From Nocardioides marinisabuli (lineage in GTDB: Bacteria; Actinomycetota; Actinomycetes; Propionibacteriales; Nocardioidaceae), in the NCBI RefSeq assembly GCF_013466785.1, contig NZ_CP059163.1, positions 1,488,001 to 1,552,000 of the forward strand: a DNA stretch of 64,000 nucleotides, given 5' to 3'. Both the position numbers and the translations under genes were made by a program. The notes under the pieces are model-generated. The model searched no databases. It worked only from the letters and a program-made list of their open reading frames with translations, and was not told where the DNA came from. Shown here one piece after another: positions 1 through 64,000 of this stretch (position 1 is the stretch's first letter; the number at the start of each line of letters is the position of its first letter).

Positions 1-339
1 CTGCTCGTCGGCCTCGACCGGGTCGACGCCGCGCGCGCGCAGCGCGACCGAGACGTTCTCGCGCGCCGAGAGGATCGGCACCAGGCCGTAGACCTGCAGC
101 ACGAAGGCGACCTCGGGCCGCGGGTCGCCGGTGCCGCGCCAGGTGGGCGCGCCGTCGTACGTCGCCTCGCCCGCGGTGGGCTCGAGCAGGCCGCCGACGA
201 TGGAGAGCAGCGTCGTCTTGCCCGAGCCGCTGGGCCCCGAGAGGGCGGTCATCTCGCCGGCGCGCAGCACCAGGTCGATGTCGGCCAGCAGCGGCCGGTC
301 GACCTCGTAGCGCACGCCGCGCACCTGCACGTCGCTCAC
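1..339 (-). CDS. ABC transporter ATP-binding protein (partial, 3' end outside window)
   Basis: N-terminal 113 residues of an ABC ATPase, which couples ATP hydrolysis to a membrane permease. Walker A GPSGSGKT is at residues 35-42 and the Q-loop glutamine at 82, followed by the usual helical-domain start LVPILSARENV. The window ends before the signature, Walker B and H-loop. The GTG start overlaps the stop of the upstream ATPase gene (GTGA), so the two are translationally coupled. Two ATPases in a row suggest a MacB/LolD-like exporter whose FtsX-type permease lies past the left edge. Substrate unknown. Confidence 0.9.
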   Translation of the reverse strand, partial: MSDVQVRGVRYEVDRPLLADIDLVLRAGEMTALSGPSGSGKTTLLSIVGGLLEPTAGEATYDGAPTWRGTGDPRPEVAFVLQVYGLVPILSARENVSVALRARGVDPVEADEQ

Positions 340-1244
340 GCGTGGTCCCCCTGCTCCTCGGGCGGTCGCGAGACGACCAGGCGGTCGGCGCTGTCGACGG
401 TCTCGGGCTCGATGCGCACCAGCGTGCCCTGCGGCCACTGCTCGGCCAGGTGGCCGGGCAGGTGCACGACGCCCTCGGCGCCGATGACGACGTACTCCGC
501 GCCGTCGCGGCCCTCGAGCCCCACGCGCCCGCCCTTCATGGTCACCGTGCGCGGGAAGGTGGCCGCGACCTCGGGCTGGTGGGTGACCACGACGATGGTG
601 GTGCCGAGCTCGTCGCCGAGCTCGTGGACCAGGCCGATGACGGCGTCGCGGTCGTCGTGGGAGAGCTGGCTGGTCGGCTCGTCGGCGAGCAGCAGCTGGG
701 GCGAGGTGGAAACCGCGCAGGCCAGGGCCAGGCGCTGGCGCTGGCCGCCCGACATGGTCGAGACGACCTGGTCGGCGACGCCCTCGAGGCCGACCCGGGC
801 CAGCAGGTCGCGCTCGGGCACGGCCTGGCGGCGCTCGGCCGAGGTCAGCGCCAGCCGCGCGAAGGCGATGTTCTGGCGGGCGGTGGCGTAGGCCAGCAGG
901 TTGCGGGTGGCGCCCTGGAGCATGGTGCTGACGCGGCGCGAGCGAAGCCGGGCCAGCTGGGGCTCGGGGAGCCGGGAGATCTCGTGCTCGCCGAGGAAGA
1001 TCCGCCCGGCGCTGGGCTTCTGGATGCCGCCCAGCAGCGTCAGCAGCGTCGACTTGCCCGAGCCGGACGGGCCCAGGAAGGCCACCCGCTCACCGGGGCG
1101 GATGACGAGGTCGACGCCCTGCAGCGCGACCACGTCGTGGCCCTCGAAGGTGCGGTAGAGGTGCACCACCCCCGTGCACCGCACCCCGATGCCACCGGGG
1201 TGGTCCAGCTCGCCGATGTCCACACCGGGCTCGAGCACTGCCAC
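336..1244 (-). CDS. ABC transporter ATP-binding protein with C-terminal extension
   Basis: 302-residue ABC ATPase. Walker A GPSGSGKS is at residues 58-65, the signature SGGQR near 165-169, Walker B LLLADEP near 184-190 and the switch histidine at 222 (VVVTHQP). After the ATPase core there are about 70 extra residues (VTMKGGRVGLEGRDGAEYVV onward) that I do not recognise and that may bind the permease or another ligand. The GTG start at 1244 was chosen because GGGAGG sits about 8 nt upstream and homology to ATPases begins shortly after; the frame stays open far upstream but reads as GC-rich noise. It overlaps the next ATPase gene by 4 nt. Probably part of a lipoprotein- or antimicrobial-export system of the MacB/LolD class. 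Confidence 0.9.
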   Translation of the reverse strand: MAVLEPGVDIGELDHPGGIGVRCTGVVHLYRTFEGHDVVALQGVDLVIRPGERVAFLGPSGSGKSTLLTLLGGIQKPSAGRIFLGEHEISRLPEPQLARLRSRRVSTMLQGATRNLLAYATARQNIAFARLALTSAERRQAVPERDLLARVGLEGVADQVVSTMSGGQRQRLALACAVSTSPQLLLADEPTSQLSHDDRDAVIGLVHELGDELGTTIVVVTHQPEVAATFPRTVTMKGGRVGLEGRDGAEYVVIGAEGVVHLPGHLAEQWPQGTLVRIEPETVDSADRLVVSRPPEEQGDHA

Positions 1245-1330
1245 CGTTGCCGCCTCCCCTTGGTCCGCGGCACAGCAGACCCCACGCGCGCGCCGGCGCG
1301 CAACACCGCACCGGCTCCGGCGCCGCTTCG

Positions 1331-2137
1331 TTAAGGACCTGTGACTCTCGCCGGCCCACCGGCCCCTGCCAGACCGGCGCGGCAGGCGCGCTCGAGGGCG
1401 CGGTGGCCGCGCCAGCGCGCCAGCAGCCCGGGCACCGGGGGCAGGCCGGTGGTCTCCGGGGCCTGCTCGACCTGCAGCGCCGAGCCGTCCCAGCGCCCCC
1501 GCCAGGTCCAGCGGCCCCACCGCTCGAGGTCGGGCCACGACACCTCCTGGCCCAGCAGCAGCGCCGGGTCGCCGCCCGCGGCCCCCGGACCCGGCGGCGG
1601 GCCCACCCGGGGCAGGTCGCGGACCACGCGGGCCCGCGTCCCGTCGGCGCCGCCGACCACGAGCAGGTGCTCGTCGGGGCGCGTGCGGGCCGCGAGCGGC
1701 TCGGTGCCGACCACCTCGAGGTGCACCAGCAGCCGCGGCAGCCACCACCAGTGCTCGCGGCGCAGCAGCACCGAGTCGGCCAGCAGCCGCGAGGGCGGCC
1801 AGCGCAGCAGCTCCTGCTCCAGCAGGGTGGCGGCGAAGACGTCGCCCTCGGGGTCCTCCTCCAGCCGGGGGCGGGCCCGCACCGACATCGGTGCCCACGC
1901 GGCCCCCGCCCCCGTCGGCTCGCTGAGGCACACGAGCACCTCCGGGGCGGCGGCCAGCGACCGCGCGACGCCGGCCTGCGCGTAGGGCAGCGCCAGCACC
2001 GGCCCGTCCGGCCCGACCAGCGGCAGCACCCCGTGCACCTGCGGCCGGTCGCCGGCGCGCCAGGCGACGTCGGCGACCACGGCGGCGCGCAGGGCGGCCT
2101 CGACCTGGGCGTCGCGGCGTACGGGGTCGGGAGGCAC
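1331..2137 (-). CDS. hypothetical protein, possible split-barrel flavin-binding fold
   Basis: A 268-residue protein that I do not recognise with confidence. The N-terminal half (HGVLPLVGPDGPVLALPY, then VLVCLSEPTG and RARPRLEEDPEGD) has the alternating beta-strand look of FMN-binding split-barrel proteins; this is inference only. A Trp-rich stretch (REHWWWLPRLL) lies in the middle. No signal peptide or membrane segment is visible. The GTG at 2137 is preferred over an alternative about 33 nt further upstream because a TACAGT hexamer ends 6 nt before it, the leaderless arrangement seen repeatedly in this window. It is followed at 1244 by the ABC ATPase genes on the same strand, 86 nt away. Confidence 0.75.
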   Translation of the reverse strand: MPPDPVRRDAQVEAALRAAVVADVAWRAGDRPQVHGVLPLVGPDGPVLALPYAQAGVARSLAAAPEVLVCLSEPTGAGAAWAPMSVRARPRLEEDPEGDVFAATLLEQELLRWPPSRLLADSVLLRREHWWWLPRLLVHLEVVGTEPLAARTRPDEHLLVVGGADGTRARVVRDLPRVGPPPGPGAAGGDPALLLGQEVSWPDLERWGRWTWRGRWDGSALQVEQAPETTGLPPVPGLLARWRGHRALERACRAGLAGAGGPARVTGP

Positions 2138-2143
2138 GCGGCC

Positions 2144-2149
2144 ACTGTA
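2144..2149 (-). promoter_or_regulatory. -10 hexamer TACAGT, leaderless start
   Basis: TACAGT on the minus strand, 6 nt before the GTG at 2137. Spacing fits transcription starting at the start codon. Confidence 0.5.
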
Positions 2150-2258
2150 GGCACCCGGCGTCACCGTCACGGGGGGTGACAGCGGTCACAGGTAAAGGAC
2201 ATGATGGCGACGGCTCGGGCCACCCACTCCGCCGACGGCCCGGCCGGGAGGAGTCGTC

Positions 2259-3989
2259 GTGCCCGCCATCGTCGTCGCGGCCGCCGTGGCCGTGCTGTTC
2301 TTCCTGGCCTACCGCCACTACTCCAGCTACCTGGCCCGCCGGGTGTACGGCGTCGACGCGGCGTTCGTGACCCCGGCGCACCAGTTCGCCGACGGGGTCG
2401 ACTTCGTGCCGACCAACAAGCACGTCGTCTTCGGCCACCACTTCACCTCGGTCGCCGGCGCGGCGCCGATCGTCGGCCCGGCGATCGCCGCCTTCTGGGG
2501 CTGGGGCCCGGCCCTGGCCTGGATCGTGGTCGGCACGATCTTCGCCGCGGGCGTGCACGACATGGGCTCGCTGGCCGTCTCGGTGCGCCACGGAGCCCGC
2601 AACATCGGCACCATCGCCCACGACGTCATCAGCAAGCGGGCCCGCACCCTGTTCCTGCTGATCATCTTCTTCCTGCTGACCCTGGTGAACGCGGTGTTCG
2701 CGGTGGTCATCGGCAACCTGCTGGTGGCCAACCCCGGCGCGGTGATCCCGATCTTCGTGGAGATCCCGCTGGCCATCGGGATCGGGCAGTACATCTACCG
2801 CTCGAAGTCGGCCGCGCTGGTGCCCTCGCTGGTCGGCGTGGTCGTGCTCTACCTGCTGATCGGGGTCGGCCAGGCGGTGCCGATCGAGCTCACCGGGCTC
2901 GCCGACGCCCTGGGCGTCGACAACCCGCGCAACGTGTGGGTCGTCATCCTCTTCGCCTACGCCTTCATCGCCTCGCGGCTGCCGGTGTGGGTGCTGCTGC
3001 AGCCGCGCGACTACATCAACTCCCACCAGCTCTTCATCGCCCTGGGCGTGATCGTCGCCGGCATCGCCGTCGGCTGGAACACCATCGCGGCGCCGCTGGT
3101 CAACGACGTGCCCGAGGGCTCGCCCTCGATCTTCCCGTTCCTGTTCATCACGGTGGCCTGCGGCGCGATCTCGGGCTTCCACTCGCTGGTGGCCTCCGGC
3201 ACCACCGCCAAGCAGATCGACAAGGAGGCCGACGTGCGCCACGTCGGCTACCTCGGCGCGGTCGGCGAGGGTGCGCTGGCCGTCGGCGCGCTGCTGGCGG
3301 TGACGGCCGGTGTCGCCGCGACCCGGGCCGACTGGACGGCGCTCTACCCCGACTTCGACACCGCCTCGGGCGGCGCGGTCGGCAACTTCGTCAACGGTGT
3401 CGGGGTCTTCGCCAACAACCTGGGCGTGCCGCTCGACCTCGCGATCATCTTCGCCGCGGTCGTGGTGATCTCCTTCGCCGCGACCACCATGGACACCGGG
3501 GTGCGGTTGCAGCGCTACGTCGTGCAGGAGATCGCCGAGGTCCTGGGCTGGCACCGCCTGGCCCGCAACCTGACCCTGGCCGGCATCGTCGCGGTCGTGG
3601 TGCCGCTGGCGATGGCGCTGCTGCCCGGCGGCGGCGAGGCCGGCTACACCTTCGGGGTGCTGTGGCAGCTCTTCGGCACCACCAACCAGCTCACCGCCGG
3701 CCTGGCCCTGGCCGTGGTGGCGGTGTGGGTCGTCCAGCGCGGCCGGAACCCGGTCGCGGTGCTGGTGCCGCTGGCCTTCCTGCTGGTGATGACCTCGTGG
3801 GCGCTCGTGGTCAACCTCAAGAACTTCGTCGACGACGGCCAGTGGGTGCTCGCCCCGCTCGACGCGATCATCTTCGTGCTGGCCGTGTGGCTGGTGGTCG
3901 AGGCCGCCCTCGCGCTGCGCCGGGCCAGCGGCAGCAGCACCGACGGCGAGCAGGCGCCGGTGCCCGACGACAGCCCCCAGCGACGATGA
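2259..3989 (+). CDS. cstA: CstA-family carbon starvation / pyruvate-type transporter
   Basis: A 576-residue polytopic membrane protein of the CstA family, known in E. coli as a carbon-starvation-induced carrier implicated in pyruvate or peptide uptake. Conserved family stretches include GHHFTSVAGAAPIVGPAIA near residues 50-70, the GVHDMGSLAVSVRHG segment near 100 and the FAATTMDTGVRLQRY segment near 410. It is shorter than E. coli CstA (about 700 residues), as is common in actinobacteria. GTG start with GGGAGGAG about 6 nt upstream. Its TGA overlaps the ATG of the next gene, so a small CC-motif protein replaces the usual YbdD-like partner. Substrate here is inference. Confidence 0.93.
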   Translation: MPAIVVAAAVAVLFFLAYRHYSSYLARRVYGVDAAFVTPAHQFADGVDFVPTNKHVVFGHHFTSVAGAAPIVGPAIAAFWGWGPALAWIVVGTIFAAGVHDMGSLAVSVRHGARNIGTIAHDVISKRARTLFLLIIFFLLTLVNAVFAVVIGNLLVANPGAVIPIFVEIPLAIGIGQYIYRSKSAALVPSLVGVVVLYLLIGVGQAVPIELTGLADALGVDNPRNVWVVILFAYAFIASRLPVWVLLQPRDYINSHQLFIALGVIVAGIAVGWNTIAAPLVNDVPEGSPSIFPFLFITVACGAISGFHSLVASGTTAKQIDKEADVRHVGYLGAVGEGALAVGALLAVTAGVAATRADWTALYPDFDTASGGAVGNFVNGVGVFANNLGVPLDLAIIFAAVVVISFAATTMDTGVRLQRYVVQEIAEVLGWHRLARNLTLAGIVAVVVPLAMALLPGGGEAGYTFGVLWQLFGTTNQLTAGLALAVVAVWVVQRGRNPVAVLVPLAFLLVMTSWALVVNLKNFVDDGQWVLAPLDAIIFVLAVWLVVEAALALRRASGSSTDGEQAPVPDDSPQRR

Positions 3990-4441
3990 GGTCCGGGGCG
4001 GTGAGGTCCGGGGCGGCGAGGGCCGAGGCGGTGGCGCTCGCCGGTGAGGTGGGCCGGGTGGTGCTGGTGCGCCCCTGGACCGACGCCCGGGGCGGGGGTG
4101 GCTGCTGCTCGGGGCCCGTGCCGCGCCACGAGCACCACGACGCCTCGAGCGACCCCTCCAGCGACCCCTCCAGCGACCCGGTGGGGGCGGCGTACCGGGC
4201 GCTGCGCGCCCAGCTGCCCGAGCTCGACGTGCAGGTCGTCGACGCCGGCAACACCGCCTGGCTGCTGCCGGCGGTGCTGCGCCGGGCGCGGCGACGGGTC
4301 GGCACGCTGGGCGCGGTGCGCTCGGCGCTCGGCGCCACCCGGGCCGGCTCGGTGCTCGTCGACGGGCTGCGCGTGGGCGACCTGGAGGCGCTCGGGCCCG
4401 ACGAGCTGGTCACCGTCGTGAGGCGGGCCGCCTCGGCGTAG
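3986..4441 (+). CDS. small CC-motif protein coupled to cstA, thioredoxin-like fold possible
   Basis: 151 residues, starting inside the cstA stop codon (ATGA overlap). The core reads VVLVRPWTDARGGGGCCSG, then a low-complexity stretch with three SSDP units, then a strand-helix pattern ending VLVDGLRVGDLEALGPDELV. The adjacent cysteines near the end of the first strand and the GLRVGDL-type segment resemble thioredoxin- or glutaredoxin-like small proteins, but CC is not a classical CXXC. The SSDP repeats come from near-identical 12-nt units around 4148-4178. Coupling suggests a partner or regulator of the transporter. Function unknown. Confidence 0.75.
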   Translation: MRSGAVRSGAARAEAVALAGEVGRVVLVRPWTDARGGGGCCSGPVPRHEHHDASSDPSSDPSSDPVGAAYRALRAQLPELDVQVVDAGNTAWLLPAVLRRARRRVGTLGAVRSALGATRAGSVLVDGLRVGDLEALGPDELVTVVRRAASA

Positions 4442-4444
4442 GTT
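4439..4444 (+). promoter_or_regulatory. -10 hexamer TAGGTT, leaderless start
   Basis: TAGGTT lies 8 nt before the GTG at 4453 and overlaps the preceding stop codon TAG. Confidence 0.4.
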
Positions 4445-4452
4445 CTGCCCCC

Positions 4453-5754
4453 GTGGGGGAGCGGATGCGCGGCCTGGTGGCCGACACGAGACCACTGCGC
4501 AACGACCACTTCCGGCGCCTGTGGGTGGCCAACATCATCACGGTGGTCGGGGCGCAGCTGACGGTCGTCGCGGTGCCGGCGCAGATCTACGCCGACACCG
4601 GCTCGTCGGCGTACGTCGGGCTGACCGGGCTCTTCGGCCTGGTGCCGCTGGTCGTCTTCGGCCTGTACGGCGGGGCGCTGGCCGACGTCTTCGACCGGCG
4701 CAGCATCCTGCGGGTCACCACCGTCGGGCTGATCGTGACGAGCGGGCTCTTCGCGGTGCAGGCGTTCCTGGGCTCGAGCAACGTGTGGCTGCTGCTGTGC
4801 CTCTTCGCGGTGCAGCAGGCGTTCTTCGCGGTCAACCAGCCCACGCGCAGCGCGGTGCTGCCCAAGCTGCTGCCGCCCGACCTGCTGCCGGCGGCCAACT
4901 CCCTCAACATGACGGTCTTCCAGGCCGGGGCGATCGCCGGGCCGCTGGTGGCCGGCATCGCGATCCCCTTCACCGGCTTCGCCTGGCTCTATGCGATCGA
5001 CACCCTGACCCTCTTCGCGACGCTGGCCGCGGTGCTGCGGCTGCCGACGCTGGCGGTCGAGGGCGCGGTGGCGCAGGTGCCGGGGGTGCGCGCCGTGGTC
5101 GACGGCTTCGCCTACCTGCGCACCCAGCCGGTGCTGCTGATGTCGTTCGTGGTCGACATCATCGCGATGGTCTTCGGGATGCCGCGGGCGCTGTTCCCCG
5201 AGATCGCCGCGGTCGACTTCGGCGGCCCTGAGGAGGGCGGCCTGGTCTTCGCGCTGCTCTTCGCCGCGATCCCGGCCGGTGCCGTGGTCGGCGGGGTGCT
5301 CAGCGGCTGGGTCTCGCGGGTCTCGCGGCAGGGACTCGCCGTCGTCGTGTGCATCCTGGTGTGGGGCGTGGCGATGGCCGGCTTCGGCGTCGCCGTGCTG
5401 CTGGCCCCCCAGTGGCGCACCCCGATGCTGGTGCTGGCGCTGCTGATGCTCGTCGTCGGCGGCGCCGCCGACATGGCCTCGGCGGCGTTCCGGACCTCGA
5501 TGCTGCAGAGCGCCGCCACCGACGCGATGCGCGGGCGCCTGCAGGGCGTCTTCATCGTCGTGGTCGCCGGCGGGCCCCGGGTCGCCGACGTGCTGCACGG
5601 GGCCACGGCCGCCGGGGTGGGCGCGGGCGCGGCCGCGGCCGGCGGCGGGGTGCTCGTCGTGGTCGGCACGGTCGTGGCCGCCCTGGTCGTGCCGTCCTTC
5701 GTGCGCTACCGGATCACCCGCACCCCTCCCGTCGTCCGGGTCGATGAGGGATAG
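4453..5754 (+). CDS. MFS exporter (EntS / MFS_3-like)
   Basis: A 433-residue major facilitator protein with about 12 hydrophobic segments. It has the motif-A-like loop GGALADVFDRRSILR near residues 74-88, typical of the EntS/MFS_3 branch that exports siderophores or drugs, and the second-half segment AFRTSMLQSAATDAMRGRLQGVF. The GTG start follows a TAGGTT hexamer by 8 nt and no good ribosome binding site is present. It ends 7 nt before the start of the sigma factor gene on the same strand. Substrate cannot be told. Confidence 0.9.
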   Translation: MGERMRGLVADTRPLRNDHFRRLWVANIITVVGAQLTVVAVPAQIYADTGSSAYVGLTGLFGLVPLVVFGLYGGALADVFDRRSILRVTTVGLIVTSGLFAVQAFLGSSNVWLLLCLFAVQQAFFAVNQPTRSAVLPKLLPPDLLPAANSLNMTVFQAGAIAGPLVAGIAIPFTGFAWLYAIDTLTLFATLAAVLRLPTLAVEGAVAQVPGVRAVVDGFAYLRTQPVLLMSFVVDIIAMVFGMPRALFPEIAAVDFGGPEEGGLVFALLFAAIPAGAVVGGVLSGWVSRVSRQGLAVVVCILVWGVAMAGFGVAVLLAPQWRTPMLVLALLMLVVGGAADMASAAFRTSMLQSAATDAMRGRLQGVFIVVVAGGPRVADVLHGATAAGVGAGAAAAGGGVLVVVGTVVAALVVPSFVRYRITRTPPVVRVDEG

Positions 5755-5755
5755 T
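5750..5755 (+). promoter_or_regulatory. -10 hexamer GATAGT, leaderless start
   Basis: GATAGT ends 6 nt before the GTG at 5762. It lies across the stop codon of the MFS gene. Confidence 0.45.
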
Positions 5756-5761
5756 GGGGCG

Positions 5762-6679
5762 GTGGACCACGTCGGTGACGCCCCCCTGCTCGAGCACGAC
5801 ACGTACGACGAGGAGCTGTCGGCCCACCTGCGCTCGCTGGCCTTCCGCCTGCTCGGCAGCCTCGCGGCCGCCGACGAGGTGACGACGCTGACGCTGCAGC
5901 AGCTGGCCGCCCAGGAGCGGTCGCAGCCGGGCAGCGTGATCGACGAGCGCACCTGGGCCTGCACCCGGCTGGCGCGCCTGGCCCTCGGGCGGCTGCGCGG
6001 GCGGCGACCCGCCACGGTGGCGGCCGGCGCCCCGGTCACCGTCGACCTCGACGAGCCCCTCGACCCCGTCGACCCCGCGCGCGAGGCCGACGCCGCCGCG
6101 CTGCGCTCGGCGGTGGGCCCCGACCTGCTCGCCGCGCTCGAGCGGCTGGCCCCGGCCGAGCGGGTGGCCTTCGTGCTGCACGACCTCTACGACTGGCACT
6201 TCGAGGACGTCGCCGGTGCGATCGGGCGGACCCCGGTCGCCGCGCGCGAGCTGGCCATCCGCGGCCGGTACGCCGTCAGCGCCGGCAGCGACGACGAGGC
6301 GGCCGTCGGCGGCTCAGGGTCGCGCGCCCGCCAGCTCGCCGTGGTCGGCGAGGTCGTGGCCGCCGCCCGCGCCGACGACCTCGACGCGATGCGGGCCGCG
6401 CTGCACCCCCAGGTGCGGCTGCGCGCCGACGGCGCCGCGATCGACCTGGGCGCCGAGGCGATCGTCGAGGGCCCCGCGGCCGTGGCCGCCCACCTCGCCG
6501 AGCACGTGGCCGACCTGCGACCGGTGCTGCTCGACGGCTACGCGGCCGCGGTGTGGCGCGACGGTGCGGCCGAGCGGATGGTCGTGGGCTTCACCGTCGA
6601 GGACGCGCTGGTGCACGAGATCGACCTCGTCGCCGACCCCGCCGTGCTCGCGCTGCTCGACCTGGCCCCCCTGGACTGA
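5762..6679 (+). CDS. ECF sigma factor-like protein with SnoaL-like C-terminal domain
   Basis: 305 residues (311 if the upstream ATG at 5744 is used). The N-terminal part is a weak sigma-70 region 2; LERLAPAERVAFVLHDLYDW followed by FEDVAGAIGRTPVAARELAIRGR is a clear region 4 helix-turn-helix. After a linker, residues about 200-305 look like an NTF2/SnoaL domain, as in the SigJ/ECF41 group, where that domain controls the sigma factor and no separate anti-sigma protein is used. The typical ECF41 linker motif WLPEP and the DGGGR-like motif are not seen (linker reads VDLDEPLDP), so it is a divergent member and may have lost promoter function. GTG 5762 is preferred because of the GATAGT hexamer 6 nt upstream. 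Confidence 0.75.
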   Translation: MDHVGDAPLLEHDTYDEELSAHLRSLAFRLLGSLAAADEVTTLTLQQLAAQERSQPGSVIDERTWACTRLARLALGRLRGRRPATVAAGAPVTVDLDEPLDPVDPAREADAAALRSAVGPDLLAALERLAPAERVAFVLHDLYDWHFEDVAGAIGRTPVAARELAIRGRYAVSAGSDDEAAVGGSGSRARQLAVVGEVVAAARADDLDAMRAALHPQVRLRADGAAIDLGAEAIVEGPAAVAAHLAEHVADLRPVLLDGYAAAVWRDGAAERMVVGFTVEDALVHEIDLVADPAVLALLDLAPLD

Positions 6680-6720
6680 TCCGCCGGGCACCGATGAATC
6701 CGGTTGTCGGCGGGGGTCCC

Positions 6721-6726
6721 TAGGCT
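6721..6726 (+). promoter_or_regulatory. -10 hexamer TAGGCT upstream of drrA-like gene
   Basis: TAGGCT, a hexamer that recurs before genes in this window, lies 37 nt before the ATG at 6764. Here a leader with a GGGAGAGG ribosome binding site follows. Confidence 0.45.
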
Positions 6727-6763
6727 GCAGAGTCGAGGGGCGACGCCCGGGAGAGGACGACTG

Positions 6764-7750
6764 ATGGTGGACATGATCCAGGCCCACGGCCTGGTCAAGA
6801 GGTACAAGTCGGTGACGGCGCTCGACGGTCTCGACCTCGCGGTGCCCGAGGGCCAGGTGCTGGCCCTGCTGGGGCCCAACGGTGCCGGCAAGACCACGGC
6901 GGTGCGGGTGCTGACCACGCTGCTCAAGCCCGACGAGGGCACCGCCCACGTGGCCGGGGTCGACGTGCGCGCCGACCCCGACGGCGTCCGCGCGCGCATC
7001 GGCCTCTCGGGCCAGTACGCCGCGGTCGACGAGCACCTGACCGGCTTCGAGAACCTCGAGATGGTCGGGCGCCTCTACGGCCTGGGCCGCAGCCGCTCGC
7101 GCGAGCGGGCCCGCGAGCTGCTCGAGCGCTTCGACCTCGTCGACGCCGCCGACCGGCCCTCCAAGACCTACTCCGGCGGCATGCGCCGGCGCCTCGACCT
7201 CGCCGGGTCGCTGGTGGCCGCGCCGCCGGTGCTGATCCTCGACGAACCCACGACGGGGCTCGACCCGCGCAGCCGCGTGGGCATGTGGGACGTCATCCGC
7301 GAGCTGGTGCGCGACGGCGCCACGCTGCTGCTGACCACGCAGTACCTCGAGGAGGCCGACCGGCTCGCCGACGACATCGTGGTCATCGACCACGGCCGGG
7401 CGATCGCGCGCGGCACGGCCGACGAGCTGAAGTCGCAGACCGGCGGCGAGCGCGTCGAGGTCGTGCTGGCCCACGCCTCCGACCGCGACGCCGCCACCCG
7501 GCTGCTCGCCGGCGTCGCCGTGGGCGAGGTCGGCGTCGGCGACAACGGCCGCGAGCTGACCGCGGCCGTCGAGGGCGGCGTCCGCTCGCTGCGCCGCGTC
7601 CTCGAGGGGCTGGAGGAGGGCGGGCTCGAGGTCCTCGACATCGGCCTGCGCCGCCCGACCCTCGACGACGTGTTCCTGACCCTGACCGGGCACGCGGCCG
7701 AGGACGCGACCGGCGACGACACCCCTGCGGCCGAGGAGGCCCTGCGATGA
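6764..7750 (+). CDS. daunorubicin-resistance-type ABC transporter ATP-binding protein (DrrA-like)
   Basis: 328-residue ATPase of the DrrA family, which drives drug or lipid export with a DrrB-type permease. Walker A GPNGAGKTT, the variant signature YSGGMRRRLDLAGSL, Walker B LILDEPTTGLDPRSR and the switch region LLLTTQYLEEADRLAD are all visible. The C-terminal LRRPTLDDVFLTLTGH stretch is the usual DrrA tail. ATG at 6764 is chosen because GGGAGAGG lies about 8 nt upstream; the frame is open further upstream but crosses the -10 hexamer. It overlaps the permease gene by 4 nt (ATGA). Substrate unknown. Confidence 0.93.
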   Translation: MVDMIQAHGLVKRYKSVTALDGLDLAVPEGQVLALLGPNGAGKTTAVRVLTTLLKPDEGTAHVAGVDVRADPDGVRARIGLSGQYAAVDEHLTGFENLEMVGRLYGLGRSRSRERARELLERFDLVDAADRPSKTYSGGMRRRLDLAGSLVAAPPVLILDEPTTGLDPRSRVGMWDVIRELVRDGATLLLTTQYLEEADRLADDIVVIDHGRAIARGTADELKSQTGGERVEVVLAHASDRDAATRLLAGVAVGEVGVGDNGRELTAAVEGGVRSLRRVLEGLEEGGLEVLDIGLRRPTLDDVFLTLTGHAAEDATGDDTPAAEEALR

Positions 7751-8619
7751 GCACCACCACCTCCCACGACGCCGGCACCGGCCGGCTCCCCGAGCCCACG
7801 CCCGTGCCCGAGCGGCCCGGTGGCGTGGTCCGCGCCCTGACCGACGGCTGGATCGTGGCCAAGCGCAACCTGGTCAAGATCAAGCGGGTGCCCGAGGTGC
7901 TCATCTTCGTGCTGATCAGCCCGATCATGTTCGTGCTGCTCTTCGCGTTCGTCTTCGGCGGCGCGATCGACCCCGAGGGCGCGGTGGGCTACCGCGAGTT
8001 CCTGATCGGCGGCATCTTCGCCCAGACGGTCGTCTTCGGCGCCACCTTCACCGGCGCCGGTCTGGCCGAGGACATGCAGAAGGGCATCATCGACCGCTTC
8101 CGCTCCCTGCCGATGTCGCACGCGGCGGTCCTGGTGGGCCGCACCACCTCCGACGTCGTCTACAACGTGCTCTCGCTCATCATCATGGCGCTGACCGGCC
8201 TGCTGGTCGGCTGGCGCATCCGCGAGGGCGCCTTCGACGCGCTGCTCGGTTTCGCGCTGCTGCTGCTCTTCGCCTACGCGATCAGCTGGGTGATGGCCTA
8301 CGTCGGCCTGCTGGTGCCCTCGGTCGAGGTCATCAACAACGCCTCGTTCATCGTGATCATGCCGCTGACCTTCGTCTCCAACGCGTTCGTGCCGCTGAGC
8401 TCCTTCGACGGGGTGCTGCGCCAGTTCGTGCTGTGGAACCCGGTCTCTGCGCTCACCCAGGCCAGCCGTGAGCTCTTCGGCAACGTCGACGCCTCCACCC
8501 CGGTGCCCGACGCCTGGTCGATGCAGCACCCGGCGCTCTACACGCTGCTGTGGGTCGCGCTGATCCTGGCGGTCTTCGTGCCGCTCTCGACCCGCCAGTT
8601 CGCCCGCGCCTCGGCCTGA
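7747..8619 (+). CDS. ABC-2 type permease (DrrB-like)
   Basis: 290-residue permease with about six membrane segments after a cytoplasmic N-terminal tail. The FLIGGIFAQTVVFGATFTGAGLAEDMQKGIIDRFRSLPMS stretch (residues about 85-125) is the ABC-2 coupling region, and the C-terminal AFVPLSSFDGVLRQFVLWNPVSALTQASRELFG segment is characteristic of DrrB. The start overlaps the ATPase stop, so the two are made together and should form a homodimeric exporter. It faces the convergent sugar dehydrogenase gene across a short repeat-bearing gap. Confidence 0.93.
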   Translation: MSTTTSHDAGTGRLPEPTPVPERPGGVVRALTDGWIVAKRNLVKIKRVPEVLIFVLISPIMFVLLFAFVFGGAIDPEGAVGYREFLIGGIFAQTVVFGATFTGAGLAEDMQKGIIDRFRSLPMSHAAVLVGRTTSDVVYNVLSLIIMALTGLLVGWRIREGAFDALLGFALLLLFAYAISWVMAYVGLLVPSVEVINNASFIVIMPLTFVSNAFVPLSSFDGVLRQFVLWNPVSALTQASRELFGNVDASTPVPDAWSMQHPALYTLLWVALILAVFVPLSTRQFARASA

Positions 8620-8629
8620 CCCCCCCACG

Positions 8630-8695
8630 CCGACCCGGCCCGAAATTCGCGCTGACCCGGCTCAGATCTCGCACCGACCCGGCTCATACCCGCGC
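8630..8695. repeat. three degenerate 22-bp direct repeats in a convergent gap
   Basis: Three consecutive 22-bp units (8630-8651, 8652-8673, 8674-8695) each begin with YYGACCCGGCYC followed by a variable half. The array fills the space between the stop codons of the convergent drrB-like and sugar dehydrogenase genes. A perfect 11-bp inverted repeat (GCTGACCCGGC at 8651-8661 and its complement at 8703-8713) overlaps it and could act as a terminator. Confidence 0.7.
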
Positions 8696-8697
8696 GG

Positions 8698-9879
8698 TCA
8701 GGGCCGGGTCAGCGCCAGGGCCCGGTCGTCGCCGTCGCGGACCTCGCCACGTCCGTCGGTGTTCGACGTGACCAGCAGCAGCTCGCCCGCACCGCCCGCA
8801 CCGCTCGTGGGCAGGGCCAGGACGCTGCGCAGCCTGCCCAGCTCACCGGCGAGGTGGGCCACGGGCTGCTCGACGCCCGCCTCGCCCTCATCGCCTTCAG
8901 CGCCCTCGGCGCCCGCTGCCAGGGGGATCTCCCAGAGCCGCTGACCGCGCAGGGCCGCCATCCACAGAGACCCGTCCCAGAAGGCCAGCCCCGAGGGAGA
9001 GGCGTCGGCGGTGCTCCAGACCACGACCGGGTCGGTACGACCCTCGCCGCCGCCGCTGCCCTCCACGTCGGGCCAGCCGTGGTCGGCGCCGGCCTCGACC
9101 AGGTTGAGCTCGTCGAAGGCGTTCGCCCCGAACTCCGAGGCCCACAGCCGGCCCTGCTCGTCGAAGGCGAGGCCCTGCACGTTGCGGTGCCCGTAGCTGT
9201 AGACCTCGTTGTCGAAGGGGTTGCCCGGAGCCGGCTCGCCCTCGAGCGTCAGGCGCAGCACCTTGCCGGACAGCGACCCGGTGTCCTGGGCCGACTCGGG
9301 CACGCCGTTGTCGCCGGTGCCGACGTAGAGCAGGTCGTCGGGCCCGACCACGAGCTGGCCGCCCTGGTGGTAGCCGGCGCCACCGGGGATGCCGGCGAGC
9401 AGCACCTCGGGCTCGCCGAGCCGCTGCCCGTCCCAGGGCATCGACACGATCCTGCTGGTCTCCTCGACGGTGTAGTAGGCCAGCAGGGCGGACTCGTCGG
9501 GGGTCAGCGCCAGCCCCAGCAGACCGGCCTCGCCGCCGGGCACCACGTCGGGCAGGGTCCGCAGCTCCTCGCGCTGCCCGGTGGCCGGGTCGAGCAGCAG
9601 GATCCGTCCGGTGTCGCGCTCGCTCAGCAGCACCCGGCCGTCACCGGTCGCCGCCAGGCCCCACGGGCTGGTCAGCCCGGTGGTGACCTGCCGCTGCCCC
9701 AGCGCCGCCGGGTCATCGGCCGGCAGGTCGTCGGCGGGGCCGGCGGTGCGGGTGGAGCCGCTGGGGGCGTTGGCCCGCTCACCGGGCTCGGGGTCGGCGC
9801 CGCAGGCGACCAGGACGGGCAGGGCCAGCACGGCGGCGGCGACCCGGGCGGCGCGGGGACGGCGTACGCGAGGGGTCAC
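8698..9879 (-). CDS. PQQ-dependent sugar dehydrogenase-like lipoprotein
   Basis: 393 residues, secreted and lipid-anchored: a basic N-terminus, a hydrophobic stretch and the lipobox LVAC near residue 25. The mature protein is a six-bladed propeller of the soluble glucose/sorbosone dehydrogenase family, with the conserved starts TSPWGLAATGDGRVLLSERDTG, GGEAGLLGLALTPD, YVGTGDNG and the YSYGHRNVQGLAFDEQGRLWASEFG segment. Family members oxidise aldoses using PQQ; some bind no PQQ, and I see no PQQ genes here. Divergent from the antiporter gene. Confidence 0.9.
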   Translation of the reverse strand: MTPRVRRPRAARVAAAVLALPVLVACGADPEPGERANAPSGSTRTAGPADDLPADDPAALGQRQVTTGLTSPWGLAATGDGRVLLSERDTGRILLLDPATGQREELRTLPDVVPGGEAGLLGLALTPDESALLAYYTVEETSRIVSMPWDGQRLGEPEVLLAGIPGGAGYHQGGQLVVGPDDLLYVGTGDNGVPESAQDTGSLSGKVLRLTLEGEPAPGNPFDNEVYSYGHRNVQGLAFDEQGRLWASEFGANAFDELNLVEAGADHGWPDVEGSGGGEGRTDPVVVWSTADASPSGLAFWDGSLWMAALRGQRLWEIPLAAGAEGAEGDEGEAGVEQPVAHLAGELGRLRSVLALPTSGAGGAGELLLVTSNTDGRGEVRDGDDRALALTRP

Positions 9880-9979
9880 CGCTCCAGCGTGACAGGCCGA
9901 CCTGACGACCGGGCCCACCCGCACTGGGCGCCCCGCCCGACGTGCTGGAAGGATCAGCCCTGTCGGCAGGAGGAACCCC

Positions 9980-11569
9980 ATGGACGACATGACGGCGATC
10001 CTGGTCGTGGCGCTGCTCGGCGGCATGGCTGCCGCCGTGGTGCGCCTGCCTCCGCTGCTGGGCTTCCTGGTGGCCGGCTTCGTGCTCAACATCGTCGGCG
10101 TGGAGTCGGTGCCGGCCCTCGAGACCGCCGCCGACCTCGGCGTGACGCTGCTGCTCTTCGGGGTGGGGCTCAAGATCGACCTGCGCCAGCTGGCCCAGCG
10201 CGAGGTGCTGGCCACCGCCACCGCCCACCTGGTCGGCTCGACCCTGCTCGGCGCGGGCGTGGTGGCGCTGGTCGCCGTCGGCGGCGTCGCGCTGCTCGAG
10301 GGCAGCGACTGGCGGACCTGGGTCCTGGTCGGCTTCGCGCTGTCGTTCTCCAGCACCGTCTTCGTGGTCAAGACGCTCGAGGAGCGCAGCGCCGCGCGCT
10401 CCCTGGGCGGGCGCACCGCCATCGGGGTGCTGATCGTCCAGGACCTCGCCGCCGTGGTCTACCTGGCCGCCTCGGGCGGCAAGCCGCCCAGCCCGTGGGC
10501 GGTGGTGGTGCTGCTGCTCCTGCCCGGCGCCTGGGTGCTGCGCACCGTGCTGGCCCGCATCGGGCACGACGAGCTGCGGCCGCTCTTCGGGCTGGTGCTG
10601 GCGCTGGTGCCCGGCTACGCGCTGTTCGAGGCGGTGGGGCTCAAGGGCGACCTGGGCGCCCTGGTCGTCGGGATGCTGCTGGCCGGCCGCCCTGGCGCCG
10701 AGGGGCTCGCGAAGAGCCTCTTCACGCTCAAGGACCTGCTGCTGGTCGGCTTCTTCGTCTCCATCGGCCTCGGTGCGCTGCCCGACGCCGAGCACCTCGT
10801 GGTCGCGCTCCTGCTCGTGGTCCTGCTGCTGCCGCTCAAGGCGATCGGCTTCGCGCTGCTGCTCAGCCACGCCGGCCTGCGGCGGCGTACGTCGGTGCTC
10901 ACCGGGTCGACCCTGGCCAACTTCTCGGAGTTCGGGCTGATCGTCGCCGTCGCGTCGTCCGCCGAGGTGCTGGGCGAGGAGTGGGTGGTCACCCTGGCCA
11001 CCGCGATCGCGGCCAGCTTCGTGGTCGGCACGGCCGTGGGCCGCCGACCCGAGTACCTGGTCGGGGTGCTCTCCCGGCTGGTGCCCGAGCGCGCCGAGGA
11101 CCGGCTGCACCCCGAGGACCGCCCCCTCGACGTCGGGCACGCCGAGGCGGTCGTGCTGGGCATGGGGCGCGTCGGCCGGTCGGCGTACGAGCGGCTCGAG
11201 CAGGTGCACGGCCTGGCCACGGTCGGGGTCGAGACCTCGGGGGACCGAGTCGCACGGCTGCTCGAGGAGGGCATCGACGTCATCGAGGGCGACGCCACCG
11301 ACCCGGAGTTCTACGAGCGGCTGCGCACCGGCGACGTGCGCGTCGTGCTGCTGGCGATGCCGTTCCACGGCAACAACCTCGACGCGCTGCTGCAGCTGCG
11401 CTCGAGCGGGTTCACCGGCGTCGTCGCCGTCGTCACGCAGTACGACGCCGACCTGCGGCAGGCGCGCGCCCTCGGCGCCTCGGCGGGGTTCCAGCTCTAC
11501 GACGGCGCCGGCACCGAGCTCGCCGACCGCGCGGCGCAGGCGGCCGGGCTGCGCCGTGAGGACGACTGA
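9980..11569 (+). CDS. CPA2 family cation:proton antiporter with TrkA-N domain
   Basis: 529 residues. The first 370 or so form 11-13 membrane segments of the Kef/RosB type (conserved LLLFGVGLKIDLRQL, LSFSSTVFVVKTLEE, FFVSIGLG). Residues about 385-520 are a Rossmann TrkA-N domain with the nucleotide loop GMGRVG and EGDATDPEF. Proteins of this design exchange K+ or Na+ for H+ and are gated by NAD(H) or glutathione adducts. ATG start with AGGAGG about 6 nt upstream. A nitroreductase gene follows after 33 nt. Confidence 0.93.
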   Translation: MDDMTAILVVALLGGMAAAVVRLPPLLGFLVAGFVLNIVGVESVPALETAADLGVTLLLFGVGLKIDLRQLAQREVLATATAHLVGSTLLGAGVVALVAVGGVALLEGSDWRTWVLVGFALSFSSTVFVVKTLEERSAARSLGGRTAIGVLIVQDLAAVVYLAASGGKPPSPWAVVVLLLLPGAWVLRTVLARIGHDELRPLFGLVLALVPGYALFEAVGLKGDLGALVVGMLLAGRPGAEGLAKSLFTLKDLLLVGFFVSIGLGALPDAEHLVVALLLVVLLLPLKAIGFALLLSHAGLRRRTSVLTGSTLANFSEFGLIVAVASSAEVLGEEWVVTLATAIAASFVVGTAVGRRPEYLVGVLSRLVPERAEDRLHPEDRPLDVGHAEAVVLGMGRVGRSAYERLEQVHGLATVGVETSGDRVARLLEEGIDVIEGDATDPEFYERLRTGDVRVVLLAMPFHGNNLDALLQLRSSGFTGVVAVVTQYDADLRQARALGASAGFQLYDGAGTELADRAAQAAGLRREDD

Positions 11570-11602
11570 GCCTGCTCGGCGGCGCGGCTCTGGCAGGGTG
11601 AG

Positions 11603-12265
11603 GTGGTGACCCCCGGCCAGAGAGCGAGCGTCCCCGCCCCGCAGCTGTCGCTGCCCGACGACGAGGCCCGGGCCCGGGTGGCGGCGTTCGCCGACGACCT
11701 GGTGCGCCGGCGCACGGTGCGGGACTTCTCCTCGCGCCCGGTCGCCGACGGCGTCCTCGAGGACGCGGTGCGGGCCGCGGCCAGTGCCCCGAGCGGGGCG
11801 CACGTGCAGCCGTGGCGCTTCGTGGTGGTCACCGACCCCGACGTACGCCGGCGGCTGCGCGAGGCGGCGGAGGCCGAGGAGCGGGAGTTCTACGAGCGAC
11901 GGGCCTCGGAGGAGTGGCTCGACGCGCTGGCTCCCCTCGGCACCGACGCGACCAAGCCGTTCCTGACCGACGCGGCCGCGCTGGTGGTGGTCTTCGAGGT
12001 GCACGCGGGGCCCACCTCCCCCAAGCCGTACTACGTCAAGGAGTCGGTGGGCATCGCCGTCGGCTTCCTGCTGGCCGCGCTGCACCAGGCGGGCCTGGCC
12101 ACGCTGACCCACACCCCGAGCCCGATGCGGTTCCTCGGCGAGGTGCTGGGCCGTCCACCCGAGGAGCGCGGCTTCGTGGTCGTCGCGGTGGGGCACCCGG
12201 CCGAGGACGCGCGGGTGCCGGCGCTCGAGCGCAAGCCGCTCAAGGAGGTGCTGGTGCGGGTCTGA
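11603..12265 (+). CDS. nitroreductase-family flavoprotein (BluB / iodotyrosine deiodinase-like branch)
   Basis: 220 residues with the nitroreductase fold: RRRTVRDFSSRPV at residues 33-45 and APSGAHVQPWRFVVVTD near 62-78 are the FMN-binding segments, SVGIAVGFLLAALHQAGLATLTHTPSP the dimer helix, and RPPEERGFVVVAVGHP the C-terminal signature. The sequence is closest in feel to the deiodinase-like group, which uses FMN to dehalogenate or reduce aromatic substrates. Two adjacent GTG codons (11603, 11606) compete; a CAGGGT hexamer ends 6 nt before the second. Confidence 0.88.
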   Translation: MVTPGQRASVPAPQLSLPDDEARARVAAFADDLVRRRTVRDFSSRPVADGVLEDAVRAAASAPSGAHVQPWRFVVVTDPDVRRRLREAAEAEEREFYERRASEEWLDALAPLGTDATKPFLTDAAALVVVFEVHAGPTSPKPYYVKESVGIAVGFLLAALHQAGLATLTHTPSPMRFLGEVLGRPPEERGFVVVAVGHPAEDARVPALERKPLKEVLVRV

Positions 12266-12316
12266 GGCGCGGGCCGCCTGCACGGAACTGTCGGCGGGAC
12301 CATGAACCTTCGTCGT

Positions 12317-12362
12317 GGCGGCGAGAGCTCCATCGGGTGCCCGATGAAACTCCCGCGGCGCC
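12317..12362. terminator. imperfect long hairpin between convergent genes
   Basis: Core CATCGGG-TG-CCCGATG (12331-12346) is flanked by imperfectly paired arms (GGCGGCGAGAG on the left, CTCCCGCGGCGCC on the right). It stands between the stops of the nitroreductase and relZ genes. Confidence 0.6.
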
Positions 12363-12365
12363 CGC

Positions 12366-14126
12366 TCAGCCGGTGAGCTTGGCGAGCCGGGCGCGGAGCA
12401 GGTCGACGCGGTGGGCGTTGCCGTGCAGCTCGACGTACCCCTCGGCGTACGACGCCAGGAGCGCGTCGTCGAGGCGGCGCACCGCACCGGGCGGGTAGCG
12501 GTAGTCCATGTGCTCGTTGATCTGGGTCTCGTCGACGCCCATCAGCACCTCGGAGAGCTCGCCGAGGCTGGTGATCCCGAGCTCGAGCAGCAGCCCGGAG
12601 ATCCAGGCGTAGTGGTCGGTGCGCGACCAGCCGGCGTCGGCGTACTGCCCGGCGAGGAAGGCCGCCAGCTCGCGGGGGTCCAGGCGCGGGTCGGCGTCGG
12701 GGCCGGCGGGCTCCTCGGTGCGCGGGTCGGTGGCCTGGAGCCGGTCGCGGATGGTGGCGAACTCGCGGTCGGCGAGCTCGAGCAGCCCGGCGGCGAGGGT
12801 GAAGCGGCGGTCGAAGTCGCGCGCGTGCTCCTCGGGCACCACGCCCTTGTAGCGGATGTCGTGCTCGAACTCGGCCCAGGCGTGCTGCAGGACGGTGCGG
12901 ATCTGCACCGAGGCCACCAGCCCGCGCAGCGGTGACCAGTCGGGGTCGCCCTCGCGCGCGGCGTCGAGGCCGATCACCTGGTGCCGGCTGGCGTAGCCGA
13001 AGCGGCCCTCGCTGGCGGTCTCGCGGCCCATGTCGCGGTCGTCGTGCACGACCAGCTGGTCACCGAGCAGGTCGGCGACGGTCTCGACGTCGCGCTGCAC
13101 GTAGGTGATCACCCGCACCCCGAGCTGGTCGGTGACCTCGGTGAGCGGGTCGCGGTACATCGCCCGGCCGCCCGGGCGACCGTCGACGGTGCGCGCGGCC
13201 TTGGCGGCGAAGGAGGCCACCGACTTGGTGCGCCCGGTGACCGACAGGTAGTTGATGCCGGCCTCGTCGAGGATCGACTGCACCAGGCGCACGTAGCGCT
13301 CGCCGGCGTCGCGCAGCTGCGGCAGCCGCGCCGCGTAGGCCTGGGTGGCCGCCTGCACCGGGTCGACCCGGGGGCGGGCGCGGCGCGGGCTGGGCTCGAG
13401 GTCGGCGGGCAGCGTGGGCACCACGACGTAGCCGTCCTCCCAGCCGCCGTCGGGCCCGACGTACGTCGTGGTCTCCTCGGGGTGGGTGTCGGCGAAGAGC
13501 CCGACGTAGGCGCAGACGACTGCGTCGACCTGGTCCTCCACGACCCGCAGCTCGCTCTTGCGGGTGGCGCCCTCGACCGCGTCGCGCAGCCGCGCCCACG
13601 GCTCGCCGGCGGTGACCACGACCGTCTCGAGGTAGCCCATCAGGGCCAGCAGCTCGCTGCGCAGGCTCTCGAGGTCGCGGCCGGGCTTGTGCTTGTACTT
13701 CAGGGTGCGGCCCAGGCGGAACAGCGAGACGGTCGCGGGGTGCGGGTAGACCTCGATCGCGCGGCGCTGGCGCCCCGAGCGGGGGTTGAGGTCGAGGCCG
13801 AGGCGGCCCGCCACCCGGGCCCCGCGCGGGGTCTCGGCGAACTCCGGCTTGCCGGTGTTGGCGGGGTGGGCCCCGGCGTCGAAGCGCGCGAAGTCCTTGT
13901 TCAGCGCGGCCTCGCAACCGCGGTTGCCGCTGGCGTTGCGCACGATCAGCGGCGCGTCGACCGCGACCAGGCAGGCCCCGCCCGCCACGACGCCCTCGAC
14001 CGCGGCCACCACCTCGTCGTCGCTGCGCTGCGCCGAGACGTGCACCAGCCGCGCCTCGGGGTCGAGCACCGCCACCCCCGTCGGGGCGCGCTCGCCCCAG
14101 GCGAGGTCGACGCCGACGTAGTGCAT
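12366..14126 (-). CDS. relZ: RelZ-type fusion: RNase H-like DUF429 domain + RelA/SpoT domain
   Basis: 586 residues. Residues 1 to about 240 are DUF429, an RNase H-like fold (MHYVGVDLAWGE at the start, VAVDAPL near 55-60, EDQVDAVVCAY near 197-207). Residues about 285-430 are a RelA/SpoT synthetase domain: GRTKSVASFAAKAAR (R299, K301, S305, K309), VTDQLGVRVI (D333), FGYASRH (Y378, S380, H382) and VQIRTVLQHAWAEFEH. About 150 C-terminal residues are unassigned. The architecture matches the dual RNase HII/(p)ppGpp synthetase of M. smegmatis (RelZ, MS_RHII-RSD). Oddity: the residue before VQIRT, normally the catalytic Glu of the E-x-Q-I-R-T motif, is Ser406, so (p)ppGpp synthesis may be lost or altered. 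ATG start after a GAGGCT hexamer. Confidence 0.85.
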   Translation of the reverse strand: MHYVGVDLAWGERAPTGVAVLDPEARLVHVSAQRSDDEVVAAVEGVVAGGACLVAVDAPLIVRNASGNRGCEAALNKDFARFDAGAHPANTGKPEFAETPRGARVAGRLGLDLNPRSGRQRRAIEVYPHPATVSLFRLGRTLKYKHKPGRDLESLRSELLALMGYLETVVVTAGEPWARLRDAVEGATRKSELRVVEDQVDAVVCAYVGLFADTHPEETTTYVGPDGGWEDGYVVVPTLPADLEPSPRRARPRVDPVQAATQAYAARLPQLRDAGERYVRLVQSILDEAGINYLSVTGRTKSVASFAAKAARTVDGRPGGRAMYRDPLTEVTDQLGVRVITYVQRDVETVADLLGDQLVVHDDRDMGRETASEGRFGYASRHQVIGLDAAREGDPDWSPLRGLVASVQIRTVLQHAWAEFEHDIRYKGVVPEEHARDFDRRFTLAAGLLELADREFATIRDRLQATDPRTEEPAGPDADPRLDPRELAAFLAGQYADAGWSRTDHYAWISGLLLELGITSLGELSEVLMGVDETQINEHMDYRYPPGAVRRLDDALLASYAEGYVELHGNAHRVDLLRARLAKLTG

Positions 14127-14149
14127 GCCCCCAGCCTCTCGTACGCCGC

Positions 14150-15340
14150 TCAAGCCTCGTGGATCGGCTCGGCGGGCAGCTTCTTGACCCGGCGGGTGCG
14201 CCGGCGCCGGCCCGGGATCATCGAGCGCATCTCCTCGAGCTTGCCGAAGCACAGCAGCCGGTCGCCGGCCTCGAGCACGTGGCGGCTGTGCGGGTTGGGG
14301 ATGACGCTGGTGCCGCGCTGCAGGGTGAGCGCCGAGATGTCGCGCTCGCGCAGCCCCGACTCGCCCAGCGTCTTGCCGACGAGGTCGGAGGCGGCCTGCA
14401 CGGCGATCTCGGCGACGCCGTACCCGGTCGAGACGGTCAGGCGCTGGCGCACGTCGATCTCGGGGAAGGCGACCTGGTTGTCGATGTGGTCGATGATCGA
14501 GCCCGCGATGTCGAGGTCGGTGGCGCGCTCGATGCCCTCGAGGCCCGGGGAGGAGTTGACCTCCATCACCAGCGGTCCCTCGTTGCCCTCGAGCATGTCG
14601 ACGCCGGCCACCCGCAGGCCCATGATCTGCGCGGCCCGCACCGCCGCGCGCTCGTAGTCCTCGTCGAGGGTGACGCCCTCCACGATGCCGCCGCGGTGCA
14701 CGTTGGAGCGGAACTCGTCGCCCTGCGCGACCCGCCGCATCGCCGCGACCACCCGGTCGCCGACCACCAGGGCGCGGATGTCGCGGCCCTTGCTCTCGCT
14801 GACGAAGCGCTGGATGAGCACGTTCTGGCGGGTGCTCTGCAGCGTCTCGATGATCGCCTCGGCCACCTTGAGGGTCGGGGCCAGGATCACGCCGATGCCC
14901 TGGGTGCCCTCGAGCAGCTTGATGACCACCGGCGCCCCGCCGACCCGCTCGATGGCCGCGATCACGTCGGCGCGGTCGCGCACGAACGTCGTGGCCGGCA
15001 TCCCGATGTGGTGGCGCGAGAGGATCTGGGTGGCGCGCAGCTTGTCGCGCGAGTTCGTGATCCCCCACGAGGTGTTCGGCGTGTAGACGTCCATCTGCTC
15101 GAACTGGCGCACCACCGCGGTGCCGAAGTAGGTGATCGAGTTGCCGATGCGGGGCAGGATCGCGTCGTAGTGCGAGAGCCGCTTGCCGCGGAACTGCAGG
15201 TCGGGCTCGTCGCCGGACAGGTCGATGCCGAACCGCAGCGTGTTGAGCACCTTGACCTCGTGACCCCGGTCGAGGGCGGCCGTGCGCAGGCGCTGCGTAC
15301 TGTACGACCGGGGCGCGCGGGACAGGATCGCGAGTTTCAT
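14150..15340 (-). CDS. RimK-like ATP-grasp glutamate ligase with C-terminal RCK_C (TrkA-C) domain
   Basis: 396 residues. Residues 1-95 are the pre-ATP-grasp domain, 96-290 the ATP-grasp core with Lys141, the glycine loop GTQGIG (145-150), and Mg ligands in MEVNSSPG (Glu260, Asn262). This is the RimK family, which adds Glu to protein C-termini or makes poly-Glu or related peptides. About residues 305-375 match the TrkA C-terminal/RCK_C fold (VQAASDLVGKTLGESGLR, VLEAGDRLLCFGKLEEM), absent from E. coli RimK, and suggest control by a small ligand. A basic tail follows. It is divergent from, and 24 bp from, the RimB-like and aspartoacylase-like genes, with which it forms a conserved set. The S6 encoded here lacks an acceptor tail, so the target is probably something else. 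Confidence 0.85.
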   Translation of the reverse strand: MKLAILSRAPRSYSTQRLRTAALDRGHEVKVLNTLRFGIDLSGDEPDLQFRGKRLSHYDAILPRIGNSITYFGTAVVRQFEQMDVYTPNTSWGITNSRDKLRATQILSRHHIGMPATTFVRDRADVIAAIERVGGAPVVIKLLEGTQGIGVILAPTLKVAEAIIETLQSTRQNVLIQRFVSESKGRDIRALVVGDRVVAAMRRVAQGDEFRSNVHRGGIVEGVTLDEDYERAAVRAAQIMGLRVAGVDMLEGNEGPLVMEVNSSPGLEGIERATDLDIAGSIIDHIDNQVAFPEIDVRQRLTVSTGYGVAEIAVQAASDLVGKTLGESGLRERDISALTLQRGTSVIPNPHSRHVLEAGDRLLCFGKLEEMRSMIPGRRRRTRRVKKLPAEPIHEA

Positions 15341-15364
15341 GGGTACCCAGACTGAGAGGCGACG
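15341..15364. promoter_or_regulatory. 24-bp divergent gap between rimK-like and rimB-like genes
   Basis: The whole space is 24 bp. It holds CAGACT (reads CAGTCT-like on the other strand), 8 nt from the rimK-like ATG, a possible leaderless -10, and GAGAGG 5 nt before the GTG at 15365. Both promoters must largely lie in the opposite coding regions. Confidence 0.4.
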
Positions 15365-15838
15365 GTGGAGACGGGACTTTCCTACACCCTCGCAGGGTGG
15401 CGCGAGTGGGTGAGCCTGCCCGACGCCGGCGTGGAGTGGATCAAGGCCAAGCTCGACACGGGCGCGCGGACCTCCGCCATCCACGCCTTCGACCTCGAGT
15501 CCTTCGAGCGTGACGGCGTCACGATGGTGCGCTACTCGGTGCACCCCTGGCAGGCCACCGACGACGACGCCGTGGTCGTGGAGAGCACCGTCCTGGACAC
15601 CCGCGAGGTGCGCTCGTCGTCGGGCCACGTCGAGGAGCGCTACGTCGTGCCGATGCCGATCACGCTGGTCGGGCACACCGTCACCGTGGAGATGAGCCTG
15701 AGCCGCCGCGACGAGATGGGCTTCCGGATGCTGGTGGGGCGCGAGGCGCTGCGCCAGGGCTTCGTCGTCGACCCCGGTCGCTCCTACCTCGGCCCCCGCC
15801 CGCCCGTGGCCGTGCGCCGCCGCAACCGGGGCCGCTGA
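15365..15838 (+). CDS. RimB-like retropepsin-type protease (DUF785 / Zn_protease family)
   Basis: 157 residues, a small single-domain aspartyl-protease-like fold. The active motif is DTGARTSAIHA (Asp31-Thr32-Gly33), and the second half carries MPITLVGHTVTVEMSLSRRDEM and the conserved LVGREAL. Pseudomonas RimB, of this family, trims glutamates added by RimK. GTG start, GAGAGG upstream. The stop is 1 nt from the start of the aspartoacylase-like gene. Together with the divergent RimK-like ligase it suggests a reversible amino-acid tail modification; the substrate is unknown. Confidence 0.88.
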   Translation: METGLSYTLAGWREWVSLPDAGVEWIKAKLDTGARTSAIHAFDLESFERDGVTMVRYSVHPWQATDDDAVVVESTVLDTREVRSSSGHVEERYVVPMPITLVGHTVTVEMSLSRRDEMGFRMLVGREALRQGFVVDPGRSYLGPRPPVAVRRRNRGR

Positions 15839-15839
15839 G

Positions 15840-16796
15840 ATGGCGCGCCCCTCCTTCGAGATCGGCCCGGTGCGGGTGCGCCCGGGCCGGGTGCAGTCGC
15901 TGGCGCTGCCCATCACCCGCCTGGTCACCGGCGCCGAGGTCGACCTGCCCGTGCGGGTCGTGCACGGGCGCGAGGACGGCCCGACGGTGTGGGTCGACGC
16001 CGCCATCCACGGCGACGAGGCCGTCGGCGTCGAGGTGGTGCGCCAGGTGCTGGCCGACCTCGACCCACGCACCCTGCGCGGCACCCTGATCGCGATCCCG
16101 ATCGTCAACGTGCTCGGCTTCATGACCGGCAGCCGCTACCTGCCCGACCGCCGCGACCTCAACCGCTCCTTCCCCGGCTCGGCCCGCGGCTCGCTGGCCG
16201 GGCGGATCGCGCACCTGATGATGACCGAGGTCGTCGCCAAGTGCTCGGTGGGCATCGACCTGCACACCGGCTCCGACCGGCGCACCAACCTGCCGCAGAT
16301 CCGCACCGACCTCGAGGACCCCGAGACCCGCCGCCTGGCCGAGGCCTTCGCCGCGCCGGTGATGATGCACGCCCGGCTGCGCGACGGCTCGCTGCGCCAC
16401 GCCGCCCGCGAGGAGGGCGCCAAGGTGCTGCTCTACGAGGCCGGGGAGGCCTGGCGGATGGACCCCTGGGCCATCGACGCCGGCGTGCGCGGCGTACGCC
16501 GCGTGCTCGCCGCGCTCGGGATGACCGAGCCGGTCGAGGAGGAGCCGCCCACCCCCAGCCTCGAGTCGTGGCGCAGCGGCTGGGTGCGGGCCCGGGGCAC
16601 CGGGATGCTGCACCTCGAGGCCGAGCTGGGCCAGCGCGTCGAGAAGGGCGACCGGCTCGGCGGGCTCTTCGACTCCTTCGGCAAGCGGGTGCGGCTGGTG
16701 CACGCCGACCGCGCCGGCATCGTGGTGGGCCGCACCGAGGCGCCCCTAGTGAACTCCGGCGACGCCGTGGTCCACCTCGCGGAGGTCGAGGACTGA
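15840..16796 (+). CDS. succinylglutamate desuccinylase / aspartoacylase-family zinc hydrolase
   Basis: 318 residues, M14-like AstE/AspA family. Zinc ligands are His57 and Glu60 in AIHGDEAVG and a His near 142 in DLHTGSD; PIVNVLGFMTGSRYLPDRRDLNRSFPG is the family's substrate-side segment. The C-terminal 80 residues form the barrel-sandwich domain. It starts 1 nt after the RimB-like stop. Members next to rimK and rimB (RimA-like role is a guess) may remove acyl or amino-acid caps from the ligase product. Confidence 0.9.
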   Translation: MARPSFEIGPVRVRPGRVQSLALPITRLVTGAEVDLPVRVVHGREDGPTVWVDAAIHGDEAVGVEVVRQVLADLDPRTLRGTLIAIPIVNVLGFMTGSRYLPDRRDLNRSFPGSARGSLAGRIAHLMMTEVVAKCSVGIDLHTGSDRRTNLPQIRTDLEDPETRRLAEAFAAPVMMHARLRDGSLRHAAREEGAKVLLYEAGEAWRMDPWAIDAGVRGVRRVLAALGMTEPVEEEPPTPSLESWRSGWVRARGTGMLHLEAELGQRVEKGDRLGGLFDSFGKRVRLVHADRAGIVVGRTEAPLVNSGDAVVHLAEVED

Positions 16797-16891
16797 CCTC
16801 CCGGGTGGGCCACGACTGACCGATCGGCGGAGGCGCCGCCGCGCGGGGCCGGGTGAGACTGCGAGTCCCCCCACCCCCCTGGAGAACCTCC

Positions 16892-18082
16892 GTGCGTCCT
16901 TCCCCCGAGGCGCCGCGCACCCCCGCGCTCCGCCGCCTGGCAGCCACCGCGCTCGGTGCCGGCCTGCTCGCCTGCCCCCTGCCCGCCACCGCCGGACCCG
17001 CCGCGCCCCCCGCGCCCCCCGCGTCGCTCGCTCCTGCGGCCTCCGCCCCTGCCACCGTCGCCACGGCCCCCGCCGCGGCGTCGTACGACGTGCAGCAGCG
17101 GCGGCGCAACGCCCGCGGCCCGGCCGTGGGCGTGCAGTTCCACGGCATGTGGTCCTCCTACTCCGACCCCGAGCGGGAAGAGGTGCTCGACCGGCTGGTC
17201 GAGATGGGCGCCGGCTGGGTGCGCCTGGACATGTCGTGGTCGATGATCCAGCCGACCGCCGGCCGCATCGACCCGCAGGGCTGGGGCGTGCGCTTCGTCG
17301 ACCGCGTGGTCGGCATGGCCGCCGACCGCGGGCTCAAGGTGCTGGCCACCTTCTGGCTGACCCCCGACTGGGCCGACCCCGAGGCCGGCGCCCGGTCGCT
17401 GCCCGCCGACCCCCGCGACTACGGCCGGGCCCTGGCCTGGGCCGCGGAGCGCTGGCAGGGCGAGGTCGACGCCTGGGAGGTCTGGAACGAGCCGAACTCC
17501 GAGGACTTCCTCGCCGGCGCCGACGCGGCGGCGTACGCCGACCTGCTGTGCGCCGGCTACGACGCGGTGCAGGCCTCCGCGGCCCGCGGCACCGACGTCG
17601 TCTTCGGCGGCACCATGCACAACGACTCGACCTGGATCGAGGCGGCGTACGACGCCGGCGCGGGCGACTGCTTCGACGTGCTGGCCACCCACCCCTACCA
17701 GTCGCCGTCGGACACCGGCCCGATGTCGGGCTCGGGCGAGGCGCACTGGGAGTTCAGCCACCTCGGCGAGGTGCGGGACCTGATGCGCCGCCACGGCGAC
17801 CGGCGCCCGGTGTGGGTGACCGAGTTCGGCTGGTCCTCGCACCGCGACCGCGGCGACGAGCAGCCGTGGGAGCGCGGGGTCAGCAAGCGCCAGCAGGCCG
17901 ACTTCACGGTCGCCGCCCTCGAGGCGCTGCGCACCCGCTTCCCGTTCGTGCGCAAGGCGTTCCTCTACAACGAGCGCGCGCGCACCGACGCCGGGCGGCA
18001 CATGAAGGGCTACGGCCTGATGACCAACGGGATCAAGCCCAAGCCGGTCTACCGCGCGGTGCAGGCCTGGACCGGGCGCTGA
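16892..18082 (+). CDS. secreted glycoside hydrolase, clan GH-A (GH5/GH39-like)
   Basis: 396 residues with a Sec signal peptide (basic start, hydrophobic LAATALGAGLLACPLPATA) and an Ala/Pro-rich linker to about residue 60. The catalytic barrel has EVWNEPN (acid/base Glu near 202) and VWVTEFGWSS (nucleophile Glu near 310), the paired carboxylates of clan GH-A retaining enzymes. The start MSWSMIQPTAGRIDPQGW resembles GH39/PslG-like proteins. Substrate is likely a beta-linked polysaccharide. GTG start with GGAG 7 nt upstream. Neighbours give no further hint. Confidence 0.88.
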   Translation: MRPSPEAPRTPALRRLAATALGAGLLACPLPATAGPAAPPAPPASLAPAASAPATVATAPAAASYDVQQRRRNARGPAVGVQFHGMWSSYSDPEREEVLDRLVEMGAGWVRLDMSWSMIQPTAGRIDPQGWGVRFVDRVVGMAADRGLKVLATFWLTPDWADPEAGARSLPADPRDYGRALAWAAERWQGEVDAWEVWNEPNSEDFLAGADAAAYADLLCAGYDAVQASAARGTDVVFGGTMHNDSTWIEAAYDAGAGDCFDVLATHPYQSPSDTGPMSGSGEAHWEFSHLGEVRDLMRRHGDRRPVWVTEFGWSSHRDRGDEQPWERGVSKRQQADFTVAALEALRTRFPFVRKAFLYNERARTDAGRHMKGYGLMTNGIKPKPVYRAVQAWTGR

Positions 18083-18088
18083 GCCGGC

Positions 18089-18493
18089 TCAGCGGCCCGA
18101 GGCCTCCAGCATCCGCTGCAGCTCGGCGCCCATCGCCTCGATGACGGCGTGCAGGCCCTGCAGCGGGCGCACCATCACGGTGAAGTCGCTGATCAGGCCG
18201 GTGTCGTCCCAGGTGATCATGTCGACGCCCTGCACCTGCTTGCCGCCGACCTCGGTGGTGAACTCCAGCACCGCCGAGTCCTCGCCCAGCCACTCGCGGC
18301 GGTAGGCGAGCCCCGGCCCCAGCACGGCGAAGGCCGCGGCGAGGTAGGCCACGACCTTGTCGCGGCCCTCCTGCGGGGTGTGCACGGCCGGGGAGCGGAA
18401 GACCGCGTCGGCGGCGACCAGGTCGGGCAGGCCCGCGGGGTCGCCGGCCTCGGCGACGGCGTGCCAGCGGGCGAGGGCGGCGGTGGTGTCCAT
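18089..18493 (-). CDS. SnoaL-like (NTF2-fold) protein
   Basis: 134 residues, one NTF2/SnoaL-like domain: ALARWHAVAEAGDPAGLPDLVAADAVFRSP at the start, then VVAYLAAAF and TTEVGGKQVQGVDMITWDDTGLISDFTVMVRP. Such domains act as small hydrolases, isomerases or ligand binders; nothing shows which. ATG start at 18493. It is divergent from the glutaminase gene (66 bp between) and converges on the glycosidase gene with 6 bp between stops. Confidence 0.88.
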   Translation of the reverse strand: MDTTAALARWHAVAEAGDPAGLPDLVAADAVFRSPAVHTPQEGRDKVVAYLAAAFAVLGPGLAYRREWLGEDSAVLEFTTEVGGKQVQGVDMITWDDTGLISDFTVMVRPLQGLHAVIEAMGAELQRMLEASGR

Positions 18494-18547
18494 GGGGCCA
18501 TCCCACCACCGGCCACCACCGATTGACACCCGCCGCCGGGCAGGCGG

Positions 18548-18553
18548 CATCCT
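18548..18553 (+). promoter_or_regulatory. -10-like hexamer CATCCT, leaderless start
   Basis: CATCCT ends 6 nt before the GTG at 18560; no ribosome binding site is present. Confidence 0.35.
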
Positions 18554-18559
18554 GCCCGG

Positions 18560-19855
18560 GTGGACACCCCCATCCCGGACTACCTCGTCGAGGTCCTCGA
18601 CGCCGTCGCCGCCGACGCGAGCGGTGCCGTGGCCGACTACATCCCCGAGCTCGCGCAGGTCGACCCCGACCAGCTCGGGGTGGTGCTCGCGACCGTCGAC
18701 GGCGCGGTCTACGAGGCCGGCGACTGCGCGGCCGGGTTCACGATCCAGTCGATCTCCAAGCCGTTCGTCTACGCGCTGGCGCTGCAGCAGCGCGGGCTCG
18801 AGGCCGTGCTCGACCAGGTCGACGTCGAGCCCTCCGGCGAGGCGTTCAACGAGCTGTCGCTCGAGAAGGGCTCGGGGCGCCCGCTCAACCCGATGATCAA
18901 CGCCGGCGCGATCGTGGTGCACACGATGGTCGGCGACGCCCAGGACCCGCAGGGCCGGTGCGAGCAGGTGCTGGCCGGGCTCTCCGCCTTCGCCGGGCGG
19001 CCCCTGGCCGTCGACGAGGCGGCGTACGCCTCGGAGAGCGAGACGGCGTTCCGCAACTACGCCATCGCCAACATGCTGCGCAGCCGCGACTCCATCGTCG
19101 AGGATCCCGAGGACGTGGTGGCGGCCTACACCCGGCAGTGCTCGGTGCGGGTCACGACCCGCGACCTGGCGCTGATGGCCGCGACCCTGGCCAACGGCGG
19201 CGTGCACCCGCTGAGCGAGGAGCGGGTCGTCGAGGAGTGGGTGGCGCGCCAGGTGATGAGCGTGATGGCGACCTGCGGCATGTACGACTCGGCCGGCGAC
19301 TGGATCTCCACCGTCGGCTTCCCGGCCAAGAGCGGCGTCTCCGGCGGCATCATCGGCGCGCTGCCGGGCCAGCTGGGCATCGCGGCGTTCTCGCCCCGCC
19401 TGGACCCGCACGGCTCGAGCGTGCGCGGGGTCGAGGTGTGCCGCCGGCTCTCGGCCGACATGGGGCTGCACATGATGGACCCGCCGCAGCCGGCGCGCTC
19501 CACGATCCGGCGCACCCACACGGTGCAGTACGTCGACGGCAGCGCCGCGATGGTCTTCGCCCTGCACGGCTCGCTGCAGTTCGCGGGCGCCGAGCGCCTG
19601 GTGCGCGACCTGGCCGACGCCGACGCCGCGGGCCGGCTCTCCGACGCGGTGGTGCTCGACCTGACCCGGGTGCACTCGATCAACGACGTGGCCCGCCGGA
19701 TGCTGCTCGAGACCGTGCGGCGCCTGCAGCTGGAGGGCTGCGGGGTCACCCTGGTCGACCCCGAGTCGACCCTGCCCGACCCCGACTGCGGCGGCGGGGT
19801 GCGCCCGCCGGTGGTGGCGACGGTCGCCGAGGCCGCGGCGCGCGGGCACGCCTGA
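18560..19855 (+). CDS. glsA: glutaminase A fused to a STAS domain
   Basis: 431 residues. Residues 1 to about 305 are a serine-dependent glutaminase (glutamine to glutamate and ammonia): SISKPF gives the Ser64/Lys67 pair, LNPMINAGAI the conserved oxyanion region, and FPAKSGVSGGI the second conserved loop. Residues about 325-425 are a STAS fold (VFALHGSLQFAGAERLV, VVLDLTRVHSINDVARRML), as in SpoIIAA and sulfate transporters. The usual phosphorylatable Ser region reads HSINDVA. The fusion occurs in other actinobacteria and could tie enzyme activity to a signalling partner. GTG start follows CATCCT by 6 nt. Confidence 0.92.
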   Translation: MDTPIPDYLVEVLDAVAADASGAVADYIPELAQVDPDQLGVVLATVDGAVYEAGDCAAGFTIQSISKPFVYALALQQRGLEAVLDQVDVEPSGEAFNELSLEKGSGRPLNPMINAGAIVVHTMVGDAQDPQGRCEQVLAGLSAFAGRPLAVDEAAYASESETAFRNYAIANMLRSRDSIVEDPEDVVAAYTRQCSVRVTTRDLALMAATLANGGVHPLSEERVVEEWVARQVMSVMATCGMYDSAGDWISTVGFPAKSGVSGGIIGALPGQLGIAAFSPRLDPHGSSVRGVEVCRRLSADMGLHMMDPPQPARSTIRRTHTVQYVDGSAAMVFALHGSLQFAGAERLVRDLADADAAGRLSDAVVLDLTRVHSINDVARRMLLETVRRLQLEGCGVTLVDPESTLPDPDCGGGVRPPVVATVAEAAARGHA

Positions 19856-19861
19856 GCCCCG

Positions 19862-20535
19862 TCAGGCCTCGGCAGCCGCAGCGCGGCCACGACGTCGGCG
19901 AACATGCGCTGCTTGATCGTGCCGAGCGTCGCCCGGTCCTTGCCGGCGAGGTGGCGCACCCGCGCGGCGGCCGCCTCGTGGAGGTCCTCGACCTCGGCGG
20001 TCGCGTCGACGATGCCGGCGGCCAGCGCCTCCTCGGCGCCGAAGCGGTGCCCGGTGGTCATCGCGTCGACGGCGGCGCGCGGGGTCAGCTTCGACATGAC
20101 CAGCGCGTTCATGCCCGGGGTGAAGGGGATGAGGATGTCGACCTCGGGGAAGCAGACGTAGCCGCGCTCGGTGCGCATCACCCGGTGGTCGTGGGCCATG
20201 GCGAGCATCGCGCCGGCACCGAAGGCGTGGCCGTTGAGGGCCGCGACCGTCGGCACCGGGAGCGTCAGCACCCGCTCGAAGACGCCCTGCACGCGCGCGA
20301 CGTACTCGCCGAGCCGCTCGGGGTGGGCGCCGAGCCAGTCGAGGTCGAGCCCGTTGGAGAAGAACTTGCCGCCGCCCGTGGTGACCAGCACGGCGGGCTC
20401 GCTGGAGGCGGCGAGGTCGGCGAGGAAGCCGTCGACCTCGTCGAGGAAGGCGGGGCTGAAGCGGTTCTCGTCGTCGCCCAGGTGCAGGGTCCACACGCGG
20501 CGGTCCTGGGGGCCGTCCTGGCTCAGCGTCGGCAT
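19862..20535 (-). pseudogene. enoyl-CoA hydratase/isomerase with disrupted 3' reading frame
   Basis: About 218 residues of a crotonase-family protein: FSPAFLDEVDGFL, the oxyanion GGGKFFSNGLDLDWL, PVPTVAALNGHAFGAGAMLAMAHD, and FPEVDILIPFTPGMNALV. The frame has no stop at the natural end; it runs on antisense through the glutaminase gene to 19126. A TGA in the next frame at 19862-19864 would end the gene 6 bp from the glutaminase stop and give the expected length, so a one-base indel near 19870-19885 is likely, either real or a sequencing error. The ligand-binding Glu normally found in the second oxyanion loop is Gly/Ala here, so activity may be isomerase-like. ATG start at 20535. Confidence 0.75.
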
Positions 20536-20609
20536 CCGGCGCTCCTCTCGTCGGGCACATCAGAGCACACGTCGGGGGAGCCCACCGGGACCTGAGGGGG
20601 TGTGCTCGC

Positions 20610-20631
20610 GCCGAGCCGGGCTCGGCACAAT
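20610..20631 (+). promoter_or_regulatory. inverted repeat operator candidate with -10 CACAAT
   Basis: GCCGAGC-CGG-GCTCGGC (20610-20626) is a perfect 7-bp-arm palindrome that runs into CACAAT (20626-20631), a plausible -10 for the gene at 20709. Confidence 0.4.
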
Positions 20632-20708
20632 CGGGACGGGCCCGCGCTCGGGCCCGGTGTCGGGTCGCGGACAGCGGCCCGTCCCCCACGAACCATCGAG
20701 GAGGACGC

Positions 20709-21365
20709 ATGACGCGCATCATCATCATCGGAGGCCACGGCAAGGTGGCCCGCAAGGCGACGCCGCTGCTGGTCGAGGACGGTCACGAGGTCACGTCCGT
20801 GATCCGCGACCCCGACCAGTCGAAGACGATCACCAAGCTGGGCGCCGAGCCGGTGCTGGCCGACATCGCCTCCATGCAGAAGCACGAGATCGAGGACCTG
20901 CTCCGCGGCCAGGACCTGGTGGTCTGGGCGGCCGGTGCCGGCGGCGGGTCGGCCGAGAAGACCTACGCGGTCGACCGCGACGCAGCGATCCGCTCGATGG
21001 ACGCGGCCGCGGCCGCGGGGGCCGAGCGCTACGTGATGGTGTCGTACTTCGGGGCGGGCCCCGACCACGGCGTGCCGCCCGACAACGACTTCTACGCCTA
21101 CGCCGAGGCCAAGACCCAGGCCGACGCCCACCTCGAGGAGTCCGCGCTGAAGTGGACGATCCTCCAGCCCAGCGGCCTCACCGAGGGTCCGACGACCGGC
21201 AAGATCGACGTCCACACCGAGGACGCCGGGCAGGTCTCGCGCGGCAACGTCGCCGAGGTGATCCGCGCTGTCGCGGGCGCCGAGGCCTCGGCCGTCGCCG
21301 GCCTCAAGATCCCCTTCAACGACGGGGACACCCCGATCGCGGAGGGTCTGCGCCACGTGCGCTGA
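20709..21365 (+). CDS. NAD(P)-binding atypical SDR protein
   Basis: 218 residues, Rossmann fold of the atypical SDR (NAD(P)H-binding, YwnB/SDR_a5-like) group. The glycine loop is IIIIGGHGKVARKATPLL, YFGAGPDHG and FYAYAEAKTQADAHLEES provide the Tyr-x-x-x-Lys-like region, and WTILQPSGLTEGPTTGKI the substrate side. These proteins act as quinone or flavin reductases or redox sensors. ATG start with GAGGAGG about 6 nt upstream; a strong hairpin follows the stop. Confidence 0.9.
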   Translation: MTRIIIIGGHGKVARKATPLLVEDGHEVTSVIRDPDQSKTITKLGAEPVLADIASMQKHEIEDLLRGQDLVVWAAGAGGGSAEKTYAVDRDAAIRSMDAAAAAGAERYVMVSYFGAGPDHGVPPDNDFYAYAEAKTQADAHLEESALKWTILQPSGLTEGPTTGKIDVHTEDAGQVSRGNVAEVIRAVAGAEASAVAGLKIPFNDGDTPIAEGLRHVR

Positions 21366-21373
21366 GCCGTCCG

Positions 21374-21405
21374 GGCGCCGGTGGGCCCGTCGGCCCTCCG
21401 GCGCC
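21374..21405 (+). terminator. hairpin terminator after SDR gene
   Basis: GGCGCCGG (21374-21381) pairs with CCGGCGCC (21398-21405); inside, GGGCC pairs with GGCCC around a CGTC loop. The stem is 8 + 5 bp with one T-T mismatch. No T-tract, as usual in actinobacteria. Confidence 0.7.
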
Positions 21406-21417
21406 GGCCGCTCCCCC

Positions 21418-21423
21418 TAGGCT
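21418..21423 (+). promoter_or_regulatory. -10 hexamer TAGGCT upstream of RDD gene
   Basis: TAGGCT 50 nt before the ATG at 21474, preceded by a terminator hairpin; leader carries GCAGGAGA. Confidence 0.45.
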
Positions 21424-21473
21424 GGGCGGACCCGAGCCCGGGTCCAGCACGACACCGCCGACGCAGGAGACCC

Positions 21474-21998
21474 ATGAGCGACCACTACGGCAGCTACCCC
21501 CAGTCCCCCGACCCCGGCCAGCAGCCCGGACAGCCCGGCCAGCCCGGGTACGGCGCCCCGGTCGGCGCCGACGACGTCGCCGGCACCGGTGTGCGCATCG
21601 CCGGGTTCGTGCTCGACGTCGTGGTCGTGGCCATCGTCGGCACCCTCGTGACCCTGCCCTTCGCCTCGACGTCCAGCGGCGGCGGTGAGATCGGATTCGA
21701 GATCGGCCCCACCGGCATGGTCGTCAGCCTGGTCGTCGCGGCGCTCTACTACATCGTGCCCACGGCCCTGTACGGCCAGACGCTGGCCAAGAAGCTGCTC
21801 GGCACCCGGGTCGTGCGCATGGACGACGGCCAGGTCCCCGGGTGGGGCAAGGCGGCCGGCCGCCAGGTCATCCTGGCGCTGCTCAACATCGGCTGCTACA
21901 TCCCGCAGATCGTCAACGCGGTCCTGCTCGCCCAGGAGCCGCTGCACCGCGGCTGGCACGACAAGGCCGTCGGCACCCGGGTGGTCACGACCCGCTAG
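21474..21998 (+). CDS. RDD-family membrane protein
   Basis: 174 residues. A Pro/Gln/Gly-rich cytoplasmic tail (residues 1-38) precedes an RDD domain: GVRIAGFVLDVVVVAIVG is the conserved Arg-Asp containing first helix, LYYIVPTALYGQTLAKKLLGTRVVR the central part and HRGWHDKAVGTRVV the C-terminal signature. RDD proteins are small membrane proteins of mostly unknown function; some act in Na+/H+ antiport. GCAGGAGA lies upstream of the ATG. Confidence 0.92.
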   Translation: MSDHYGSYPQSPDPGQQPGQPGQPGYGAPVGADDVAGTGVRIAGFVLDVVVVAIVGTLVTLPFASTSSGGGEIGFEIGPTGMVVSLVVAALYYIVPTALYGQTLAKKLLGTRVVRMDDGQVPGWGKAAGRQVILALLNIGCYIPQIVNAVLLAQEPLHRGWHDKAVGTRVVTTR

Positions 21999-22189
21999 GC
22001 GCCGGGGCGGGCGCGACGCTCGTCGCGCCGGGCGAAGAGCGCCCGCCACAGCCGCAGCGCCCAGGAGGGGTCGCCGCCGCCGTGCAGCGACGAGGTGCCG
22101 AGGAAGGACCCCGACACGCCGCGGCTGGCCCGGTCGCGCCCCTCGAAGTCGGCGTTGGACTGGCCGGGGCGGCGCTGCTCGGGTCTCAT
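21995..22189 (-). CDS. 64-residue conserved-looking small protein coupled to cyclase gene
   Basis: 64 residues, MRPEQRRPGQSNADFEGRD at the start and LRLWRALFARRDERR near the end. The ATG overlaps the stop of the cyclase gene (ATGA), which argues that it is real. It is polar and basic with a short amphipathic C-terminal helix; no membrane segment, Cys or known motif. I do not recognise the family. Its stop overlaps by 4 nt with the end of the convergent RDD gene. Confidence 0.65.
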   Translation of the reverse strand: MRPEQRRPGQSNADFEGRDRASRGVSGSFLGTSSLHGGGDPSWALRLWRALFARRDERRARPGA

Positions 22190-22956
22190 CGGTTCTCCTC
22201 GCGGTCGACGATGGCGAACACCCGGGCCGGGAAGCCCGAGCCGTCGCGCGGCTTGGGCCAGGTTGCCACGGTCAGCGCCCCGACGGCAGGTACCCGGTGC
22301 AGGTCGGTGAGCAGCTCGATCTGCCACTTGTCGGCGCCCAGGATGTAGGTCTCGGCGGGCGCCGAGCCGCCGGCGACCACCGCGCCGGGGTCGGTGTCGG
22401 TGGTGTCGTGGCCCACCGCGGCGACCTGGCGCTGCTCGACGAGGAAGCGCAGCGCCTCGACGCTCCAGCCGGGGTAGTGCGCGACGCCGTCGGCGTCGCG
22501 GTTGGCCATCGCCTTGCCGTCGGGCCAGCGCGACGCCCACCCGGTCAGCAGGGCCACCAGCGAGCCGGGGGTGATGCGTCCGTGCCGGGCCTCGTGCGCC
22601 TCGATGTCGGCGGGGGTGACGGCGTGGTCGACGTCGGCCTCGACCTGGTCACGGACGTCGACGACCACCAGCGGCAGGATCATCTCGGTGACCGGCAGCT
22701 CGTCGAGGAAGCGCCCGCCCCGCGCGAAGTGCGCCGGAGGGTCGACGTGGGTGCCCCACTGCCCGATGTGGGTGTAGCGGTGGGCCAGGAAGCCGGTGCC
22801 CACCGACCCGACCCCCTCGTCGAAGTGGAAGAGGGTCTCGCGCTCCTCGTCGGGAAAGGCGAAGTAGTGCGGGATGCCCGGCCCGAAGGCGTGGGTCAGG
22901 TCGACCCACTCACAGGCACGCAGGCGGGTCAGGACGTCGAGCAGCGAGTCGGCCAT
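22186..22956 (-). CDS. cyclase-family metal hydrolase (kynurenine formamidase-like)
   Basis: 256 residues of the cyclase/KynB family. The metal motif is GTHVDPPAHF, His70-x-Asp72-x3-His76, preceded by VDLTHAFGPGIPHY. GWSVEALRFLVEQRQVAAVGHDTTDTDPG matches the later conserved helix and Asp/Thr segment. Relatives hydrolyse N-formylkynurenine, isatin or other amides; no tryptophan-pathway neighbours are present, so the substrate is open. ATG start at 22956, 7 nt after a TAGCAT hexamer. It is translationally coupled to a 64-residue protein. Confidence 0.9.
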   Translation of the reverse strand: MADSLLDVLTRLRACEWVDLTHAFGPGIPHYFAFPDEERETLFHFDEGVGSVGTGFLAHRYTHIGQWGTHVDPPAHFARGGRFLDELPVTEMILPLVVVDVRDQVEADVDHAVTPADIEAHEARHGRITPGSLVALLTGWASRWPDGKAMANRDADGVAHYPGWSVEALRFLVEQRQVAAVGHDTTDTDPGAVVAGGSAPAETYILGADKWQIELLTDLHRVPAVGALTVATWPKPRDGSGFPARVFAIVDREENR

Positions 22957-22963
22957 GTCGCGG

Positions 22964-22969
22964 ATGCTA
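22964..22969 (-). promoter_or_regulatory. -10 hexamer TAGCAT, leaderless start
   Basis: TAGCAT on the minus strand, 7 nt before the ATG at 22956. Confidence 0.5.
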
Positions 22970-22976
22970 GCTCGCG

Positions 22977-23726
22977 TCAGAGGCCGGTGACGCCGCCGAC
23001 GAGCCAGTCGTCGAAGGTCAGGGTGCTGATCCGAGCACCGTCACCGGGCAGCAGCCCGCCGGACGCCATGGCCCGGCCAGCGCGCCCGGGCAGCCGTACG
23101 CCGACCACGGGGCGGCGGCGCCCCTCGGCGCGCACGACCCGGCGGGCCAGGTCGACCAGCTGGTGCTCCTCCGGGCCGGCGATCTCGGTCGCGTGGCCCT
23201 GCGGCCCGACCGGGGCCAGCCGGGCCAGCTCGGCGGCGACCTCGGCGGCCGCGACCGGACGGATCCGTTGTCGGGGCAGGACCGCGACGGGGCCGGGGAC
23301 CCGCGCGAGCAGCTGGCCGGCGAACTCGTGGAACTGCGTGGCCCGCAGCACGGTCGCCGGCACGGCACCGCGCAGGGCGACCTCCTCCTGCCGGCGCTTG
23401 CCCTCGTAGTAGCCGAGGTCGACCCGGTCGACGCCGACGATGGAGAGGACGAGCAGGTGCTGCACCCCTGCGCGCCGACCCGCGTCGGCCAGGTTCGTGG
23501 TCGCGGTCTCGAAGAAGTGCACCGCCCTCCGGCGGCCGGTCGTGGCGATGTTGCTGACGTCGATGACCGCCTCGGCACCGGTCAGGGCGTCGTCGAGGCC
23601 ACTGCCGGTCACCAGGTCGACCCCGCGGCTCCTGGCCAGGACGACCGGCGTGTGCCCGGCCGCCGTGAGTGCCTGGACGACGTGACGCCCGAGGAGACCG
23701 GTCCCGCCGGCGACAGCGATCCTCAT
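22977..23726 (-). CDS. NAD(P)-binding atypical SDR (NmrA/SDR_a5-like)
   Basis: 249 residues. MRIAVAGGTGLLGRHVVQAL is the Rossmann glycine loop; VIDVSNIATTGRRRAVHFF, LLVLSIVGVDRVDLGYYEGKRRQEE and TVLRATQFHEFAGQLL match the atypical SDR family that binds NAD(P)H and serves as reductase or sensor. There is Tyr-Tyr-x-x-Lys in the active region. A CAGGAT hexamer ends 6 nt before the ATG, so it may be leaderless. The peptidase gene lies just downstream of it in the genome but is transcribed toward this gene from the same strand upstream, 14 nt apart. Confidence 0.9.
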   Translation of the reverse strand: MRIAVAGGTGLLGRHVVQALTAAGHTPVVLARSRGVDLVTGSGLDDALTGAEAVIDVSNIATTGRRRAVHFFETATTNLADAGRRAGVQHLLVLSIVGVDRVDLGYYEGKRRQEEVALRGAVPATVLRATQFHEFAGQLLARVPGPVAVLPRQRIRPVAAAEVAAELARLAPVGPQGHATEIAGPEEHQLVDLARRVVRAEGRRRPVVGVRLPGRAGRAMASGGLLPGDGARISTLTFDDWLVGGVTGL

Positions 23727-23740
23727 CTGCCCATCCTGCC

Positions 23741-24556
23741 TCAGCTGGCTGGGCGCACGCGCACCTTCTGCCCCGGCTCGATCTCCACGCGTCCCTGCGC
23801 CGGCCACCCGTTCCAGCGACGGATCCTGGCGCTGGGCCGGTCGAACCAGCGCGAGACCCGGGCGATCGTCTCGCCCTCCTGGGCACGGTAGATGCCGCGG
23901 TGGTTGGCGACCGGTCGTCGCAGCGGGGCCGGGCAGGGCGAGAGGTTCGGCTCCTTCCACGGCGCCGCCAGCTCACCGACCCATTTCGGGCAGGGGCCGT
24001 GGTCGAGGGCGCGCGGGGAGCCGGCCCACCAGGAGGTGCGCCTGGTGGCACCGTTCCAGGTGAAGGAGAGGTGGATGTGGTCGGTGTGCGGGTTCTCGCC
24101 GGTGTAGGGCTGCCACGCCGACCGGGCGTCGTACCCGCGCCAGATGCGGCGGTTCCAGATCATGTACATCACCCCGAGCTCGCGGGCGTGCGCCGCGACC
24201 TCGCCCTCGACGCTGCGGGTCAGCCACCCGGTCGCGCGCTTGGCGATGCGCCGGTCCTTGGCCCTCGACGCGCGCAGCGACCAGTCCCAGGCCCGACCCT
24301 CCTTGTGCTCCGAGAGCCCACCGCTGCTGCACGCGCGGGTGATCCCGCCGCTGCCTCCGCCGAACTTCGCCAGCAGCAGCCTGCGTGCGGCCAGCACGCC
24401 CGGCTTGGCGACCGGGTCGCAGGAGACCTGCCCCTGGTAGACCGGGAAGGCGTCGACCTCCTTGGCCTGGGCCGGGGGCACCGCGGCGAGGACGGCTGCC
24501 GCGAGCAGCACGGCGAGGACGGACGTGAGCAGGCGTGCGGAACCGGCGAGGGGCAT
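23741..24556 (-). CDS. secreted M15-like (VanY-type) peptidase with LysM-like C-terminus
   Basis: 271 residues with a signal peptide (VLAVLLAAAVLAAVPPAQA, cleavage near residue 31). The zinc-peptidase motifs of the LAS/M15 group are visible: SEHKEGRAWDW (His84, Asp91) and HTDHIHLSF (His160, His162). They point to a D,D- or L,D-carboxypeptidase or related peptidoglycan hydrolase. Residues about 217-271 (YRAQEGETIARVSRWFDRPSARI, IEPGQKVRVRP) look like a LysM-like wall-binding module at the C-terminus. ATG start at 24556. Confidence 0.85.
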   Translation of the reverse strand: MPLAGSARLLTSVLAVLLAAAVLAAVPPAQAKEVDAFPVYQGQVSCDPVAKPGVLAARRLLLAKFGGGSGGITRACSSGGLSEHKEGRAWDWSLRASRAKDRRIAKRATGWLTRSVEGEVAAHARELGVMYMIWNRRIWRGYDARSAWQPYTGENPHTDHIHLSFTWNGATRRTSWWAGSPRALDHGPCPKWVGELAAPWKEPNLSPCPAPLRRPVANHRGIYRAQEGETIARVSRWFDRPSARIRRWNGWPAQGRVEIEPGQKVRVRPAS

Positions 24557-24598
24557 GGGGGTGCTCCGGGGGTCGAGCGGCAGGGGCGGTCGCGGTGG

Positions 24599-24629
24599 CG
24601 GTCGGGGGTCGCCCGCGACACCCCGACCG
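24599..24629 (-). terminator. hairpin at the end of the dpp operon
   Basis: CGGTCGGGG (24599-24607) pairs with CCCCGACCG (24621-24629), and GTCGC with GCGAC inside, with a bulged A. It stands between the last dpp gene and the peptidase gene. Confidence 0.6.
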
Positions 24630-24684
24630 TATCCGCGGCGGCGGCCGCGCGTGGTGGCTTCGCGCAACGCGGCCAGGGGGCGGG

Positions 24685-25770
24685 TCAGGCGGTCCGCTCG
24701 TCGACCTCGGCGGCGGTCAGCTGGCGCGGCCGGATGTCGCCCCGCGCGATCTCCTCGACGTAGTGGCAGGCCACGCGGTGGCCGGGGCGCACCTGGACCA
24801 GCTCGGGCCGCTCGTCGTCGCAGCGCGTCTCCTGCCGGTAGGGGCACCGGGTGTGGAACCGGCAGCCGGCGGGCGGGTCGGACGGCGAGGGCAGGTCGCC
24901 CTGGAGGATGATCCGCTCGCGCGTGTCCTCGACGACCGGGTCGGGGACGGGCACGGCCGACATCAGCGAGCGGGTGTAGGGGTGCAGCGGCTCGTCGTAC
25001 AGGTCGTCGGCGTCGGCCTGCTCGATGATCGAGCCCAGGTACATCACCGCGACCACGTCGCAGACGTGGCGGACCACCGCCAGGTCGTGCGCGATCACCA
25101 GGTAGGTCAGCCCGAGCTCGGCCTGGAGGTCCTCCAGCAGGTTCAGCACCTGCGCCTGCACCGACACGTCGAGGGCCGAGACCGGCTCGTCGGCGATGAT
25201 GAAGCGCGGCTCGAGGGCGAGCGCCCGGGCGATGCCGATGCGCTGCCGCTGGCCGCCGGAGAACTCGTGGGGGTACTTCTGCGCCGCGCTCGACGGCAGG
25301 CCGACCTGGTCGAGCAGCTGGCGCACGCGGGCGCCCTTCTCGAAGGAGATGCCGTGCGCCTTCAGCGGCTCGGTCAGGATCGTCTCGACGCTCTGCCGGG
25401 GGTTGAGGCTCGCCAACGGGTCCTGGAAGACCATCTGCATGTCGCGGCGCGCGCGGCGCAGCGCCTCGCCACGCAGGCCGGAGACGTCGGTGCCGTCGAA
25501 GTGGACGGTGCCCGCCGTGATCGGGCTGAGCCGGAGGACGGCGCGCCCGAAGGTCGACTTCCCGCAGCCGGACTCGCCGACCAGGCCGACGCTGCTGCCC
25601 TGCGCGACGTCGAGGTCGACGCCGTCGACGGCCTTGACGGCACCGACGGTGCGGCCGCCGAGCAGGCCGCCCTTGATCGGGAAGTGCACCTTCAGACCGC
25701 GCACGGACAGCAGCGGCTCGGCGCCGCCGGTCGAAGGAGTGGGGCGGGGGCTCGGGCTGGGGTCGGTCAC
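24685..25770 (-). CDS. dppF: oligopeptide ABC transporter ATP-binding protein (DppF/OppF-like)
   Basis: 361 residues. Walker A GESGCGKS, signature FSGGQRQRIGIARAL, Walker B FIIADEPVSALD, switch LVIAHDL, plus the C-terminal oligopeptide-transporter extension with Cys-rich GCRFHTRCPYRQETRCDDERP, which in the family binds an iron-sulfur cluster or metal. GTG start overlaps the dppD stop (GTGA). Last gene of a five-gene operon for uptake of di- or oligopeptides; subfamily names are by analogy. Confidence 0.92.
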   Translation of the reverse strand: MTDPSPSPRPTPSTGGAEPLLSVRGLKVHFPIKGGLLGGRTVGAVKAVDGVDLDVAQGSSVGLVGESGCGKSTFGRAVLRLSPITAGTVHFDGTDVSGLRGEALRRARRDMQMVFQDPLASLNPRQSVETILTEPLKAHGISFEKGARVRQLLDQVGLPSSAAQKYPHEFSGGQRQRIGIARALALEPRFIIADEPVSALDVSVQAQVLNLLEDLQAELGLTYLVIAHDLAVVRHVCDVVAVMYLGSIIEQADADDLYDEPLHPYTRSLMSAVPVPDPVVEDTRERIILQGDLPSPSDPPAGCRFHTRCPYRQETRCDDERPELVQVRPGHRVACHYVEEIARGDIRPRQLTAAEVDERTA

Positions 25771-26792
25771 GGGGAGGCTCCTGGGGACGGCGCGGGCTCG
25801 GCCACCGGGTTGAAGCAGCGCAGGGCACGGTCGCCGACGCGCTCGAGGCTCGGAGCTCGCGTGGTGCACTCGTCGACGACGTTCCCGCACCGCGGGGCGA
25901 AGGCGCAGCCCTGGGTCCAGGGGATGGTCTGGGTGGGCGATCCCGGGATGGGGGTCAACGGCGTGCCGCGCGGGTGGTCGAGACGAGGGATGCTGGCCAG
26001 CAGGCCGGAGGTGTAGGGGTGGCGCGGCTGGGCGAACAGCGGCCCACGACCCGCCGCCTCGACGATCCGCCCCGAGTACATGACGTTGACGTCGTCGCAC
26101 AGGCCGGCGACCACGCCGAGGTCGTGGGTGATCATCAGCAACGCCGCGTCGGTGTCCCTGACGAGGTCCTTGAGCACCTCCAGGACCTGCGCCTGGATGG
26201 TGACGTCGAGCGCGGTGGTCGGCTCGTCGGCGATCAGCAGCTTGGGCTCGCAGGCGAGCGCGATCGCGATCAGCACCCGCTGCCGCATCCCGCCGGAGAG
26301 CTGGTGGGGGTACTCCCGCACCCGCCTGCCCGGTTCGGGGATGCCGACCTTCTCGAGGAGCGCCACGGCCCGGTCCTGGGCCTCCGCGCGGTCGACGTCG
26401 AGGTGCGCCCTGAGGACCTCGCGCAGCTGCACGCCGATGGTCACCACCGGGTTCAGCGAGGACATCGGGTCCTGGAAGACCATCGCGATCTCGCGTCCGC
26501 GCAGTCTGCTCATCTCCCGCTCGCTGGCGTCCAGGAGGTTGCGCCCGCCGTAGAGGACCTGGCCGCTGGTGCGGGCGGCGCGGCGCGGCAGCAGGCCCAT
26601 CACGGCCAGCGAGGTGACCGACTTGCCGCTGCCGGACTCGCCGACCAGGCCGACGTGCTGGCCCGCGTGCACGCTGAAGGAGACCTCGTCGACGGCCACC
26701 ACGTCACGGCGCCCGCGACCGCCGAAGACGACGGACAGGTCGCGCACGTCGAGCAGGGGCTCGCCCACGGGTGTGTCGTCCACGGCCGTCAC
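25767..26792 (-). CDS. dppD: oligopeptide ABC transporter ATP-binding protein (DppD/OppD-like)
   Basis: 341 residues. Walker A GESGSGKS, MVFQDPMSSLNPV at the Q-loop, signature LSGGMRQRVLIAIAL, Walker B LLIADEPTTALD, switch MITHDLGVV, and the C-terminal Cys-containing GCAFAPRCGNVVDECTTR segment. GTG start overlaps the stop of the upstream permease gene (GTGA), and its own stop overlaps dppF. It forms a heterodimer with DppF beneath the two permeases. Confidence 0.92.
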   Translation of the reverse strand: MTAVDDTPVGEPLLDVRDLSVVFGGRGRRDVVAVDEVSFSVHAGQHVGLVGESGSGKSVTSLAVMGLLPRRAARTSGQVLYGGRNLLDASEREMSRLRGREIAMVFQDPMSSLNPVVTIGVQLREVLRAHLDVDRAEAQDRAVALLEKVGIPEPGRRVREYPHQLSGGMRQRVLIAIALACEPKLLIADEPTTALDVTIQAQVLEVLKDLVRDTDAALLMITHDLGVVAGLCDDVNVMYSGRIVEAAGRGPLFAQPRHPYTSGLLASIPRLDHPRGTPLTPIPGSPTQTIPWTQGCAFAPRCGNVVDECTTRAPSLERVGDRALRCFNPVAEPAPSPGASP

Positions 26793-27754
26793 CTCCGGGA
26801 CCGGGGGTCGAGAGCCTCGCGCATCGCCTCGCCCAGCAGCGTGAAGCCGAGGGCGGTGAAGGCGATCGCGAAGCCGGGAAGGAGGGCGAGGCGGGCCGCG
26901 GCCTCGAAGCGGTCCTGGGCCGCGACGAGCATGCGGCCCCACTCCGCCACAGCGGGGTCGGCCTCGCCGAGGCCGAGGTAGGACAGCGCCGCGACCTCGA
27001 TGATGGCCGTGGCGAGGTTCAGCGTCGCCTGCACGATGGTCGGTCCGATCGCGTTCGGCACGATGTGGCCGGAGACGATCTTCCGCTTGCGGATGCCGAG
27101 CGCCCCCGCGGCGAGCACGTAGTCGGACTTGCCCTGCGAGAGCATCGAGCCGCGCAGCAGGCGCGCGAAGATCGGCACCTGCGCGGTGCCGATCGCGATC
27201 ATCACGGCGTAGGCGTTCTGACCGAGGACGGCGACGATGCTGACCGCGAGCAGCAGGCTGGGCACCGACAGCATCACGTCGACCAGGCGCATCACCGCGT
27301 TGTCGACCCACGAGCCGACCCGGCCGCCGAGCGCACCGAACCCGCCCGCGACGGCGCCGAGGCCGGCGCCGGCGACGAGGCCGATCGCGGTCGAGATGAC
27401 GCCGTACGCCAGCGACTGGCGGGCCCCGTAGACCAGCTGGGTCCACATGTCGGAGCCGTAGCGGTCCAGGCCCAACCAGTGGTCCTCGGAGGGTCCGGGG
27501 ACCGAGGACGGGGTCACCAGGCCGGCGTCGGCGGTGGAGCCCGGCTCGTAGGACGTCAGCAGCGGGGCGAAGAGGGCGACCAGCACGAAGAGCAGCACGA
27601 TGACCGCCCCGGCGATCGCGGTCGGGTTGCGCCGCAGGCGGCGGAACGCCGCCCGCCAGAGACCGACGCCACCGGCCTCGTCGGGGCCCGCGCCGTGCCC
27701 GCCGCTGCCGGCCAGCATGATCTCGGCGGAGTCGGCGCCCGTCCGGCCGCTCAC
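26789..27754 (-). CDS. dppC: peptide ABC transporter permease (DppC/OppC-like)
   Basis: 321 residues. A cytoplasmic tail, a first membrane helix near 46-68 (AIAGAVIVLLFVLVALFAPLL), the OppC_N-type DHWLGLDRYGSDMWTQLVYGARQSL segment, then a binding-protein-dependent permease domain with the coupling loop YVLAAGALGIRKRKIVSGHIVPN. GTG start overlaps the dppB stop. Pairs with DppB to form the channel. Confidence 0.93.
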   Translation of the reverse strand: MSGRTGADSAEIMLAGSGGHGAGPDEAGGVGLWRAAFRRLRRNPTAIAGAVIVLLFVLVALFAPLLTSYEPGSTADAGLVTPSSVPGPSEDHWLGLDRYGSDMWTQLVYGARQSLAYGVISTAIGLVAGAGLGAVAGGFGALGGRVGSWVDNAVMRLVDVMLSVPSLLLAVSIVAVLGQNAYAVMIAIGTAQVPIFARLLRGSMLSQGKSDYVLAAGALGIRKRKIVSGHIVPNAIGPTIVQATLNLATAIIEVAALSYLGLGEADPAVAEWGRMLVAAQDRFEAAARLALLPGFAIAFTALGFTLLGEAMREALDPRSRR

Positions 27755-28755
27755 GAGACCCTCACCCTGGGGTCGATGACGCCGTAGGCCAGGTCGACGA
27801 GGAGGTTGATCAGGGAGTAGGTGATCGCGATGAAGATGATGAACCCCTGGAGGACGGGGAAGTCGCGCTGGGAGATCGCCTGGAAGAGGTAGCTGCCGAT
27901 CCCGTTGAAGGCGAAGACGCTCTCGGTGAGCACGGCGCCGGAGAGCAGCAGGCCGGCCTGGAGGCCGATGGTGGTGACCACCGGCAGCAGCGCGTTGCGC
28001 AGGACGTGGCGGCGGCTGACGATGCGGCGGCTGAGGCCCTTGGACTCCGCGGTGCGGACGTAGTCCTCGTGCAGCACCTCGGCCACCGAGGCCCGGGTGA
28101 TGCGCACGATGATCGCCAGCGGGATGGTGCCGAGCGCGACCGCGGGCAGGACGAGGTGGACCATCGCGTTGAAGGCGGCGTCCCACTCACGTGTCAGCAG
28201 CCCGTCGAGCACGTAGAAGTTGGTGATGTGGGTGGCGTCCATCCGGGCGTCCTGGCGCAGCGCGGTCGGGAGCAGGCCGAGCCAGTCGGCGAAGACGAGC
28301 TTGAGCAGGATGGCGAGGAAGAACACCGGGGTGGCCACCCCGAGCAGCGAGCCCGACACCACGGCGGTGTCGAGGAAGCGGCCCTGGTTGCGGGCCGCGA
28401 GGTACCCGAGCGGCACCCCGACCACGATCGCGAACAGCAGGGCCGTGGTGGCCAGCTCGATCGTGGCGGGGAACCGTTCGAAGAAGGTCGTCAGGACCGG
28501 CTGGCCGGTCTTGATCGAGTCCCCGAAGTCGCCCTGCAGCAGTGCCTTGACGTAGATCAGGTACTGCTGCAGGAGCGGTTGGTCGAAGCCGTAGGACGCG
28601 TTGACCCGGGCGATCCCCTCCGGGGTGGCGCGCTCCCCCAGCAGCGACCGCGCAGGGTCACCGGGGAGAGCGCGCACCCAGGCGAAGAGGAGCACCGAGA
28701 GGCCGAACAGCACCGGCACCAGCAGCGCCAGGCGCCGCAGCGCGAACTTCAGCAT
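27751..28755 (-). CDS. dppB: peptide ABC transporter permease (DppB/OppB-like)
   Basis: 334 residues. N-terminal FALRRLALLVPVLFGLSVLLF helix with the OppB-type LPGDPARSLLGERATPE segment, then six-helix permease core with coupling loop YVRTAESKGLSRRIVSRRHVLRNALLP and C-terminal INLLVDLAYGVIDPRVR. ATG start 40 nt after the dppA stop; its stop overlaps the dppC start. Confidence 0.93.
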   Translation of the reverse strand: MLKFALRRLALLVPVLFGLSVLLFAWVRALPGDPARSLLGERATPEGIARVNASYGFDQPLLQQYLIYVKALLQGDFGDSIKTGQPVLTTFFERFPATIELATTALLFAIVVGVPLGYLAARNQGRFLDTAVVSGSLLGVATPVFFLAILLKLVFADWLGLLPTALRQDARMDATHITNFYVLDGLLTREWDAAFNAMVHLVLPAVALGTIPLAIIVRITRASVAEVLHEDYVRTAESKGLSRRIVSRRHVLRNALLPVVTTIGLQAGLLLSGAVLTESVFAFNGIGSYLFQAISQRDFPVLQGFIIFIAITYSLINLLVDLAYGVIDPRVRVS

Positions 28756-28795
28756 CGACTGCCTTCGGAGTCAGAGGTGCGGGGACGGGTGCCGG

Positions 28796-30451
28796 TCAGC
28801 CGACCGAGACCACGTTCCAGACCTCGTCCTGCACCGGGCTCTGCTGGTAGCCGCTCACGTCGGGACCGAAGGCCAGCGACGGGACCGGGTGGGCCAGCGG
28901 GACACCGGGCAGGTAGTCCATGACGAGCCTGTTTATCTCCTCGTAGAGTGGCTCCTGCTCCTCGGGCGTGGGCAGTCCGCGGGCCTCGCGCAGGGCGTCG
29001 AAGATCTCCGGGTTGTCGAAGCCCCACTCGCTGCTCTTGGCGCCGAAGAAGACGCCGAGGAAGTTGTCGGTGTCGTTGTAGTCGCCGGTCCACCCGAGCA
29101 GGTGCAGGCCGTGCTTGGAGGTGCCCTGGATCTTCTCGAGGTAGTCGGGGCTCCACTGGTCGGCCGTGGGCTTGATCTTCAGGCCCACCGCCTCGAGCTG
29201 GGAGCGGATCACGTTGAACGTGTCCTCCGGCTGGGGCATGTACGGGCGGCTGACACCGGTCGGGTAGTTGAACTCGATGGTGGCGCCGTCGGCACCGGCG
29301 TCGGCGAGCATCTGCTTGGCGAGCTCGGGGTCGAACTCGTAGGTCTGCACGTCGTCGGTGTAGCCCATCACGCTGTCCGGGATGAACTCGATCGCCGGCT
29401 GGGTGCCCTCGGGCATCGAGGCGCTGATGATCTCCGGGATGTTGAGCGCGTGCGCGATGGCCTGGCGGACCTGGGGGTCGTCCAGCGGCTTCTGCTGCTG
29501 GTTCATGCCGAGGTAGAGGACGTTGAAGGGGTCCCGGTTGACGATCTGGAAGCCCTCCTCCTCGAGCGGCGCGATGTCGGCCGGGCCGACCAGGTCGAAG
29601 CCGTCGATCTCGCCGGCACGCAGCGCGTCGGCACGGGCCTTCGGGTCCTCGATCGCGACCACGACGGCCTCGTCGACGATCGCCGGGTCGCCCCAGTAGT
29701 CGTCGTAGCGCGCCAGGGTGACGTCCTGCCCGCGGTTCCAGGCGTCCAGCATGAACGGGCCGGTGCCCGTGGGGTGCTCGGTGGAGTACGCGGAGTTCTT
29801 CGGGTTGGTGGCCCCGTCGTCCTGGAACTCCTCCAGCGCGCTGGGGCTCTGCATCGAGAACGCCGGCAGCGACAGCGCGGAGATGAAGCCGGCGAAGGGC
29901 TCCTTCAGGTTGATCGTCGCGGTCAGCTCGTCGTCGGCGGTGCAGGAGTCGTAGATCGCGGAGTCGGCGCGGTCGCCGGTCGCGAAGCCGCGGAACAGCG
30001 CCGCGTAGTAGTAGGTCAGGTCGTCGGTCTGGGCCGACTCGGGCATGTTGTACCAGCGGTCGAAGTTCGAGCAGACCGCCTCCGCGTCGAAGGCGGTGCC
30101 GTCGTGGAACGTGACGTCCTCGCGCAGGTCGAAGGTGTAGCTCAGGCCGTCCTCGCCGGTCTCCCACTCGGTCGCGAGCAGCGGCGCGGGGTCGGCCGTC
30201 CCGGGCTCGGTGCCGACGAGGCCCTCGAAGATCTGGCGGGCGACCCGGAAGCTCTCGCCGTCGGAGGCGAAGAACGGGTCGAGGGTCACCGGCTCGGCGG
30301 ACCCGGCGAAGACGAAGGTGCCGCCGCTCGCGCCGTCACCACCGTCGCCCGCGTCGCCGTCGCGCTCGCTCTCGGCACAACTGGTCAGGATCAGCGCAGC
30401 GGCGGCCAGTCCGACCAGACCTGCGCGCGTTGACTTCTGTGTGGACCGCAC
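28796..30451 (-). CDS. dppA: peptide-binding lipoprotein (DppA/OppA-like, SBP family 5)
   Basis: 551 residues. Signal peptide with lipobox ending at Cys25 (ALILTSC), followed by an Asp/Gly linker and the family-5 solute-binding fold: GSAEPVTLDPFFASDGESFRVARQIFEGLVG, LREDVTFHDGTAFDAEAV and NPKNSAYSTEHPTGTGPFMLD. It captures peptides outside the membrane and delivers them to DppBC. GTG start with GAGG about 6 nt upstream. First gene of the operon; a TACTGT hexamer about 60 nt upstream (near 30506) may be its -10. Confidence 0.93.
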   Translation of the reverse strand: MRSTQKSTRAGLVGLAAAALILTSCAESERDGDAGDGGDGASGGTFVFAGSAEPVTLDPFFASDGESFRVARQIFEGLVGTEPGTADPAPLLATEWETGEDGLSYTFDLREDVTFHDGTAFDAEAVCSNFDRWYNMPESAQTDDLTYYYAALFRGFATGDRADSAIYDSCTADDELTATINLKEPFAGFISALSLPAFSMQSPSALEEFQDDGATNPKNSAYSTEHPTGTGPFMLDAWNRGQDVTLARYDDYWGDPAIVDEAVVVAIEDPKARADALRAGEIDGFDLVGPADIAPLEEEGFQIVNRDPFNVLYLGMNQQQKPLDDPQVRQAIAHALNIPEIISASMPEGTQPAIEFIPDSVMGYTDDVQTYEFDPELAKQMLADAGADGATIEFNYPTGVSRPYMPQPEDTFNVIRSQLEAVGLKIKPTADQWSPDYLEKIQGTSKHGLHLLGWTGDYNDTDNFLGVFFGAKSSEWGFDNPEIFDALREARGLPTPEEQEPLYEEINRLVMDYLPGVPLAHPVPSLAFGPDVSGYQQSPVQDEVWNVVSVG

Positions 30452-30547
30452 GTGTCACCTCAATTCGTCGCGTCTCGCCCGAGTGACGAAACAGAACCTG
30501 CGGGACAGTAGCGCGCCGATGTGACGTAGAGCACTAGCCCGGCCCCC

Positions 30548-30564
30548 GATCGCGTGTCGCGATC
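30548..30564. other. short palindrome in dppA upstream region
   Basis: GATCGCG-TGT-CGCGATC, perfect 7-bp arms, about 100 bp upstream of dppA. It could be an operator or part of the dnaB-distal terminator region. Confidence 0.35.
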
Positions 30565-30615
30565 CGGCAACGATTTCTGGGAGGGCCACTCGCGTGTCCG
30601 GCCGTACCGACCGGG

Positions 30616-30660
30616 AGTGTGGAGTCGTGGATGAACCAGGTTGATCTAGGACTCCACACT
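30616..30660. repeat. 45-bp nested palindromic element downstream of dnaB
   Basis: Outer arms AGTGTGGAGTC (30616-30626) and GACTCCACACT (30650-30660) are perfect complements. Inside them GATGAACC and GGTTGATC pair with one mismatch around a single A. Located 32 bp after the dnaB stop. It may act as terminator or be a dispersed REP-like element. Confidence 0.65.
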
Positions 30661-30691
30661 TCCAGCCCGTCGTCGGCGAATGCCTCCGCCG

Positions 30692-33600
30692 TCAGTGCGC
30701 CATGTCGACGAACCGCGAGTAGTGACCCTGGAAGGCGACCGTGATGTCGCGGGTCGGGCCGTTGCGGTGCTTGACCACGAGCAGGTCGGCCTCGCCGGGG
30801 CGGGTCGACTCCTTCTCGTAGGCGTCCTCGCGGTGCAGCAGGATCACCATGTCGGCGTCCTGCTCGATGCTGTTGTGCAGGGCGATGCCGTTGGCGACGA
30901 AGTTGTGCACGCCCAGGACCGTGGCGTCGTACACCGGCTGCTCGCCGATGGGCTCGACGCTGGCGATGGCATCCCAGTAGATGTCGTTGGTGGCCAGGAC
31001 CTCGAGGTCGGCGTCGCCGAGGACTCCGGCCACCTCGGCCAGCCGTTCGCGGCTCGGGGCGTGCTTCCACATGGTCGAGCCGCCGAACGAGGTCCCCATG
31101 GCGGTGGCGAACTCGCGGTGCGTCATCCGGCGGTCCGCCAGCTCCTGGCGCACGCGCCCCCAGACCTCCTGCGGCACGGTGTCGAGGTTGGTGTTGGGCC
31201 GGACGTCGCGCAGCGCCGCCGCGAGGCGGGCGACCTGCTCGCCGCGGGCACCGTGCACCCCGATGTCGTCGAGGAACCGCAGCTGGTTCTCGGCCCCGAC
31301 GACGTGCACGTGCCAGCCGTCGCGGTAGCCGGCCTTGCGGACCCGCTTGATGCGGGTGAAGACGTTGAACCTGGCGAGGAGCCTGGTCACGTCGTCGGCG
31401 AGGCGGCGGCTCGTGGTGGCGTAGTAGACCCTGCCCGTCCCGCGCTTCTCGTCCAGGTGGACGCACCCGTCGGTGGCCCACAGGTGGTGCAGGAAGAGGC
31501 CCACCTGCTCCTTGGGCAGCCCGAAGACCCAGTCGGGCACGAACTTCTGGTGGCTGCGGAGACCGAAGAGCGCGTCCTCGTCGAGCCAGGCCGCGATCGG
31601 GTTGCGCCGGCCACGGGCGAGCCGGTACGGCGCGGGGAGGCGCAGCGTGGTGACCCGGGCGGCCGGGTACTCGTCGCGGACCGCGGTGATGCCGAACCGG
31701 CGGGAGGCAGCCTCGGCCACCGCCGCGAGGTTGGCCTCGTCGACGCTGGCGTAGCGCAGCGGCTGGCGCTCGACGAAGGACCCGTCACCGAGCAGGTGCG
31801 CGAGCAGGACGACCTCGTCGGGGTCGCGCGGAGTGATCTGCATCGGGGGCGGCACGTGGCGCACCGAGCCCACGCGCGAGCCGGTCGTCAGCTCGGCCAG
31901 CGGCACCCAGCCGTCGTAGGTCAGGAACGGGTGGTTGCCGGTCGCCTCCACCGTGCGCCCCGAGGCGAGCGTGACCCGGTACGTCGCCTTCGTCCCGCTG
32001 GGGAAGGCGTGCGTCAGGGTGCGCGGCACCAGCTTGAGCCGCTCGTCCAACGCCCAGACGGGGACGTCGGTCGCGCCCGTCGCCATCAGCTCGCCCAGGG
32101 TGATCTCGGCGTTCGTGTCGGCGCGCAGGAGCCGGGTGTCGGCGGTCAGGCAGCCGGACTCACGCAGGTCGCTCATGGCAGGGCGCTTGTCGGCGCGCTG
32201 CTCAGAGCCACGGTTGAGCTGCGACAGCGCGATGATCGGGACCTCGAGCTCCTTGGCCAGCAGCTTGATCTGGCGCGAGAACTCCGAGACCTCGAGCTGG
32301 CGCGACTCGACCTTCTTGCCCGAGCTCATCAGCTGCAGGTAGTCGATGACGATCAGCTGCAGGTCGTGCTTCTGCTTCAGCCGCCGCGCCTTCGCGCGGA
32401 TCTCCATCATCGTCATGTTGGGGCTGTCGTCGATGAAGACTGGGGCCGAGGAGACCTCGCCCATCTTGCGCGCCAGCTTGGTCCAGTCGTCGTCACCCAT
32501 CGCGCCGTTGCGGATGTGGTTGAGCGGCACCTTCGCCTCGGCCGAGAGCAGACGCATGGTGATCTCGGAGCGCGTCATCTCGAGGCTGAAGAAGACGCTG
32601 GTCAGGTTGTTGTGGATCGACGCCGCACGGCAGAAGTCGAGGGCCAGGGTGGAGTTGTGCGTCGGGATCATCGACCGACCCGCGAGATACAGGTGGTCCT
32701 CGTTGTCCACCTGGACGCAGCGCACCGGGACGGACTCCACCGCCACGACGTCGACGAGCTTCACCTCGGACCCGTCGGGCATGGCGATCACATGCGTGGC
32801 GCCGCGGTCTGCGGCCAGCTCGGCAGTCGTGGCCACTCCGCTGCGGCCGGTCGCCAGTGCCGTGGTCAACCACTGGTGCTCGGCGTCGGCGACGATCCGC
32901 GAACCGTCGGAGAACTCGACCTCGTAGCAGGGCCGTCCGGTCATCACGTCGGTCGCCGCGACCACCCTGGTGGGACGACCCTGGGCGTCGTACAGCAGGT
33001 CGCCGACCGCGACGTCCCCCATGGTGGTCCACCCGGTCGGGGTGGGCAGTGGGGTGTCGAGCGCCAGTGCCTTGCCCATGGCGGGGCGGGCCGCGACGAT
33101 GATCATCTGGCCCTTGTGCAGGCCGTTGGTCAGCTCGTCGAGGTCGGCGAACCCGGTGGGCACGCCGTAGATGCCCGACTCGCGGTTGCCGATCGCCTCG
33201 ATCTCGTCGAGGACGCCGTCCATGATGTCGGAGAGCGGGGCGTAGTCCTCGCCCGACCGCTTCTCGGCGAGCTTGAAGACCTCGGCCTGGGCCTGGTCGA
33301 CGATGTCGTCGACCTCGCCCTCGCCGGCGTAGCCGATCTGCACGATCTTGGTGCCGGCGTCGACGAGGCGGCGCAGCACCGCCTTCTCGCGCACGATCTC
33401 GGCGTAGTAGCCCGCGTTCGCCGCGATCGGGACGTTGGCAGACAGCGTGTGCAGGTAGGGGGCCCCGCCGACCTTCTGCAGCTCACCCCGACGCTGCAGC
33501 TCGGCGGCGACGGTGACCATGTCGACCGGCTCGCTGCGGCCGTAGAGGTCGATGATCGCGTCGTGGATCGTCTCGTGGGAGGGCCGGTAGAAGTCGCCGC

Positions 33601-33811
33601 CGCGCACCCGCTCGGTGACCTCGGAGATCGCGTCCTTGCTGATCAGCATCGAGCCCAGCACCGACTGCTCGGCGGCCATGTCCTGCGGCGGCGTGCGGTC
33701 GTTGGGGCCGCTGCGCGGACGCTCGCCCGGCGCGTAGGAGACGGGCCCGTCGCCCCAGTCCTCGTAGGGCGGCTCCTCGGCCGTGCGGCCGCTCTGCTCG
33801 GTGACGCTCAA
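30692..33811 (-). CDS. dnaB: replicative DNA helicase DnaB with two inteins
   Basis: 1039-residue precursor; the spliced helicase would be 473 residues, normal for DnaB. DnaB unwinds DNA ahead of the replisome. Exteins: residues 1-247 (N-terminal domain, linker helix, first half of Walker A ARPAMGK), 387-553 (RecA-like core with FFSLEM, VIDYLQLM, IIALSQLNRG) and 981-1039 (SIEQDADMVILLHRE to the end). The first intein interrupts Walker A between GK and S; the second lies between RESG and SIEQD. Start: TTG at 33811, chosen because GGGAG is about 7 nt upstream and MSVTEQSGRT matches actinobacterial DnaB N-termini; an open frame continues to 33892. Both inteins must splice to give an active enzyme. 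Confidence 0.95.
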   Translation of the reverse strand: MSVTEQSGRTAEEPPYEDWGDGPVSYAPGERPRSGPNDRTPPQDMAAEQSVLGSMLISKDAISEVTERVRGGDFYRPSHETIHDAIIDLYGRSEPVDMVTVAAELQRRGELQKVGGAPYLHTLSANVPIAANAGYYAEIVREKAVLRRLVDAGTKIVQIGYAGEGEVDDIVDQAQAEVFKLAEKRSGEDYAPLSDIMDGVLDEIEAIGNRESGIYGVPTGFADLDELTNGLHKGQMIIVAARPAMGKALALDTPLPTPTGWTTMGDVAVGDLLYDAQGRPTRVVAATDVMTGRPCYEVEFSDGSRIVADAEHQWLTTALATGRSGVATTAELAADRGATHVIAMPDGSEVKLVDVVAVESVPVRCVQVDNEDHLYLAGRSMIPTHNSTLALDFCRAASIHNNLTSVFFSLEMTRSEITMRLLSAEAKVPLNHIRNGAMGDDDWTKLARKMGEVSSAPVFIDDSPNMTMMEIRAKARRLKQKHDLQLIVIDYLQLMSSGKKVESRQLEVSEFSRQIKLLAKELEVPIIALSQLNRGSEQRADKRPAMSDLRESGCLTADTRLLRADTNAEITLGELMATGATDVPVWALDERLKLVPRTLTHAFPSGTKATYRVTLASGRTVEATGNHPFLTYDGWVPLAELTTGSRVGSVRHVPPPMQITPRDPDEVVLLAHLLGDGSFVERQPLRYASVDEANLAAVAEAASRRFGITAVRDEYPAARVTTLRLPAPYRLARGRRNPIAAWLDEDALFGLRSHQKFVPDWVFGLPKEQVGLFLHHLWATDGCVHLDEKRGTGRVYYATTSRRLADDVTRLLARFNVFTRIKRVRKAGYRDGWHVHVVGAENQLRFLDDIGVHGARGEQVARLAAALRDVRPNTNLDTVPQEVWGRVRQELADRRMTHREFATAMGTSFGGSTMWKHAPSRERLAEVAGVLGDADLEVLATNDIYWDAIASVEPIGEQPVYDATVLGVHNFVANGIALHNSIEQDADMVILLHREDAYEKESTRPGEADLLVVKHRNGPTRDITVAFQGHYSRFVDMAH
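30872..32152 (-). other. DnaB intein 2: 427-residue intein with homing endonuclease region
   Basis: Precursor residues 554-980. Starts with Cys (CLTADTRLL), block B is TGNHPFL, ends with ALHN, and the next extein residue is Ser: a standard class 1 intein. LLAHLLGDGSF and LFLHHLWATDGCV, about 100 residues apart, are the two LAGLIDADG-type motifs (blocks C and E), each with an acidic residue, so the endonuclease may be active. Insertion after RESG is a known DnaB site. Confidence 0.92.
32654..33070 (-). other. DnaB intein 1: 139-residue class 3 mini-intein
   Basis: Precursor residues 248-386. It starts with Ala (ALALDTPLPT), not Cys or Ser. The class 3 W-C-T triplet is visible: Trp in block B (AEHQWL), Cys in block F (VPVRCVQVD) and Thr before the terminal His-Asn (IPTHN). 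No endonuclease domain. Insertion in the Walker A motif matches the mycobacterial DnaB-1 site. Confidence 0.92.
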
Positions 33812-33892
33812 CGTGCTCTCCCATGGCTGGTCCCGGACCGACCCCGTGCCGGCTGGGCCGGTGCCCACGACGCTAGGACCGGCCACCGACAA

Positions 33893-34289
33893 CGCGGCGC
33901 CGGACCTCGTGGAGACCGGTCCCGGACGACGTCTCGAGGACCTCGTCCGCGTGACCGTACGTGGGGATCCGCCTCAGCGGAAAGCGAGTTGTCCACAGGG
34001 CCTGGGGATAACCCGGGGATGCCCGTGGACGACACGCGAGGACGTGTGCACTGCCTGGGGACACAACTGTGGAGAACCAAGTCACGGCAACGACAAAACG
34101 CCCTCTGACCTGGGCGAACGGATCTCCCCACCTGTGGACAGAAAATTGTGGGCAGGACGACGTCGTTCACCCGCCGGCCGCGCTCCGGATGCCTGGATGT
34201 TTGTCGACAAAGCGTCGACTAGCGCAGTTTCCACAACTTGTCCCCAATACGGGACAGATGCCGGCGACCGGTCTCGACCAGCACGCGCC
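33893..34289. other. dnaB/MATE divergent intergenic region with DnaA-box-like cluster
   Basis: Longest AT-richer stretch in the window. One exact actinobacterial DnaA box TTGTCCACA (33989-33997) and four one-mismatch boxes: TGTGGAGAA (34068-34076), TGTGGACAG (34133-34141), TTGTCGACA in a 12-bp palindrome (34200-34211), and TTGTCCCCA (34238-34246). No gene is supported here. It may be a DnaA-controlled promoter or a titration site; synteny argues against it being oriC. Confidence 0.65.
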
Positions 34290-34295
34290 TACGAT
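34290..34295 (+). promoter_or_regulatory. -10 hexamer TACGAT, leaderless start of MATE gene
   Basis: TACGAT ends 6 nt before the GTG at 34302. Confidence 0.5.
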
Positions 34296-34301
34296 CCGCG
34301 G

Positions 34302-35687
34302 GTGAGCCCGCGCAGCGCCCCGTCCGAGCACCGGGCCACCGATCGCGAGATCTGGCGGCTGGCCGTCCCGGCGTTCCTCGCGCTGGTCGCCGAGCCGCTC
34401 TTCCTGCTCGGCGACGCGGCCGTCGTCGGCCGGCTGGGCACCCCCGAGCTGGCCGGTCTGGGCATCGCCGCGGTGGTGCTGCAGACCGCCGTCGGCCTGT
34501 GCGTCTTCCTCGCCTACGGCACCACCGCCGGCGTCGCGCGCCGCCTCGGCGCCGGCGACCTGCGTGGCGCGCTGGCCCAGGGCGTCGACGGGCTCTGGCT
34601 GGCGGTCGGGATCGGGGTGGTGACCACCGTGGCCGGCGTCGCGCTCACCGACCCGCTGGTCGCGGCCTTCGGTGCCGGGCCCGAGATCAGCGAGCAGGCC
34701 ACGACCTACCTGCGCATCGCCTTCCTCGGCACCACGCCGCTGCTGGTGATGCTCGCCGCCACGGGGGTGCTGCGCGGCCTGCAGGACACCCGCACCCCGC
34801 TGTACGTCGCCGTCGGCGGCAACGTGCTCAACATCGTGCTCAACGTCGTGCTCGTCTACCCCGTCGGCCTCGGCATCGCCGGCTCGGCGATCGGCTCGGT
34901 CGTCGCCCAGGTGCTCAGCGCCGCCGTGCTCACCGTGGTCGTCGTGCGCGGCGCCAGGGCGCAGGGCGCCCCGCTGGGCCCCGACCTGCCCGGCATCCGC
35001 CTGGCCGCCCGGGCCGGGGTGCCCCTGGTGGTGCGCACCCTGACCCTGCGCGCCGCCATCCTCACCACGACGTACGCCGTCACCCTGGGCGCCGCCCCCG
35101 GCGCCGGGCTCGACGTCGACCTGGCCACCCACCAGCTGGCGATGACCCTGTGGGGGTTCCTGGCCTTCGTGCTCGACGCCATCGCGATCGCGGCGCAGGC
35201 CCTGACCGGACGCACCCTCGGCGCCGGCGACGTGGCAGGCACCCGGCGGCTGACCCGGCGGATGCTGCGCTGGGGCGTGGTCAGCGGGGTGGTCACCGGA
35301 GTGCTGCTGGCCGCCGCGAGCCCGCTGCTCGGCCCGCTCTTCAGTCGGGACGCAGCCGTCCACGAGGCGCTGGTGCCGGTGCTGCTCATCGCCGCCCTGG
35401 GCCAGCCCGTGGCCGGCATCGTCTTCGTGCTCGACGGGGTGCTGATCGGAGCCGGTGACGGCCGCTACCTGGCCGTCGGGGGGCTCCTCACCCTGGTCGT
35501 CTACCTGCCCGTCGCCCTGCTCGCCGCCTCGTGGGGCGGGCTGCTGGCCCTGTGGGTCGCCTACACGACGGCTTTCATGGGCTCGCGGATGCTGGTGCTG
35601 GTGCTCCGCGAGCGCAGCGACGCCTGGGTGGTCACCGGCGGGGGCACCCCCGGCCCGTCCCGGACCCGCTCGGGCGCCGGGTCGTAG
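34302..35687 (+). CDS. MATE-family exporter (DinF-like)
   Basis: 461 residues, about 12 membrane helices in two repeats: REIWRLAVPAFLALVAEPLFLLGDAAVVGRLG at the start of the first, ARAGVPLVVRTLTLRAAILTTTYAV in the second. DinF-type members export drugs or metabolites with H+ or Na+. Placement directly behind dnaB is the same in Streptomyces. GTG start 6 nt after TACGAT. Its TAG stop forms part of the TAGGCT hexamer of the next gene. Confidence 0.92.
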   Translation: MSPRSAPSEHRATDREIWRLAVPAFLALVAEPLFLLGDAAVVGRLGTPELAGLGIAAVVLQTAVGLCVFLAYGTTAGVARRLGAGDLRGALAQGVDGLWLAVGIGVVTTVAGVALTDPLVAAFGAGPEISEQATTYLRIAFLGTTPLLVMLAATGVLRGLQDTRTPLYVAVGGNVLNIVLNVVLVYPVGLGIAGSAIGSVVAQVLSAAVLTVVVVRGARAQGAPLGPDLPGIRLAARAGVPLVVRTLTLRAAILTTTYAVTLGAAPGAGLDVDLATHQLAMTLWGFLAFVLDAIAIAAQALTGRTLGAGDVAGTRRLTRRMLRWGVVSGVVTGVLLAAASPLLGPLFSRDAAVHEALVPVLLIAALGQPVAGIVFVLDGVLIGAGDGRYLAVGGLLTLVVYLPVALLAASWGGLLALWVAYTTAFMGSRMLVLVLRERSDAWVVTGGGTPGPSRTRSGAGS

Positions 35688-35690
35688 GCT
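35685..35690 (+). promoter_or_regulatory. -10 hexamer TAGGCT, leaderless start
   Basis: TAGGCT begins with the MATE stop codon and ends 7 nt before the ATG at 35698. Confidence 0.5.
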
Positions 35691-35697
35691 CCCCGCC

Positions 35698-36270
35698 ATG
35701 GCCCCGCTCTCCCTGGTCGCCTCGGGCCTGCTCCTGGTCGCGCTCGTCGCGCCCGTCGGCGGGTACGACGTGCTGGCCGACTGGGTGGGCTGGGCCCTGG
35801 TCGTGGCGGCGCTGCGCCGCCTGCCCCGGACCTCGGCGACCCGGCAGCGACCGGTCCTGGTCGGGCTGGCCGTCACCGCGGGCCTGCTCTCCGCGCTGCT
35901 GTGGTTCCCGCTGCTGCACGAGGCGCTCGCCGACGTCGACCCCGCCATCGCCTGGGCGCTGAGCCTGCCGGCGCTGCTGGTGACGGTCCTCCTGGCCCAC
36001 GAGCTGGCCGCGGCCGCCGCCGGCGCGCACGACCCGGCCCCGCGGCGGCGCTGGCACCTGGTGCGCACCGTCGCGGTGCTGGTCGCCGTGCTGCCCGTCC
36101 TCGTCTACGGCGCTGGTCTGGACCAGCTCGAGCCCCTCGCCTTCGTGCTCGCCGACCTCCTGATCCTCACCGTGATCGTGATGCTGCTGGTCGATGCGCG
36201 GCGCCCGTGGGCCGGCGGCACCCCCCGCGACTTCGGTCGAAGCGCCGCGAGGACCGCCCGGGATTCGTAG
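35698..36270 (+). CDS. hypothetical integral membrane protein
   Basis: 190 residues with about five hydrophobic helices (residues 4-25, 28-40, 50-70, 80-100, 118-135, 143-160) and a charged C-terminal tail. VGGYDVLADWVGWALVVAALRRLP near the N-terminus resembles small actinobacterial membrane proteins of unknown role. No known motif. The ATG follows TAGGCT by 7 nt. I cannot name the family. Confidence 0.8.
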   Translation: MAPLSLVASGLLLVALVAPVGGYDVLADWVGWALVVAALRRLPRTSATRQRPVLVGLAVTAGLLSALLWFPLLHEALADVDPAIAWALSLPALLVTVLLAHELAAAAAGAHDPAPRRRWHLVRTVAVLVAVLPVLVYGAGLDQLEPLAFVLADLLILTVIVMLLVDARRPWAGGTPRDFGRSAARTARDS

Positions 36271-36329
36271 CCTGAGGCGGAGCGGGGCGTTGAAGCATCG
36301 ACCCCGCCAGCCCCCTCGGAGGAATCTCG

Positions 36330-37544
36330 ATGACCGTCCCCCCGTCCGTACGTCGTGGCGCGGCCCTGTCCGTGGCCGCTCTCGTCGGCGCCCTGCTGCC
36401 GGTGCTCGCGATGCCGGCCGCCCACGCCGAGCCCGGCTGCCTCAGCGAGGCAGCACCTCCCGGCGAGCTCCCGATCCCGCTGCCGCTGCCCTCGCCGATC
36501 GGACCCGGCGACCGGTGCGACGACAGCGAGCCACCCGTCACCTCGGCCGTGACGGCCTCCCCCGCCCCCAACGAGGCGGGCTTCATCGCCCAGGACTCGG
36601 TGACCTTCACCTTCTCCGGCGCCCACACCGACGCCGACACCGACCCGATCGCGTTCGAGTGCCAGTTCTTCAACACCCCCGAGGCCCCGCCCGAGGACGA
36701 GTGGACCGCCTGCACGAGCCCGATGACGTACGACGACCTCGAGGACACCCGGCGCGAGCTCGGTGGTCGCGAGACCCCCTACACCTTCAGGGTGCGGGCC
36801 TACGACGCCGCCGACCGCAAGATCGACGCCACCCAGAACGACCTGATCCTGGGTTCCAACGGGGCCGAGACCGACCTGCCCGACGTCGACCAGACGCCGG
36901 AGGAGGCCACCTTCAAGCTCGACACGGTCGCCCCCGTCGCCCGCATCTTCAACCAGCCCTTCGACCCCGAGACCCCCGACCGCCCGATGCTCACCACCGA
37001 CAGCCCCACGCTGCGCATCACCGGCTCGGAGTCGCCGCTGGTCTACACCTGCGACATCGACGGCGAGGCGATGCCCTGCCGCGACGACCACGTGACCTTC
37101 AAGGACCTCGGGCCCGGCACCCGGACCCTGAGCGTCTCGGTGACCGACCGGGCCGGCAACACCTCGGCCCTGCCGGCCACGACCAGCTTCACGGTCCCCG
37201 AGGACCTGGTCTCCCCGGGCCGTCGCTGGGCGACCAAGCGCCGCGCCAAGTCCTTCGGCGGCGACTACCTGGAGGCGTCGGCGTACAAGACCAAGATCAC
37301 CGTCGCCGGCGTCGACGTGCGCGAGGTGCGCCTGCTGGCCACCACCGGGCCCACGAGCGGCAAGCTGAAGTACAAGATCCCCGGCGGCGTGTGGCAGAAG
37401 GTCAAGCTCGGCGGCAAGCGCACCACCCGCAGCGACGTGGTCGTCGTGCGCAACGAGCAGAGCGCCTCCTTCACCGGCAAGATCGCCTTCCGGGTGATGA
37501 GCCGCGGCAAGCCGGTGCAGCTCGACGCGATCATGCTGCGCTGA
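36330..37544 (+). CDS. secreted Ig-like-domain protein
   Basis: 404 residues. Signal peptide (SVAALVGALLPVLAMPAAHA, cleavage near 33), then a Pro-rich spacer and two or three beta-sandwich repeats of the bacterial Ig-like type: VTFTFSGAHTDADTDPIAFECQFF, then LRITGSESPLVYTCDIDG with LGPGTRTLSVSVTDRAGNTS. Paired Cys in each (FECQFF/WTACTS and YTCDID/AMPCRD) suggest disulfides. The C-terminal 110 residues are a basic beta-rich module. Probably a surface or matrix protein. ATG with GGAGGAA about 7 nt upstream. Confidence 0.8.
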   Translation: MTVPPSVRRGAALSVAALVGALLPVLAMPAAHAEPGCLSEAAPPGELPIPLPLPSPIGPGDRCDDSEPPVTSAVTASPAPNEAGFIAQDSVTFTFSGAHTDADTDPIAFECQFFNTPEAPPEDEWTACTSPMTYDDLEDTRRELGGRETPYTFRVRAYDAADRKIDATQNDLILGSNGAETDLPDVDQTPEEATFKLDTVAPVARIFNQPFDPETPDRPMLTTDSPTLRITGSESPLVYTCDIDGEAMPCRDDHVTFKDLGPGTRTLSVSVTDRAGNTSALPATTSFTVPEDLVSPGRRWATKRRAKSFGGDYLEASAYKTKITVAGVDVREVRLLATTGPTSGKLKYKIPGGVWQKVKLGGKRTTRSDVVVVRNEQSASFTGKIAFRVMSRGKPVQLDAIMLR

Positions 37545-37564
37545 GCCGCAGCCCCGACGCACGA

Positions 37565-37603
37565 CGACGGGCCCGGACCTCCAGTGGAGGTCCGGGCCCG
37601 TCG
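37565..37603. terminator. bidirectional terminator, perfect 18-bp stem
   Basis: Arms 37565-37582 and 37586-37603 are perfect 18-bp complements (CGACGGGCCCGGACCTCC) around the loop AGT. It stands between the convergent Ig-like-protein and rplI genes and can serve both. Confidence 0.9.
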
Positions 37604-37628
37604 CGGTGCTGCAGGGTGCTGCTGGGTC

Positions 37629-38075
37629 TCAGGCCTTGACGACGTTGAGGGCCACCGTGGCGGACACCTCGTCGTGCAGCCGCACGGAGACCTCGTGGTT
37701 GCCGAGCGAGCGGATCGGGTTCTTGACCGCGATCGTGCGCTTATCGACGGCCTCGCCGGTCGTCTCGGTCAGCGCCGAGGCGATGTCGGCGGGGGTGACG
37801 GCGCCGAAGAGACGCCCGCCCTCGCCGGCCTTGACGGCGACGTTGACCGTCGACGCCTCGAGCTTGGCCTTGATCTCAGCGGCGTGGTCGTGGTCGCGGA
37901 CCGCGCGGCTGGTGCGCGCGGCCTTGATCGACTCGACGGTCTTCTCGCCGCCGCGGGTCCAGCGGATGGCCACGCCACGGGGCACGAGGTAGTTGCGGCC
38001 GTAGCCGTCCTTGACCTCGACCACGTCGCCCGGGCCACCGAGACCGGTGACCTCCTGGGTCAGGATGAGCTTCAT
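37629..38075 (-). CDS. rplI: 50S ribosomal protein L9
   Basis: 148 residues, the family length. The N-terminal rRNA-binding domain [34 protein letters not shown] is near-invariant; a long connecting helix and the C-terminal domain with [17 protein letters not shown] follow. Last gene of the rpsF-ssb-rpsR-rplI operon, 14 nt after rpsR, ended by a strong hairpin. Confidence 0.97.
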
Positions 38076-38089
38076 CGTCCGTGCTCCTC

Positions 38090-38326
38090 TCAGCGACCGG
38101 TGGAGGTGTAGGGCAGCAGGGCCACCTCGCGGGCGTTCTTGACGGCGATGGCCACGTCGCGCTGGTGCTGGACGCAGTTGCCGGTCACCCGACGCGCGCG
38201 GATCTTGCCGCGGTCGGAGATGAACTTGCGAAGGAGGGTGGCGTCCTTGTAGTCGACGCCGCTCGCCTTCTCCTTGCAGAACTGGCAAACCTTCTTCTTG
38301 GGCTTGCGAATCACTGCCTTGGCCAT
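38090..38326 (-). CDS. rpsR: 30S ribosomal protein S18
   Basis: 78 residues. [37 protein letters not shown] and a C-terminal NCVQHQR: Cys14, Cys17, Cys51 and His54 form the zinc-binding (C+) version of S18. It binds S6 in the 30S platform. ATG preceded by GGAAGG. Confidence 0.97.
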
Positions 38327-38425
38327 TGTGGTGCTTCCTTTCTAGAAGCCCGCCCCGGAGTGGCTACCGGGTCGGAATGGGTCAGGTTTGTCTGGACAGG
38401 TGGTGCTGGACCGAGCGGTCCAGGA

Positions 38426-39031
38426 TCAGAACGGGGGCTCCTCGCCCACGCCGGGGGCGCCCCAGGGGTCGTTGCCCTGGGCCGGGGCCGGCCGGGACTG
38501 GCCCCCGCCGAAGCCGCCGCCCTGCTGGCCCCCCTGCTGGGGAGCCGGCGAGGCCCACGGGTCGTTGGCCGGGGCTGCGCCCTGGCCCCCGCCCTGCTGG
38601 CCGCCGCCGGAGTAGCCTCCGCCGCCGCCCTGGCCGCCACCGGAGTAGCCTCCGCCGCCGCCCTGACGGGTCGTGCGGGCGACCTTGGCGGTCGCGTAGC
38701 GCAGGGACGGGCCGACCTCGTCGACCTCGAGCTCCATCACGGTGCGCTTCTCACCCTCGCGGGTCTCGTAGCTGCGGGCCTTGAGCCGGCCCTGGACCAC
38801 GACGCGCATGCCCTTCTGGAGGGACTCGGCGACGTTCTCCGCGGCCTGCCGCCAGATCGAGCAGGACAGGAACAGCGCTTCGCCGTCCTCCCACTCGTTG
38901 GTCTGACGGTTGAGGGTGCGCGGCGTCGACGCGATCCGGAAGTTGGCCACGGCCGCCCCCGAGGGGGTGAAGCGCAGCTCCGGGTCGTCGACGAGGTTGC
39001 CGACCACCGTGATGACGGTCTCGCCTGCCAT
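38426..39031 (-). CDS. ssb: single-stranded DNA-binding protein
   Basis: 201 residues. OB-fold at about 1-112 ([54 protein letters not shown]), a Gly/Gln-rich linker with [11 protein letters not shown]-type repeats, and the C-terminal tip GVGEEPPF, the partner-binding tail (usually DDDIPF in E. coli). It coats single-stranded DNA at forks. It sits between rpsF and rpsR, the conserved order. Confidence 0.97.
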
Positions 39032-39127
39032 GAGGTCTCCCTAGCGGTGTGCTGATCCTGGTGCTGTTCGGTCGTCCGAGACAGCGTTCGCGACCATGGT
39101 GGCCGCTCGCGCCGACATCGGACAGGG

Positions 39128-39147
39128 GTCATCCACAAGTGGACGAC
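39128..39147 (-). other. hairpin between rpsF and ssb
   Basis: GTCATCCAC-AA-GTGGACGAC, 9-bp arms with one mismatch, about 100 nt upstream of ssb. It could attenuate or process the operon transcript, and CATCCACA is DnaA-box-like. Confidence 0.35.
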
Positions 39148-39168
39148 CCGAGGCGTCGAGCCGGGGGC

Positions 39169-39459
39169 TCAGTGCGCGTCGGGCCGGATGACCTTGGTGC
39201 GCAGGATCGCCTCGTTGAGGCCGAGCTGACGGTCGAACTCCTTGACCGTGTCGGGCTCGGCGTTCAGCGAGATGACGGCGTAGATGCCCTCGGCGTTCTT
39301 CTTCACCTCGTACGCGAGGCGACGACGTCCCCAGACGTCGACGGACTCGACGGTGCCACCGTCCTTGGTGATCACGTTGAGGTACTTCTCGAGGGACGGC
39401 TGAATCGTCCGCTCTTCGAGGCTGGGGTCGAGGATGACCATCACTTCGTAGGCACGCAT
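39169..39459 (-). CDS. rpsF: 30S ribosomal protein S6
   Basis: 96 residues: [44 protein letters not shown] and the end TKVIRPDAH. It forms a complex with S18 on the platform. Unlike E. coli S6 it lacks the acidic C-terminal extension that RimK glutamylates. ATG start with AGGAGG about 8 nt upstream. First gene of the operon. Confidence 0.97.
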
Positions 39460-39489
39460 AGCGGTCTCCACCTCCTCTGGACTCGGCGG

Positions 39490-39506
39490 CCACGGTCTCT
39501 CCGTGG
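39490..39506 (-). promoter_or_regulatory. leader hairpin before rpsF, S6:S18-site candidate
   Basis: CCACGG-AGAGA-CCGTGG (on the minus strand) about 30 nt upstream of the rpsF start, followed by CCGCCGAG. Leaders of rpsF operons in many bacteria bind S6:S18 through a CCG-containing stem; the match here is only suggestive. Confidence 0.3.
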
Positions 39507-39616
39507 CAGGAGGGCTGTGCGAAACCCGCACCCGGCGCACCGCTGAGCGGCGGGCTGGTGGGAGCGGGGCCCGAGGACACGGACCCGTCGGTGGGTCGTG
39601 CGATCTCGGACAGCGC

Positions 39617-39622
39617 AAGATA
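39617..39622 (-). promoter_or_regulatory. possible -10 TATCTT of the rpsF operon
   Basis: TATCTT on the minus strand about 158 nt upstream of rpsF. TTGGGC lies 19 bp before it, a loose -35. Confidence 0.35.
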
Positions 39623-39719
39623 CCAGCGCGCCGCGGTGTCGGCCCAAACGTCGTCCACAGCCCACACGCGCGCGAGGACCCAGGCGTGCGCCGGGCGGGG
39701 ACGGGGTAGGGGGCTGGCG

Positions 39720-40727
39720 ATGAGCCACCGTCACGCCGCCCCCTCCCTCGCCCCCTCCGTGGCGCCCGCCCCGACGGGCCCGCCGGCCCGCCTGGTCGGG
39801 CGCTACGAGCTGGCCGACCGCATCGGCGCCGGGGCGATGGGGTCGGTCTGGCGGGCCTGGGACCACCAGGCCGGGCGCTGGGTGGGCGCCAAGGTGCTCG
39901 ACCAGGCCCGAGGTGGCGCCCCGACGGAGGCCGCCGGGCTGCTGCTGCGCTTCGTGCGCGAGCAGTCGGTGCGCATCGCGCACCCCCACGTGGTCGCCCC
40001 GACCGGCTGGGCGGCCGAGGACCACGTCGTCGTGCTGACCATGGACCTGGTGCGCGGCGGCTCGCTCGACGTGCTGCTCGCCGAGCACGGCGCGCTGCCC
40101 GAGAGCTACGTGCGGGTGCTGCTGGCCCAGCTGCTGCGCGCGCTGGCCGCGGTGCACGAGGCCGGGGTGGTGCACCGCGACGTCAAGCCCGCCAACCTGC
40201 TCCTCGAGCCGACCGGCGCCGCCCGGCCCCACCTGCGCCTCGGCGACTTCGGCGTCGCCACCCTCCAGCACGAACCGCGCCTGACCCGGCACCCCGGCGC
40301 GGTCGGCACCGACGGCTACATGGCCCCCGAGCAGGCGCGGGGGGCGCTGCCCGACCCCCGCCAGGACCTGTACGCCGCCGGCGTCGTGGCCCTCGAGCTC
40401 CTCACCGGCCGTCCGCCCACCCGCGAGGGCCCGCCGCCTCTCCCGCCCGGTGACCTCGCCGGTCTGCTGGCGGCGCTGACCAGCCCCGACCCGGCCGGCC
40501 GGCCACCCTCGGCGCTGGCCGCCCTCGAGCGGCTGCACCGGCTGGGCGTGCCGCCGGGCACGCCCTGGGACGAGGAGCCCGGCCCGCCGTACGTGCCCGA
40601 CCGCCTCGGCGAGCCGCCGGCGCCGCGCGCGCCCAGCCGGGGTCCCGACCGGCGCACCGTGCTGGCGGCCTGCTGCCTGGTCTCGGCCGCGGTCCTCTGC
40701 GTGGTGGCGCTCGCGCTGCTCGTGTGA
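39720..40727 (+). CDS. Ser/Thr protein kinase, membrane-anchored without sensor domain
   Basis: 335 residues. Hanks-type kinase domain at about 25-285: glycine loop IGAGAMGSV, Lys58 in [15 protein letters not shown] near 155-164, GDFG near 174-177, and [12 protein letters not shown] in the activation segment. A Pro-rich juxtamembrane stretch follows, then one C-terminal membrane helix ([23 protein letters not shown]) ending the protein, so no extracellular sensor exists. Likely an active kinase acting on cytosolic or division proteins. ATG start; the upstream TAGGGG at 39707 is a weak -10. Confidence 0.9.
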
Positions 40728-40740
40728 GGCCGGCCGGGGC

Positions 40741-40860
40741 TCACCGACGGCGCAGCAGCACCAGCCCGACGAGCACCAGCACGAGCGCGAGGAGCAGCAG
40801 CACCGTCGCCGCCACGAGCCGCTCGTCGGCGACCAGCGGCAGGGGCACGCTCACGTCCAC
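40741..40860 (-). CDS. 39-residue single-helix membrane peptide (candidate)
   Basis: 39 residues: a short N-terminal part, one hydrophobic helix VAATVLLLLALVLVLVGLVL and a basic end LLRRR. GTG at 40860 follows a CACGCT hexamer by 6 nt, the leaderless pattern of the window. It converges on the kinase gene and is divergent from endonuclease IV. Coding status is uncertain because GC-rich sequence easily gives such frames. Confidence 0.4.
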   Translation of the reverse strand: MDVSVPLPLVADERLVAATVLLLLALVLVLVGLVLLRRR

Positions 40861-40923
40861 GGCACCAGCGTGCCCGGGCCTCCGGCCCGCAAACCCCCGG
40901 GCGGGGGCGTCGGTGCCCGCTCC

Positions 40924-40929
40924 TAGGCT
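40924..40929 (+). promoter_or_regulatory. -10 hexamer TAGGCT, leaderless start of nfo
   Basis: TAGGCT ends 6 nt before the ATG at 40936. Confidence 0.5.
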
Positions 40930-40935
40930 GGGGCC

Positions 40936-41745
40936 ATGTCGTCGAAGTCCCAGCAGCTGCCGATCGGTGCCCACGTCGACCAGGCCGACCCGGTCGGGGA
41001 GGCGCGCGAGCGCGGGGTCCCGCTGGTGCAGATGTTCCTCGGCGACCCGCAGGGCTATCGCGGGCCCGAGGTCGCCCACCCCGGCGGGGCGGCGGGCCTG
41101 CGCGCCGAGGCCGAGGAGGCCGGGGTCGACCTCTACGTCCACGCGCCGTACATCGTCAACGTCGCCACCACCAACAACCGCATCCGGATCCCCAGCCGCA
41201 AGCTGCTGCAGCAGCACATGGACGCCGCCGCCGAGATCGGCGCCAAGGGACTGATCGTGCACGGCGGGCACGTCAACAAGGCCGACGACCCCGCCGTGGG
41301 CTTCGACAACTGGCGCAAGGCGGTCGAGGCGACCGACCTCAAGATCCCCCTGCTCATCGAGAACACCGCCGGCGGCGACAACGCGATGACGCGCTACCTC
41401 GAGCGCATCGAGGGCGTGTGGGCCGCGATCGGCAGCGCCGAGGGCGCCGACATGGTCGGCTTCTGCCTCGACACCTGCCACGCCCACGCCGGCGGCAACG
41501 CCCTCGAGACCGTCGTGGCCGACGTGCTGGCCATCACCGGGCGCATCGACCTGGTGCACGCCAACGACAGCCGTGACGACTTCGGCTCCGGGGCCGACCG
41601 GCACGCCAACTTCGGCGCCGGGCGCATCGACCCCGACCTGCTCGCCTCGGTCGTGCGCGACGCCGGCGCGCCCGTGGTGATGGAGACCCCCGGGCCCGCC
41701 GAGGCGCACGTCGCCGACGCGGCCTGGCTCCGCGATCGGCTGTAA
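40936..41745 (+). CDS. nfo: endonuclease IV (AP endonuclease family 2)
   Basis: 269 residues, TIM-barrel AP endonuclease that cuts DNA at abasic sites. Metal-ligand motifs in order: GAHV near the start, VHAPYIVN, VHGGHVN, LIENTAGG, FCLDTCHAHAGG, LVHANDSRDDFGSGADRHANFGAG and METPG. ATG start 6 nt after TAGGCT. Its TAA stop forms part of the TAACGT hexamer of the next gene. Confidence 0.95.
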   Translation: MSSKSQQLPIGAHVDQADPVGEARERGVPLVQMFLGDPQGYRGPEVAHPGGAAGLRAEAEEAGVDLYVHAPYIVNVATTNNRIRIPSRKLLQQHMDAAAEIGAKGLIVHGGHVNKADDPAVGFDNWRKAVEATDLKIPLLIENTAGGDNAMTRYLERIEGVWAAIGSAEGADMVGFCLDTCHAHAGGNALETVVADVLAITGRIDLVHANDSRDDFGSGADRHANFGAGRIDPDLLASVVRDAGAPVVMETPGPAEAHVADAAWLRDRL

Positions 41746-41748
41746 CGT
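41743..41748 (+). promoter_or_regulatory. -10 hexamer TAACGT, leaderless start of femX-like gene
   Basis: TAACGT overlaps the nfo stop and ends 7 nt before the GTG at 41756. Confidence 0.45.
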
Positions 41749-41755
41749 CGCGGCT

Positions 41756-42946
41756 GTGAGCCCCGCAGCGACCCGTGCCGAGCCCAGCGCCCCGCTGAGG
41801 GTGCAGGAGATCCCGCCCGCCGACCACCTGGCCTTCCTGGACGGGCGGTCCTCCGCGAGCTTCCTGCAGACCCCCGCCTGGGGCCGGGTCAAGGCCGAGT
41901 GGCGCCGCGAGTCGCTGGGCTTCTTCGCCGGCGACGAGCTCGTCGGCGCCGCCCTGGTGCTCTACCGCCAGCTGCCCCGGCTCAAGCGCTACCTGGCCTA
42001 CGTGCCCGAGGGCCCGGTCATCGACTGGGGCGACGACGACCTGGCCCGCTGGCTCGAGCCGCTGGCCGCGCACTGCCGGGCCCGGGGGGCCTTCGGGGTG
42101 CGGATGGGCCCGCCCGTGGTCACCGCCCGCTGGAGCGCCCAGCAGGTCAAGGACGGCATCGCCGACGACGCCGTACGCCGCCTCGGCGACCTGGCGCCGC
42201 TCGAGCGCGACGTCGTGGGGGCGCGCGTCGTCTCCCAGCTCGAGTCGCTGGGCTGGCGCCACCAGGGCGTCGAGGGCGGCTTCGCCGCCGGCCAGCCGCA
42301 GTTCGTCTTCCAGGTGCCGCTCGTCGACGACGACGCGGCGCCCCTCGACGAGGACGCCGTGCTCAAGGCGATGAACCAGCAGTGGCGGCGCAACATCAAG
42401 AAGGCCGCCAAGGCCGGCGTCGAGGTGCAGTCGACCTCGGGCGTCGCCGAGGCCCTCGAGGCGCTGCCGGACTTCCACGAGCTCTACGTGCACACCGCCG
42501 AGCGCGACCACTTCACCCCGCGCCCGCTCTCCTACTTCCGCACCATGGTCGAGGCGCTGGCCGGCGAGGGCGAGCAGCTCGGCCAGCCCGACCGCCTGCG
42601 CCTGCACCTGGCGCGCCACGAGGGCGACCTGGTCGCGGCGACCATCGCGATCCGGGTCGGCACCCACGCCTGGTACTCCTACGGCGCCTCGTCGACCGAG
42701 AAGCGCGACGTGCGCGGCTCCAACGCCGCGCAGTGGGCGATGATGCGCGACGCCCTCGCCGCCGGCGCCCACGTCTACGACCTGCGCGGCATCACCGACA
42801 CCCTCGAGGCCGACGACAGCCACGTCGGGCTGATCCAGTTCAAGGTCGGCACCGGCGGCCAGGCCGTCGAGTACGCCGGCGAGTGGGACCTGCCGCTCAA
42901 CAAGGTGCTCTACCGCGCCTTCAGCCTCTACATGGCGCGCCGGTGA
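41756..42946 (+). CDS. FemABX-type aminoacyl transferase (peptidoglycan cross-bridge)
   Basis: 396 residues, two GNAT-like domains of the FemABX family, which move an amino acid from aminoacyl-tRNA to the lipid II stem peptide. Conserved parts: SFLQTPAWGRVKAEWRRESLGFF at the start, LAYVPEGPVIDW, QWRRNIKKAAKAGV, FHELYVHTAERDHFTPRPLSYFRTM, and the final AQWAMMRDALAAGAHVYDLRG, GLIQFKVGTGGQAVEYAGEWDLP. Only 7 nt precede the racemase-like gene, so the two form an operon. The transferred amino acid is not predictable. Confidence 0.92.
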   Translation: MSPAATRAEPSAPLRVQEIPPADHLAFLDGRSSASFLQTPAWGRVKAEWRRESLGFFAGDELVGAALVLYRQLPRLKRYLAYVPEGPVIDWGDDDLARWLEPLAAHCRARGAFGVRMGPPVVTARWSAQQVKDGIADDAVRRLGDLAPLERDVVGARVVSQLESLGWRHQGVEGGFAAGQPQFVFQVPLVDDDAAPLDEDAVLKAMNQQWRRNIKKAAKAGVEVQSTSGVAEALEALPDFHELYVHTAERDHFTPRPLSYFRTMVEALAGEGEQLGQPDRLRLHLARHEGDLVAATIAIRVGTHAWYSYGASSTEKRDVRGSNAAQWAMMRDALAAGAHVYDLRGITDTLEADDSHVGLIQFKVGTGGQAVEYAGEWDLPLNKVLYRAFSLYMARR

Positions 42947-42953
42947 CCGCGCG

Positions 42954-44063
42954 ATGAGCCTCACGCTGACCGTCGACGGCCCCCGCTGGCGCGAGCACCT
43001 GCGCCGCACCGCCGCCGCCCACCCCGGGCTGGTGCCCGTGGTCAAGGGCAACGGCTACGGCTTCGGGCTGGGCCGCCTCGCGCGGCGTACCCAGTGGCTG
43101 GCCGAGCAGGACCTGGGCCACGAGCCCGGGGCCGGCACCTGCGACACCCTGGCCGTGGGCACCTACGACGAGATCGGCGAGGTCGCCCAGCGCTTCGGCG
43201 GCAGCATCGTGGTGCTCACCCCCTGGCGACCCTTCGGGACCGCGCTCGAGGCGACCGACGACGACCACCTGGCCGAGCGGCTGGTGCACACCGTGGGCCG
43301 GCTCGAGGACCTGCGCGACCTGCTCGAGCGCCGCCCGCGGGCGCGGTTCGTCCTCGAGCGGATGACCAGCATGCAGCGCCACGGGTTCACCGCCCGCGGC
43401 CTCTGGTCGGTCGGCGAGGTGCTGCGCGCCCACCCCGGCGCCCGCCTCGAGGGCGTCGCGATGCACTTCCCGCTCGCGCACGGCTCGCACACCTCCGAGG
43501 CCTCGCGGCTGCTCACCGACGTGGTCGGCGCCGAGCTGCCCGAGGGCGACGGCGCGCGCACGGTGTGGGTCTCGCACCTCAGCGACGCCGAGCTGGCCGG
43601 GCTGGCCGCGCGCTGGCCGGAGTACCGGTTCCGCTCCCGGATGGGCACCGGGTTGTGGCTCGGTGAGCGCTCCGCACTGAGCGTGACCTCGACGGTCCTC
43701 GACGTGCACCCCCTCGAGCGCGGCGACGTCTTCGGCTACCGCGGGCGCACCGCCCCGAAGTCGGGGCACCTGCTGGTGGTGACCGGCGGCACCGCCCACG
43801 GCATCGGCCTCGAGGCGCCCACCGGGGACCTCGGGCTGCGCGGTCGCGCCGCCACCCTGGCCCGCGGCGGCCTCGACGCCGTCGGGTTCGTGCGCTCGCC
43901 GTTCTCCATCGACGCCAAGCAGCGCCTCTTCGCCGAGCCGCCGCACATGCAGGCCTCGATGCTCTTCCTGCCCACCGGCGCCCGGGTCCCGGCCGTCGGC
44001 GACCTGCTCGACGTCCGGGTCCGCTACACCGCCACCACGTTCGACCGCGTCGTCGTCACCTGA
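42954..44063 (+). CDS. alanine racemase-like PLP protein lacking the catalytic Tyr
   Basis: 369 residues, alanine racemase fold: N-terminal barrel with PLP lysine Lys31 in VVKGNGYGFG, MTSMQRHGF, and the C-terminal beta domain with SRMGTGLWLG. In racemases the segment GYADGxxR supplies the second catalytic base Tyr; here the corresponding text is GGTAHGIG (about 277-284), so Tyr is Thr and the Arg is absent. The protein therefore probably binds PLP but does not racemise by the usual two-base mechanism. Coupled to a FemX-like transferase, it may handle a D-amino acid or other amine for the cell wall. ATG start. Confidence 0.85.
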   Translation: MSLTLTVDGPRWREHLRRTAAAHPGLVPVVKGNGYGFGLGRLARRTQWLAEQDLGHEPGAGTCDTLAVGTYDEIGEVAQRFGGSIVVLTPWRPFGTALEATDDDHLAERLVHTVGRLEDLRDLLERRPRARFVLERMTSMQRHGFTARGLWSVGEVLRAHPGARLEGVAMHFPLAHGSHTSEASRLLTDVVGAELPEGDGARTVWVSHLSDAELAGLAARWPEYRFRSRMGTGLWLGERSALSVTSTVLDVHPLERGDVFGYRGRTAPKSGHLLVVTGGTAHGIGLEAPTGDLGLRGRAATLARGGLDAVGFVRSPFSIDAKQRLFAEPPHMQASMLFLPTGARVPAVGDLLDVRVRYTATTFDRVVVT

Positions 44064-44090
44064 GGCTGCCCGGCGGAGTCGTGGCCCGGC

Positions 44091-44187
44091 TGCATGAGTC
44101 CCCGGTCGACCGGTGACTCATGCACTTGTCAGGTGTTGCAACACCCACTAAGTGCAGGAATCACCGGCTGACCGGGGACTCATGCAC
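44091..44187. repeat. composite palindromic repeat in a convergent gap
   Basis: The 17-bp unit TGCATGAGTCCCCGGTC at 44091 meets its near-complement ending at 44124 (one mismatch), making a 34-bp palindrome. A second palindrome spans 44122-44155 around GGTGTTGCAACACC. A third copy of the unit (44170-44187, minus sense) lies inside the last codons of the GT87 gene and encodes its end HESPVSR. Confidence 0.8.
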
Positions 44188-45615
44188 GGGCGCCGGGGCC
44201 CCCGGGGGTACGTCGGTCGGGGGCGGTGGGGGCAGCGGGCGGCGTACGGGGTCGTGCTGGGGGCGCCACACGTCGCGGGCGACCAGGGCCACCAGGTAGA
44301 GCTCGGCACCCACCCGCAGCACGATCGCCACCCAGTAGAAGCCGGCGTCACCGCCGCCCCCGGCGTCGAGGAGCCCGCCGAGGTACCACCACACGGCGGC
44401 GAAGTAGAAGACCTCGCCGGCCTGCCACACCAGCTGGTCGCGCAGGCGGGGGCGGGCCAGCACGGCGAGGGGCAGCAGCCACAGCACGTACTGCGGCGAG
44501 TAGACCTTGTTGACGAGCAGGAAGCCCGCCACCAGCAGGAAGCCCAGCTGGGCCAGGCGCGGGGTCTCGGGGGCCAGCATGCCGAGCACGAAGACGCCGG
44601 CGCACCAGGCGGCGAAGAAGGCCAGCGACGCGGTGTTGATGGTGGAGGGGTCGATGTCGAGGTCGCCGGCCTGCGCGGCGACCAGCCACAGCGAGCCCAG
44701 GTCGGCGCCGCGCTCGGAGTTGAAGGACCAGAAGACCCGCCACTGCTCGTAGCCGGTGAGCACCGCCGGCAGGTTGGTCAGCAGCCAGGCCACGCCCGCG
44801 CCCAGCCACACCACGCCGAGCTCGCGCCAGCGGCGCCCGCGCAGGCAGATCACCAGCACCGCGCCGAGCAGGAACAGCGGGTAGAGCTTGGTGGCGGTGC
44901 CGACCCCGATGAGCACCCCGGTCAGCAGCGGCCGCCCGGTCGCCCACGCCCACAGGGCGCCGGCGACCAGCACGACGGCGAGCAGGTCCCAGTTGACCAG
45001 GCCGGTCAGCAGCAGCGCGGGCGAGACCGCGAACCACAGCGCGTCCCACGGCCGACGCGCGTGGGTGCGGGCCAGCAGCCACACCGCGAGCAGCGTCAGC
45101 ACCGCGAAGCCCAGGGCGTTGACGATGACGAAGGCGCGGATCTCGCGCTGCACCTCGGCGTCGCCGAACAGCGAGCCGGGGTCCGCGGCGCGGCGCTCGG
45201 CGAGGTCGGGCAGGCCCCCGAGGCCCTCGGTCAGCCCCTGCGCCACCAGCGCGGTGCCCCACGCCCAGTAGGAGATGCCGACGGGGTACTCCATCACCTC
45301 GGGGTAGCGCTCGCGCAGCGACTCGTCGCCGGAGTAGGGCCACGCCCGCTCCGCCAGCGCCCGCCCGGTGTAGAGGTAGGGCAGGTCGGAGTAGCACATC
45401 TGGCTGAAGCGGGCGTCGCTGTCGCTCCAGGTGTCGGAGTAGCACGGCGCCTTCTGGAGCATCCCCAGCGCCACCACCACCGCGGCCAGCGCGAGCAGCA
45501 CCCGCACCGGCGTCCACCAGGGGTGCCGCCCGGCCCGCTCGCCGAGCGGCCCGCCGAGACCCTCGCTCAGGGTCGCGGCGAGCGGGTCCTCGCGCGTCGG
45601 CGCGGCGTCGGTCAC
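44161..45615 (-). CDS. GT87-family polytopic glycosyltransferase
   Basis: 484 residues, 9-11 membrane helices, GT-C fold of family 87 (DUF2029), polyprenyl-phosphate-mannose-dependent mannosyltransferases in actinobacteria. After a 30-residue tail and the first helix there is a large loop with DTWSDSDARFSQMCYSDLPYLYTGRAL, whose acidic residues probably form the active site; GVGTATKLYPLFLLGAVLV and NKVYSPQYVLWLLPL are family motifs. GTG start overlaps the ponA stop (GTGA). The same order follows ponA1 in M. tuberculosis. The last six codons are made by a copy of a palindromic repeat. Confidence 0.9.
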   Translation of the reverse strand: MTDAAPTREDPLAATLSEGLGGPLGERAGRHPWWTPVRVLLALAAVVVALGMLQKAPCYSDTWSDSDARFSQMCYSDLPYLYTGRALAERAWPYSGDESLRERYPEVMEYPVGISYWAWGTALVAQGLTEGLGGLPDLAERRAADPGSLFGDAEVQREIRAFVIVNALGFAVLTLLAVWLLARTHARRPWDALWFAVSPALLLTGLVNWDLLAVVLVAGALWAWATGRPLLTGVLIGVGTATKLYPLFLLGAVLVICLRGRRWRELGVVWLGAGVAWLLTNLPAVLTGYEQWRVFWSFNSERGADLGSLWLVAAQAGDLDIDPSTINTASLAFFAAWCAGVFVLGMLAPETPRLAQLGFLLVAGFLLVNKVYSPQYVLWLLPLAVLARPRLRDQLVWQAGEVFYFAAVWWYLGGLLDAGGGGDAGFYWVAIVLRVGAELYLVALVARDVWRPQHDPVRRPLPPPPPTDVPPGAPAPVHESPVSR

Positions 45616-47927
45616 TGCGTACGGCGTCGCTCGGCCGTCGCCGCGCCGCCGGCGCGACCACTCGGGCTGGCCGAGGGCCCGCCACCGCTGGCGGCGCCGC
45701 CGGACGGCGACTGCGACGGCGACGACGAGGGGCTGCTCGACGGCGAGGAGCTGCCGCTGGGCCCGCAGAGGATCCCGTCGCAGTCGTCGGTGGGGCTCGG
45801 GGTCGGCGTGGGCGCCTGGGTCGTCGGCTCCTCGGTGGGGGTCGGCTCCTGGGTCGGCGTCGGCTGCCTGGTGGGCGACTGCCGGGTCGGCTGCGGGGTG
45901 GTGGGCGCCGGCGGCGCGGTCGTCGGCGCGTAGCCCGGGGGCGCCTCGCCGTCGACGAAGACCGGCTCGGGGAACTCCTCGACCTCGAGGCCCTCCATCA
46001 GGTCGCTCATCACCGCGAGCCAGGTGTCGGCGGGGTAGGCGCCGCCGAAGTACTCCGGCAGCCAGCCCTGCAGCTGCTCGTTGCCCTTGCCGCGCACGTA
46101 CATCACCGCGGTCGACATCTGCGGGGTGTAGCCGGCGAACCAGGCCGAGGAGACCTCGCCCTTGCCGTTGGTCGCGGTGCCGGTCTTGCCGGCCGCGGGC
46201 CGGCCCAGCGCCAGCGCCGCTGTGCCCGAGCCGCCGGTGACGTTCTGCTGCAGGGCGTAGGAGACGTCGGCGGCGATGTCGGCGCTGACGGCGCGCTCGG
46301 TGCTGTCCTCGTGGGTGTACTCGACCTCGCCGTCGGCGTTCACGACCTCCTCGACGACGTACGGCTCGGCGTAGACGCCCTCGTTGGCGATCGTGGCGTA
46401 GGCGTTGGCCATGTTGATCGGGCTGACGGTCGCGTTGCCCAGGGCGATGCCGGTGATCGGCTCCAGGCCCGGGGACGTCGGCGGGATGCCGGCCGCGTTC
46501 TTGCCGGCCTCGGCCGGCGGCACGCCCATCGCGTTGGCCATGTCGAGGACCTTCTGCGGGCCCTTCTCCATCGCCAGGGTCATGTCGATGAACGCGGAGT
46601 TCGCCGACTTCTGGGTCGCGTAGACCATGTCGATGGCCGACCCGTAGCTCTGGTCGCCCTGGTTCTCGATCTCGGTGCCGTCGGGCAGCTCGTAGGGCGA
46701 GTTGCCGTCGAAGGTGTCGCGCAGCGAGAAGCCCTCCTTGATGGCCGCGGCGAGCGCGAAGGCCTTCATGGTCGAGCCGGCCTGGCCGCCGGTGACGGCC
46801 CAGTTGTACTGCGACTGCACGTAGTCCTGGCCGCCGTAGAAGCCGCGCACCGCACCCGTGCCGGGCTCGACGCTGGCCACTCCGACGTGCAGCTGCTTGT
46901 CGCCGAAGCCCTCGGGGCGGGCCTCGAGGACGCCCTCCTCGGCGGCCTTCATGGCCTCCTCGGTGAAGGTGGTGGTCACGCGCAGGCCGCCGCCGTCGAT
47001 CTCGTCGTCGGTGAAGCCGAGCCGGTTCAGCTCGTCGCGCACCATCTCGAGGACGTGGCCCTTCTGGCCGCCGTAGGTGCTCTCCGCGGCGATCTCGGGG
47101 AACTTCGGCAGCCGCTTGACCGCCTTCTCCGCGGCCTCGGGTGTGATCGACTCGAGCTTCTCCATCTGGCTCAGCACGTAGGCGTAGCGCCCCTCGAGCA
47201 ACCGCTTGCTCTCCTTGCCGCCGGCCGGGTCGAAGCGCGAGGGATTGTTGAGCACCGAAGCCAGCACCGCCGACTGGCGCAGGTTCATGTCGGTGGCGTC
47301 CTTGCCGAAGTACGCCTGCGCGGCCGCCTGCACGCCGTACGCGCCGCGACCGAAGTAGATGGTGTTGAGGTAGCCCTGCAGGATCTCGGTCTTCGACTGC
47401 TTGCGGTGCAGCTTGAGGGCCAGGATCGCCTCCTTGACCTTGCGCTCGTAGGAGCGCTCCTGGGTCAGGTAGAGCACCTTGACGTACTGCTGGGTGATGG
47501 TCGAGGCGCCCTGGGTGTCGTCACCGGAGGCGTTGTTGAAGAAGGCGCGGGCGATGCCCTTGGGGTCGAGCCCGGAGTCGCTCCAGAAGGACTGGTTCTC
47601 CGCGGCGACCACCGCGTCCTTGATCGAGTCGGGCATCTCCTCGTAGCTGATCGAGGTGCGGTCCTGGGTCGCGAAGCGGCCGGCCTCGGTCTTGCCGTCG
47701 TCGTAGTAGACGAAGGTCGTCTCGGTCTCGAACTCGGCGTTGGGGTCCGGGATGTCGGTGCTCTGGTAGAGGTAGAAGAACCCACCGGCAGCCAGCAGCG
47801 CGCCCACGAGACCGGCGATCGAGCCCCACTTCAGGACGCTCAGCGAACGCTGCTTCCACGTCCGCGGGGTCTTCTTCTTCGGCGTCTTCTTCACGGCCGG
47901 GCCCTCGGCCCTGCGCTTGGCTGTCAC
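45612..47927 (-). CDS. ponA: class A penicillin-binding protein (PonA-like)
   Basis: 771 residues. Lys-rich cytoplasmic tail, membrane helix about 34-55, glycosyltransferase 51 domain with the catalytic Glu110 in AAENQSFW and [11 protein letters not shown], then a transpeptidase with STMK near 385, SAN in KSANSAF and KTG in AAGKTGTA near 580. It polymerises glycan strands and cross-links peptides outside the membrane. The C-terminal 120 residues are Pro/Thr/Ser-rich with one Cys pair (DDCDGILCG), probably spanning the wall. GTG start at 47927; ribosome binding site weak. Coupled to the GT87 gene, divergent from the PadR gene. Confidence 0.95.
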
Positions 47928-48063
47928 GTCGGTGCTGCTCCAGGGGAAGGGGGCGCGACCAGCACGCCCGGTGGTCCGGACCGTCCATCAGGGTACGCAA
48001 CCGGCCCGAGGACGCACCGATCCTCGCGACCCGGCGTGATAGAAGCAGTTTTCTCATCGCGGG

Positions 48064-48084
48064 GATATATCGCTACGATATGTC
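48064..48084 (+). promoter_or_regulatory. PadR operator overlapping its -10 hexamer TACGAT
   Basis: GATATATCG and CGATATGTC (9-bp arms, one mismatch) flank CTA. The -10 TACGAT (48074-48079) lies inside and ends 7 nt before the ATG, so PadR binding would block its own leaderless promoter, and perhaps ponA. Confidence 0.65.
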
Positions 48085-48086
48085 GC

Positions 48087-48776
48087 ATGGCACGCCGTGG
48101 AGAGACCATCGAGCTGGCAGTCCTCGGACTGCTGCACGAGGGACCCATGCACGGCTACGAGCTGCGCAAGCGGCTGAACCTGATGCTCGGCTGGGGCCGG
48201 GTGCTCTCCTACGGCTCGCTCTACCCGACGCTGAAGAAGATGCTGCGCGCCGGGCTGATCGAGGAGTCCGCGCCCACCCGCACCCCGGTGAGCCGCCGGC
48301 CCCGGATCACCTACCAGGTGACCCCCGCCGGCACCCTCGAGTTCGAGCGCCTGATGTCGGAGGTCGGCCCCACCGCGTGGGAGGACGACAACTTCGACAT
48401 CCGCTTCGCCTTCTTCTCCTCCACCGACATGGAGATCCGCCTGCGGGTCCTCGAGGGACGCCGCACCCGGCTCCAGGAGCGCCTCGAGCGGGTGCAGGGC
48501 CAGCTGTCGATGACCCAGAAGGAGGTCGACCGCTACGCCGCAGAGCTGCAGCGCCACGGCGTCGAGTCGGTCGAGCGCGAGGTCAAGTGGCTCTCCGACC
48601 TCATCAACGCCGAGCGCGGCGTGGCCCACCCCGGCCCGCACGAGCGCACCACCGGCGAGCAGCACGACGACCTGCCCGAAGACCAGCACGAAGACCAGCA
48701 CGTCCCACCGGCCGCCTCACCCGAGGTGCCGGCGACCACAGCTCGACTCGCCGGCCCCGCGGCCGGCGAGTCGTGA
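48087..48776 (+). CDS. PadR-family transcriptional regulator
   Basis: 229 residues. Winged helix at about 8-85: [44 protein letters not shown], then [18 protein letters not shown] coiled-coil dimer domain ([27 protein letters not shown]) follows, then an acidic, His-rich disordered tail (EDQHEDQH). Orthologues next to ino1 and ponA in mycobacteria and Streptomyces suggest control of envelope or inositol genes. ATG start 7 nt after TACGAT. Confidence 0.93.
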
Positions 48777-48796
48777 GACAAGGAAGGAACGACCCG

Positions 48797-49882
48797 ATGG
48801 GTTCGGTTCGAGTAGCAATCGTGGGAGTCGGCAACTGCGCCACCTCCCTCGTCCAGGGTGTCGAGTACTACAAGGACGCCGACCCCGAGGGCAGCGTCCC
48901 CGGTCTGATGCACGTCATGTTCGGCGACTACCACGTCAAGGACGTCGACTTCGTCGCCGCCTTCGACGTCGACGACATGAAGGTCGGCAAGGACCTCTCC
49001 GAGGCCATCCACGCCTCGCAGAACAACACGATCAAGATCGCCGACGTCCCGACCCTCGGTGTCGAGGTCCAGCGCGGCCCGACCCTCGACGGCCTGGGCA
49101 AGTACTACCGCGAGACCATCGAGGAGTCCGGCGCCGAGCCGGTCGACGTCGTGCAGGTGCTGCGCGAGCGCGAGGTCGACGTGATGGTCTCCTACCTGCC
49201 CGTGGGCTCGGAGGAGGCGGACAAGTTCTACGCGCAGTGCGCCATCGACGCGGGCGTCGCCTTCGTCAACGCCCTGCCCGTCTTCATCGCCTCCGACCCC
49301 GAGTGGGCCAAGAAGTTCGAGGACGCCGGCGTCCCGATCGTCGGCGACGACATCAAGAGCCAGGTCGGCGCCACCATCACGCACCGCGTGATGGCCCGCC
49401 TCTTCGAGGACCGCGGCGTCACGCTGGACCGCACCTACCAGCTCAACGTCGGCGGCAACATGGACTTCAAGAACATGCTCGAGCGCGAGCGCCTGGAGTC
49501 CAAGAAGGTCTCCAAGACCCAGGCCGTCACCTCCAACCTGACCGGTGAGCTCAAGGGCAAGATCTCCGACCGCAACGTCCACATCGGTCCCTCGGACCAC
49601 GTCGAGTGGCTCGACGACCGCAAGTGGGCCTACGTGCGCCTCGAGGGCCGCGCCTTCGGCGACGTCCCGCTGAACCTCGAGTACAAGCTCGAGGTCTGGG
49701 ACTCCCCGAACTCCGCCGGCATCATCATCGACGCCCTGCGCGCCGCGAAGATCGCCAAGGACCGCGGCATCGGCGGCCCGATCATCTCGGCGTCGTCGTA
49801 CCTGATGAAGTCCCCCCCGGTGCAGCTGCCCGACGACGAGGGTCGCCGCCGCGTCGAGGCCTTCATCGCCGGCGAGGAGTAA
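48797..49882 (+). CDS. ino1: inositol-3-phosphate synthase
   Basis: 361 residues. Converts glucose 6-phosphate to 1L-myo-inositol 1-phosphate using NAD, the first step to phosphatidylinositol and mycothiol. [17 protein letters not shown] is the Rossmann loop; [31 protein letters not shown] and [20 protein letters not shown] are the conserved active-site segments with catalytic lysines. Length is typical of the short bacterial form. AAGGAAGGA lies about 6 nt upstream. It follows the PadR gene after 20 nt and may be co-transcribed. Confidence 0.97.
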
Positions 49883-49925
49883 GCACCTCCCCCCAGCACG
49901 ACCCAGCACGACCCAGCACCGAGGA

Positions 49926-49952
49926 CGGCGCGGACCCACCGGGTCCGCGCCG
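49926..49952 (+). terminator. ino1 terminator
   Basis: CGGCGCGGACCC (49926-49937) and GGGTCCGCGCCG (49941-49952) are perfect 12-bp complements with loop ACC. Confidence 0.85.
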
Positions 49953-50041
49953 TTCGTCGTACCCCCCTCGCGGGTGAGGGCGGTGAAGAAGGGCGGCCCG
50001 CTCGTAACCCGTGGCCCACGGGGGTCGTTGGCCCGGGGTAC

Positions 50042-50060
50042 GCGCCCCTACCGGGGGCGC
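50042..50060 (+). other. leader hairpin before the M6 protease gene
   Basis: GCGCCCC and GGGGCGC pair (7 bp) around TACCG, 17 nt before the ATG at 50078. It might mask or set the ribosome binding site; GAGGA follows the stem. The rest of 49953-50041 shows only short GC hairpins. Confidence 0.35.
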
Positions 50061-50077
50061 CCGTCTCGAGGACCACC

Positions 50078-53000
50078 ATGCATCCCACACCCCGCCACCG
50101 CCGGCGACTCAGGGCCACCGCCCTGCTCGCCGCCGGCACCACCGCTCTCTCCGGTCTCGGCGCCCTCGGTCTCGGTGCGGCCACGGCTGCCACCGCCGAG
50201 CCCGCTAGCAGCCTCAGCAGCGCCACCAGCGCCGTCGCGGCGGCGTCCGCGCCCGGCGTCATCGCCGCCCCGCCCAGCAAGGCCTCCCTCGGCGACCTCG
50301 CCGTCGAGAACAGCTTCGTCTCCTCGGTCGGCTGGGTGAAGCCCGCCGAGAGCTACCCCTCGCGGATCCTCCTGACCAACGCGGGCACCACGCCGGTCAC
50401 CGGCGTCACCGTCAGCGTCACCGCCCCGCGCGGCAGCACCATCACCGCCGTGCGCCCGCCGAGCGGCACCTCGACCACCCCGGTCGCCTCCGGCGGCACC
50501 GACACCCTGACCTGGACCGTGCCCCTGGTGCCCGCCGGCAGCGCGGAGTCGCCCGCCCGGGTCACCCTGGTCCTCGAGCACGAGGCCGACTCGCTGGCCC
50601 AGGAGCCCACCATCGTGTGGCGCGACCTGTCCAGCACCGCGAAGGTGACCCGCGCGGCCCAGAGCACCAGCGTCACCAGCCACGGCCCCAAGGTGATCCC
50701 GCCCAACGAGATCTACGAGACCGCCCGCTACGGCGACCGGCCGTTCCCGATCGTGCCGGTGCAGTACACCGACCGGAAGTACCAGGCCACCCACACCGGC
50801 GGTCAGCTCGAGAAGATCATCAACGACCCGACCTTCGAGGGCTCGACCTTCAACCTGTTCCAGGAGATGAGCCTGGGCCAGCTGTTCCCCGAGGGCACGG
50901 TGCCCTCCGCGGGCCTCGACGGCACCGACTTCGCCTACGAGCCGGGCTTCGACTTCACCGGTGTCGAGCTGGGCCAGACCTGCACGGGCGGCCTGACCTA
51001 CGCCGACTCCCCGCTCGACCCGGCCGGCACGCCGCTCTACCCCGAGCGGATCAGCGACGGCGTCTACAACCTGCCCGGCAACACCGCCTACTACGGCGCC
51101 GACGCCAACGGCTCGGCCCTGGTCGGCGCGCTGGCCGGGGTCGGTGCGCTGCAGGCCATCGACAGCGGCTGCGGCACCCCGGGCAAGATGGTCTACGACG
51201 CCGCCGCGATCGCCGACCCCGAGGTCGACTACTCCGACTTCGACACCGACAAGGACGGCGTCGTCGACTTCTTCATGGCCGTCTTCGCCGGCTGCGGCGG
51301 CAACGGCGCCTCCCAGCTCACGATCCTGGGCTGCGAGTACACCGACGTCTCCTACGACAACGTGTGGCCGCACTCCTCGTCGCTGGAGTTCTACTACACC
51401 GACCCCGAGACGGGTCTGGCCGGCTTCACCACCGACGACCAGCTCAAGGACCTCGAGGGCCGCCCGCTCTGGTACACCGACACCACGCGGACCACGATGA
51501 CCACCACCGACAAGGGCAAGGACCTCGTCGTCTACGTCCGGGTCGGGCCCTACAACGTCAACCCCGAGACCGCCATCGACGCGGCCAGCGTCATCAGCCA
51601 CGAGTACGGCCACTCGCTGGGCCTGCCGGACTTCTACTCCACCGGCAGCCGCGAGACCTACGGCGACTGGAACCTGATGGCCACCGACCAGTCGCAGAAC
51701 ATGGACGCGTTCTCGCGCCAGGAGATGGGCTGGGTCGTCCCGCAGGTCCTCGACGCCTCGACCTCGGTCACCGGCTGGAAGGACTCCAAGACCGACATCG
51801 ACGCCATCACCTGGCAGACCCCCGACGGCACGCCGTACACGCTGCGCGAGGGCACCGACGGGCGCGTGCAGAACTCGCCGATGTACGTCGCCAAGCTCCC
51901 CGGCCGCCAGCTCCTCGACCCGGCCGTCTTCGACTCCGGTGACAAGGCGAGCAAGACCCACGCCTGGTGGTCGGGCTCGGGCAACGACTTCGGCTGCGCC
52001 CCGCAGAGCGGTCGCAACCTCGACGTGGCGATCCCGCAGCTGGCCACCGTGCCGGCGGGCAGCACCGTCGAGCTGTCGATGAAGTCGTGGTGGGACATCG
52101 AGTGGGACTACGACTACGGCTTCGTGCTCACCACCACCGACGGCGGCAAGACCTACACATCCAACGAGTCGGAGAACGGCTACACCACCTCCAACACCGA
52201 CCCGTTGGCCGGCAACCCCAACCAGAACCAGTGCCAGGCCACCTTCGACCACGGCCTGACCGGCACCTCCGGCAGCTACGCCGCCGGCTCGGAGGCCCTC
52301 GACCGCAAGCTCGGTGAGACCCCCGAGGCCGTCTTCCTCGCCGACCGCTACGACATCAGCGAGCTGGCGGGCAAGGAGGCCGGTGCGCTGCGCTTCAGCT
52401 ACGCCACCGACCCGGGCCTGGCCCGGCCCGGCTGGTTCGTCGACGACCTCAAGGTCACCGTGACCGAGCCCGGCAAGGCGCCGTACGACGTGCTGGTCAC
52501 CGACCTGGAGACCAGCGGCGGGCCCGACGACGGCCGGATCTTCAACGGCGGCTGCCGCAAGGACCTGACCGTCGCCCAGAGCTGCACCCAGGGCTGGAAG
52601 TTCCTCCAGGCCGGGGCGGCCTCCGAGCAGGACCACGCCTACTACCTGGAGATGCGCGACCGCTCCGGGTTCGACTTCGACGGCAAGGGGCAGGCCGACC
52701 GCGGCGGCGCCGCCTTCGAGGCCGGGCTCTCCCTGGTCTACACCGACGAGGCGCACGGCTACGGCAACACCGGCACCGACAACCCGCCGGCGCAGTCGCC
52801 GCTCGACGCGACCCCGACGCCGGGCAGCGACACCCCTGAGCTGAACGACGCGGCCTTCACGGCCGCGGCCGCCCGCTCGAGCTTCTCCGACGCCCCGGCG
52901 AAGCCCCACGTGGACAACTACTCCGACCCGAGCACCACCTCGGGCGACTGGGAGTTCGCCTTCGGGTGCCTGGGCTTCACCGTGAGGTCGATGTCGGGCG

Positions 53001-54049
53001 ACGACGCCGCACCGGCCAACAACCTCACCGGCGACGTCGACCTCACCGTCGGCTCCGGCTGCGGGGAGTTCAACTACGGCTACCTCGACGAGGAGCCCGC
53101 CGCCGACAACACCGCACCGGAGGCCGTCGCCAAGGCGACCCCCACCACGGTCGGCACCGGTGAGGACGTGACGCTCTCGGCCGAGGGCACCACCGATGCC
53201 CAGAGCGGCGTCGAGGACCTCGACTTCGTCTGGGACTTCGGCGACGGCGGCGAGACCAAGGACGCGACCGGCGAGGTCGTGACCGCGTCGTACGGCACGC
53301 CCGGCACCAAGACCGCCACGGTCACGGTGACCGACCCGCAGGGCGCCGTGGACACCGCGTCGGTGACCATCACCGTCACCGAGGACGGTGCCGGTGGCGG
53401 CGAGAACACCGCCCCCACGGCCGAGGCGAAGGCCAAGCCCGCGCGCGCCACCGACTCCCGCTCGGTGCGGCTCTCGGGCAAGGGCTCCAGCGACCTCGAG
53501 ACCGGCTCGAAGGACCTGAGCTACACCTGGGACTTCCACGACGGCGGCAGCGAGGTCGACGCCCGTGGACGCCGCACCAAGCACCGCTTCCGCGAGGTCG
53601 GCGTCCAGAAGGTCACCCTGACCGTCACCGACGAGGACGGCGCCAGCGACACCGACACGATCCGCTTCCGCGTGCACCGCTTCTCGGCCTGCCAGTCCGG
53701 CAAGGTCGAGCGGTCGGGCTCGTGGCGCACGGTCGGCTCCCAGCGCGGCCCCGGCGGCAACTACTGCGACAACGCCGCCAAGGGCCAGGGCCAGGGCAAG
53801 GACGTGCTGCGCCTCGACTTCAGCGGCCCGCAGGCCGCCGTGGTCTACGGCACCGACGCCCAGGGCGGCAAGGCCACGGTGCTGGTCGACGGCCAGCGCG
53901 TCGGGGTCATCTCGTTCAAGAACGACGAGCCCTCGCGCCGGGTCAGCCTCGAGCGGGTCTTCAACGGCCTCGGCAAGGGCCAGCACACCCTCGTGCTCAA
54001 GGTCCGCTCGAAGTTCGCCTACGTCGACGGCTTCGTCACCAAGAAGTAG
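50078..54049 (+). CDS. secreted M6-family metalloprotease (immune inhibitor A-like) with PKD domains
   Basis: 1323 residues. Signal peptide to about residue 38, a beta-rich domain (residues 60-190), then the catalytic region with HEYGHSLGLPD (His508, Glu509, His512, Asp518), the zinc motif of M6 peptidases such as Bacillus InhA. Next come jelly-roll regions with Asp-rich DTDKDGVVDFF- and FDFDGKGQADRGG-type calcium loops. Two PKD domains lie at about 1010-1105 and 1112-1210 (VWDFGDGGET, YTWDFHDGG). The last 110 residues are a carbohydrate-binding-like module ending VDGFVTKK. Likely a calcium-stabilised extracellular protease. It sits between ino1 and cca, where most relatives have no such gene. 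Confidence 0.92.
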   Translation: MHPTPRHRRRLRATALLAAGTTALSGLGALGLGAATAATAEPASSLSSATSAVAAASAPGVIAAPPSKASLGDLAVENSFVSSVGWVKPAESYPSRILLTNAGTTPVTGVTVSVTAPRGSTITAVRPPSGTSTTPVASGGTDTLTWTVPLVPAGSAESPARVTLVLEHEADSLAQEPTIVWRDLSSTAKVTRAAQSTSVTSHGPKVIPPNEIYETARYGDRPFPIVPVQYTDRKYQATHTGGQLEKIINDPTFEGSTFNLFQEMSLGQLFPEGTVPSAGLDGTDFAYEPGFDFTGVELGQTCTGGLTYADSPLDPAGTPLYPERISDGVYNLPGNTAYYGADANGSALVGALAGVGALQAIDSGCGTPGKMVYDAAAIADPEVDYSDFDTDKDGVVDFFMAVFAGCGGNGASQLTILGCEYTDVSYDNVWPHSSSLEFYYTDPETGLAGFTTDDQLKDLEGRPLWYTDTTRTTMTTTDKGKDLVVYVRVGPYNVNPETAIDAASVISHEYGHSLGLPDFYSTGSRETYGDWNLMATDQSQNMDAFSRQEMGWVVPQVLDASTSVTGWKDSKTDIDAITWQTPDGTPYTLREGTDGRVQNSPMYVAKLPGRQLLDPAVFDSGDKASKTHAWWSGSGNDFGCAPQSGRNLDVAIPQLATVPAGSTVELSMKSWWDIEWDYDYGFVLTTTDGGKTYTSNESENGYTTSNTDPLAGNPNQNQCQATFDHGLTGTSGSYAAGSEALDRKLGETPEAVFLADRYDISELAGKEAGALRFSYATDPGLARPGWFVDDLKVTVTEPGKAPYDVLVTDLETSGGPDDGRIFNGGCRKDLTVAQSCTQGWKFLQAGAASEQDHAYYLEMRDRSGFDFDGKGQADRGGAAFEAGLSLVYTDEAHGYGNTGTDNPPAQSPLDATPTPGSDTPELNDAAFTAAAARSSFSDAPAKPHVDNYSDPSTTSGDWEFAFGCLGFTVRSMSGDDAAPANNLTGDVDLTVGSGCGEFNYGYLDEEPAADNTAPEAVAKATPTTVGTGEDVTLSAEGTTDAQSGVEDLDFVWDFGDGGETKDATGEVVTASYGTPGTKTATVTVTDPQGAVDTASVTITVTEDGAGGGENTAPTAEAKAKPARATDSRSVRLSGKGSSDLETGSKDLSYTWDFHDGGSEVDARGRRTKHRFREVGVQKVTLTVTDEDGASDTDTIRFRVHRFSACQSGKVERSGSWRTVGSQRGPGGNYCDNAAKGQGQGKDVLRLDFSGPQAAVVYGTDAQGGKATVLVDGQRVGVISFKNDEPSRRVSLERVFNGLGKGQHTLVLKVRSKFAYVDGFVTKK

Positions 54050-54068
54050 TCACCACCGCACCACCGAC

Positions 54069-54098
54069 CGGCGCCGGTCCCCTCGGGGGCCGGCGCCG
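54069..54098 (+). terminator. terminator of the M6 protease gene
   Basis: CGGCGCCGG (54069-54077) and CCGGCGCCG (54090-54098), extended by CCCC/GGGG around a short loop; 13 bp in all. Confidence 0.8.
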
Positions 54099-54123
54099 CG
54101 TCGTCGTACGGGGGGTCGCCGTC

Positions 54124-54392
54124 GGTCGAGCAGTGACGAGCGCCAGCGAGGAACGTCGTCGAGACCCCGCGAGAACCGCGCTCGCCGTACGCCATGGGCT
54201 CACCGGGTCTCGGCGACGCTCGAGCCTTCGGCCCTCACTGCTCGACCAACGGGGGGGGCACCGTTGGTCGAGCAGTGACGAGCGCCAGCGAGGAACGTCG
54301 TCGAGACCCAGTGAGGTGCGCGCTTGCCGTACGCCATGGGCTCACGGGGTCTCGGCGACGCTCGAGCCTTCGGCCCTCGCTGCTCGACCAAC
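54124..54392. repeat. two tandem copies of a ~130-bp palindromic dispersed repeat
   Basis: Copies about 54124-54250 and 54263-54392. Each starts GGTCGAGCAGTGACGAGCG and ends CTGCTCGACCAAC, with GTCGTCGAGACCC and its near-complement GGGTCTCGGCGACG inside, so each can fold on itself. The copies are over 90% alike; the central GCCGTACGCCATGGGCTCA is shared. A decayed third end lies at about 54406-54440. The region 54099-54447 has no supportable gene. Confidence 0.85.
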
Positions 54393-54447
54393 GGCGGGCG
54401 CCCTGGTTGCTCGGCCAACGGGGTGCCGCTGGCCGACCAGGCGGCGG

Positions 54448-54945
54448 TCAGGACTCGAGGGTGGCGCGCATCCGCTCGAGGGTGCGCTGCATGCCCTGCT
54501 GCATCTCCTGGCCGAAGGCGGGGACGCCGCCGAAGGCGACCTTGGTCAGGCCCTTGGAGAGGGGAGAGATGCCGTCGGGGGTCTCGCGGCGGTGCACGAT
54601 GCGGGTGCGGGTGCCGTCGTCGAGGGGCTCGAGGGTGAAGGACCACACGGTCCAGTTCTCGGTGACCCGGAAGGCGATCTCGCGGTGCGGGTCGAAGCGC
54701 ACCACCTTGGCCTGGGTGGGCCAGTGCATCCAGCCCCGGTGGTTGAGGTTGACCATCCGGCTGCCCGGCCCGACGGCGCCGCCGGGCACGAAGGTGCGGC
54801 GCACCTGCGGGCTCCACTCCGGCATCCGGCGCAGGTCGCTCACCAGCGCCCAGGTCTGGGCCGGGGTCGCGTCGACCTCGATCTCGGCACGCAGGTCGTG
54901 CTCGCGGTGGTCGGGCGCGTTGCTGGGGGTGGCTGCGGTGGTCAT
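54448..54945 (-). CDS. SRPBCC-family (START-like) protein
   Basis: 165 residues, polyketide cyclase/dehydrase-type helix-grip fold: RAEIEVDATPAQTWALVSDLRRMPEWSPQVRR, VVRFDPHREIAFRVTENWTVWSFTLEPLDDGTRTRIVHRRE and the C-terminal helix QEMQQGMQRTLERMRATLES. Such proteins bind lipids or small hydrophobic ligands. ATG start 6 nt after TACGGT. It lies before cca on the same strand. Confidence 0.92.
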   Translation of the reverse strand: MTTAATPSNAPDHREHDLRAEIEVDATPAQTWALVSDLRRMPEWSPQVRRTFVPGGAVGPGSRMVNLNHRGWMHWPTQAKVVRFDPHREIAFRVTENWTVWSFTLEPLDDGTRTRIVHRRETPDGISPLSKGLTKVAFGGVPAFGQEMQQGMQRTLERMRATLES

Positions 54946-54951
54946 GAGCGG

Positions 54952-54957
54952 ACCGTA
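54952..54957 (-). promoter_or_regulatory. -10 hexamer TACGGT, leaderless start
   Basis: TACGGT on the minus strand, 6 nt before the ATG at 54945. Confidence 0.5.
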
Positions 54958-54978
54958 CCGTCGGTATGGGCCGGTCGG

Positions 54979-56421
54979 CTACCGCTGCGCCCACCAGGCG
55001 AGCAGCTCCTCGCGGGCGCGCTCCTCGCCCAGCGGGCCGTCGTCCATCCGCAGCTCGAGCAGGTGCCGGTAGGCCTGGCCGACCTCGCGCCCCGGCCCGA
55101 TCCCGAGGATCTCCATGATCTGGTTGCCGTCGAGGTCGGGGCGCATCGCGCCGAGCTCCTCGGCCTCGGCCAGCCGCTCGATGCGGGCCTCGAGGTCGTC
55201 GTAGGTGCGAGCGAGCCGCTCGGCCTTGCGACGGTTGCGGGTGGTGGAGTCGGCGCGGGTCAGCACGTGCAGGCGGGTCAGCTGGTCGCCGGCGTCGCGG
55301 ACGTAGCGGCGCACCGCCGAGTCGGTCCACTCCCCGCTGCCGTAGCCGTGGAAGCGCAGGTGCAGCTCGACCAGGGCGCTGACCGCCTCGATCTCGTCGT
55401 TGGAGAAGCGCAGCGCCTTCATCCGCTTGCGGGTGAGCTTGGCGCCCACGACGTCGTGGTGGTGGAAGGTGACGGTGCCGTCGTCGAGGAAGCGCCGGGT
55501 GCGCGGCTTGCCGACGTCGTGCATGAGCGCGGCCAGCCGCGAGACCAGGTCGGGCCCGCCGAGGCGCTCCTCCTGGTCGATCGACTGCTCCAGCACGGTC
55601 AGGGTGTGCTCGTAGACGTCCTTGTGGCGGTGGTGCTCGTCGCGCTCCAGGGCCAGCGCGGGCAGCTCGGGCAGCACCCGCTCGGCGAGCCCGGTCTCGA
55701 CCAGCAGCGTCAGCCCGCGGCGGGGGTGCGGCGCCATGACGAGCTTGACCAGCTCGTCGCGCACCCGCTCGGCCGAGATGATCTCGATCCGCTCGGCCAT
55801 CGCGGTCATCGCCGCGACCACGGACTCGTCGACGTCGAAGCCGAGCTGGGCGGCGAAGCGCGCCGCGCGCATCATCCGCAGCGGGTCGTCGGAGAAGGAG
55901 TCCTCGGGGGTGCCGGGCGTCCGCAGCCTGCGGTGGGCCAGGTCGAGCACCCCGCCGTACGGGTCCTCGACCTCGCGGCCGGGCAGCCGCACCGCCATCG
56001 CGTTGACGGTGAAGTCGCGACGACCAAGGTCGCCGGCCAGGGTGTCGCCGAACGCGACGTCGGGCTTGCGCGAGGACGGGTCGTAGGACTCCGAGCGGTA
56101 CGTCGTCACCTCGACCTGCCACTCGCCCTTGCGGCAGCCGATGGTGCCGAAGTCGCGGCCCATGTCCCAGATCGCGTCGGCCCAGCCCTTCAGCAGCCGC
56201 TCGGTCTGCTCGGGCCGTGCCGAGGTCGTGAGGTCGAGGTCGTTGTGGTGGCGACCCAGCATCGCGTCGCGCACCGGCCCACCGACCAGGGCGATCTCGT
56301 GGCCGGCGTCGGTGAAGCGGCGACCGAGCTCGTCGATCACGGGGGCGATGCGGTCCAGCTCGGCGGCGACCGATCGCTGCACCTCGACCATGCTGAGGGG
56401 GGCGGGCTCGTCGTGGGGCAC
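54979..56421 (-). CDS. cca: CCA tRNA nucleotidyltransferase
   Basis: 480 residues. Adds or repairs the 3' CCA end of tRNAs. LVGGPVRDAMLG and DLDLTT hold the nucleotidyltransferase motif, GRRDFTVNAMA and DPLRMMRAARFAAQLGF the class II head and neck motifs, and an HD domain follows (RHKDVYEHTL, LAALMHDVGKPRTR). GTG start 8 nt after TAGACT. The gene is often named pcnA in mycobacteria. Divergent from the DUF6049 gene. Confidence 0.96.
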   Translation of the reverse strand: MPHDEPAPLSMVEVQRSVAAELDRIAPVIDELGRRFTDAGHEIALVGGPVRDAMLGRHHNDLDLTTSARPEQTERLLKGWADAIWDMGRDFGTIGCRKGEWQVEVTTYRSESYDPSSRKPDVAFGDTLAGDLGRRDFTVNAMAVRLPGREVEDPYGGVLDLAHRRLRTPGTPEDSFSDDPLRMMRAARFAAQLGFDVDESVVAAMTAMAERIEIISAERVRDELVKLVMAPHPRRGLTLLVETGLAERVLPELPALALERDEHHRHKDVYEHTLTVLEQSIDQEERLGGPDLVSRLAALMHDVGKPRTRRFLDDGTVTFHHHDVVGAKLTRKRMKALRFSNDEIEAVSALVELHLRFHGYGSGEWTDSAVRRYVRDAGDQLTRLHVLTRADSTTRNRRKAERLARTYDDLEARIERLAEAEELGAMRPDLDGNQIMEILGIGPGREVGQAYRHLLELRMDDGPLGEERAREELLAWWAQR

Positions 56422-56429
56422 GGGCCGAC

Positions 56430-56435
56430 AGTCTA
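56430..56435 (-). promoter_or_regulatory. -10 hexamer TAGACT, leaderless start of cca
   Basis: TAGACT on the minus strand, 8 nt before the GTG at 56421. Confidence 0.5.
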
Positions 56436-56494
56436 GGTGCGCCTCCGCGCAGCGGGTGCGGTGCACGGTGCCCGGCCCCGTGACGGGGCCCCAC

Positions 56495-56500
56495 TAGAGT
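56495..56500 (+). promoter_or_regulatory. -10 hexamer TAGAGT, leaderless start of envelope operon
   Basis: TAGAGT ends 6 nt before the GTG at 56507, back to back with the cca promoter. Confidence 0.55.
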
Positions 56501-56506
56501 CGGGGC

Positions 56507-58873
56507 GTGGTCCTCCCCCGTGCACTGCCCCCTGCCCACGGGGCCCGACCCGGTCGACCCGGTCGACGCAGGAGCCGCCGCGGGCGCCTGGCTGCGGGCA
56601 CGCTCTGCGCCGCGCTGGTCGGCACGCTGGCCGCCGTGGGGGCGCCGAGCGGCACCGGGCCGGCGTACGCCGCCGCGGCCGAGGACCCCGCCGAGCCGCT
56701 CAGCGTCACCATCGACTCGCTGACGCCGGGCGAGCTGCCCCGGTCGGGCCCGATCGAGGTGACCGGCACCGTCACCAACGTCGACGACCAGACCTGGACG
56801 ACCGTCAACCTCTACCCCTTCCTCGGCGACTCGGCCCTGACCACGCCGGCCGAGCTGAGCCGGGCGCGCGACACCCCGGTGCGCAACTTCGTCGGGGCCC
56901 GGGTCACCGACCCGGGGCCCTACGCGACGATCGAGACGCTGGAGCCGGGTGAGTCGGCCGACTACTCCTTCACCGTGGCCCGCTCGCGCCTCGACGTCGA
57001 CGAGCGCGGCGTCTACTGGTTCGGGGTGCACGCCCTGGGCCAGGACGCCGCCGGGCGCGACCTCAACGCCGACGGCCGGGCCCGCACCTTCCTGCCCTGG
57101 GTCGGCGCCGAGGAGCGCAGCCTGCCGGTCTCGGTGGTGGTGCCGCTGCGGCGCCGGGTGCTCCACGAGGCCGACGGCCGGGTCGCCGGGCTGGAGTCGT
57201 GGAGCCGCGCGCTCGACGCCGACGGTCCGCTCGCCCGGCTGGTCGAGTTCGGGGCGGGCGCCGACGGCGCCCCGCTGACCTGGCTGGTCGACCCGGCCGT
57301 GACCGACGCCGCCGGGCGCCTGGCCGCCGGCAACCCCGCCCGGTCCATCGAGCCGACCATCGACCCCCGCGACCCCGACGCCCCCGACCCCGACGGCACC
57401 GACGGCACCGATCCCTCGGGGAGCTCGAGCCCCTCGGGCCCCGCCGAGGACGGGTCGACGGATGATCCCTCGGCCCCCGCGGACCCCGACTTCCCCGAGA
57501 CCACCGGGACCGTGCCCGAGCGCCTCGGCGACGACGCCGTCGACGGGCTCGACGCCGAGCAGGCCGCGCTCGCGCGCAGCGCCGGCGACTGGCTCGACGA
57601 CCTCGCCGCCGCGGTGGGGTCGGGCTCCCAGGTGCTCGCGCTGCCGTACGGCGACCTCGACGTGGCCGCCGCCTCGCGGCTGGCCCCCGAGCTCTACCGC
57701 TCCGCGCGCCGCCGCTCCGGCTCGGAGCTGGAGGGCGTCGAGCTGAGCACCAGCCCCGGGCTGGCCTCGCCGCTGGGCTTCCTGCCCGTGGAGGCCCTGG
57801 CCGAGGCCCGCGAGGACGAGACGATCCTGCTCACCGACCGGATGCTCGGCGGCCAGCGCGCCGACGACCCGCTGCCGAGCGTGGTCTCCATCGAGGGGCG
57901 CGACGTGGTGCTCTCCTCCTCGGGGGCCGTCGACGGCGGCCCGGGCCCGGGCGAGCGGCTGTCGTCGCTGGCGCTGCGCCAGCGGATCCTCAGCGAGGCC
58001 GCGGTGCGGCTGCTCGACACCGGTCAACGCTCCCCCCTGGTGCTGACGCTGCCGCTGGGCTGGGTGCCCGACGGCGACCCGGCCGACTTCTTCGAGGGCC
58101 TGGGCACCTCCTGGGTCGACCTCGACACGGTGGCCGAGGCGACGGCCGACCGCCGCGCGCGCCGGGTCGACAGCGACGAGCTGACCTACCCCGACTCGCA
58201 GCTCGAGGCCGAGCTGGGCGCCGCCGACCTCGCCGCCGCGACCGAGCTCGTGGCCGCCGGCCAGCACCTGCAGGACCTGCTCACCTTCAACGACCGGGTC
58301 GCCTCGGTGGTCTCCGCGCAGGCCTACCCGACCGCCTCCTACCTGACCCGCCCGGTGCGTGCCGCCGCGCTGCGCTCGGCCCAGGCCGCCACCGACGACG
58401 TGCGCGACCTGCTCGGCGCCGTCGAGGTGAGCGCCCCGCCCGGCGTGACCCTCTCGAGCGCCAGCGGCCGGCTGCCGGCGACCATCACCAACACCCTCGA
58501 CCAGACCGTCACGGTGCGCCTCGACGCCCGCTCCGACCAGCCGATGACGCTGCGGGTGCCCGAGAGCATCGAGGTGCCGCCCGAGAGCTCGACCACGGTG
58601 CTGCTCAACGCCACCACCGAGCAGCAGGGGGTGCACAACGTGACCCTGGTGCTGACCGACGTCAACGACGTGCCGCTCGGTGACGTCGACGTGGTCCCGA
58701 TCCGGGCCGCCCAGGTCAGCCGGGTGATCTGGCTGATCATGGGCGCCGGCGCCGCGCTGCTGCTGGGCGCCATCGTGGTCCGGCTCGTGCGCCGGGTGCG
58801 CGCGGCCCGCGCCGAGCACCCCGACGAGCACTCTTCCGGGCACCCCTCCGACGTCCCCCAGGAGCAGGCGTGA
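56507..58873 (+). CDS. DUF6049-family secreted, membrane-anchored protein
   Basis: 788 residues. Arg-rich start and signal sequence (LAAGTLCAALVGTLAAVGAPSG), a large extracytoplasmic part, an Asp/Pro/Ser-rich linker at about 285-330, and a single C-terminal membrane helix near 740-762 (VIWLIMGAGAALLLGAIVVRLV) with a short basic cytoplasmic tail. The order with murJ and sigM matches M. tuberculosis Rv3909-Rv3911 and Streptomyces. Role unknown; presumably it works with MurJ in cell wall assembly. GTG start 6 nt after TAGAGT; the stop overlaps the murJ start. Confidence 0.9.
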   Translation: MVLPRALPPAHGARPGRPGRRRSRRGRLAAGTLCAALVGTLAAVGAPSGTGPAYAAAAEDPAEPLSVTIDSLTPGELPRSGPIEVTGTVTNVDDQTWTTVNLYPFLGDSALTTPAELSRARDTPVRNFVGARVTDPGPYATIETLEPGESADYSFTVARSRLDVDERGVYWFGVHALGQDAAGRDLNADGRARTFLPWVGAEERSLPVSVVVPLRRRVLHEADGRVAGLESWSRALDADGPLARLVEFGAGADGAPLTWLVDPAVTDAAGRLAAGNPARSIEPTIDPRDPDAPDPDGTDGTDPSGSSSPSGPAEDGSTDDPSAPADPDFPETTGTVPERLGDDAVDGLDAEQAALARSAGDWLDDLAAAVGSGSQVLALPYGDLDVAAASRLAPELYRSARRRSGSELEGVELSTSPGLASPLGFLPVEALAEAREDETILLTDRMLGGQRADDPLPSVVSIEGRDVVLSSSGAVDGGPGPGERLSSLALRQRILSEAAVRLLDTGQRSPLVLTLPLGWVPDGDPADFFEGLGTSWVDLDTVAEATADRRARRVDSDELTYPDSQLEAELGAADLAAATELVAAGQHLQDLLTFNDRVASVVSAQAYPTASYLTRPVRAAALRSAQAATDDVRDLLGAVEVSAPPGVTLSSASGRLPATITNTLDQTVTVRLDARSDQPMTLRVPESIEVPPESSTTVLLNATTEQQGVHNVTLVLTDVNDVPLGDVDVVPIRAAQVSRVIWLIMGAGAALLLGAIVVRLVRRVRAARAEHPDEHSSGHPSDVPQEQA

Positions 58874-60525
58874 GCACCACCAGCACCGACGAGGAGCGCT
58901 CCAGCATCCTCGGCTCGTCGGCCGTGATGGCCGCCGGCACCACCTTCTCGAGGCTGAGCGGCTTCGTCCGGGCCACGCTGCTGGCGGCCGCGCTCGGCAA
59001 CCTGCTGCACGCCGACGCGTTCCACATCGCCAACACGATCCCGAACATGCTCTACATCCTGCTGGCGGGCGGCGTCTTCAACGCCGTGCTGGTGCCCCAG
59101 CTGGTGCGGGCCCTGACGGACGACGAGGACGGCGGCGAGGCCTACACCAACCGCGTCGTGACCCTGGCCGGGCTCTTCCTGGCCGCGGTCACGGTGCTGC
59201 TGGTGATCGCCGCGCCGCTGGTGGTGGGCCTCTACACGACCGACTGGCCCCCCGAGGTCCGCGACTCGACGGTCGACTTCGCGCGCTACTGCCTGCCGCA
59301 GGTCTTCTTCTACGGCATGTTCGTGCTGGTCGGGCAGATCCTCAACGCCCGTGGCACGTTCGGGCCGATGATGTGGGCGCCGATCGCCAACAACGTGGTC
59401 GCGGTGGCCACCCTGGTGGTCTACCTGCTGGTCTTCGGCGCCGCCCGGGAGTCCGAGCGGTTCGCCGGGTTCAGCACCTCCCAGGAGCTGCTGCTGGGCC
59501 TCGGCTCCACCGCGGGCATCGCGCTGCAGCTGCTGGTGCTGCTGCCCTACCTGCGGCGCGCCGGCTTCCGCTACGCACCGCGCTTCGACTTCCGGGGCAC
59601 CGGCCTGGGCCACACCCTGCGCCTGGGCGTGTGGACCGTCGGCTTCGTGGTGGTCAACCAGGCGGCGTACACCGTCGTGATCTGGTTGGCCTCGACCGGT
59701 ACCGCCGGTCGTGACCCCGAAGGCACAGGCGCGACGGTTTACGCCGCGGCGTTCCTGATCGTGATGGTGCCGCACTCGATCATCACGGTCTCGCTGGCCA
59801 CCGCGATCCTGCCGCGGCTCTCGGCGCGCGCCGCCGGCGGCGACCTGCGGGCGCTGGGCGAGACGCTCTCCTCGACGCTGCGCACCGCGCTGGCGGTGAT
59901 CGTGCCGTTCGCGGCGCTGCTGCCGCTGCTGGCCCCCGACCTGCCCCGCATCCTCTTCGGGTACGGCGCCGCCGCGGACTCGGTCGACAACTACGTCACG
60001 ACCCTGGCGCTCTTCGGGCCGGGGCTGGTCTTCTTCACCGTCCACTACGTGGTGCTGCGCGGCTTCTACTCCCTCGAGCAGACCCGCACCGTCTTCTTCG
60101 TGCAGTGCGCGGTCGGCGTGACCAACGTGGTGGTCGCCCTGGCCCTGGTGCTCAGCACCGGTGCGGCCTTCACCGCGCCCTCGCTGGTGCTGGCCTACGC
60201 GGCGGCGTACGCCGTCGGCTCGGTCGTGTCGTGGTCGGTGCTCTCGCGCCGGGTCGGCGGCCTGGGCGGGCGGGCCCTGCTGCGCTTCGCCGTGCGCGCG
60301 CTGCTGGTGGTCGCGGTGAGCACCTCGGTCGCCGCCGCAGCGGCCTGGGGCCTGCACCAGGTCGGCCCCGAGGAGAGCCGGCTGATGGCCGGCCTGCGGG
60401 TCGTGGTGACCGGCGCGGTCGACGTCGCCGTCTTCCTGGTCCTGGCCCGTCTGGTGCGCCTGCGCGAGGTGACCGACGTGCTGCGCACCCTCACCCGACG
60501 CGCCCCCGCCCCGCAGCACGACTGA
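58870..60525 (+). CDS. murJ: lipid II flippase MurJ (MviN)
   Basis: 551 residues, about 14 membrane helices of the MOP superfamily. AAGTTFSRLSGFVRATLLAAALG is the conserved first helix with the central Arg, DAFHIANTIPNMLYILLAGGVFNAVLVPQL the second; FFYGMFVLVGQILNARGTFGPMMWAPIANN and VPHSIITVSLATAILPRLS follow. It moves lipid II across the membrane for peptidoglycan synthesis. In M. tuberculosis the same protein is fused to a pseudokinase; here that is a separate downstream gene. GTG start overlaps the upstream stop. Confidence 0.96.
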   Translation: MSTTSTDEERSSILGSSAVMAAGTTFSRLSGFVRATLLAAALGNLLHADAFHIANTIPNMLYILLAGGVFNAVLVPQLVRALTDDEDGGEAYTNRVVTLAGLFLAAVTVLLVIAAPLVVGLYTTDWPPEVRDSTVDFARYCLPQVFFYGMFVLVGQILNARGTFGPMMWAPIANNVVAVATLVVYLLVFGAARESERFAGFSTSQELLLGLGSTAGIALQLLVLLPYLRRAGFRYAPRFDFRGTGLGHTLRLGVWTVGFVVVNQAAYTVVIWLASTGTAGRDPEGTGATVYAAAFLIVMVPHSIITVSLATAILPRLSARAAGGDLRALGETLSSTLRTALAVIVPFAALLPLLAPDLPRILFGYGAAADSVDNYVTTLALFGPGLVFFTVHYVVLRGFYSLEQTRTVFFVQCAVGVTNVVVALALVLSTGAAFTAPSLVLAYAAAYAVGSVVSWSVLSRRVGGLGGRALLRFAVRALLVVAVSTSVAAAAAWGLHQVGPEESRLMAGLRVVVTGAVDVAVFLVLARLVRLREVTDVLRTLTRRAPAPQHD

Positions 60526-60580
60526 CCCCCCTACGATGGCGGGGCAGCCACCCACCGCCGAGCCCCCGCGAAGGAGCGCA

Positions 60581-62683
60581 GTGCCCCACTCGATCCGGCC
60601 CGGTGACCTGCTCGCCGGCCGGTACCGGCTCGTCGACCTGCTCAGCGAGAGCGGGAGCGGGCGGTTCTGGCGCGCCCACGACCGCATCCTGGAGCGCCAC
60701 GTGGCGCTGCACGTCATCTCCGCCGAGGACCCGCGCGCCGAGGGTCTCCTCCGCGCCGCCCGCCGCTCCGCCACCGTGCTCGACCCGCACATCCTGCGGG
60801 TGCTCGACGCCGAGGAGGTCGACGGCCTCTGCTACGTCGTCAACGAGTGGGGCACCGGCACCTCGCTCGACATCATGCTCGGTGCCGGCGGCGTGCTCTC
60901 GCCGCGCCGGGCGGCCTGGCTGGTCGCCGAGGTCGGCGCCGCCGCCACCGTCGCCCACGCGGCCGGGGTCGCCCACGGCCGGCTCAACCCCGAGAACGTG
61001 CTGGTCGACCTGCACGGCTCGATCCGGGTCATCGGGTGGTGCGTCGACGCCGCGCTGCACGGCCGGCCCGAGAGCCGGGTCGAGGACGACGTCGACGACC
61101 TGGCCGGGCTGCTGTACGCCGCGCTGACCGGCCGCTGGGCCGGCGCCTCCGACTCCGCCGTCGTCTCGGCACCCCGCGAGCACGGCCGGGTACTGCGGCC
61201 CCGGCAGGTGCGGGCCGGGATCCCCCGCCAGCTCGACGTGCTCTGCGACGAGGTCCTCGACCTGTCGGGGCGGGGCCGCGGGCTGCGGGCCCCCGAGTCG
61301 GCGCGCGGCCTGACCGCGGCCCTCGAGGACTTCGTCGGGGACCCCACGGGCATCCCCGAGTCGCTGGTCGAGCGGCTGGTCTCGCGCGGCAGCGGCCCGG
61401 TGCGCTTCAGCGCGGTGCCCGAGCTGGGGCTGCGCCCTGCCGACGAGCCCGAGGTCGAGCCGACCCGGGTCGTGCGGGCCGAGGACCTGCCCCGCGACGA
61501 GCCGACCGTGGTCGTCCCCACGCCCGAGCCCACCCCGTCCGACGAGCCGGCCGCCTCCGACGTACCGGCCCCGTCCGACGTATCGGCACAGCCCGACGAG
61601 CCCACCGTCGTCACCGAGCTGCCGAGCGGCGACCCGGACACGAACACCGACACCGCGGACACGGACACCGAGGCGGAGCCGGTGGAGGCCCCCGACGCCG
61701 CGGGGCCGACGACCCAGGCCGACGGCCGGCAGGCCGCCTCGTCGGTCGACCTGCCGACCGAGGCGGGCCTGCCCTCCTTCGACGAGCAGGAGGACCGCAG
61801 CCGCCGCCAGGTGCCCGGCCCCCCGCCACCCCCGCTGGAGGAGCCGACCCCGCGTCCGCTCTTCGCCCCGGAGCCGCCCGAGGGCACCCCGGTCCGCCGG
61901 GCCCGGCCCGGCGCCGCCTCCACCCCGACCGGCGCCGGCGACTACTGGCCCTGGGACACCGGCACCGGGCACGGCACCGGCCACGGCACCGGCGTGGGCG
62001 CGCTGGGCTCGATGACCCACACGGGCAGCGGGCTGCTCGACACCGGCGTGCCCGCCGACGACGACCAGGTCCCCGGGCGCAGCACCTTCCGCCTCGCGGC
62101 CCTGCTGCTGGCCGGTGTGCTGCTGGTGGTCGCCGTGGCGGTCGCCTTCAACCTCGGGCGCGGCCGCACCCCGCTGGGCAGCGTCCCCGACGACGAGGCC
62201 TCCCCCACCGCGGGGACCTCGGCCACCGCCTCGGCCACGCCCGAGCCGCTGACCGGGCTCAGCGTCACCGACCTCGACCCCCAGGCGGACCCGCCGGAGG
62301 AGAACCCCGAGCTCACCCCGCTGACCGTCGACGGCGACCCCGCCACCAGCTGGCGCACCTCCACCTACCGCCAGGACCTCGGCCCCGCCGGGCTCAAGAC
62401 CGGCGTCGGCCTCGTCGTCGACCTCGGCGACCCGGCCGAGGTGCGCGGCGTCGAGCTCGACCTGCTGGGCGAGGGGTCGCAGGTCCAGCTCTTCGTCACC
62501 GACGAGGCGCCCAGCGGCGTGGCCGACCTCGAGCCCGTCGCCGACGTGAGCGCCGGCACCCAGGAGCGCATCGAGCTCGACCAGGCCGTGGCCGGTCGCT
62601 ACGTGACCGTGTGGTTCACCTCCCTGCCCGACGTGGGCGACGGATTCCGCGCCGAGGTCTCCGAGATCCGGGTGCTCGGGTGA
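60581..62683 (+). CDS. membrane pseudokinase with discoidin-like extracellular domain
   Basis: 700 residues. Residues about 14-260 have the Hanks kinase fold but all catalytic residues are changed: the VAIK Lys is His44, HRDLKPEN reads HGRLNPEN (132-139) and DFG reads IGW near 151-153. In mycobacteria the homologous pseudokinase, fused to MurJ, binds the FHA protein FhaA after phosphorylation. A long acidic Pro/Thr-rich linker (about 285-500) leads to a membrane helix near 505-527 and an extracellular F5/8-type C-terminal domain with VDGDPATSWRTSTYRQDLG. GTG at 60581 with GAAGGAG upstream is preferred to an ATG at 60536. Confidence 0.9.
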   Translation: MPHSIRPGDLLAGRYRLVDLLSESGSGRFWRAHDRILERHVALHVISAEDPRAEGLLRAARRSATVLDPHILRVLDAEEVDGLCYVVNEWGTGTSLDIMLGAGGVLSPRRAAWLVAEVGAAATVAHAAGVAHGRLNPENVLVDLHGSIRVIGWCVDAALHGRPESRVEDDVDDLAGLLYAALTGRWAGASDSAVVSAPREHGRVLRPRQVRAGIPRQLDVLCDEVLDLSGRGRGLRAPESARGLTAALEDFVGDPTGIPESLVERLVSRGSGPVRFSAVPELGLRPADEPEVEPTRVVRAEDLPRDEPTVVVPTPEPTPSDEPAASDVPAPSDVSAQPDEPTVVTELPSGDPDTNTDTADTDTEAEPVEAPDAAGPTTQADGRQAASSVDLPTEAGLPSFDEQEDRSRRQVPGPPPPPLEEPTPRPLFAPEPPEGTPVRRARPGAASTPTGAGDYWPWDTGTGHGTGHGTGVGALGSMTHTGSGLLDTGVPADDDQVPGRSTFRLAALLLAGVLLVVAVAVAFNLGRGRTPLGSVPDDEASPTAGTSATASATPEPLTGLSVTDLDPQADPPEENPELTPLTVDGDPATSWRTSTYRQDLGPAGLKTGVGLVVDLGDPAEVRGVELDLLGEGSQVQLFVTDEAPSGVADLEPVADVSAGTQERIELDQAVAGRYVTVWFTSLPDVGDGFRAEVSEIRVLG

Positions 62684-62690
62684 GCACCCG

Positions 62691-63407
62691 ATGAGGGGGC
62701 ACCGCCAGGACGAGCGGCCGCTGGCCGAGCTCGACGACCGGGCCCTGCTGGCCGCCCACGTGGCGGGTCGCGAGGGTGCCTTCGGCGAGCTCTTCGCCCG
62801 CCACCGCGACCGGCTCTGGGCGGTCGCGCTGCGCACCTCCGGCCACCCCGAGGACGCCGCCGACGGCCTGCAGGACGCCATGGTCGCCGCCTACCGCCGC
62901 GCCGGGTCGTTCCGCGGGGACGCCGCCGTGACCACCTGGTTGCACCGCATCGTCGTCAACGCCTGCCTCGACCGGCTGCGGGCCGCGCGCGTACGCCGTA
63001 CCGACCGGCTGCCCGACGACCTGGAGGAGTACGGCGACCGGGGCGACGCCCGCACCGCCGCCCCCGAGACCGAGGACCCCGCCGAGCACTCGGTGCGCGC
63101 GGAGCGGCGCCGGGCCGTGGTCGACGCCCTGGGCACCCTGGGCGCCGACCAGCGCGCCGCCATCGTCCTCGTCGACATGGAGGGCTACCCGGTCGCCGAG
63201 GCGGCCCGCATCCTCGACGTCGCCGTAGGGACCGTGAAGTCGCGCTGCTCGCGCGGCCGGGCCCGCCTCGCCGCCCACCTCGCCGACCTGCTGGTCGACG
63301 ACGACCGGGCCCCGGGCCAGGCCCACCACCCCGCCGCAGGGAACCCCGACGCGGGCCCGCACGTCCGACCTGACGACCCGCGCGGACCACCCGCTCCGCG
63401 CTCCTGA
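62691..63407 (+). CDS. sigM: ECF sigma factor SigM
   Basis: 238 residues. Region 2 at about 28-95 (AFGELFARHRDRLWAVALRTSG, EDAADGLQDAMVAAYRRAGSFRG, TWLHRIVVNACLDRLR), region 4 at about 130-185 (LGTLGADQRAAIVLVDMEGYPVAEAARILDVAVGTVKSRCSRGRARL). A His/Pro-rich tail of about 40 residues follows. Placement after murJ and the pseudokinase matches mycobacterial sigM. ATG start 7 nt after the pseudokinase stop. The next gene is the likely anti-sigma factor. Confidence 0.94.
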   Translation: MRGHRQDERPLAELDDRALLAAHVAGREGAFGELFARHRDRLWAVALRTSGHPEDAADGLQDAMVAAYRRAGSFRGDAAVTTWLHRIVVNACLDRLRAARVRRTDRLPDDLEEYGDRGDARTAAPETEDPAEHSVRAERRRAVVDALGTLGADQRAAIVLVDMEGYPVAEAARILDVAVGTVKSRCSRGRARLAAHLADLLVDDDRAPGQAHHPAAGNPDAGPHVRPDDPRGPPAPRS

Positions 63408-63539
63408 CCCTGGGCCCGACCCCGAGCCCGCCCCGAGCCTGACCGCACCGGCTGGCAGACCCCGGCCACCGGCAGCAGCTGGCCACCGGGGAGGATGACC
63501 CGTCAGCACCCACCCGCACCAGCCACCCGAGGAGGCGAG

Positions 63540-64000
63540 ATGTCCGGGCACCCGACGCCCTCCCCCGAGGAGGAGGCCCGGCTGCGGCGCCTCCTGGCCG
63601 ACGCCCGGCACGAGGCTCCCGTGCCCGGCGACGTGGCCACCCGCCTCGACGAGGTGCTCGCCCGGCTCGAGGCCGGCGAGGACGTGCCCAGCGGGGTCAG
63701 CGGCACCGGGGTCCTCGAGCTGGCCGCCGCGCGCCGCCGGCGCGCCGCCTCGATGCTCGTCGCCGCCGCGGCCGTGATCGCCGTCGGGATCGGCCTGGGC
63801 CAGGTCGTCGACCTGTCCGGTGCAGGCTCCAGCGGTGACTCCAGCAGCGCCGGCGAGAGCGTGGCCGACGAGCTCGGCGCGCGCAGCACCGCCCCCGACC
63901 GCGGGGAGACCAGCGACGAGCCGGGCTACGACGCCGGGGCCGAGAGCGGTCCCGCGGCCGGGTCCACCCTGACCCGCGACCAGCCCAGCCGCGGTGTCGT
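63540..64000 (+). CDS. anti-sigma-like membrane protein (partial, 3' end outside window)
   Basis: First 153 residues. Cytoplasmic part of about 80 residues (EEEARLRRLLADARHEAPVPGDVATRLDEVLARL), one membrane helix near 80-100 (AASMLVAAAAVIAVGIGLGQVV), then a Ser/Asp-rich extracytoplasmic part. The equivalent of M. tuberculosis Rv3912, proposed to inhibit SigM. No HxxxCxxC zinc motif is visible, so it is not a ZAS-type anti-sigma. ATG with GAGGAGG about 6 nt upstream. The 132-bp gap after sigM shows nothing else. Confidence 0.85.
   Translation, partial: MSGHPTPSPEEEARLRRLLADARHEAPVPGDVATRLDEVLARLEAGEDVPSGVSGTGVLELAAARRRRAASMLVAAAAVIAVGIGLGQVVDLSGAGSSGDSSSAGESVADELGARSTAPDRGETSDEPGYDAGAESGPAAGSTLTRDQPSRGV

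Follow-up and report, generated by a model that had tools for sequence, protein, structure and literature searches.

The dnaB gene of the window, the 64,000-nucleotide stretch of Nocardioides marinisabuli DNA analyzed here, carries two inteins and encodes an essential replicative helicase. It is highly probable that two mobile protein introns, belonging to different classes, have inserted into this helicase, and both are predicted to splice. The two-intein arrangement is already published for Mycobacterium smegmatis and is described here in Nocardioides. Most likely, both inteins are mobile elements that have circulated for a long time, and no part in regulation has been demonstrated for them in the Nocardioides host.

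Organization of the dnaB gene

The product of positions 30692-33811 is identified as DnaB by NCBIfam PRK07773.1 and TIGR00665, and is encoded by a single open frame on the minus strand that runs from a predicted TTG start at 33811 to the stop at 30692 (Table 1). It is the only DnaB match in the whole 4.17-Mb genome, so splicing is presumably needed. A 1142-aa plus-strand frame over dnaB was judged by eye to be a mirror frame of the 73% GC DNA and was rejected as a gene.

Table 1. Location of the exteins, inteins, and key residues of dnaB in the window
Feature	Position	Strand	Length	Remarks
dnaB, replicative DNA helicase precursor	30692..33811	minus	1039 aa	473 aa without both inteins
N-extein	33071..33811	minus	247 aa	last residues ...AARPAMGK (Walker A); Pfam DnaB N-terminal domain
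Intein 1, class 3 mini-intein	32654..33070	minus	139 aa	site DnaB-b (P-loop)
Cys48 codon	32927..32929	minus		counterpart in position of the M. smegmatis DnaBi1 disulfide partner (PMC6195587)
Trp67, W of WCT triplet (block B)	32870..32872	minus		W in 206/206 DnaB-b inteins, a count for which Trp was partly selected by the search pattern
Cys118 (block F)	32717..32719	minus		predicted class 3 initiating nucleophile; C in 206/206 DnaB-b inteins
Thr137-His138-Asn139 (block G)	32654..32662	minus		intein 1 ends in PTHN
Middle extein	32153..32653	minus	167 aa	first residue Ser+1 (Walker A serine); ends in ...SDLRESG
Intein 2, class 1 with LAGLIDADG homing endonuclease	30872..32152	minus	427 aa	site DnaB-a (H4 loop)
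First LAGLIDADG-type motif, LAHLLGDG	31781..31804	minus		coordinates by hand
Second LAGLIDADG-type motif, LHHLWATDG	31466..31492	minus		coordinates by hand
C-extein	30695..30871	minus	59 aa	starts SIEQDADMV

Structure and classification of the inteins

The anatomy, sites, and class residues of both inteins were read directly. Intein 1 is flanked by AARPAMGK of Walker A and STLALDF, and intein 2 by LRESG and SIEQDAD. As the preliminary description had it, both occupy known DnaB sites: site b in the P-loop and site a in motif H4 (naming of PMC6195587). Class 3 inteins are defined by a WCT triplet in blocks B, F, and G (PMC5050341); aligned to 6bs8, intein 1 has this triplet as W67, C118, and T137. 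Its position 1 is Ala, with neither Cys nor Ser there, and its C-terminal H138-N139 is followed by a nucleophilic Ser+1. There are two cysteines in all (48 and 118), and Trp is found at 14 and 67. The alignments of intein 1 to M. smegmatis DnaBi1 (6bs8/6own, E 1.2e-46) and to the M. chimaera intein (6rix) both cover intein 1 in full. The AF2 model has a mean pLDDT of 94, and its seven best PDB matches are chains of 6bs8, 6rix, and 6riy. Pfam gave no LAGLIDADG match in these 139 aa, in keeping with a mini-intein without a homing endonuclease (HEN) domain. Pfam gave no significant match for intein 1 at all, and its class therefore rests on the WCT residues and on homology to 6bs8 and 6rix. These residues and alignments agree with the earlier claim of a 139-residue class 3 mini-intein, starting with Ala and showing WCT, in Walker A.

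Intein 2 has the class 1 residues Cys1, HN427, and Ser+1, and is matched by both Pfam Intein_splicing and LAGLIDADG_3 (PF14528). It had been announced as a Cys-initiated downstream intein of 427 residues with two LAGLIDADG-type motifs; Cys1, the motifs LAHLLGDG and LHHLWATDG, and the Pfam matches bear this out, as they do the claim that two mechanistic classes, 3 in intein 1 and 1 in intein 2, are combined in one protein. Selection on the endonuclease was observed directly, with dN/dS in the HEN part of 0.105 and 0.135 against two related species. The homing endonuclease of intein 2 has been kept by purifying selection, and is predicted to be active from its motifs and the selection on it. A dead endonuclease was considered and rejected, the motifs being present and dN/dS 0.105-0.135. 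It is exceedingly improbable that either segment is a normal insertion of the helicase: both match inteins, and the intein-free DnaB of the close relative G083 runs contiguous across both sites.

Predicted splicing and nearest known systems

In intein 1, Cys118 would attack the Lys-Ala1 bond, the N-extein would be passed to the Walker A serine (Ser+1), and Asn139 would cyclise, by which the P-loop would be rebuilt. Intein 2 would follow canonical Cys1/Ser+1 class 1 splicing at the H4 loop. Both inteins presumably must splice for DnaB to work, in an order that would not be fixed. We infer splicing of both, as well as its rates and any redox sensitivity; by homology, intein 2 would be fast and intein 1 slow, and any stress gating is likewise predicted by homology. 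The obligatory order of splicing put forward earlier was not upheld: the differing rates in M. smegmatis (intein 2 fast, intein 1 slow) are a matter of kinetics, not obligation.

M. smegmatis has a class 3 intein with C48, C118, and N139 at site b, named DnaBi1, and a class 1 intein with HEN at site a, named DnaBi2; DnaBi1 is slow and reversibly inhibited by oxidants via a C48-C118 disulfide, and DnaBi2 is fast (PMC6195587). The window has in common with it the gene, the two sites, the classes, and a 139-aa intein 1 that has C48, C118, N139, and Ser+1 (PMC6195587; 6bs8, 6own). Intein 2 has Cys1 and HEN in both, but is 427 aa long in the window, whereas the terminal residue is N425 in M. smegmatis. 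The two intein 1 sequences are about 60% identical in a structural alignment, and the present one belongs to Nocardioides, not Mycobacterium, and is known here from sequence. Like intein 1, the M. chimaera DnaB1 intein (6rix, PMC7664689) is a mini-intein of class 3, and the two share the WCT motif and His65; with 145 aa against 139, the M. chimaera intein differs mainly in the linker. Within Nocardioides, the DnaB-b class 3 intein of G079 shares the site, a near-identical DnaB, and sister splicing blocks, but it is 378 aa long with a HEN domain where the window intein has a 42-residue linker. MCM-a and MCM-d of Haloferax (PMC10643990) are also two inteins in a replicative helicase, one of them in Walker A as in DnaB; they differ in that the protein is an archaeal MCM, both inteins have HEN, and co-homing is not supported.

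Distribution in Nocardioides

Presence and absence in relatives were likewise observed directly. DnaB was searched for in 215 Nocardioides genomes, of which by hand tally 3 gave no match and 5 were fragmentary. Site b is empty in 163 genomes (19 of them with an intein at a) and filled in 44. The 43 site-b inteins of known size comprise 13 minis (8 with an intein at a) and 30 HEN-sized forms, defined as at least 200 aa long, of which 3 are accompanied by an intein at a; G194, with site b filled, stands outside this size count. The frame-broken genes of G190 (mini, with a) and G234 (HEN-sized, no a) enter this hand census only, and stand outside the 41-row tests below. Four very close species differ in occupancy: the window (G000) has a mini of 139 aa at b and 427 aa at a, G079 has 378 aa at b and 427 aa at a, G013 has an empty b and 427 aa at a, and in G083 both sites are empty, its uninterrupted DnaB being 98% identical over residues 1-473. 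The comparison of relatives proposed beforehand yields both an uninterrupted DnaB (G083) and one with site a alone filled (G013). The three copies of intein 2 are 90-96% identical in DNA.

Endonuclease forms at DnaB-b and exchange of the intein middle

Mycobacterial DnaB-b inteins are stated to be without endonucleases (PMC5050341), and HEN-bearing class 3 inteins at DnaB-b were not reported in the titles and abstract openings of the literature searched. HEN-sized class 3 inteins are common at this site. An even sample of 394 genomes of Actinomycetes gave 122 with a match, of which 5 were of the own genus and 26, with weak matches or short frames, were left out as probably not DnaB; the regions from the other 91 were retrieved. 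Removal of L358 (no parse), L290 (cut by the contig end), and L348 (flanks unlike DnaB) left 88 DnaB-b inteins outside Nocardioides, namely 10 minis and 78 HEN-sized. By a simple pattern, 49 of these 78 have both LAGLIDADG motifs. With Nocardioides included, HEN-sized forms are spread over 18 families; genus g15, taken to be Mycobacterium, has 8 (3 with both motifs) along with 5 minis.

The splicing-block tree of 41 Nocardioides inteins, whose bootstrap is not fully settled, places the window mini and the HEN-sized intein of G079 as sisters (100/98). At the N-terminus of intein 1 the two are identical in 67 of 69 residues, while their middles differ. Changes between mini and HEN-sized states number at least 9 on the splicing-block tree and at least 10 on the extein tree. 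All 12 minis read have one homologous linker, with a motif present in 12/12 minis and 0/29 HEN-sized forms; a profile of the other 11 linkers gave 2.7e-16 for the window linker and 2.6e-4 for the best HEN-sized middle. This pattern suggests that the intein middle may be exchanged between alleles via recombination in the conserved blocks, and not deleted anew each time. The window species and G079 may instead have gained their site-b inteins separately, from related donors, a reading for which the dS of the intein 1 blocks (0.46, over about 75 synonymous sites) leaves room by exceeding that of the exteins (0.20).

Association of the mini-intein with the intein at DnaB-a

An intein at a accompanies 7/12 minis against 3/29 HEN-sized forms in Nocardioides (p 0.0028), and 7/10 against 18/78 in the class sample (p 0.0047). 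With phylogeny controlled for, a set of 129 genes chosen without regard to size yielded 14 independent pairs, 6.4 in the same direction against 0.1 in the opposite one (median p 0.031, range 0.0078-0.45), and a Pagel-type test gave p 0.0026, in a fit with one rate at the upper limit and one near zero, so that single rates are not interpreted. Adding 71 named minis raised the pairs to 23, with 10.5 against 0.4 and a median p of 0.002 (range 0.0001-0.18). The association was tested in several variants, with two length cuts, in both directions, on two data sets, and by groupings of HEN state, and all p values are uncorrected. In the pair test confined to Nocardioides the median p was 0.125, short of 0.05. 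HEN states were called 'intact' or 'degenerate' by a simple pattern for the motifs; degenerate-HEN inteins at b were not enriched for a (7/30 against 14/77, p 0.59; pairs median p 1), and minis and degenerate forms pooled against intact ones gave a pairs median p of 0.146. Co-divergence of inteins 1 and 2 was not specific to minis (partial Mantel: r 0.18 and p 0.016 for the 56 genes of mini hosts, r 0.43 and p 0.02 for the 20 genes of HEN-sized hosts). The site-a intein has at least 400 aa in 47/56 mini hosts and 16/21 HEN-sized hosts, and is shorter in 9/56 mini hosts. In three Nocardioides minis (G136, G186, G223) it is short, and the motifs sought were not found.

The HEN-less mini at b might be maintained or spread by being carried along when the endonuclease of site a, at a distance of 501 bp, sets off gene conversion. 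Such co-homing is a serious candidate, though short of a probable one. It is favored by the association itself, which appears in Nocardioides, in the class sample, in pairs, and in the Pagel-type test, and by the length of most site-a inteins beside minis; neighboring endonucleases co-mobilise phage introns, and for M. smegmatis dnaB the question has been left open (PMC10643990); according to the same source, any homing of that mini must depend on co-homing, and more work is called for. Against it stand the degenerate and pooled comparisons, the Nocardioides-only pairs, the unspecific co-divergence, and the three minis with short neighbors; in haloarchaeal MCM co-homing is disfavored (PMC10643990). 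The minis may instead be old, fixed inteins with decayed HEN, whose double occupancy reflects long residence or mutual interference of endonucleases, which we consider credible without thinking it probable. Interference between neighboring inteins is reported in Haloferax (PMC10643990), and the site-a inteins below 400 aa in some mini hosts agree with age; most, however, are full length there, and the repeated state changes, differing sisters, and single shared linker argue for exchange over repeated decay. The association is the most useful lead rather than proof, and fits hitch-hiking of the HEN-less mini on its neighbor.

Cys48 and the question of a stress gate

Cys48 is called "non-conserved" in the M. 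smegmatis paper, in which the mutants A, S, T, M, E, D, and H at this residue all lost splicing (PMC6195587). In the literature searched, class 3 inteins and Cys48 were found together only in that paper. Residue 48 is Cys in 199/200 distinct DnaB-b class 3 inteins, a set reduced from 206 rows by removal of duplicates, in which the named loci began as the top 80 of 567, all of them minis; 3 of these, lacking the downstream extein, were dropped. Residue 48 is absent from all search patterns, and as the searches favor close relatives, the count applies to close relatives. The lone exception is Promicromonospora umidemergens (L093), a natural C48T whose DnaB frame of 618 aa is unbroken; the intein has one cysteine in all, which makes an intramolecular disulfide impossible. 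Viral relatives from 80 loci have Cys at this position in 81/84 aligned N-blocks, one N-block in each of L168, L170, and L172 being without it. Many of the viral loci, judged from the look of the N-extein, sit in host proteins other than DnaB.

The preliminary description had suggested that a stress-sensitive splice could gate replication. For this, oxidation would form the Cys48-Cys118 disulfide and pause splicing of intein 1, hence replication, and the response would have been selected for. Inhibition is shown for M. smegmatis DnaBi1 with H2O2 (PMC6195587), zinc (PMC7360933) and reactive chlorine (PMC8557812) inhibit it too, and both cysteines are present in the Nocardioides intein. Yet a residue needed for splicing in M. 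smegmatis and near-invariant in DnaB-b inteins and viral relatives does not require regulation to explain it, and an essential regulator would hardly be expected to vary as this intein does, being mini, HEN-sized, or absent within four close species. Because Cys48 is near-invariant and required for splicing, its presence is no evidence of adaptation for gating replication. A selected gate is possible but unlikely, and is not favored by the sequence evidence. The simplest reading is that splicing in the DnaB-b family needs Cys48 and that the disulfide trap is a by-product.

Implications

As a tentative picture, rather doubtful when taken as a whole, HEN-less DnaB-b minis would be mainly passengers of their HEN-bearing DnaB-a neighbor, their middles swapped while the splicing blocks stay, and the C48-C118 toggle would be an ancestral by-product of a splicing-required cysteine, not a mycobacterial stress adaptation. 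Between them, the four very close species of Nocardioides provide a ready-made set (mini with a, HEN-sized with a, empty with a, and both empty). The comparison makes testable whether a HEN-less intein can home with a neighbor's help, as asked in PMC10643990, and the C48T intein of Promicromonospora umidemergens allows a test of whether Cys48 acts as a sensor or is just a residue that is required.

Surroundings of dnaB

The frames around dnaB in the window are listed below. The 1142-residue frame is most likely a mirror frame caused by high GC. Judged by eye, the adjoining frames resemble the permease and the substrate-binding protein of a peptide ABC transporter.

Open frames around dnaB in the window
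Feature	Position	Strand
1142-aa open frame, antisense to dnaB	30680-34108	+
Frames adjoining dnaB, on its strand (by eye)	27751-30451	-

Compared loci

Locus L286 (genome G304) carries a 361-residue intein at site b and a 218-residue insertion at site a, possibly a DnaB-a intein without homing endonuclease. The dnaB frames of the G023, G190, G187 and G234 assemblies (L237, L235, L236 and L224) are interrupted by stops or shifts, which may be sequencing errors; listed completeness is 70% for G187 and 61% for G190. DnaB-b inteins and exteins of mycobacterial look were found on contigs titled Bifidobacterium breve and Acidobacteria MAGs (L044, L098), which are probably mis-binned.

Class 3 inteins

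A single 1817-residue frame of genome G057 (L016, L373; G057:C1:6971000-6977500), resembling by eye an FtsK/Tra-type ATPase, contains at least two class 3 inteins with homing endonuclease, and an additional one lies in a different frame of that genome (L019). The class 3 intein of Promicromonospora umidemergens DnaB (L093:3251-5107) naturally has Thr48 and only one cysteine. For the redox-switch idea, this Thr48 intein is a control supplied by nature.
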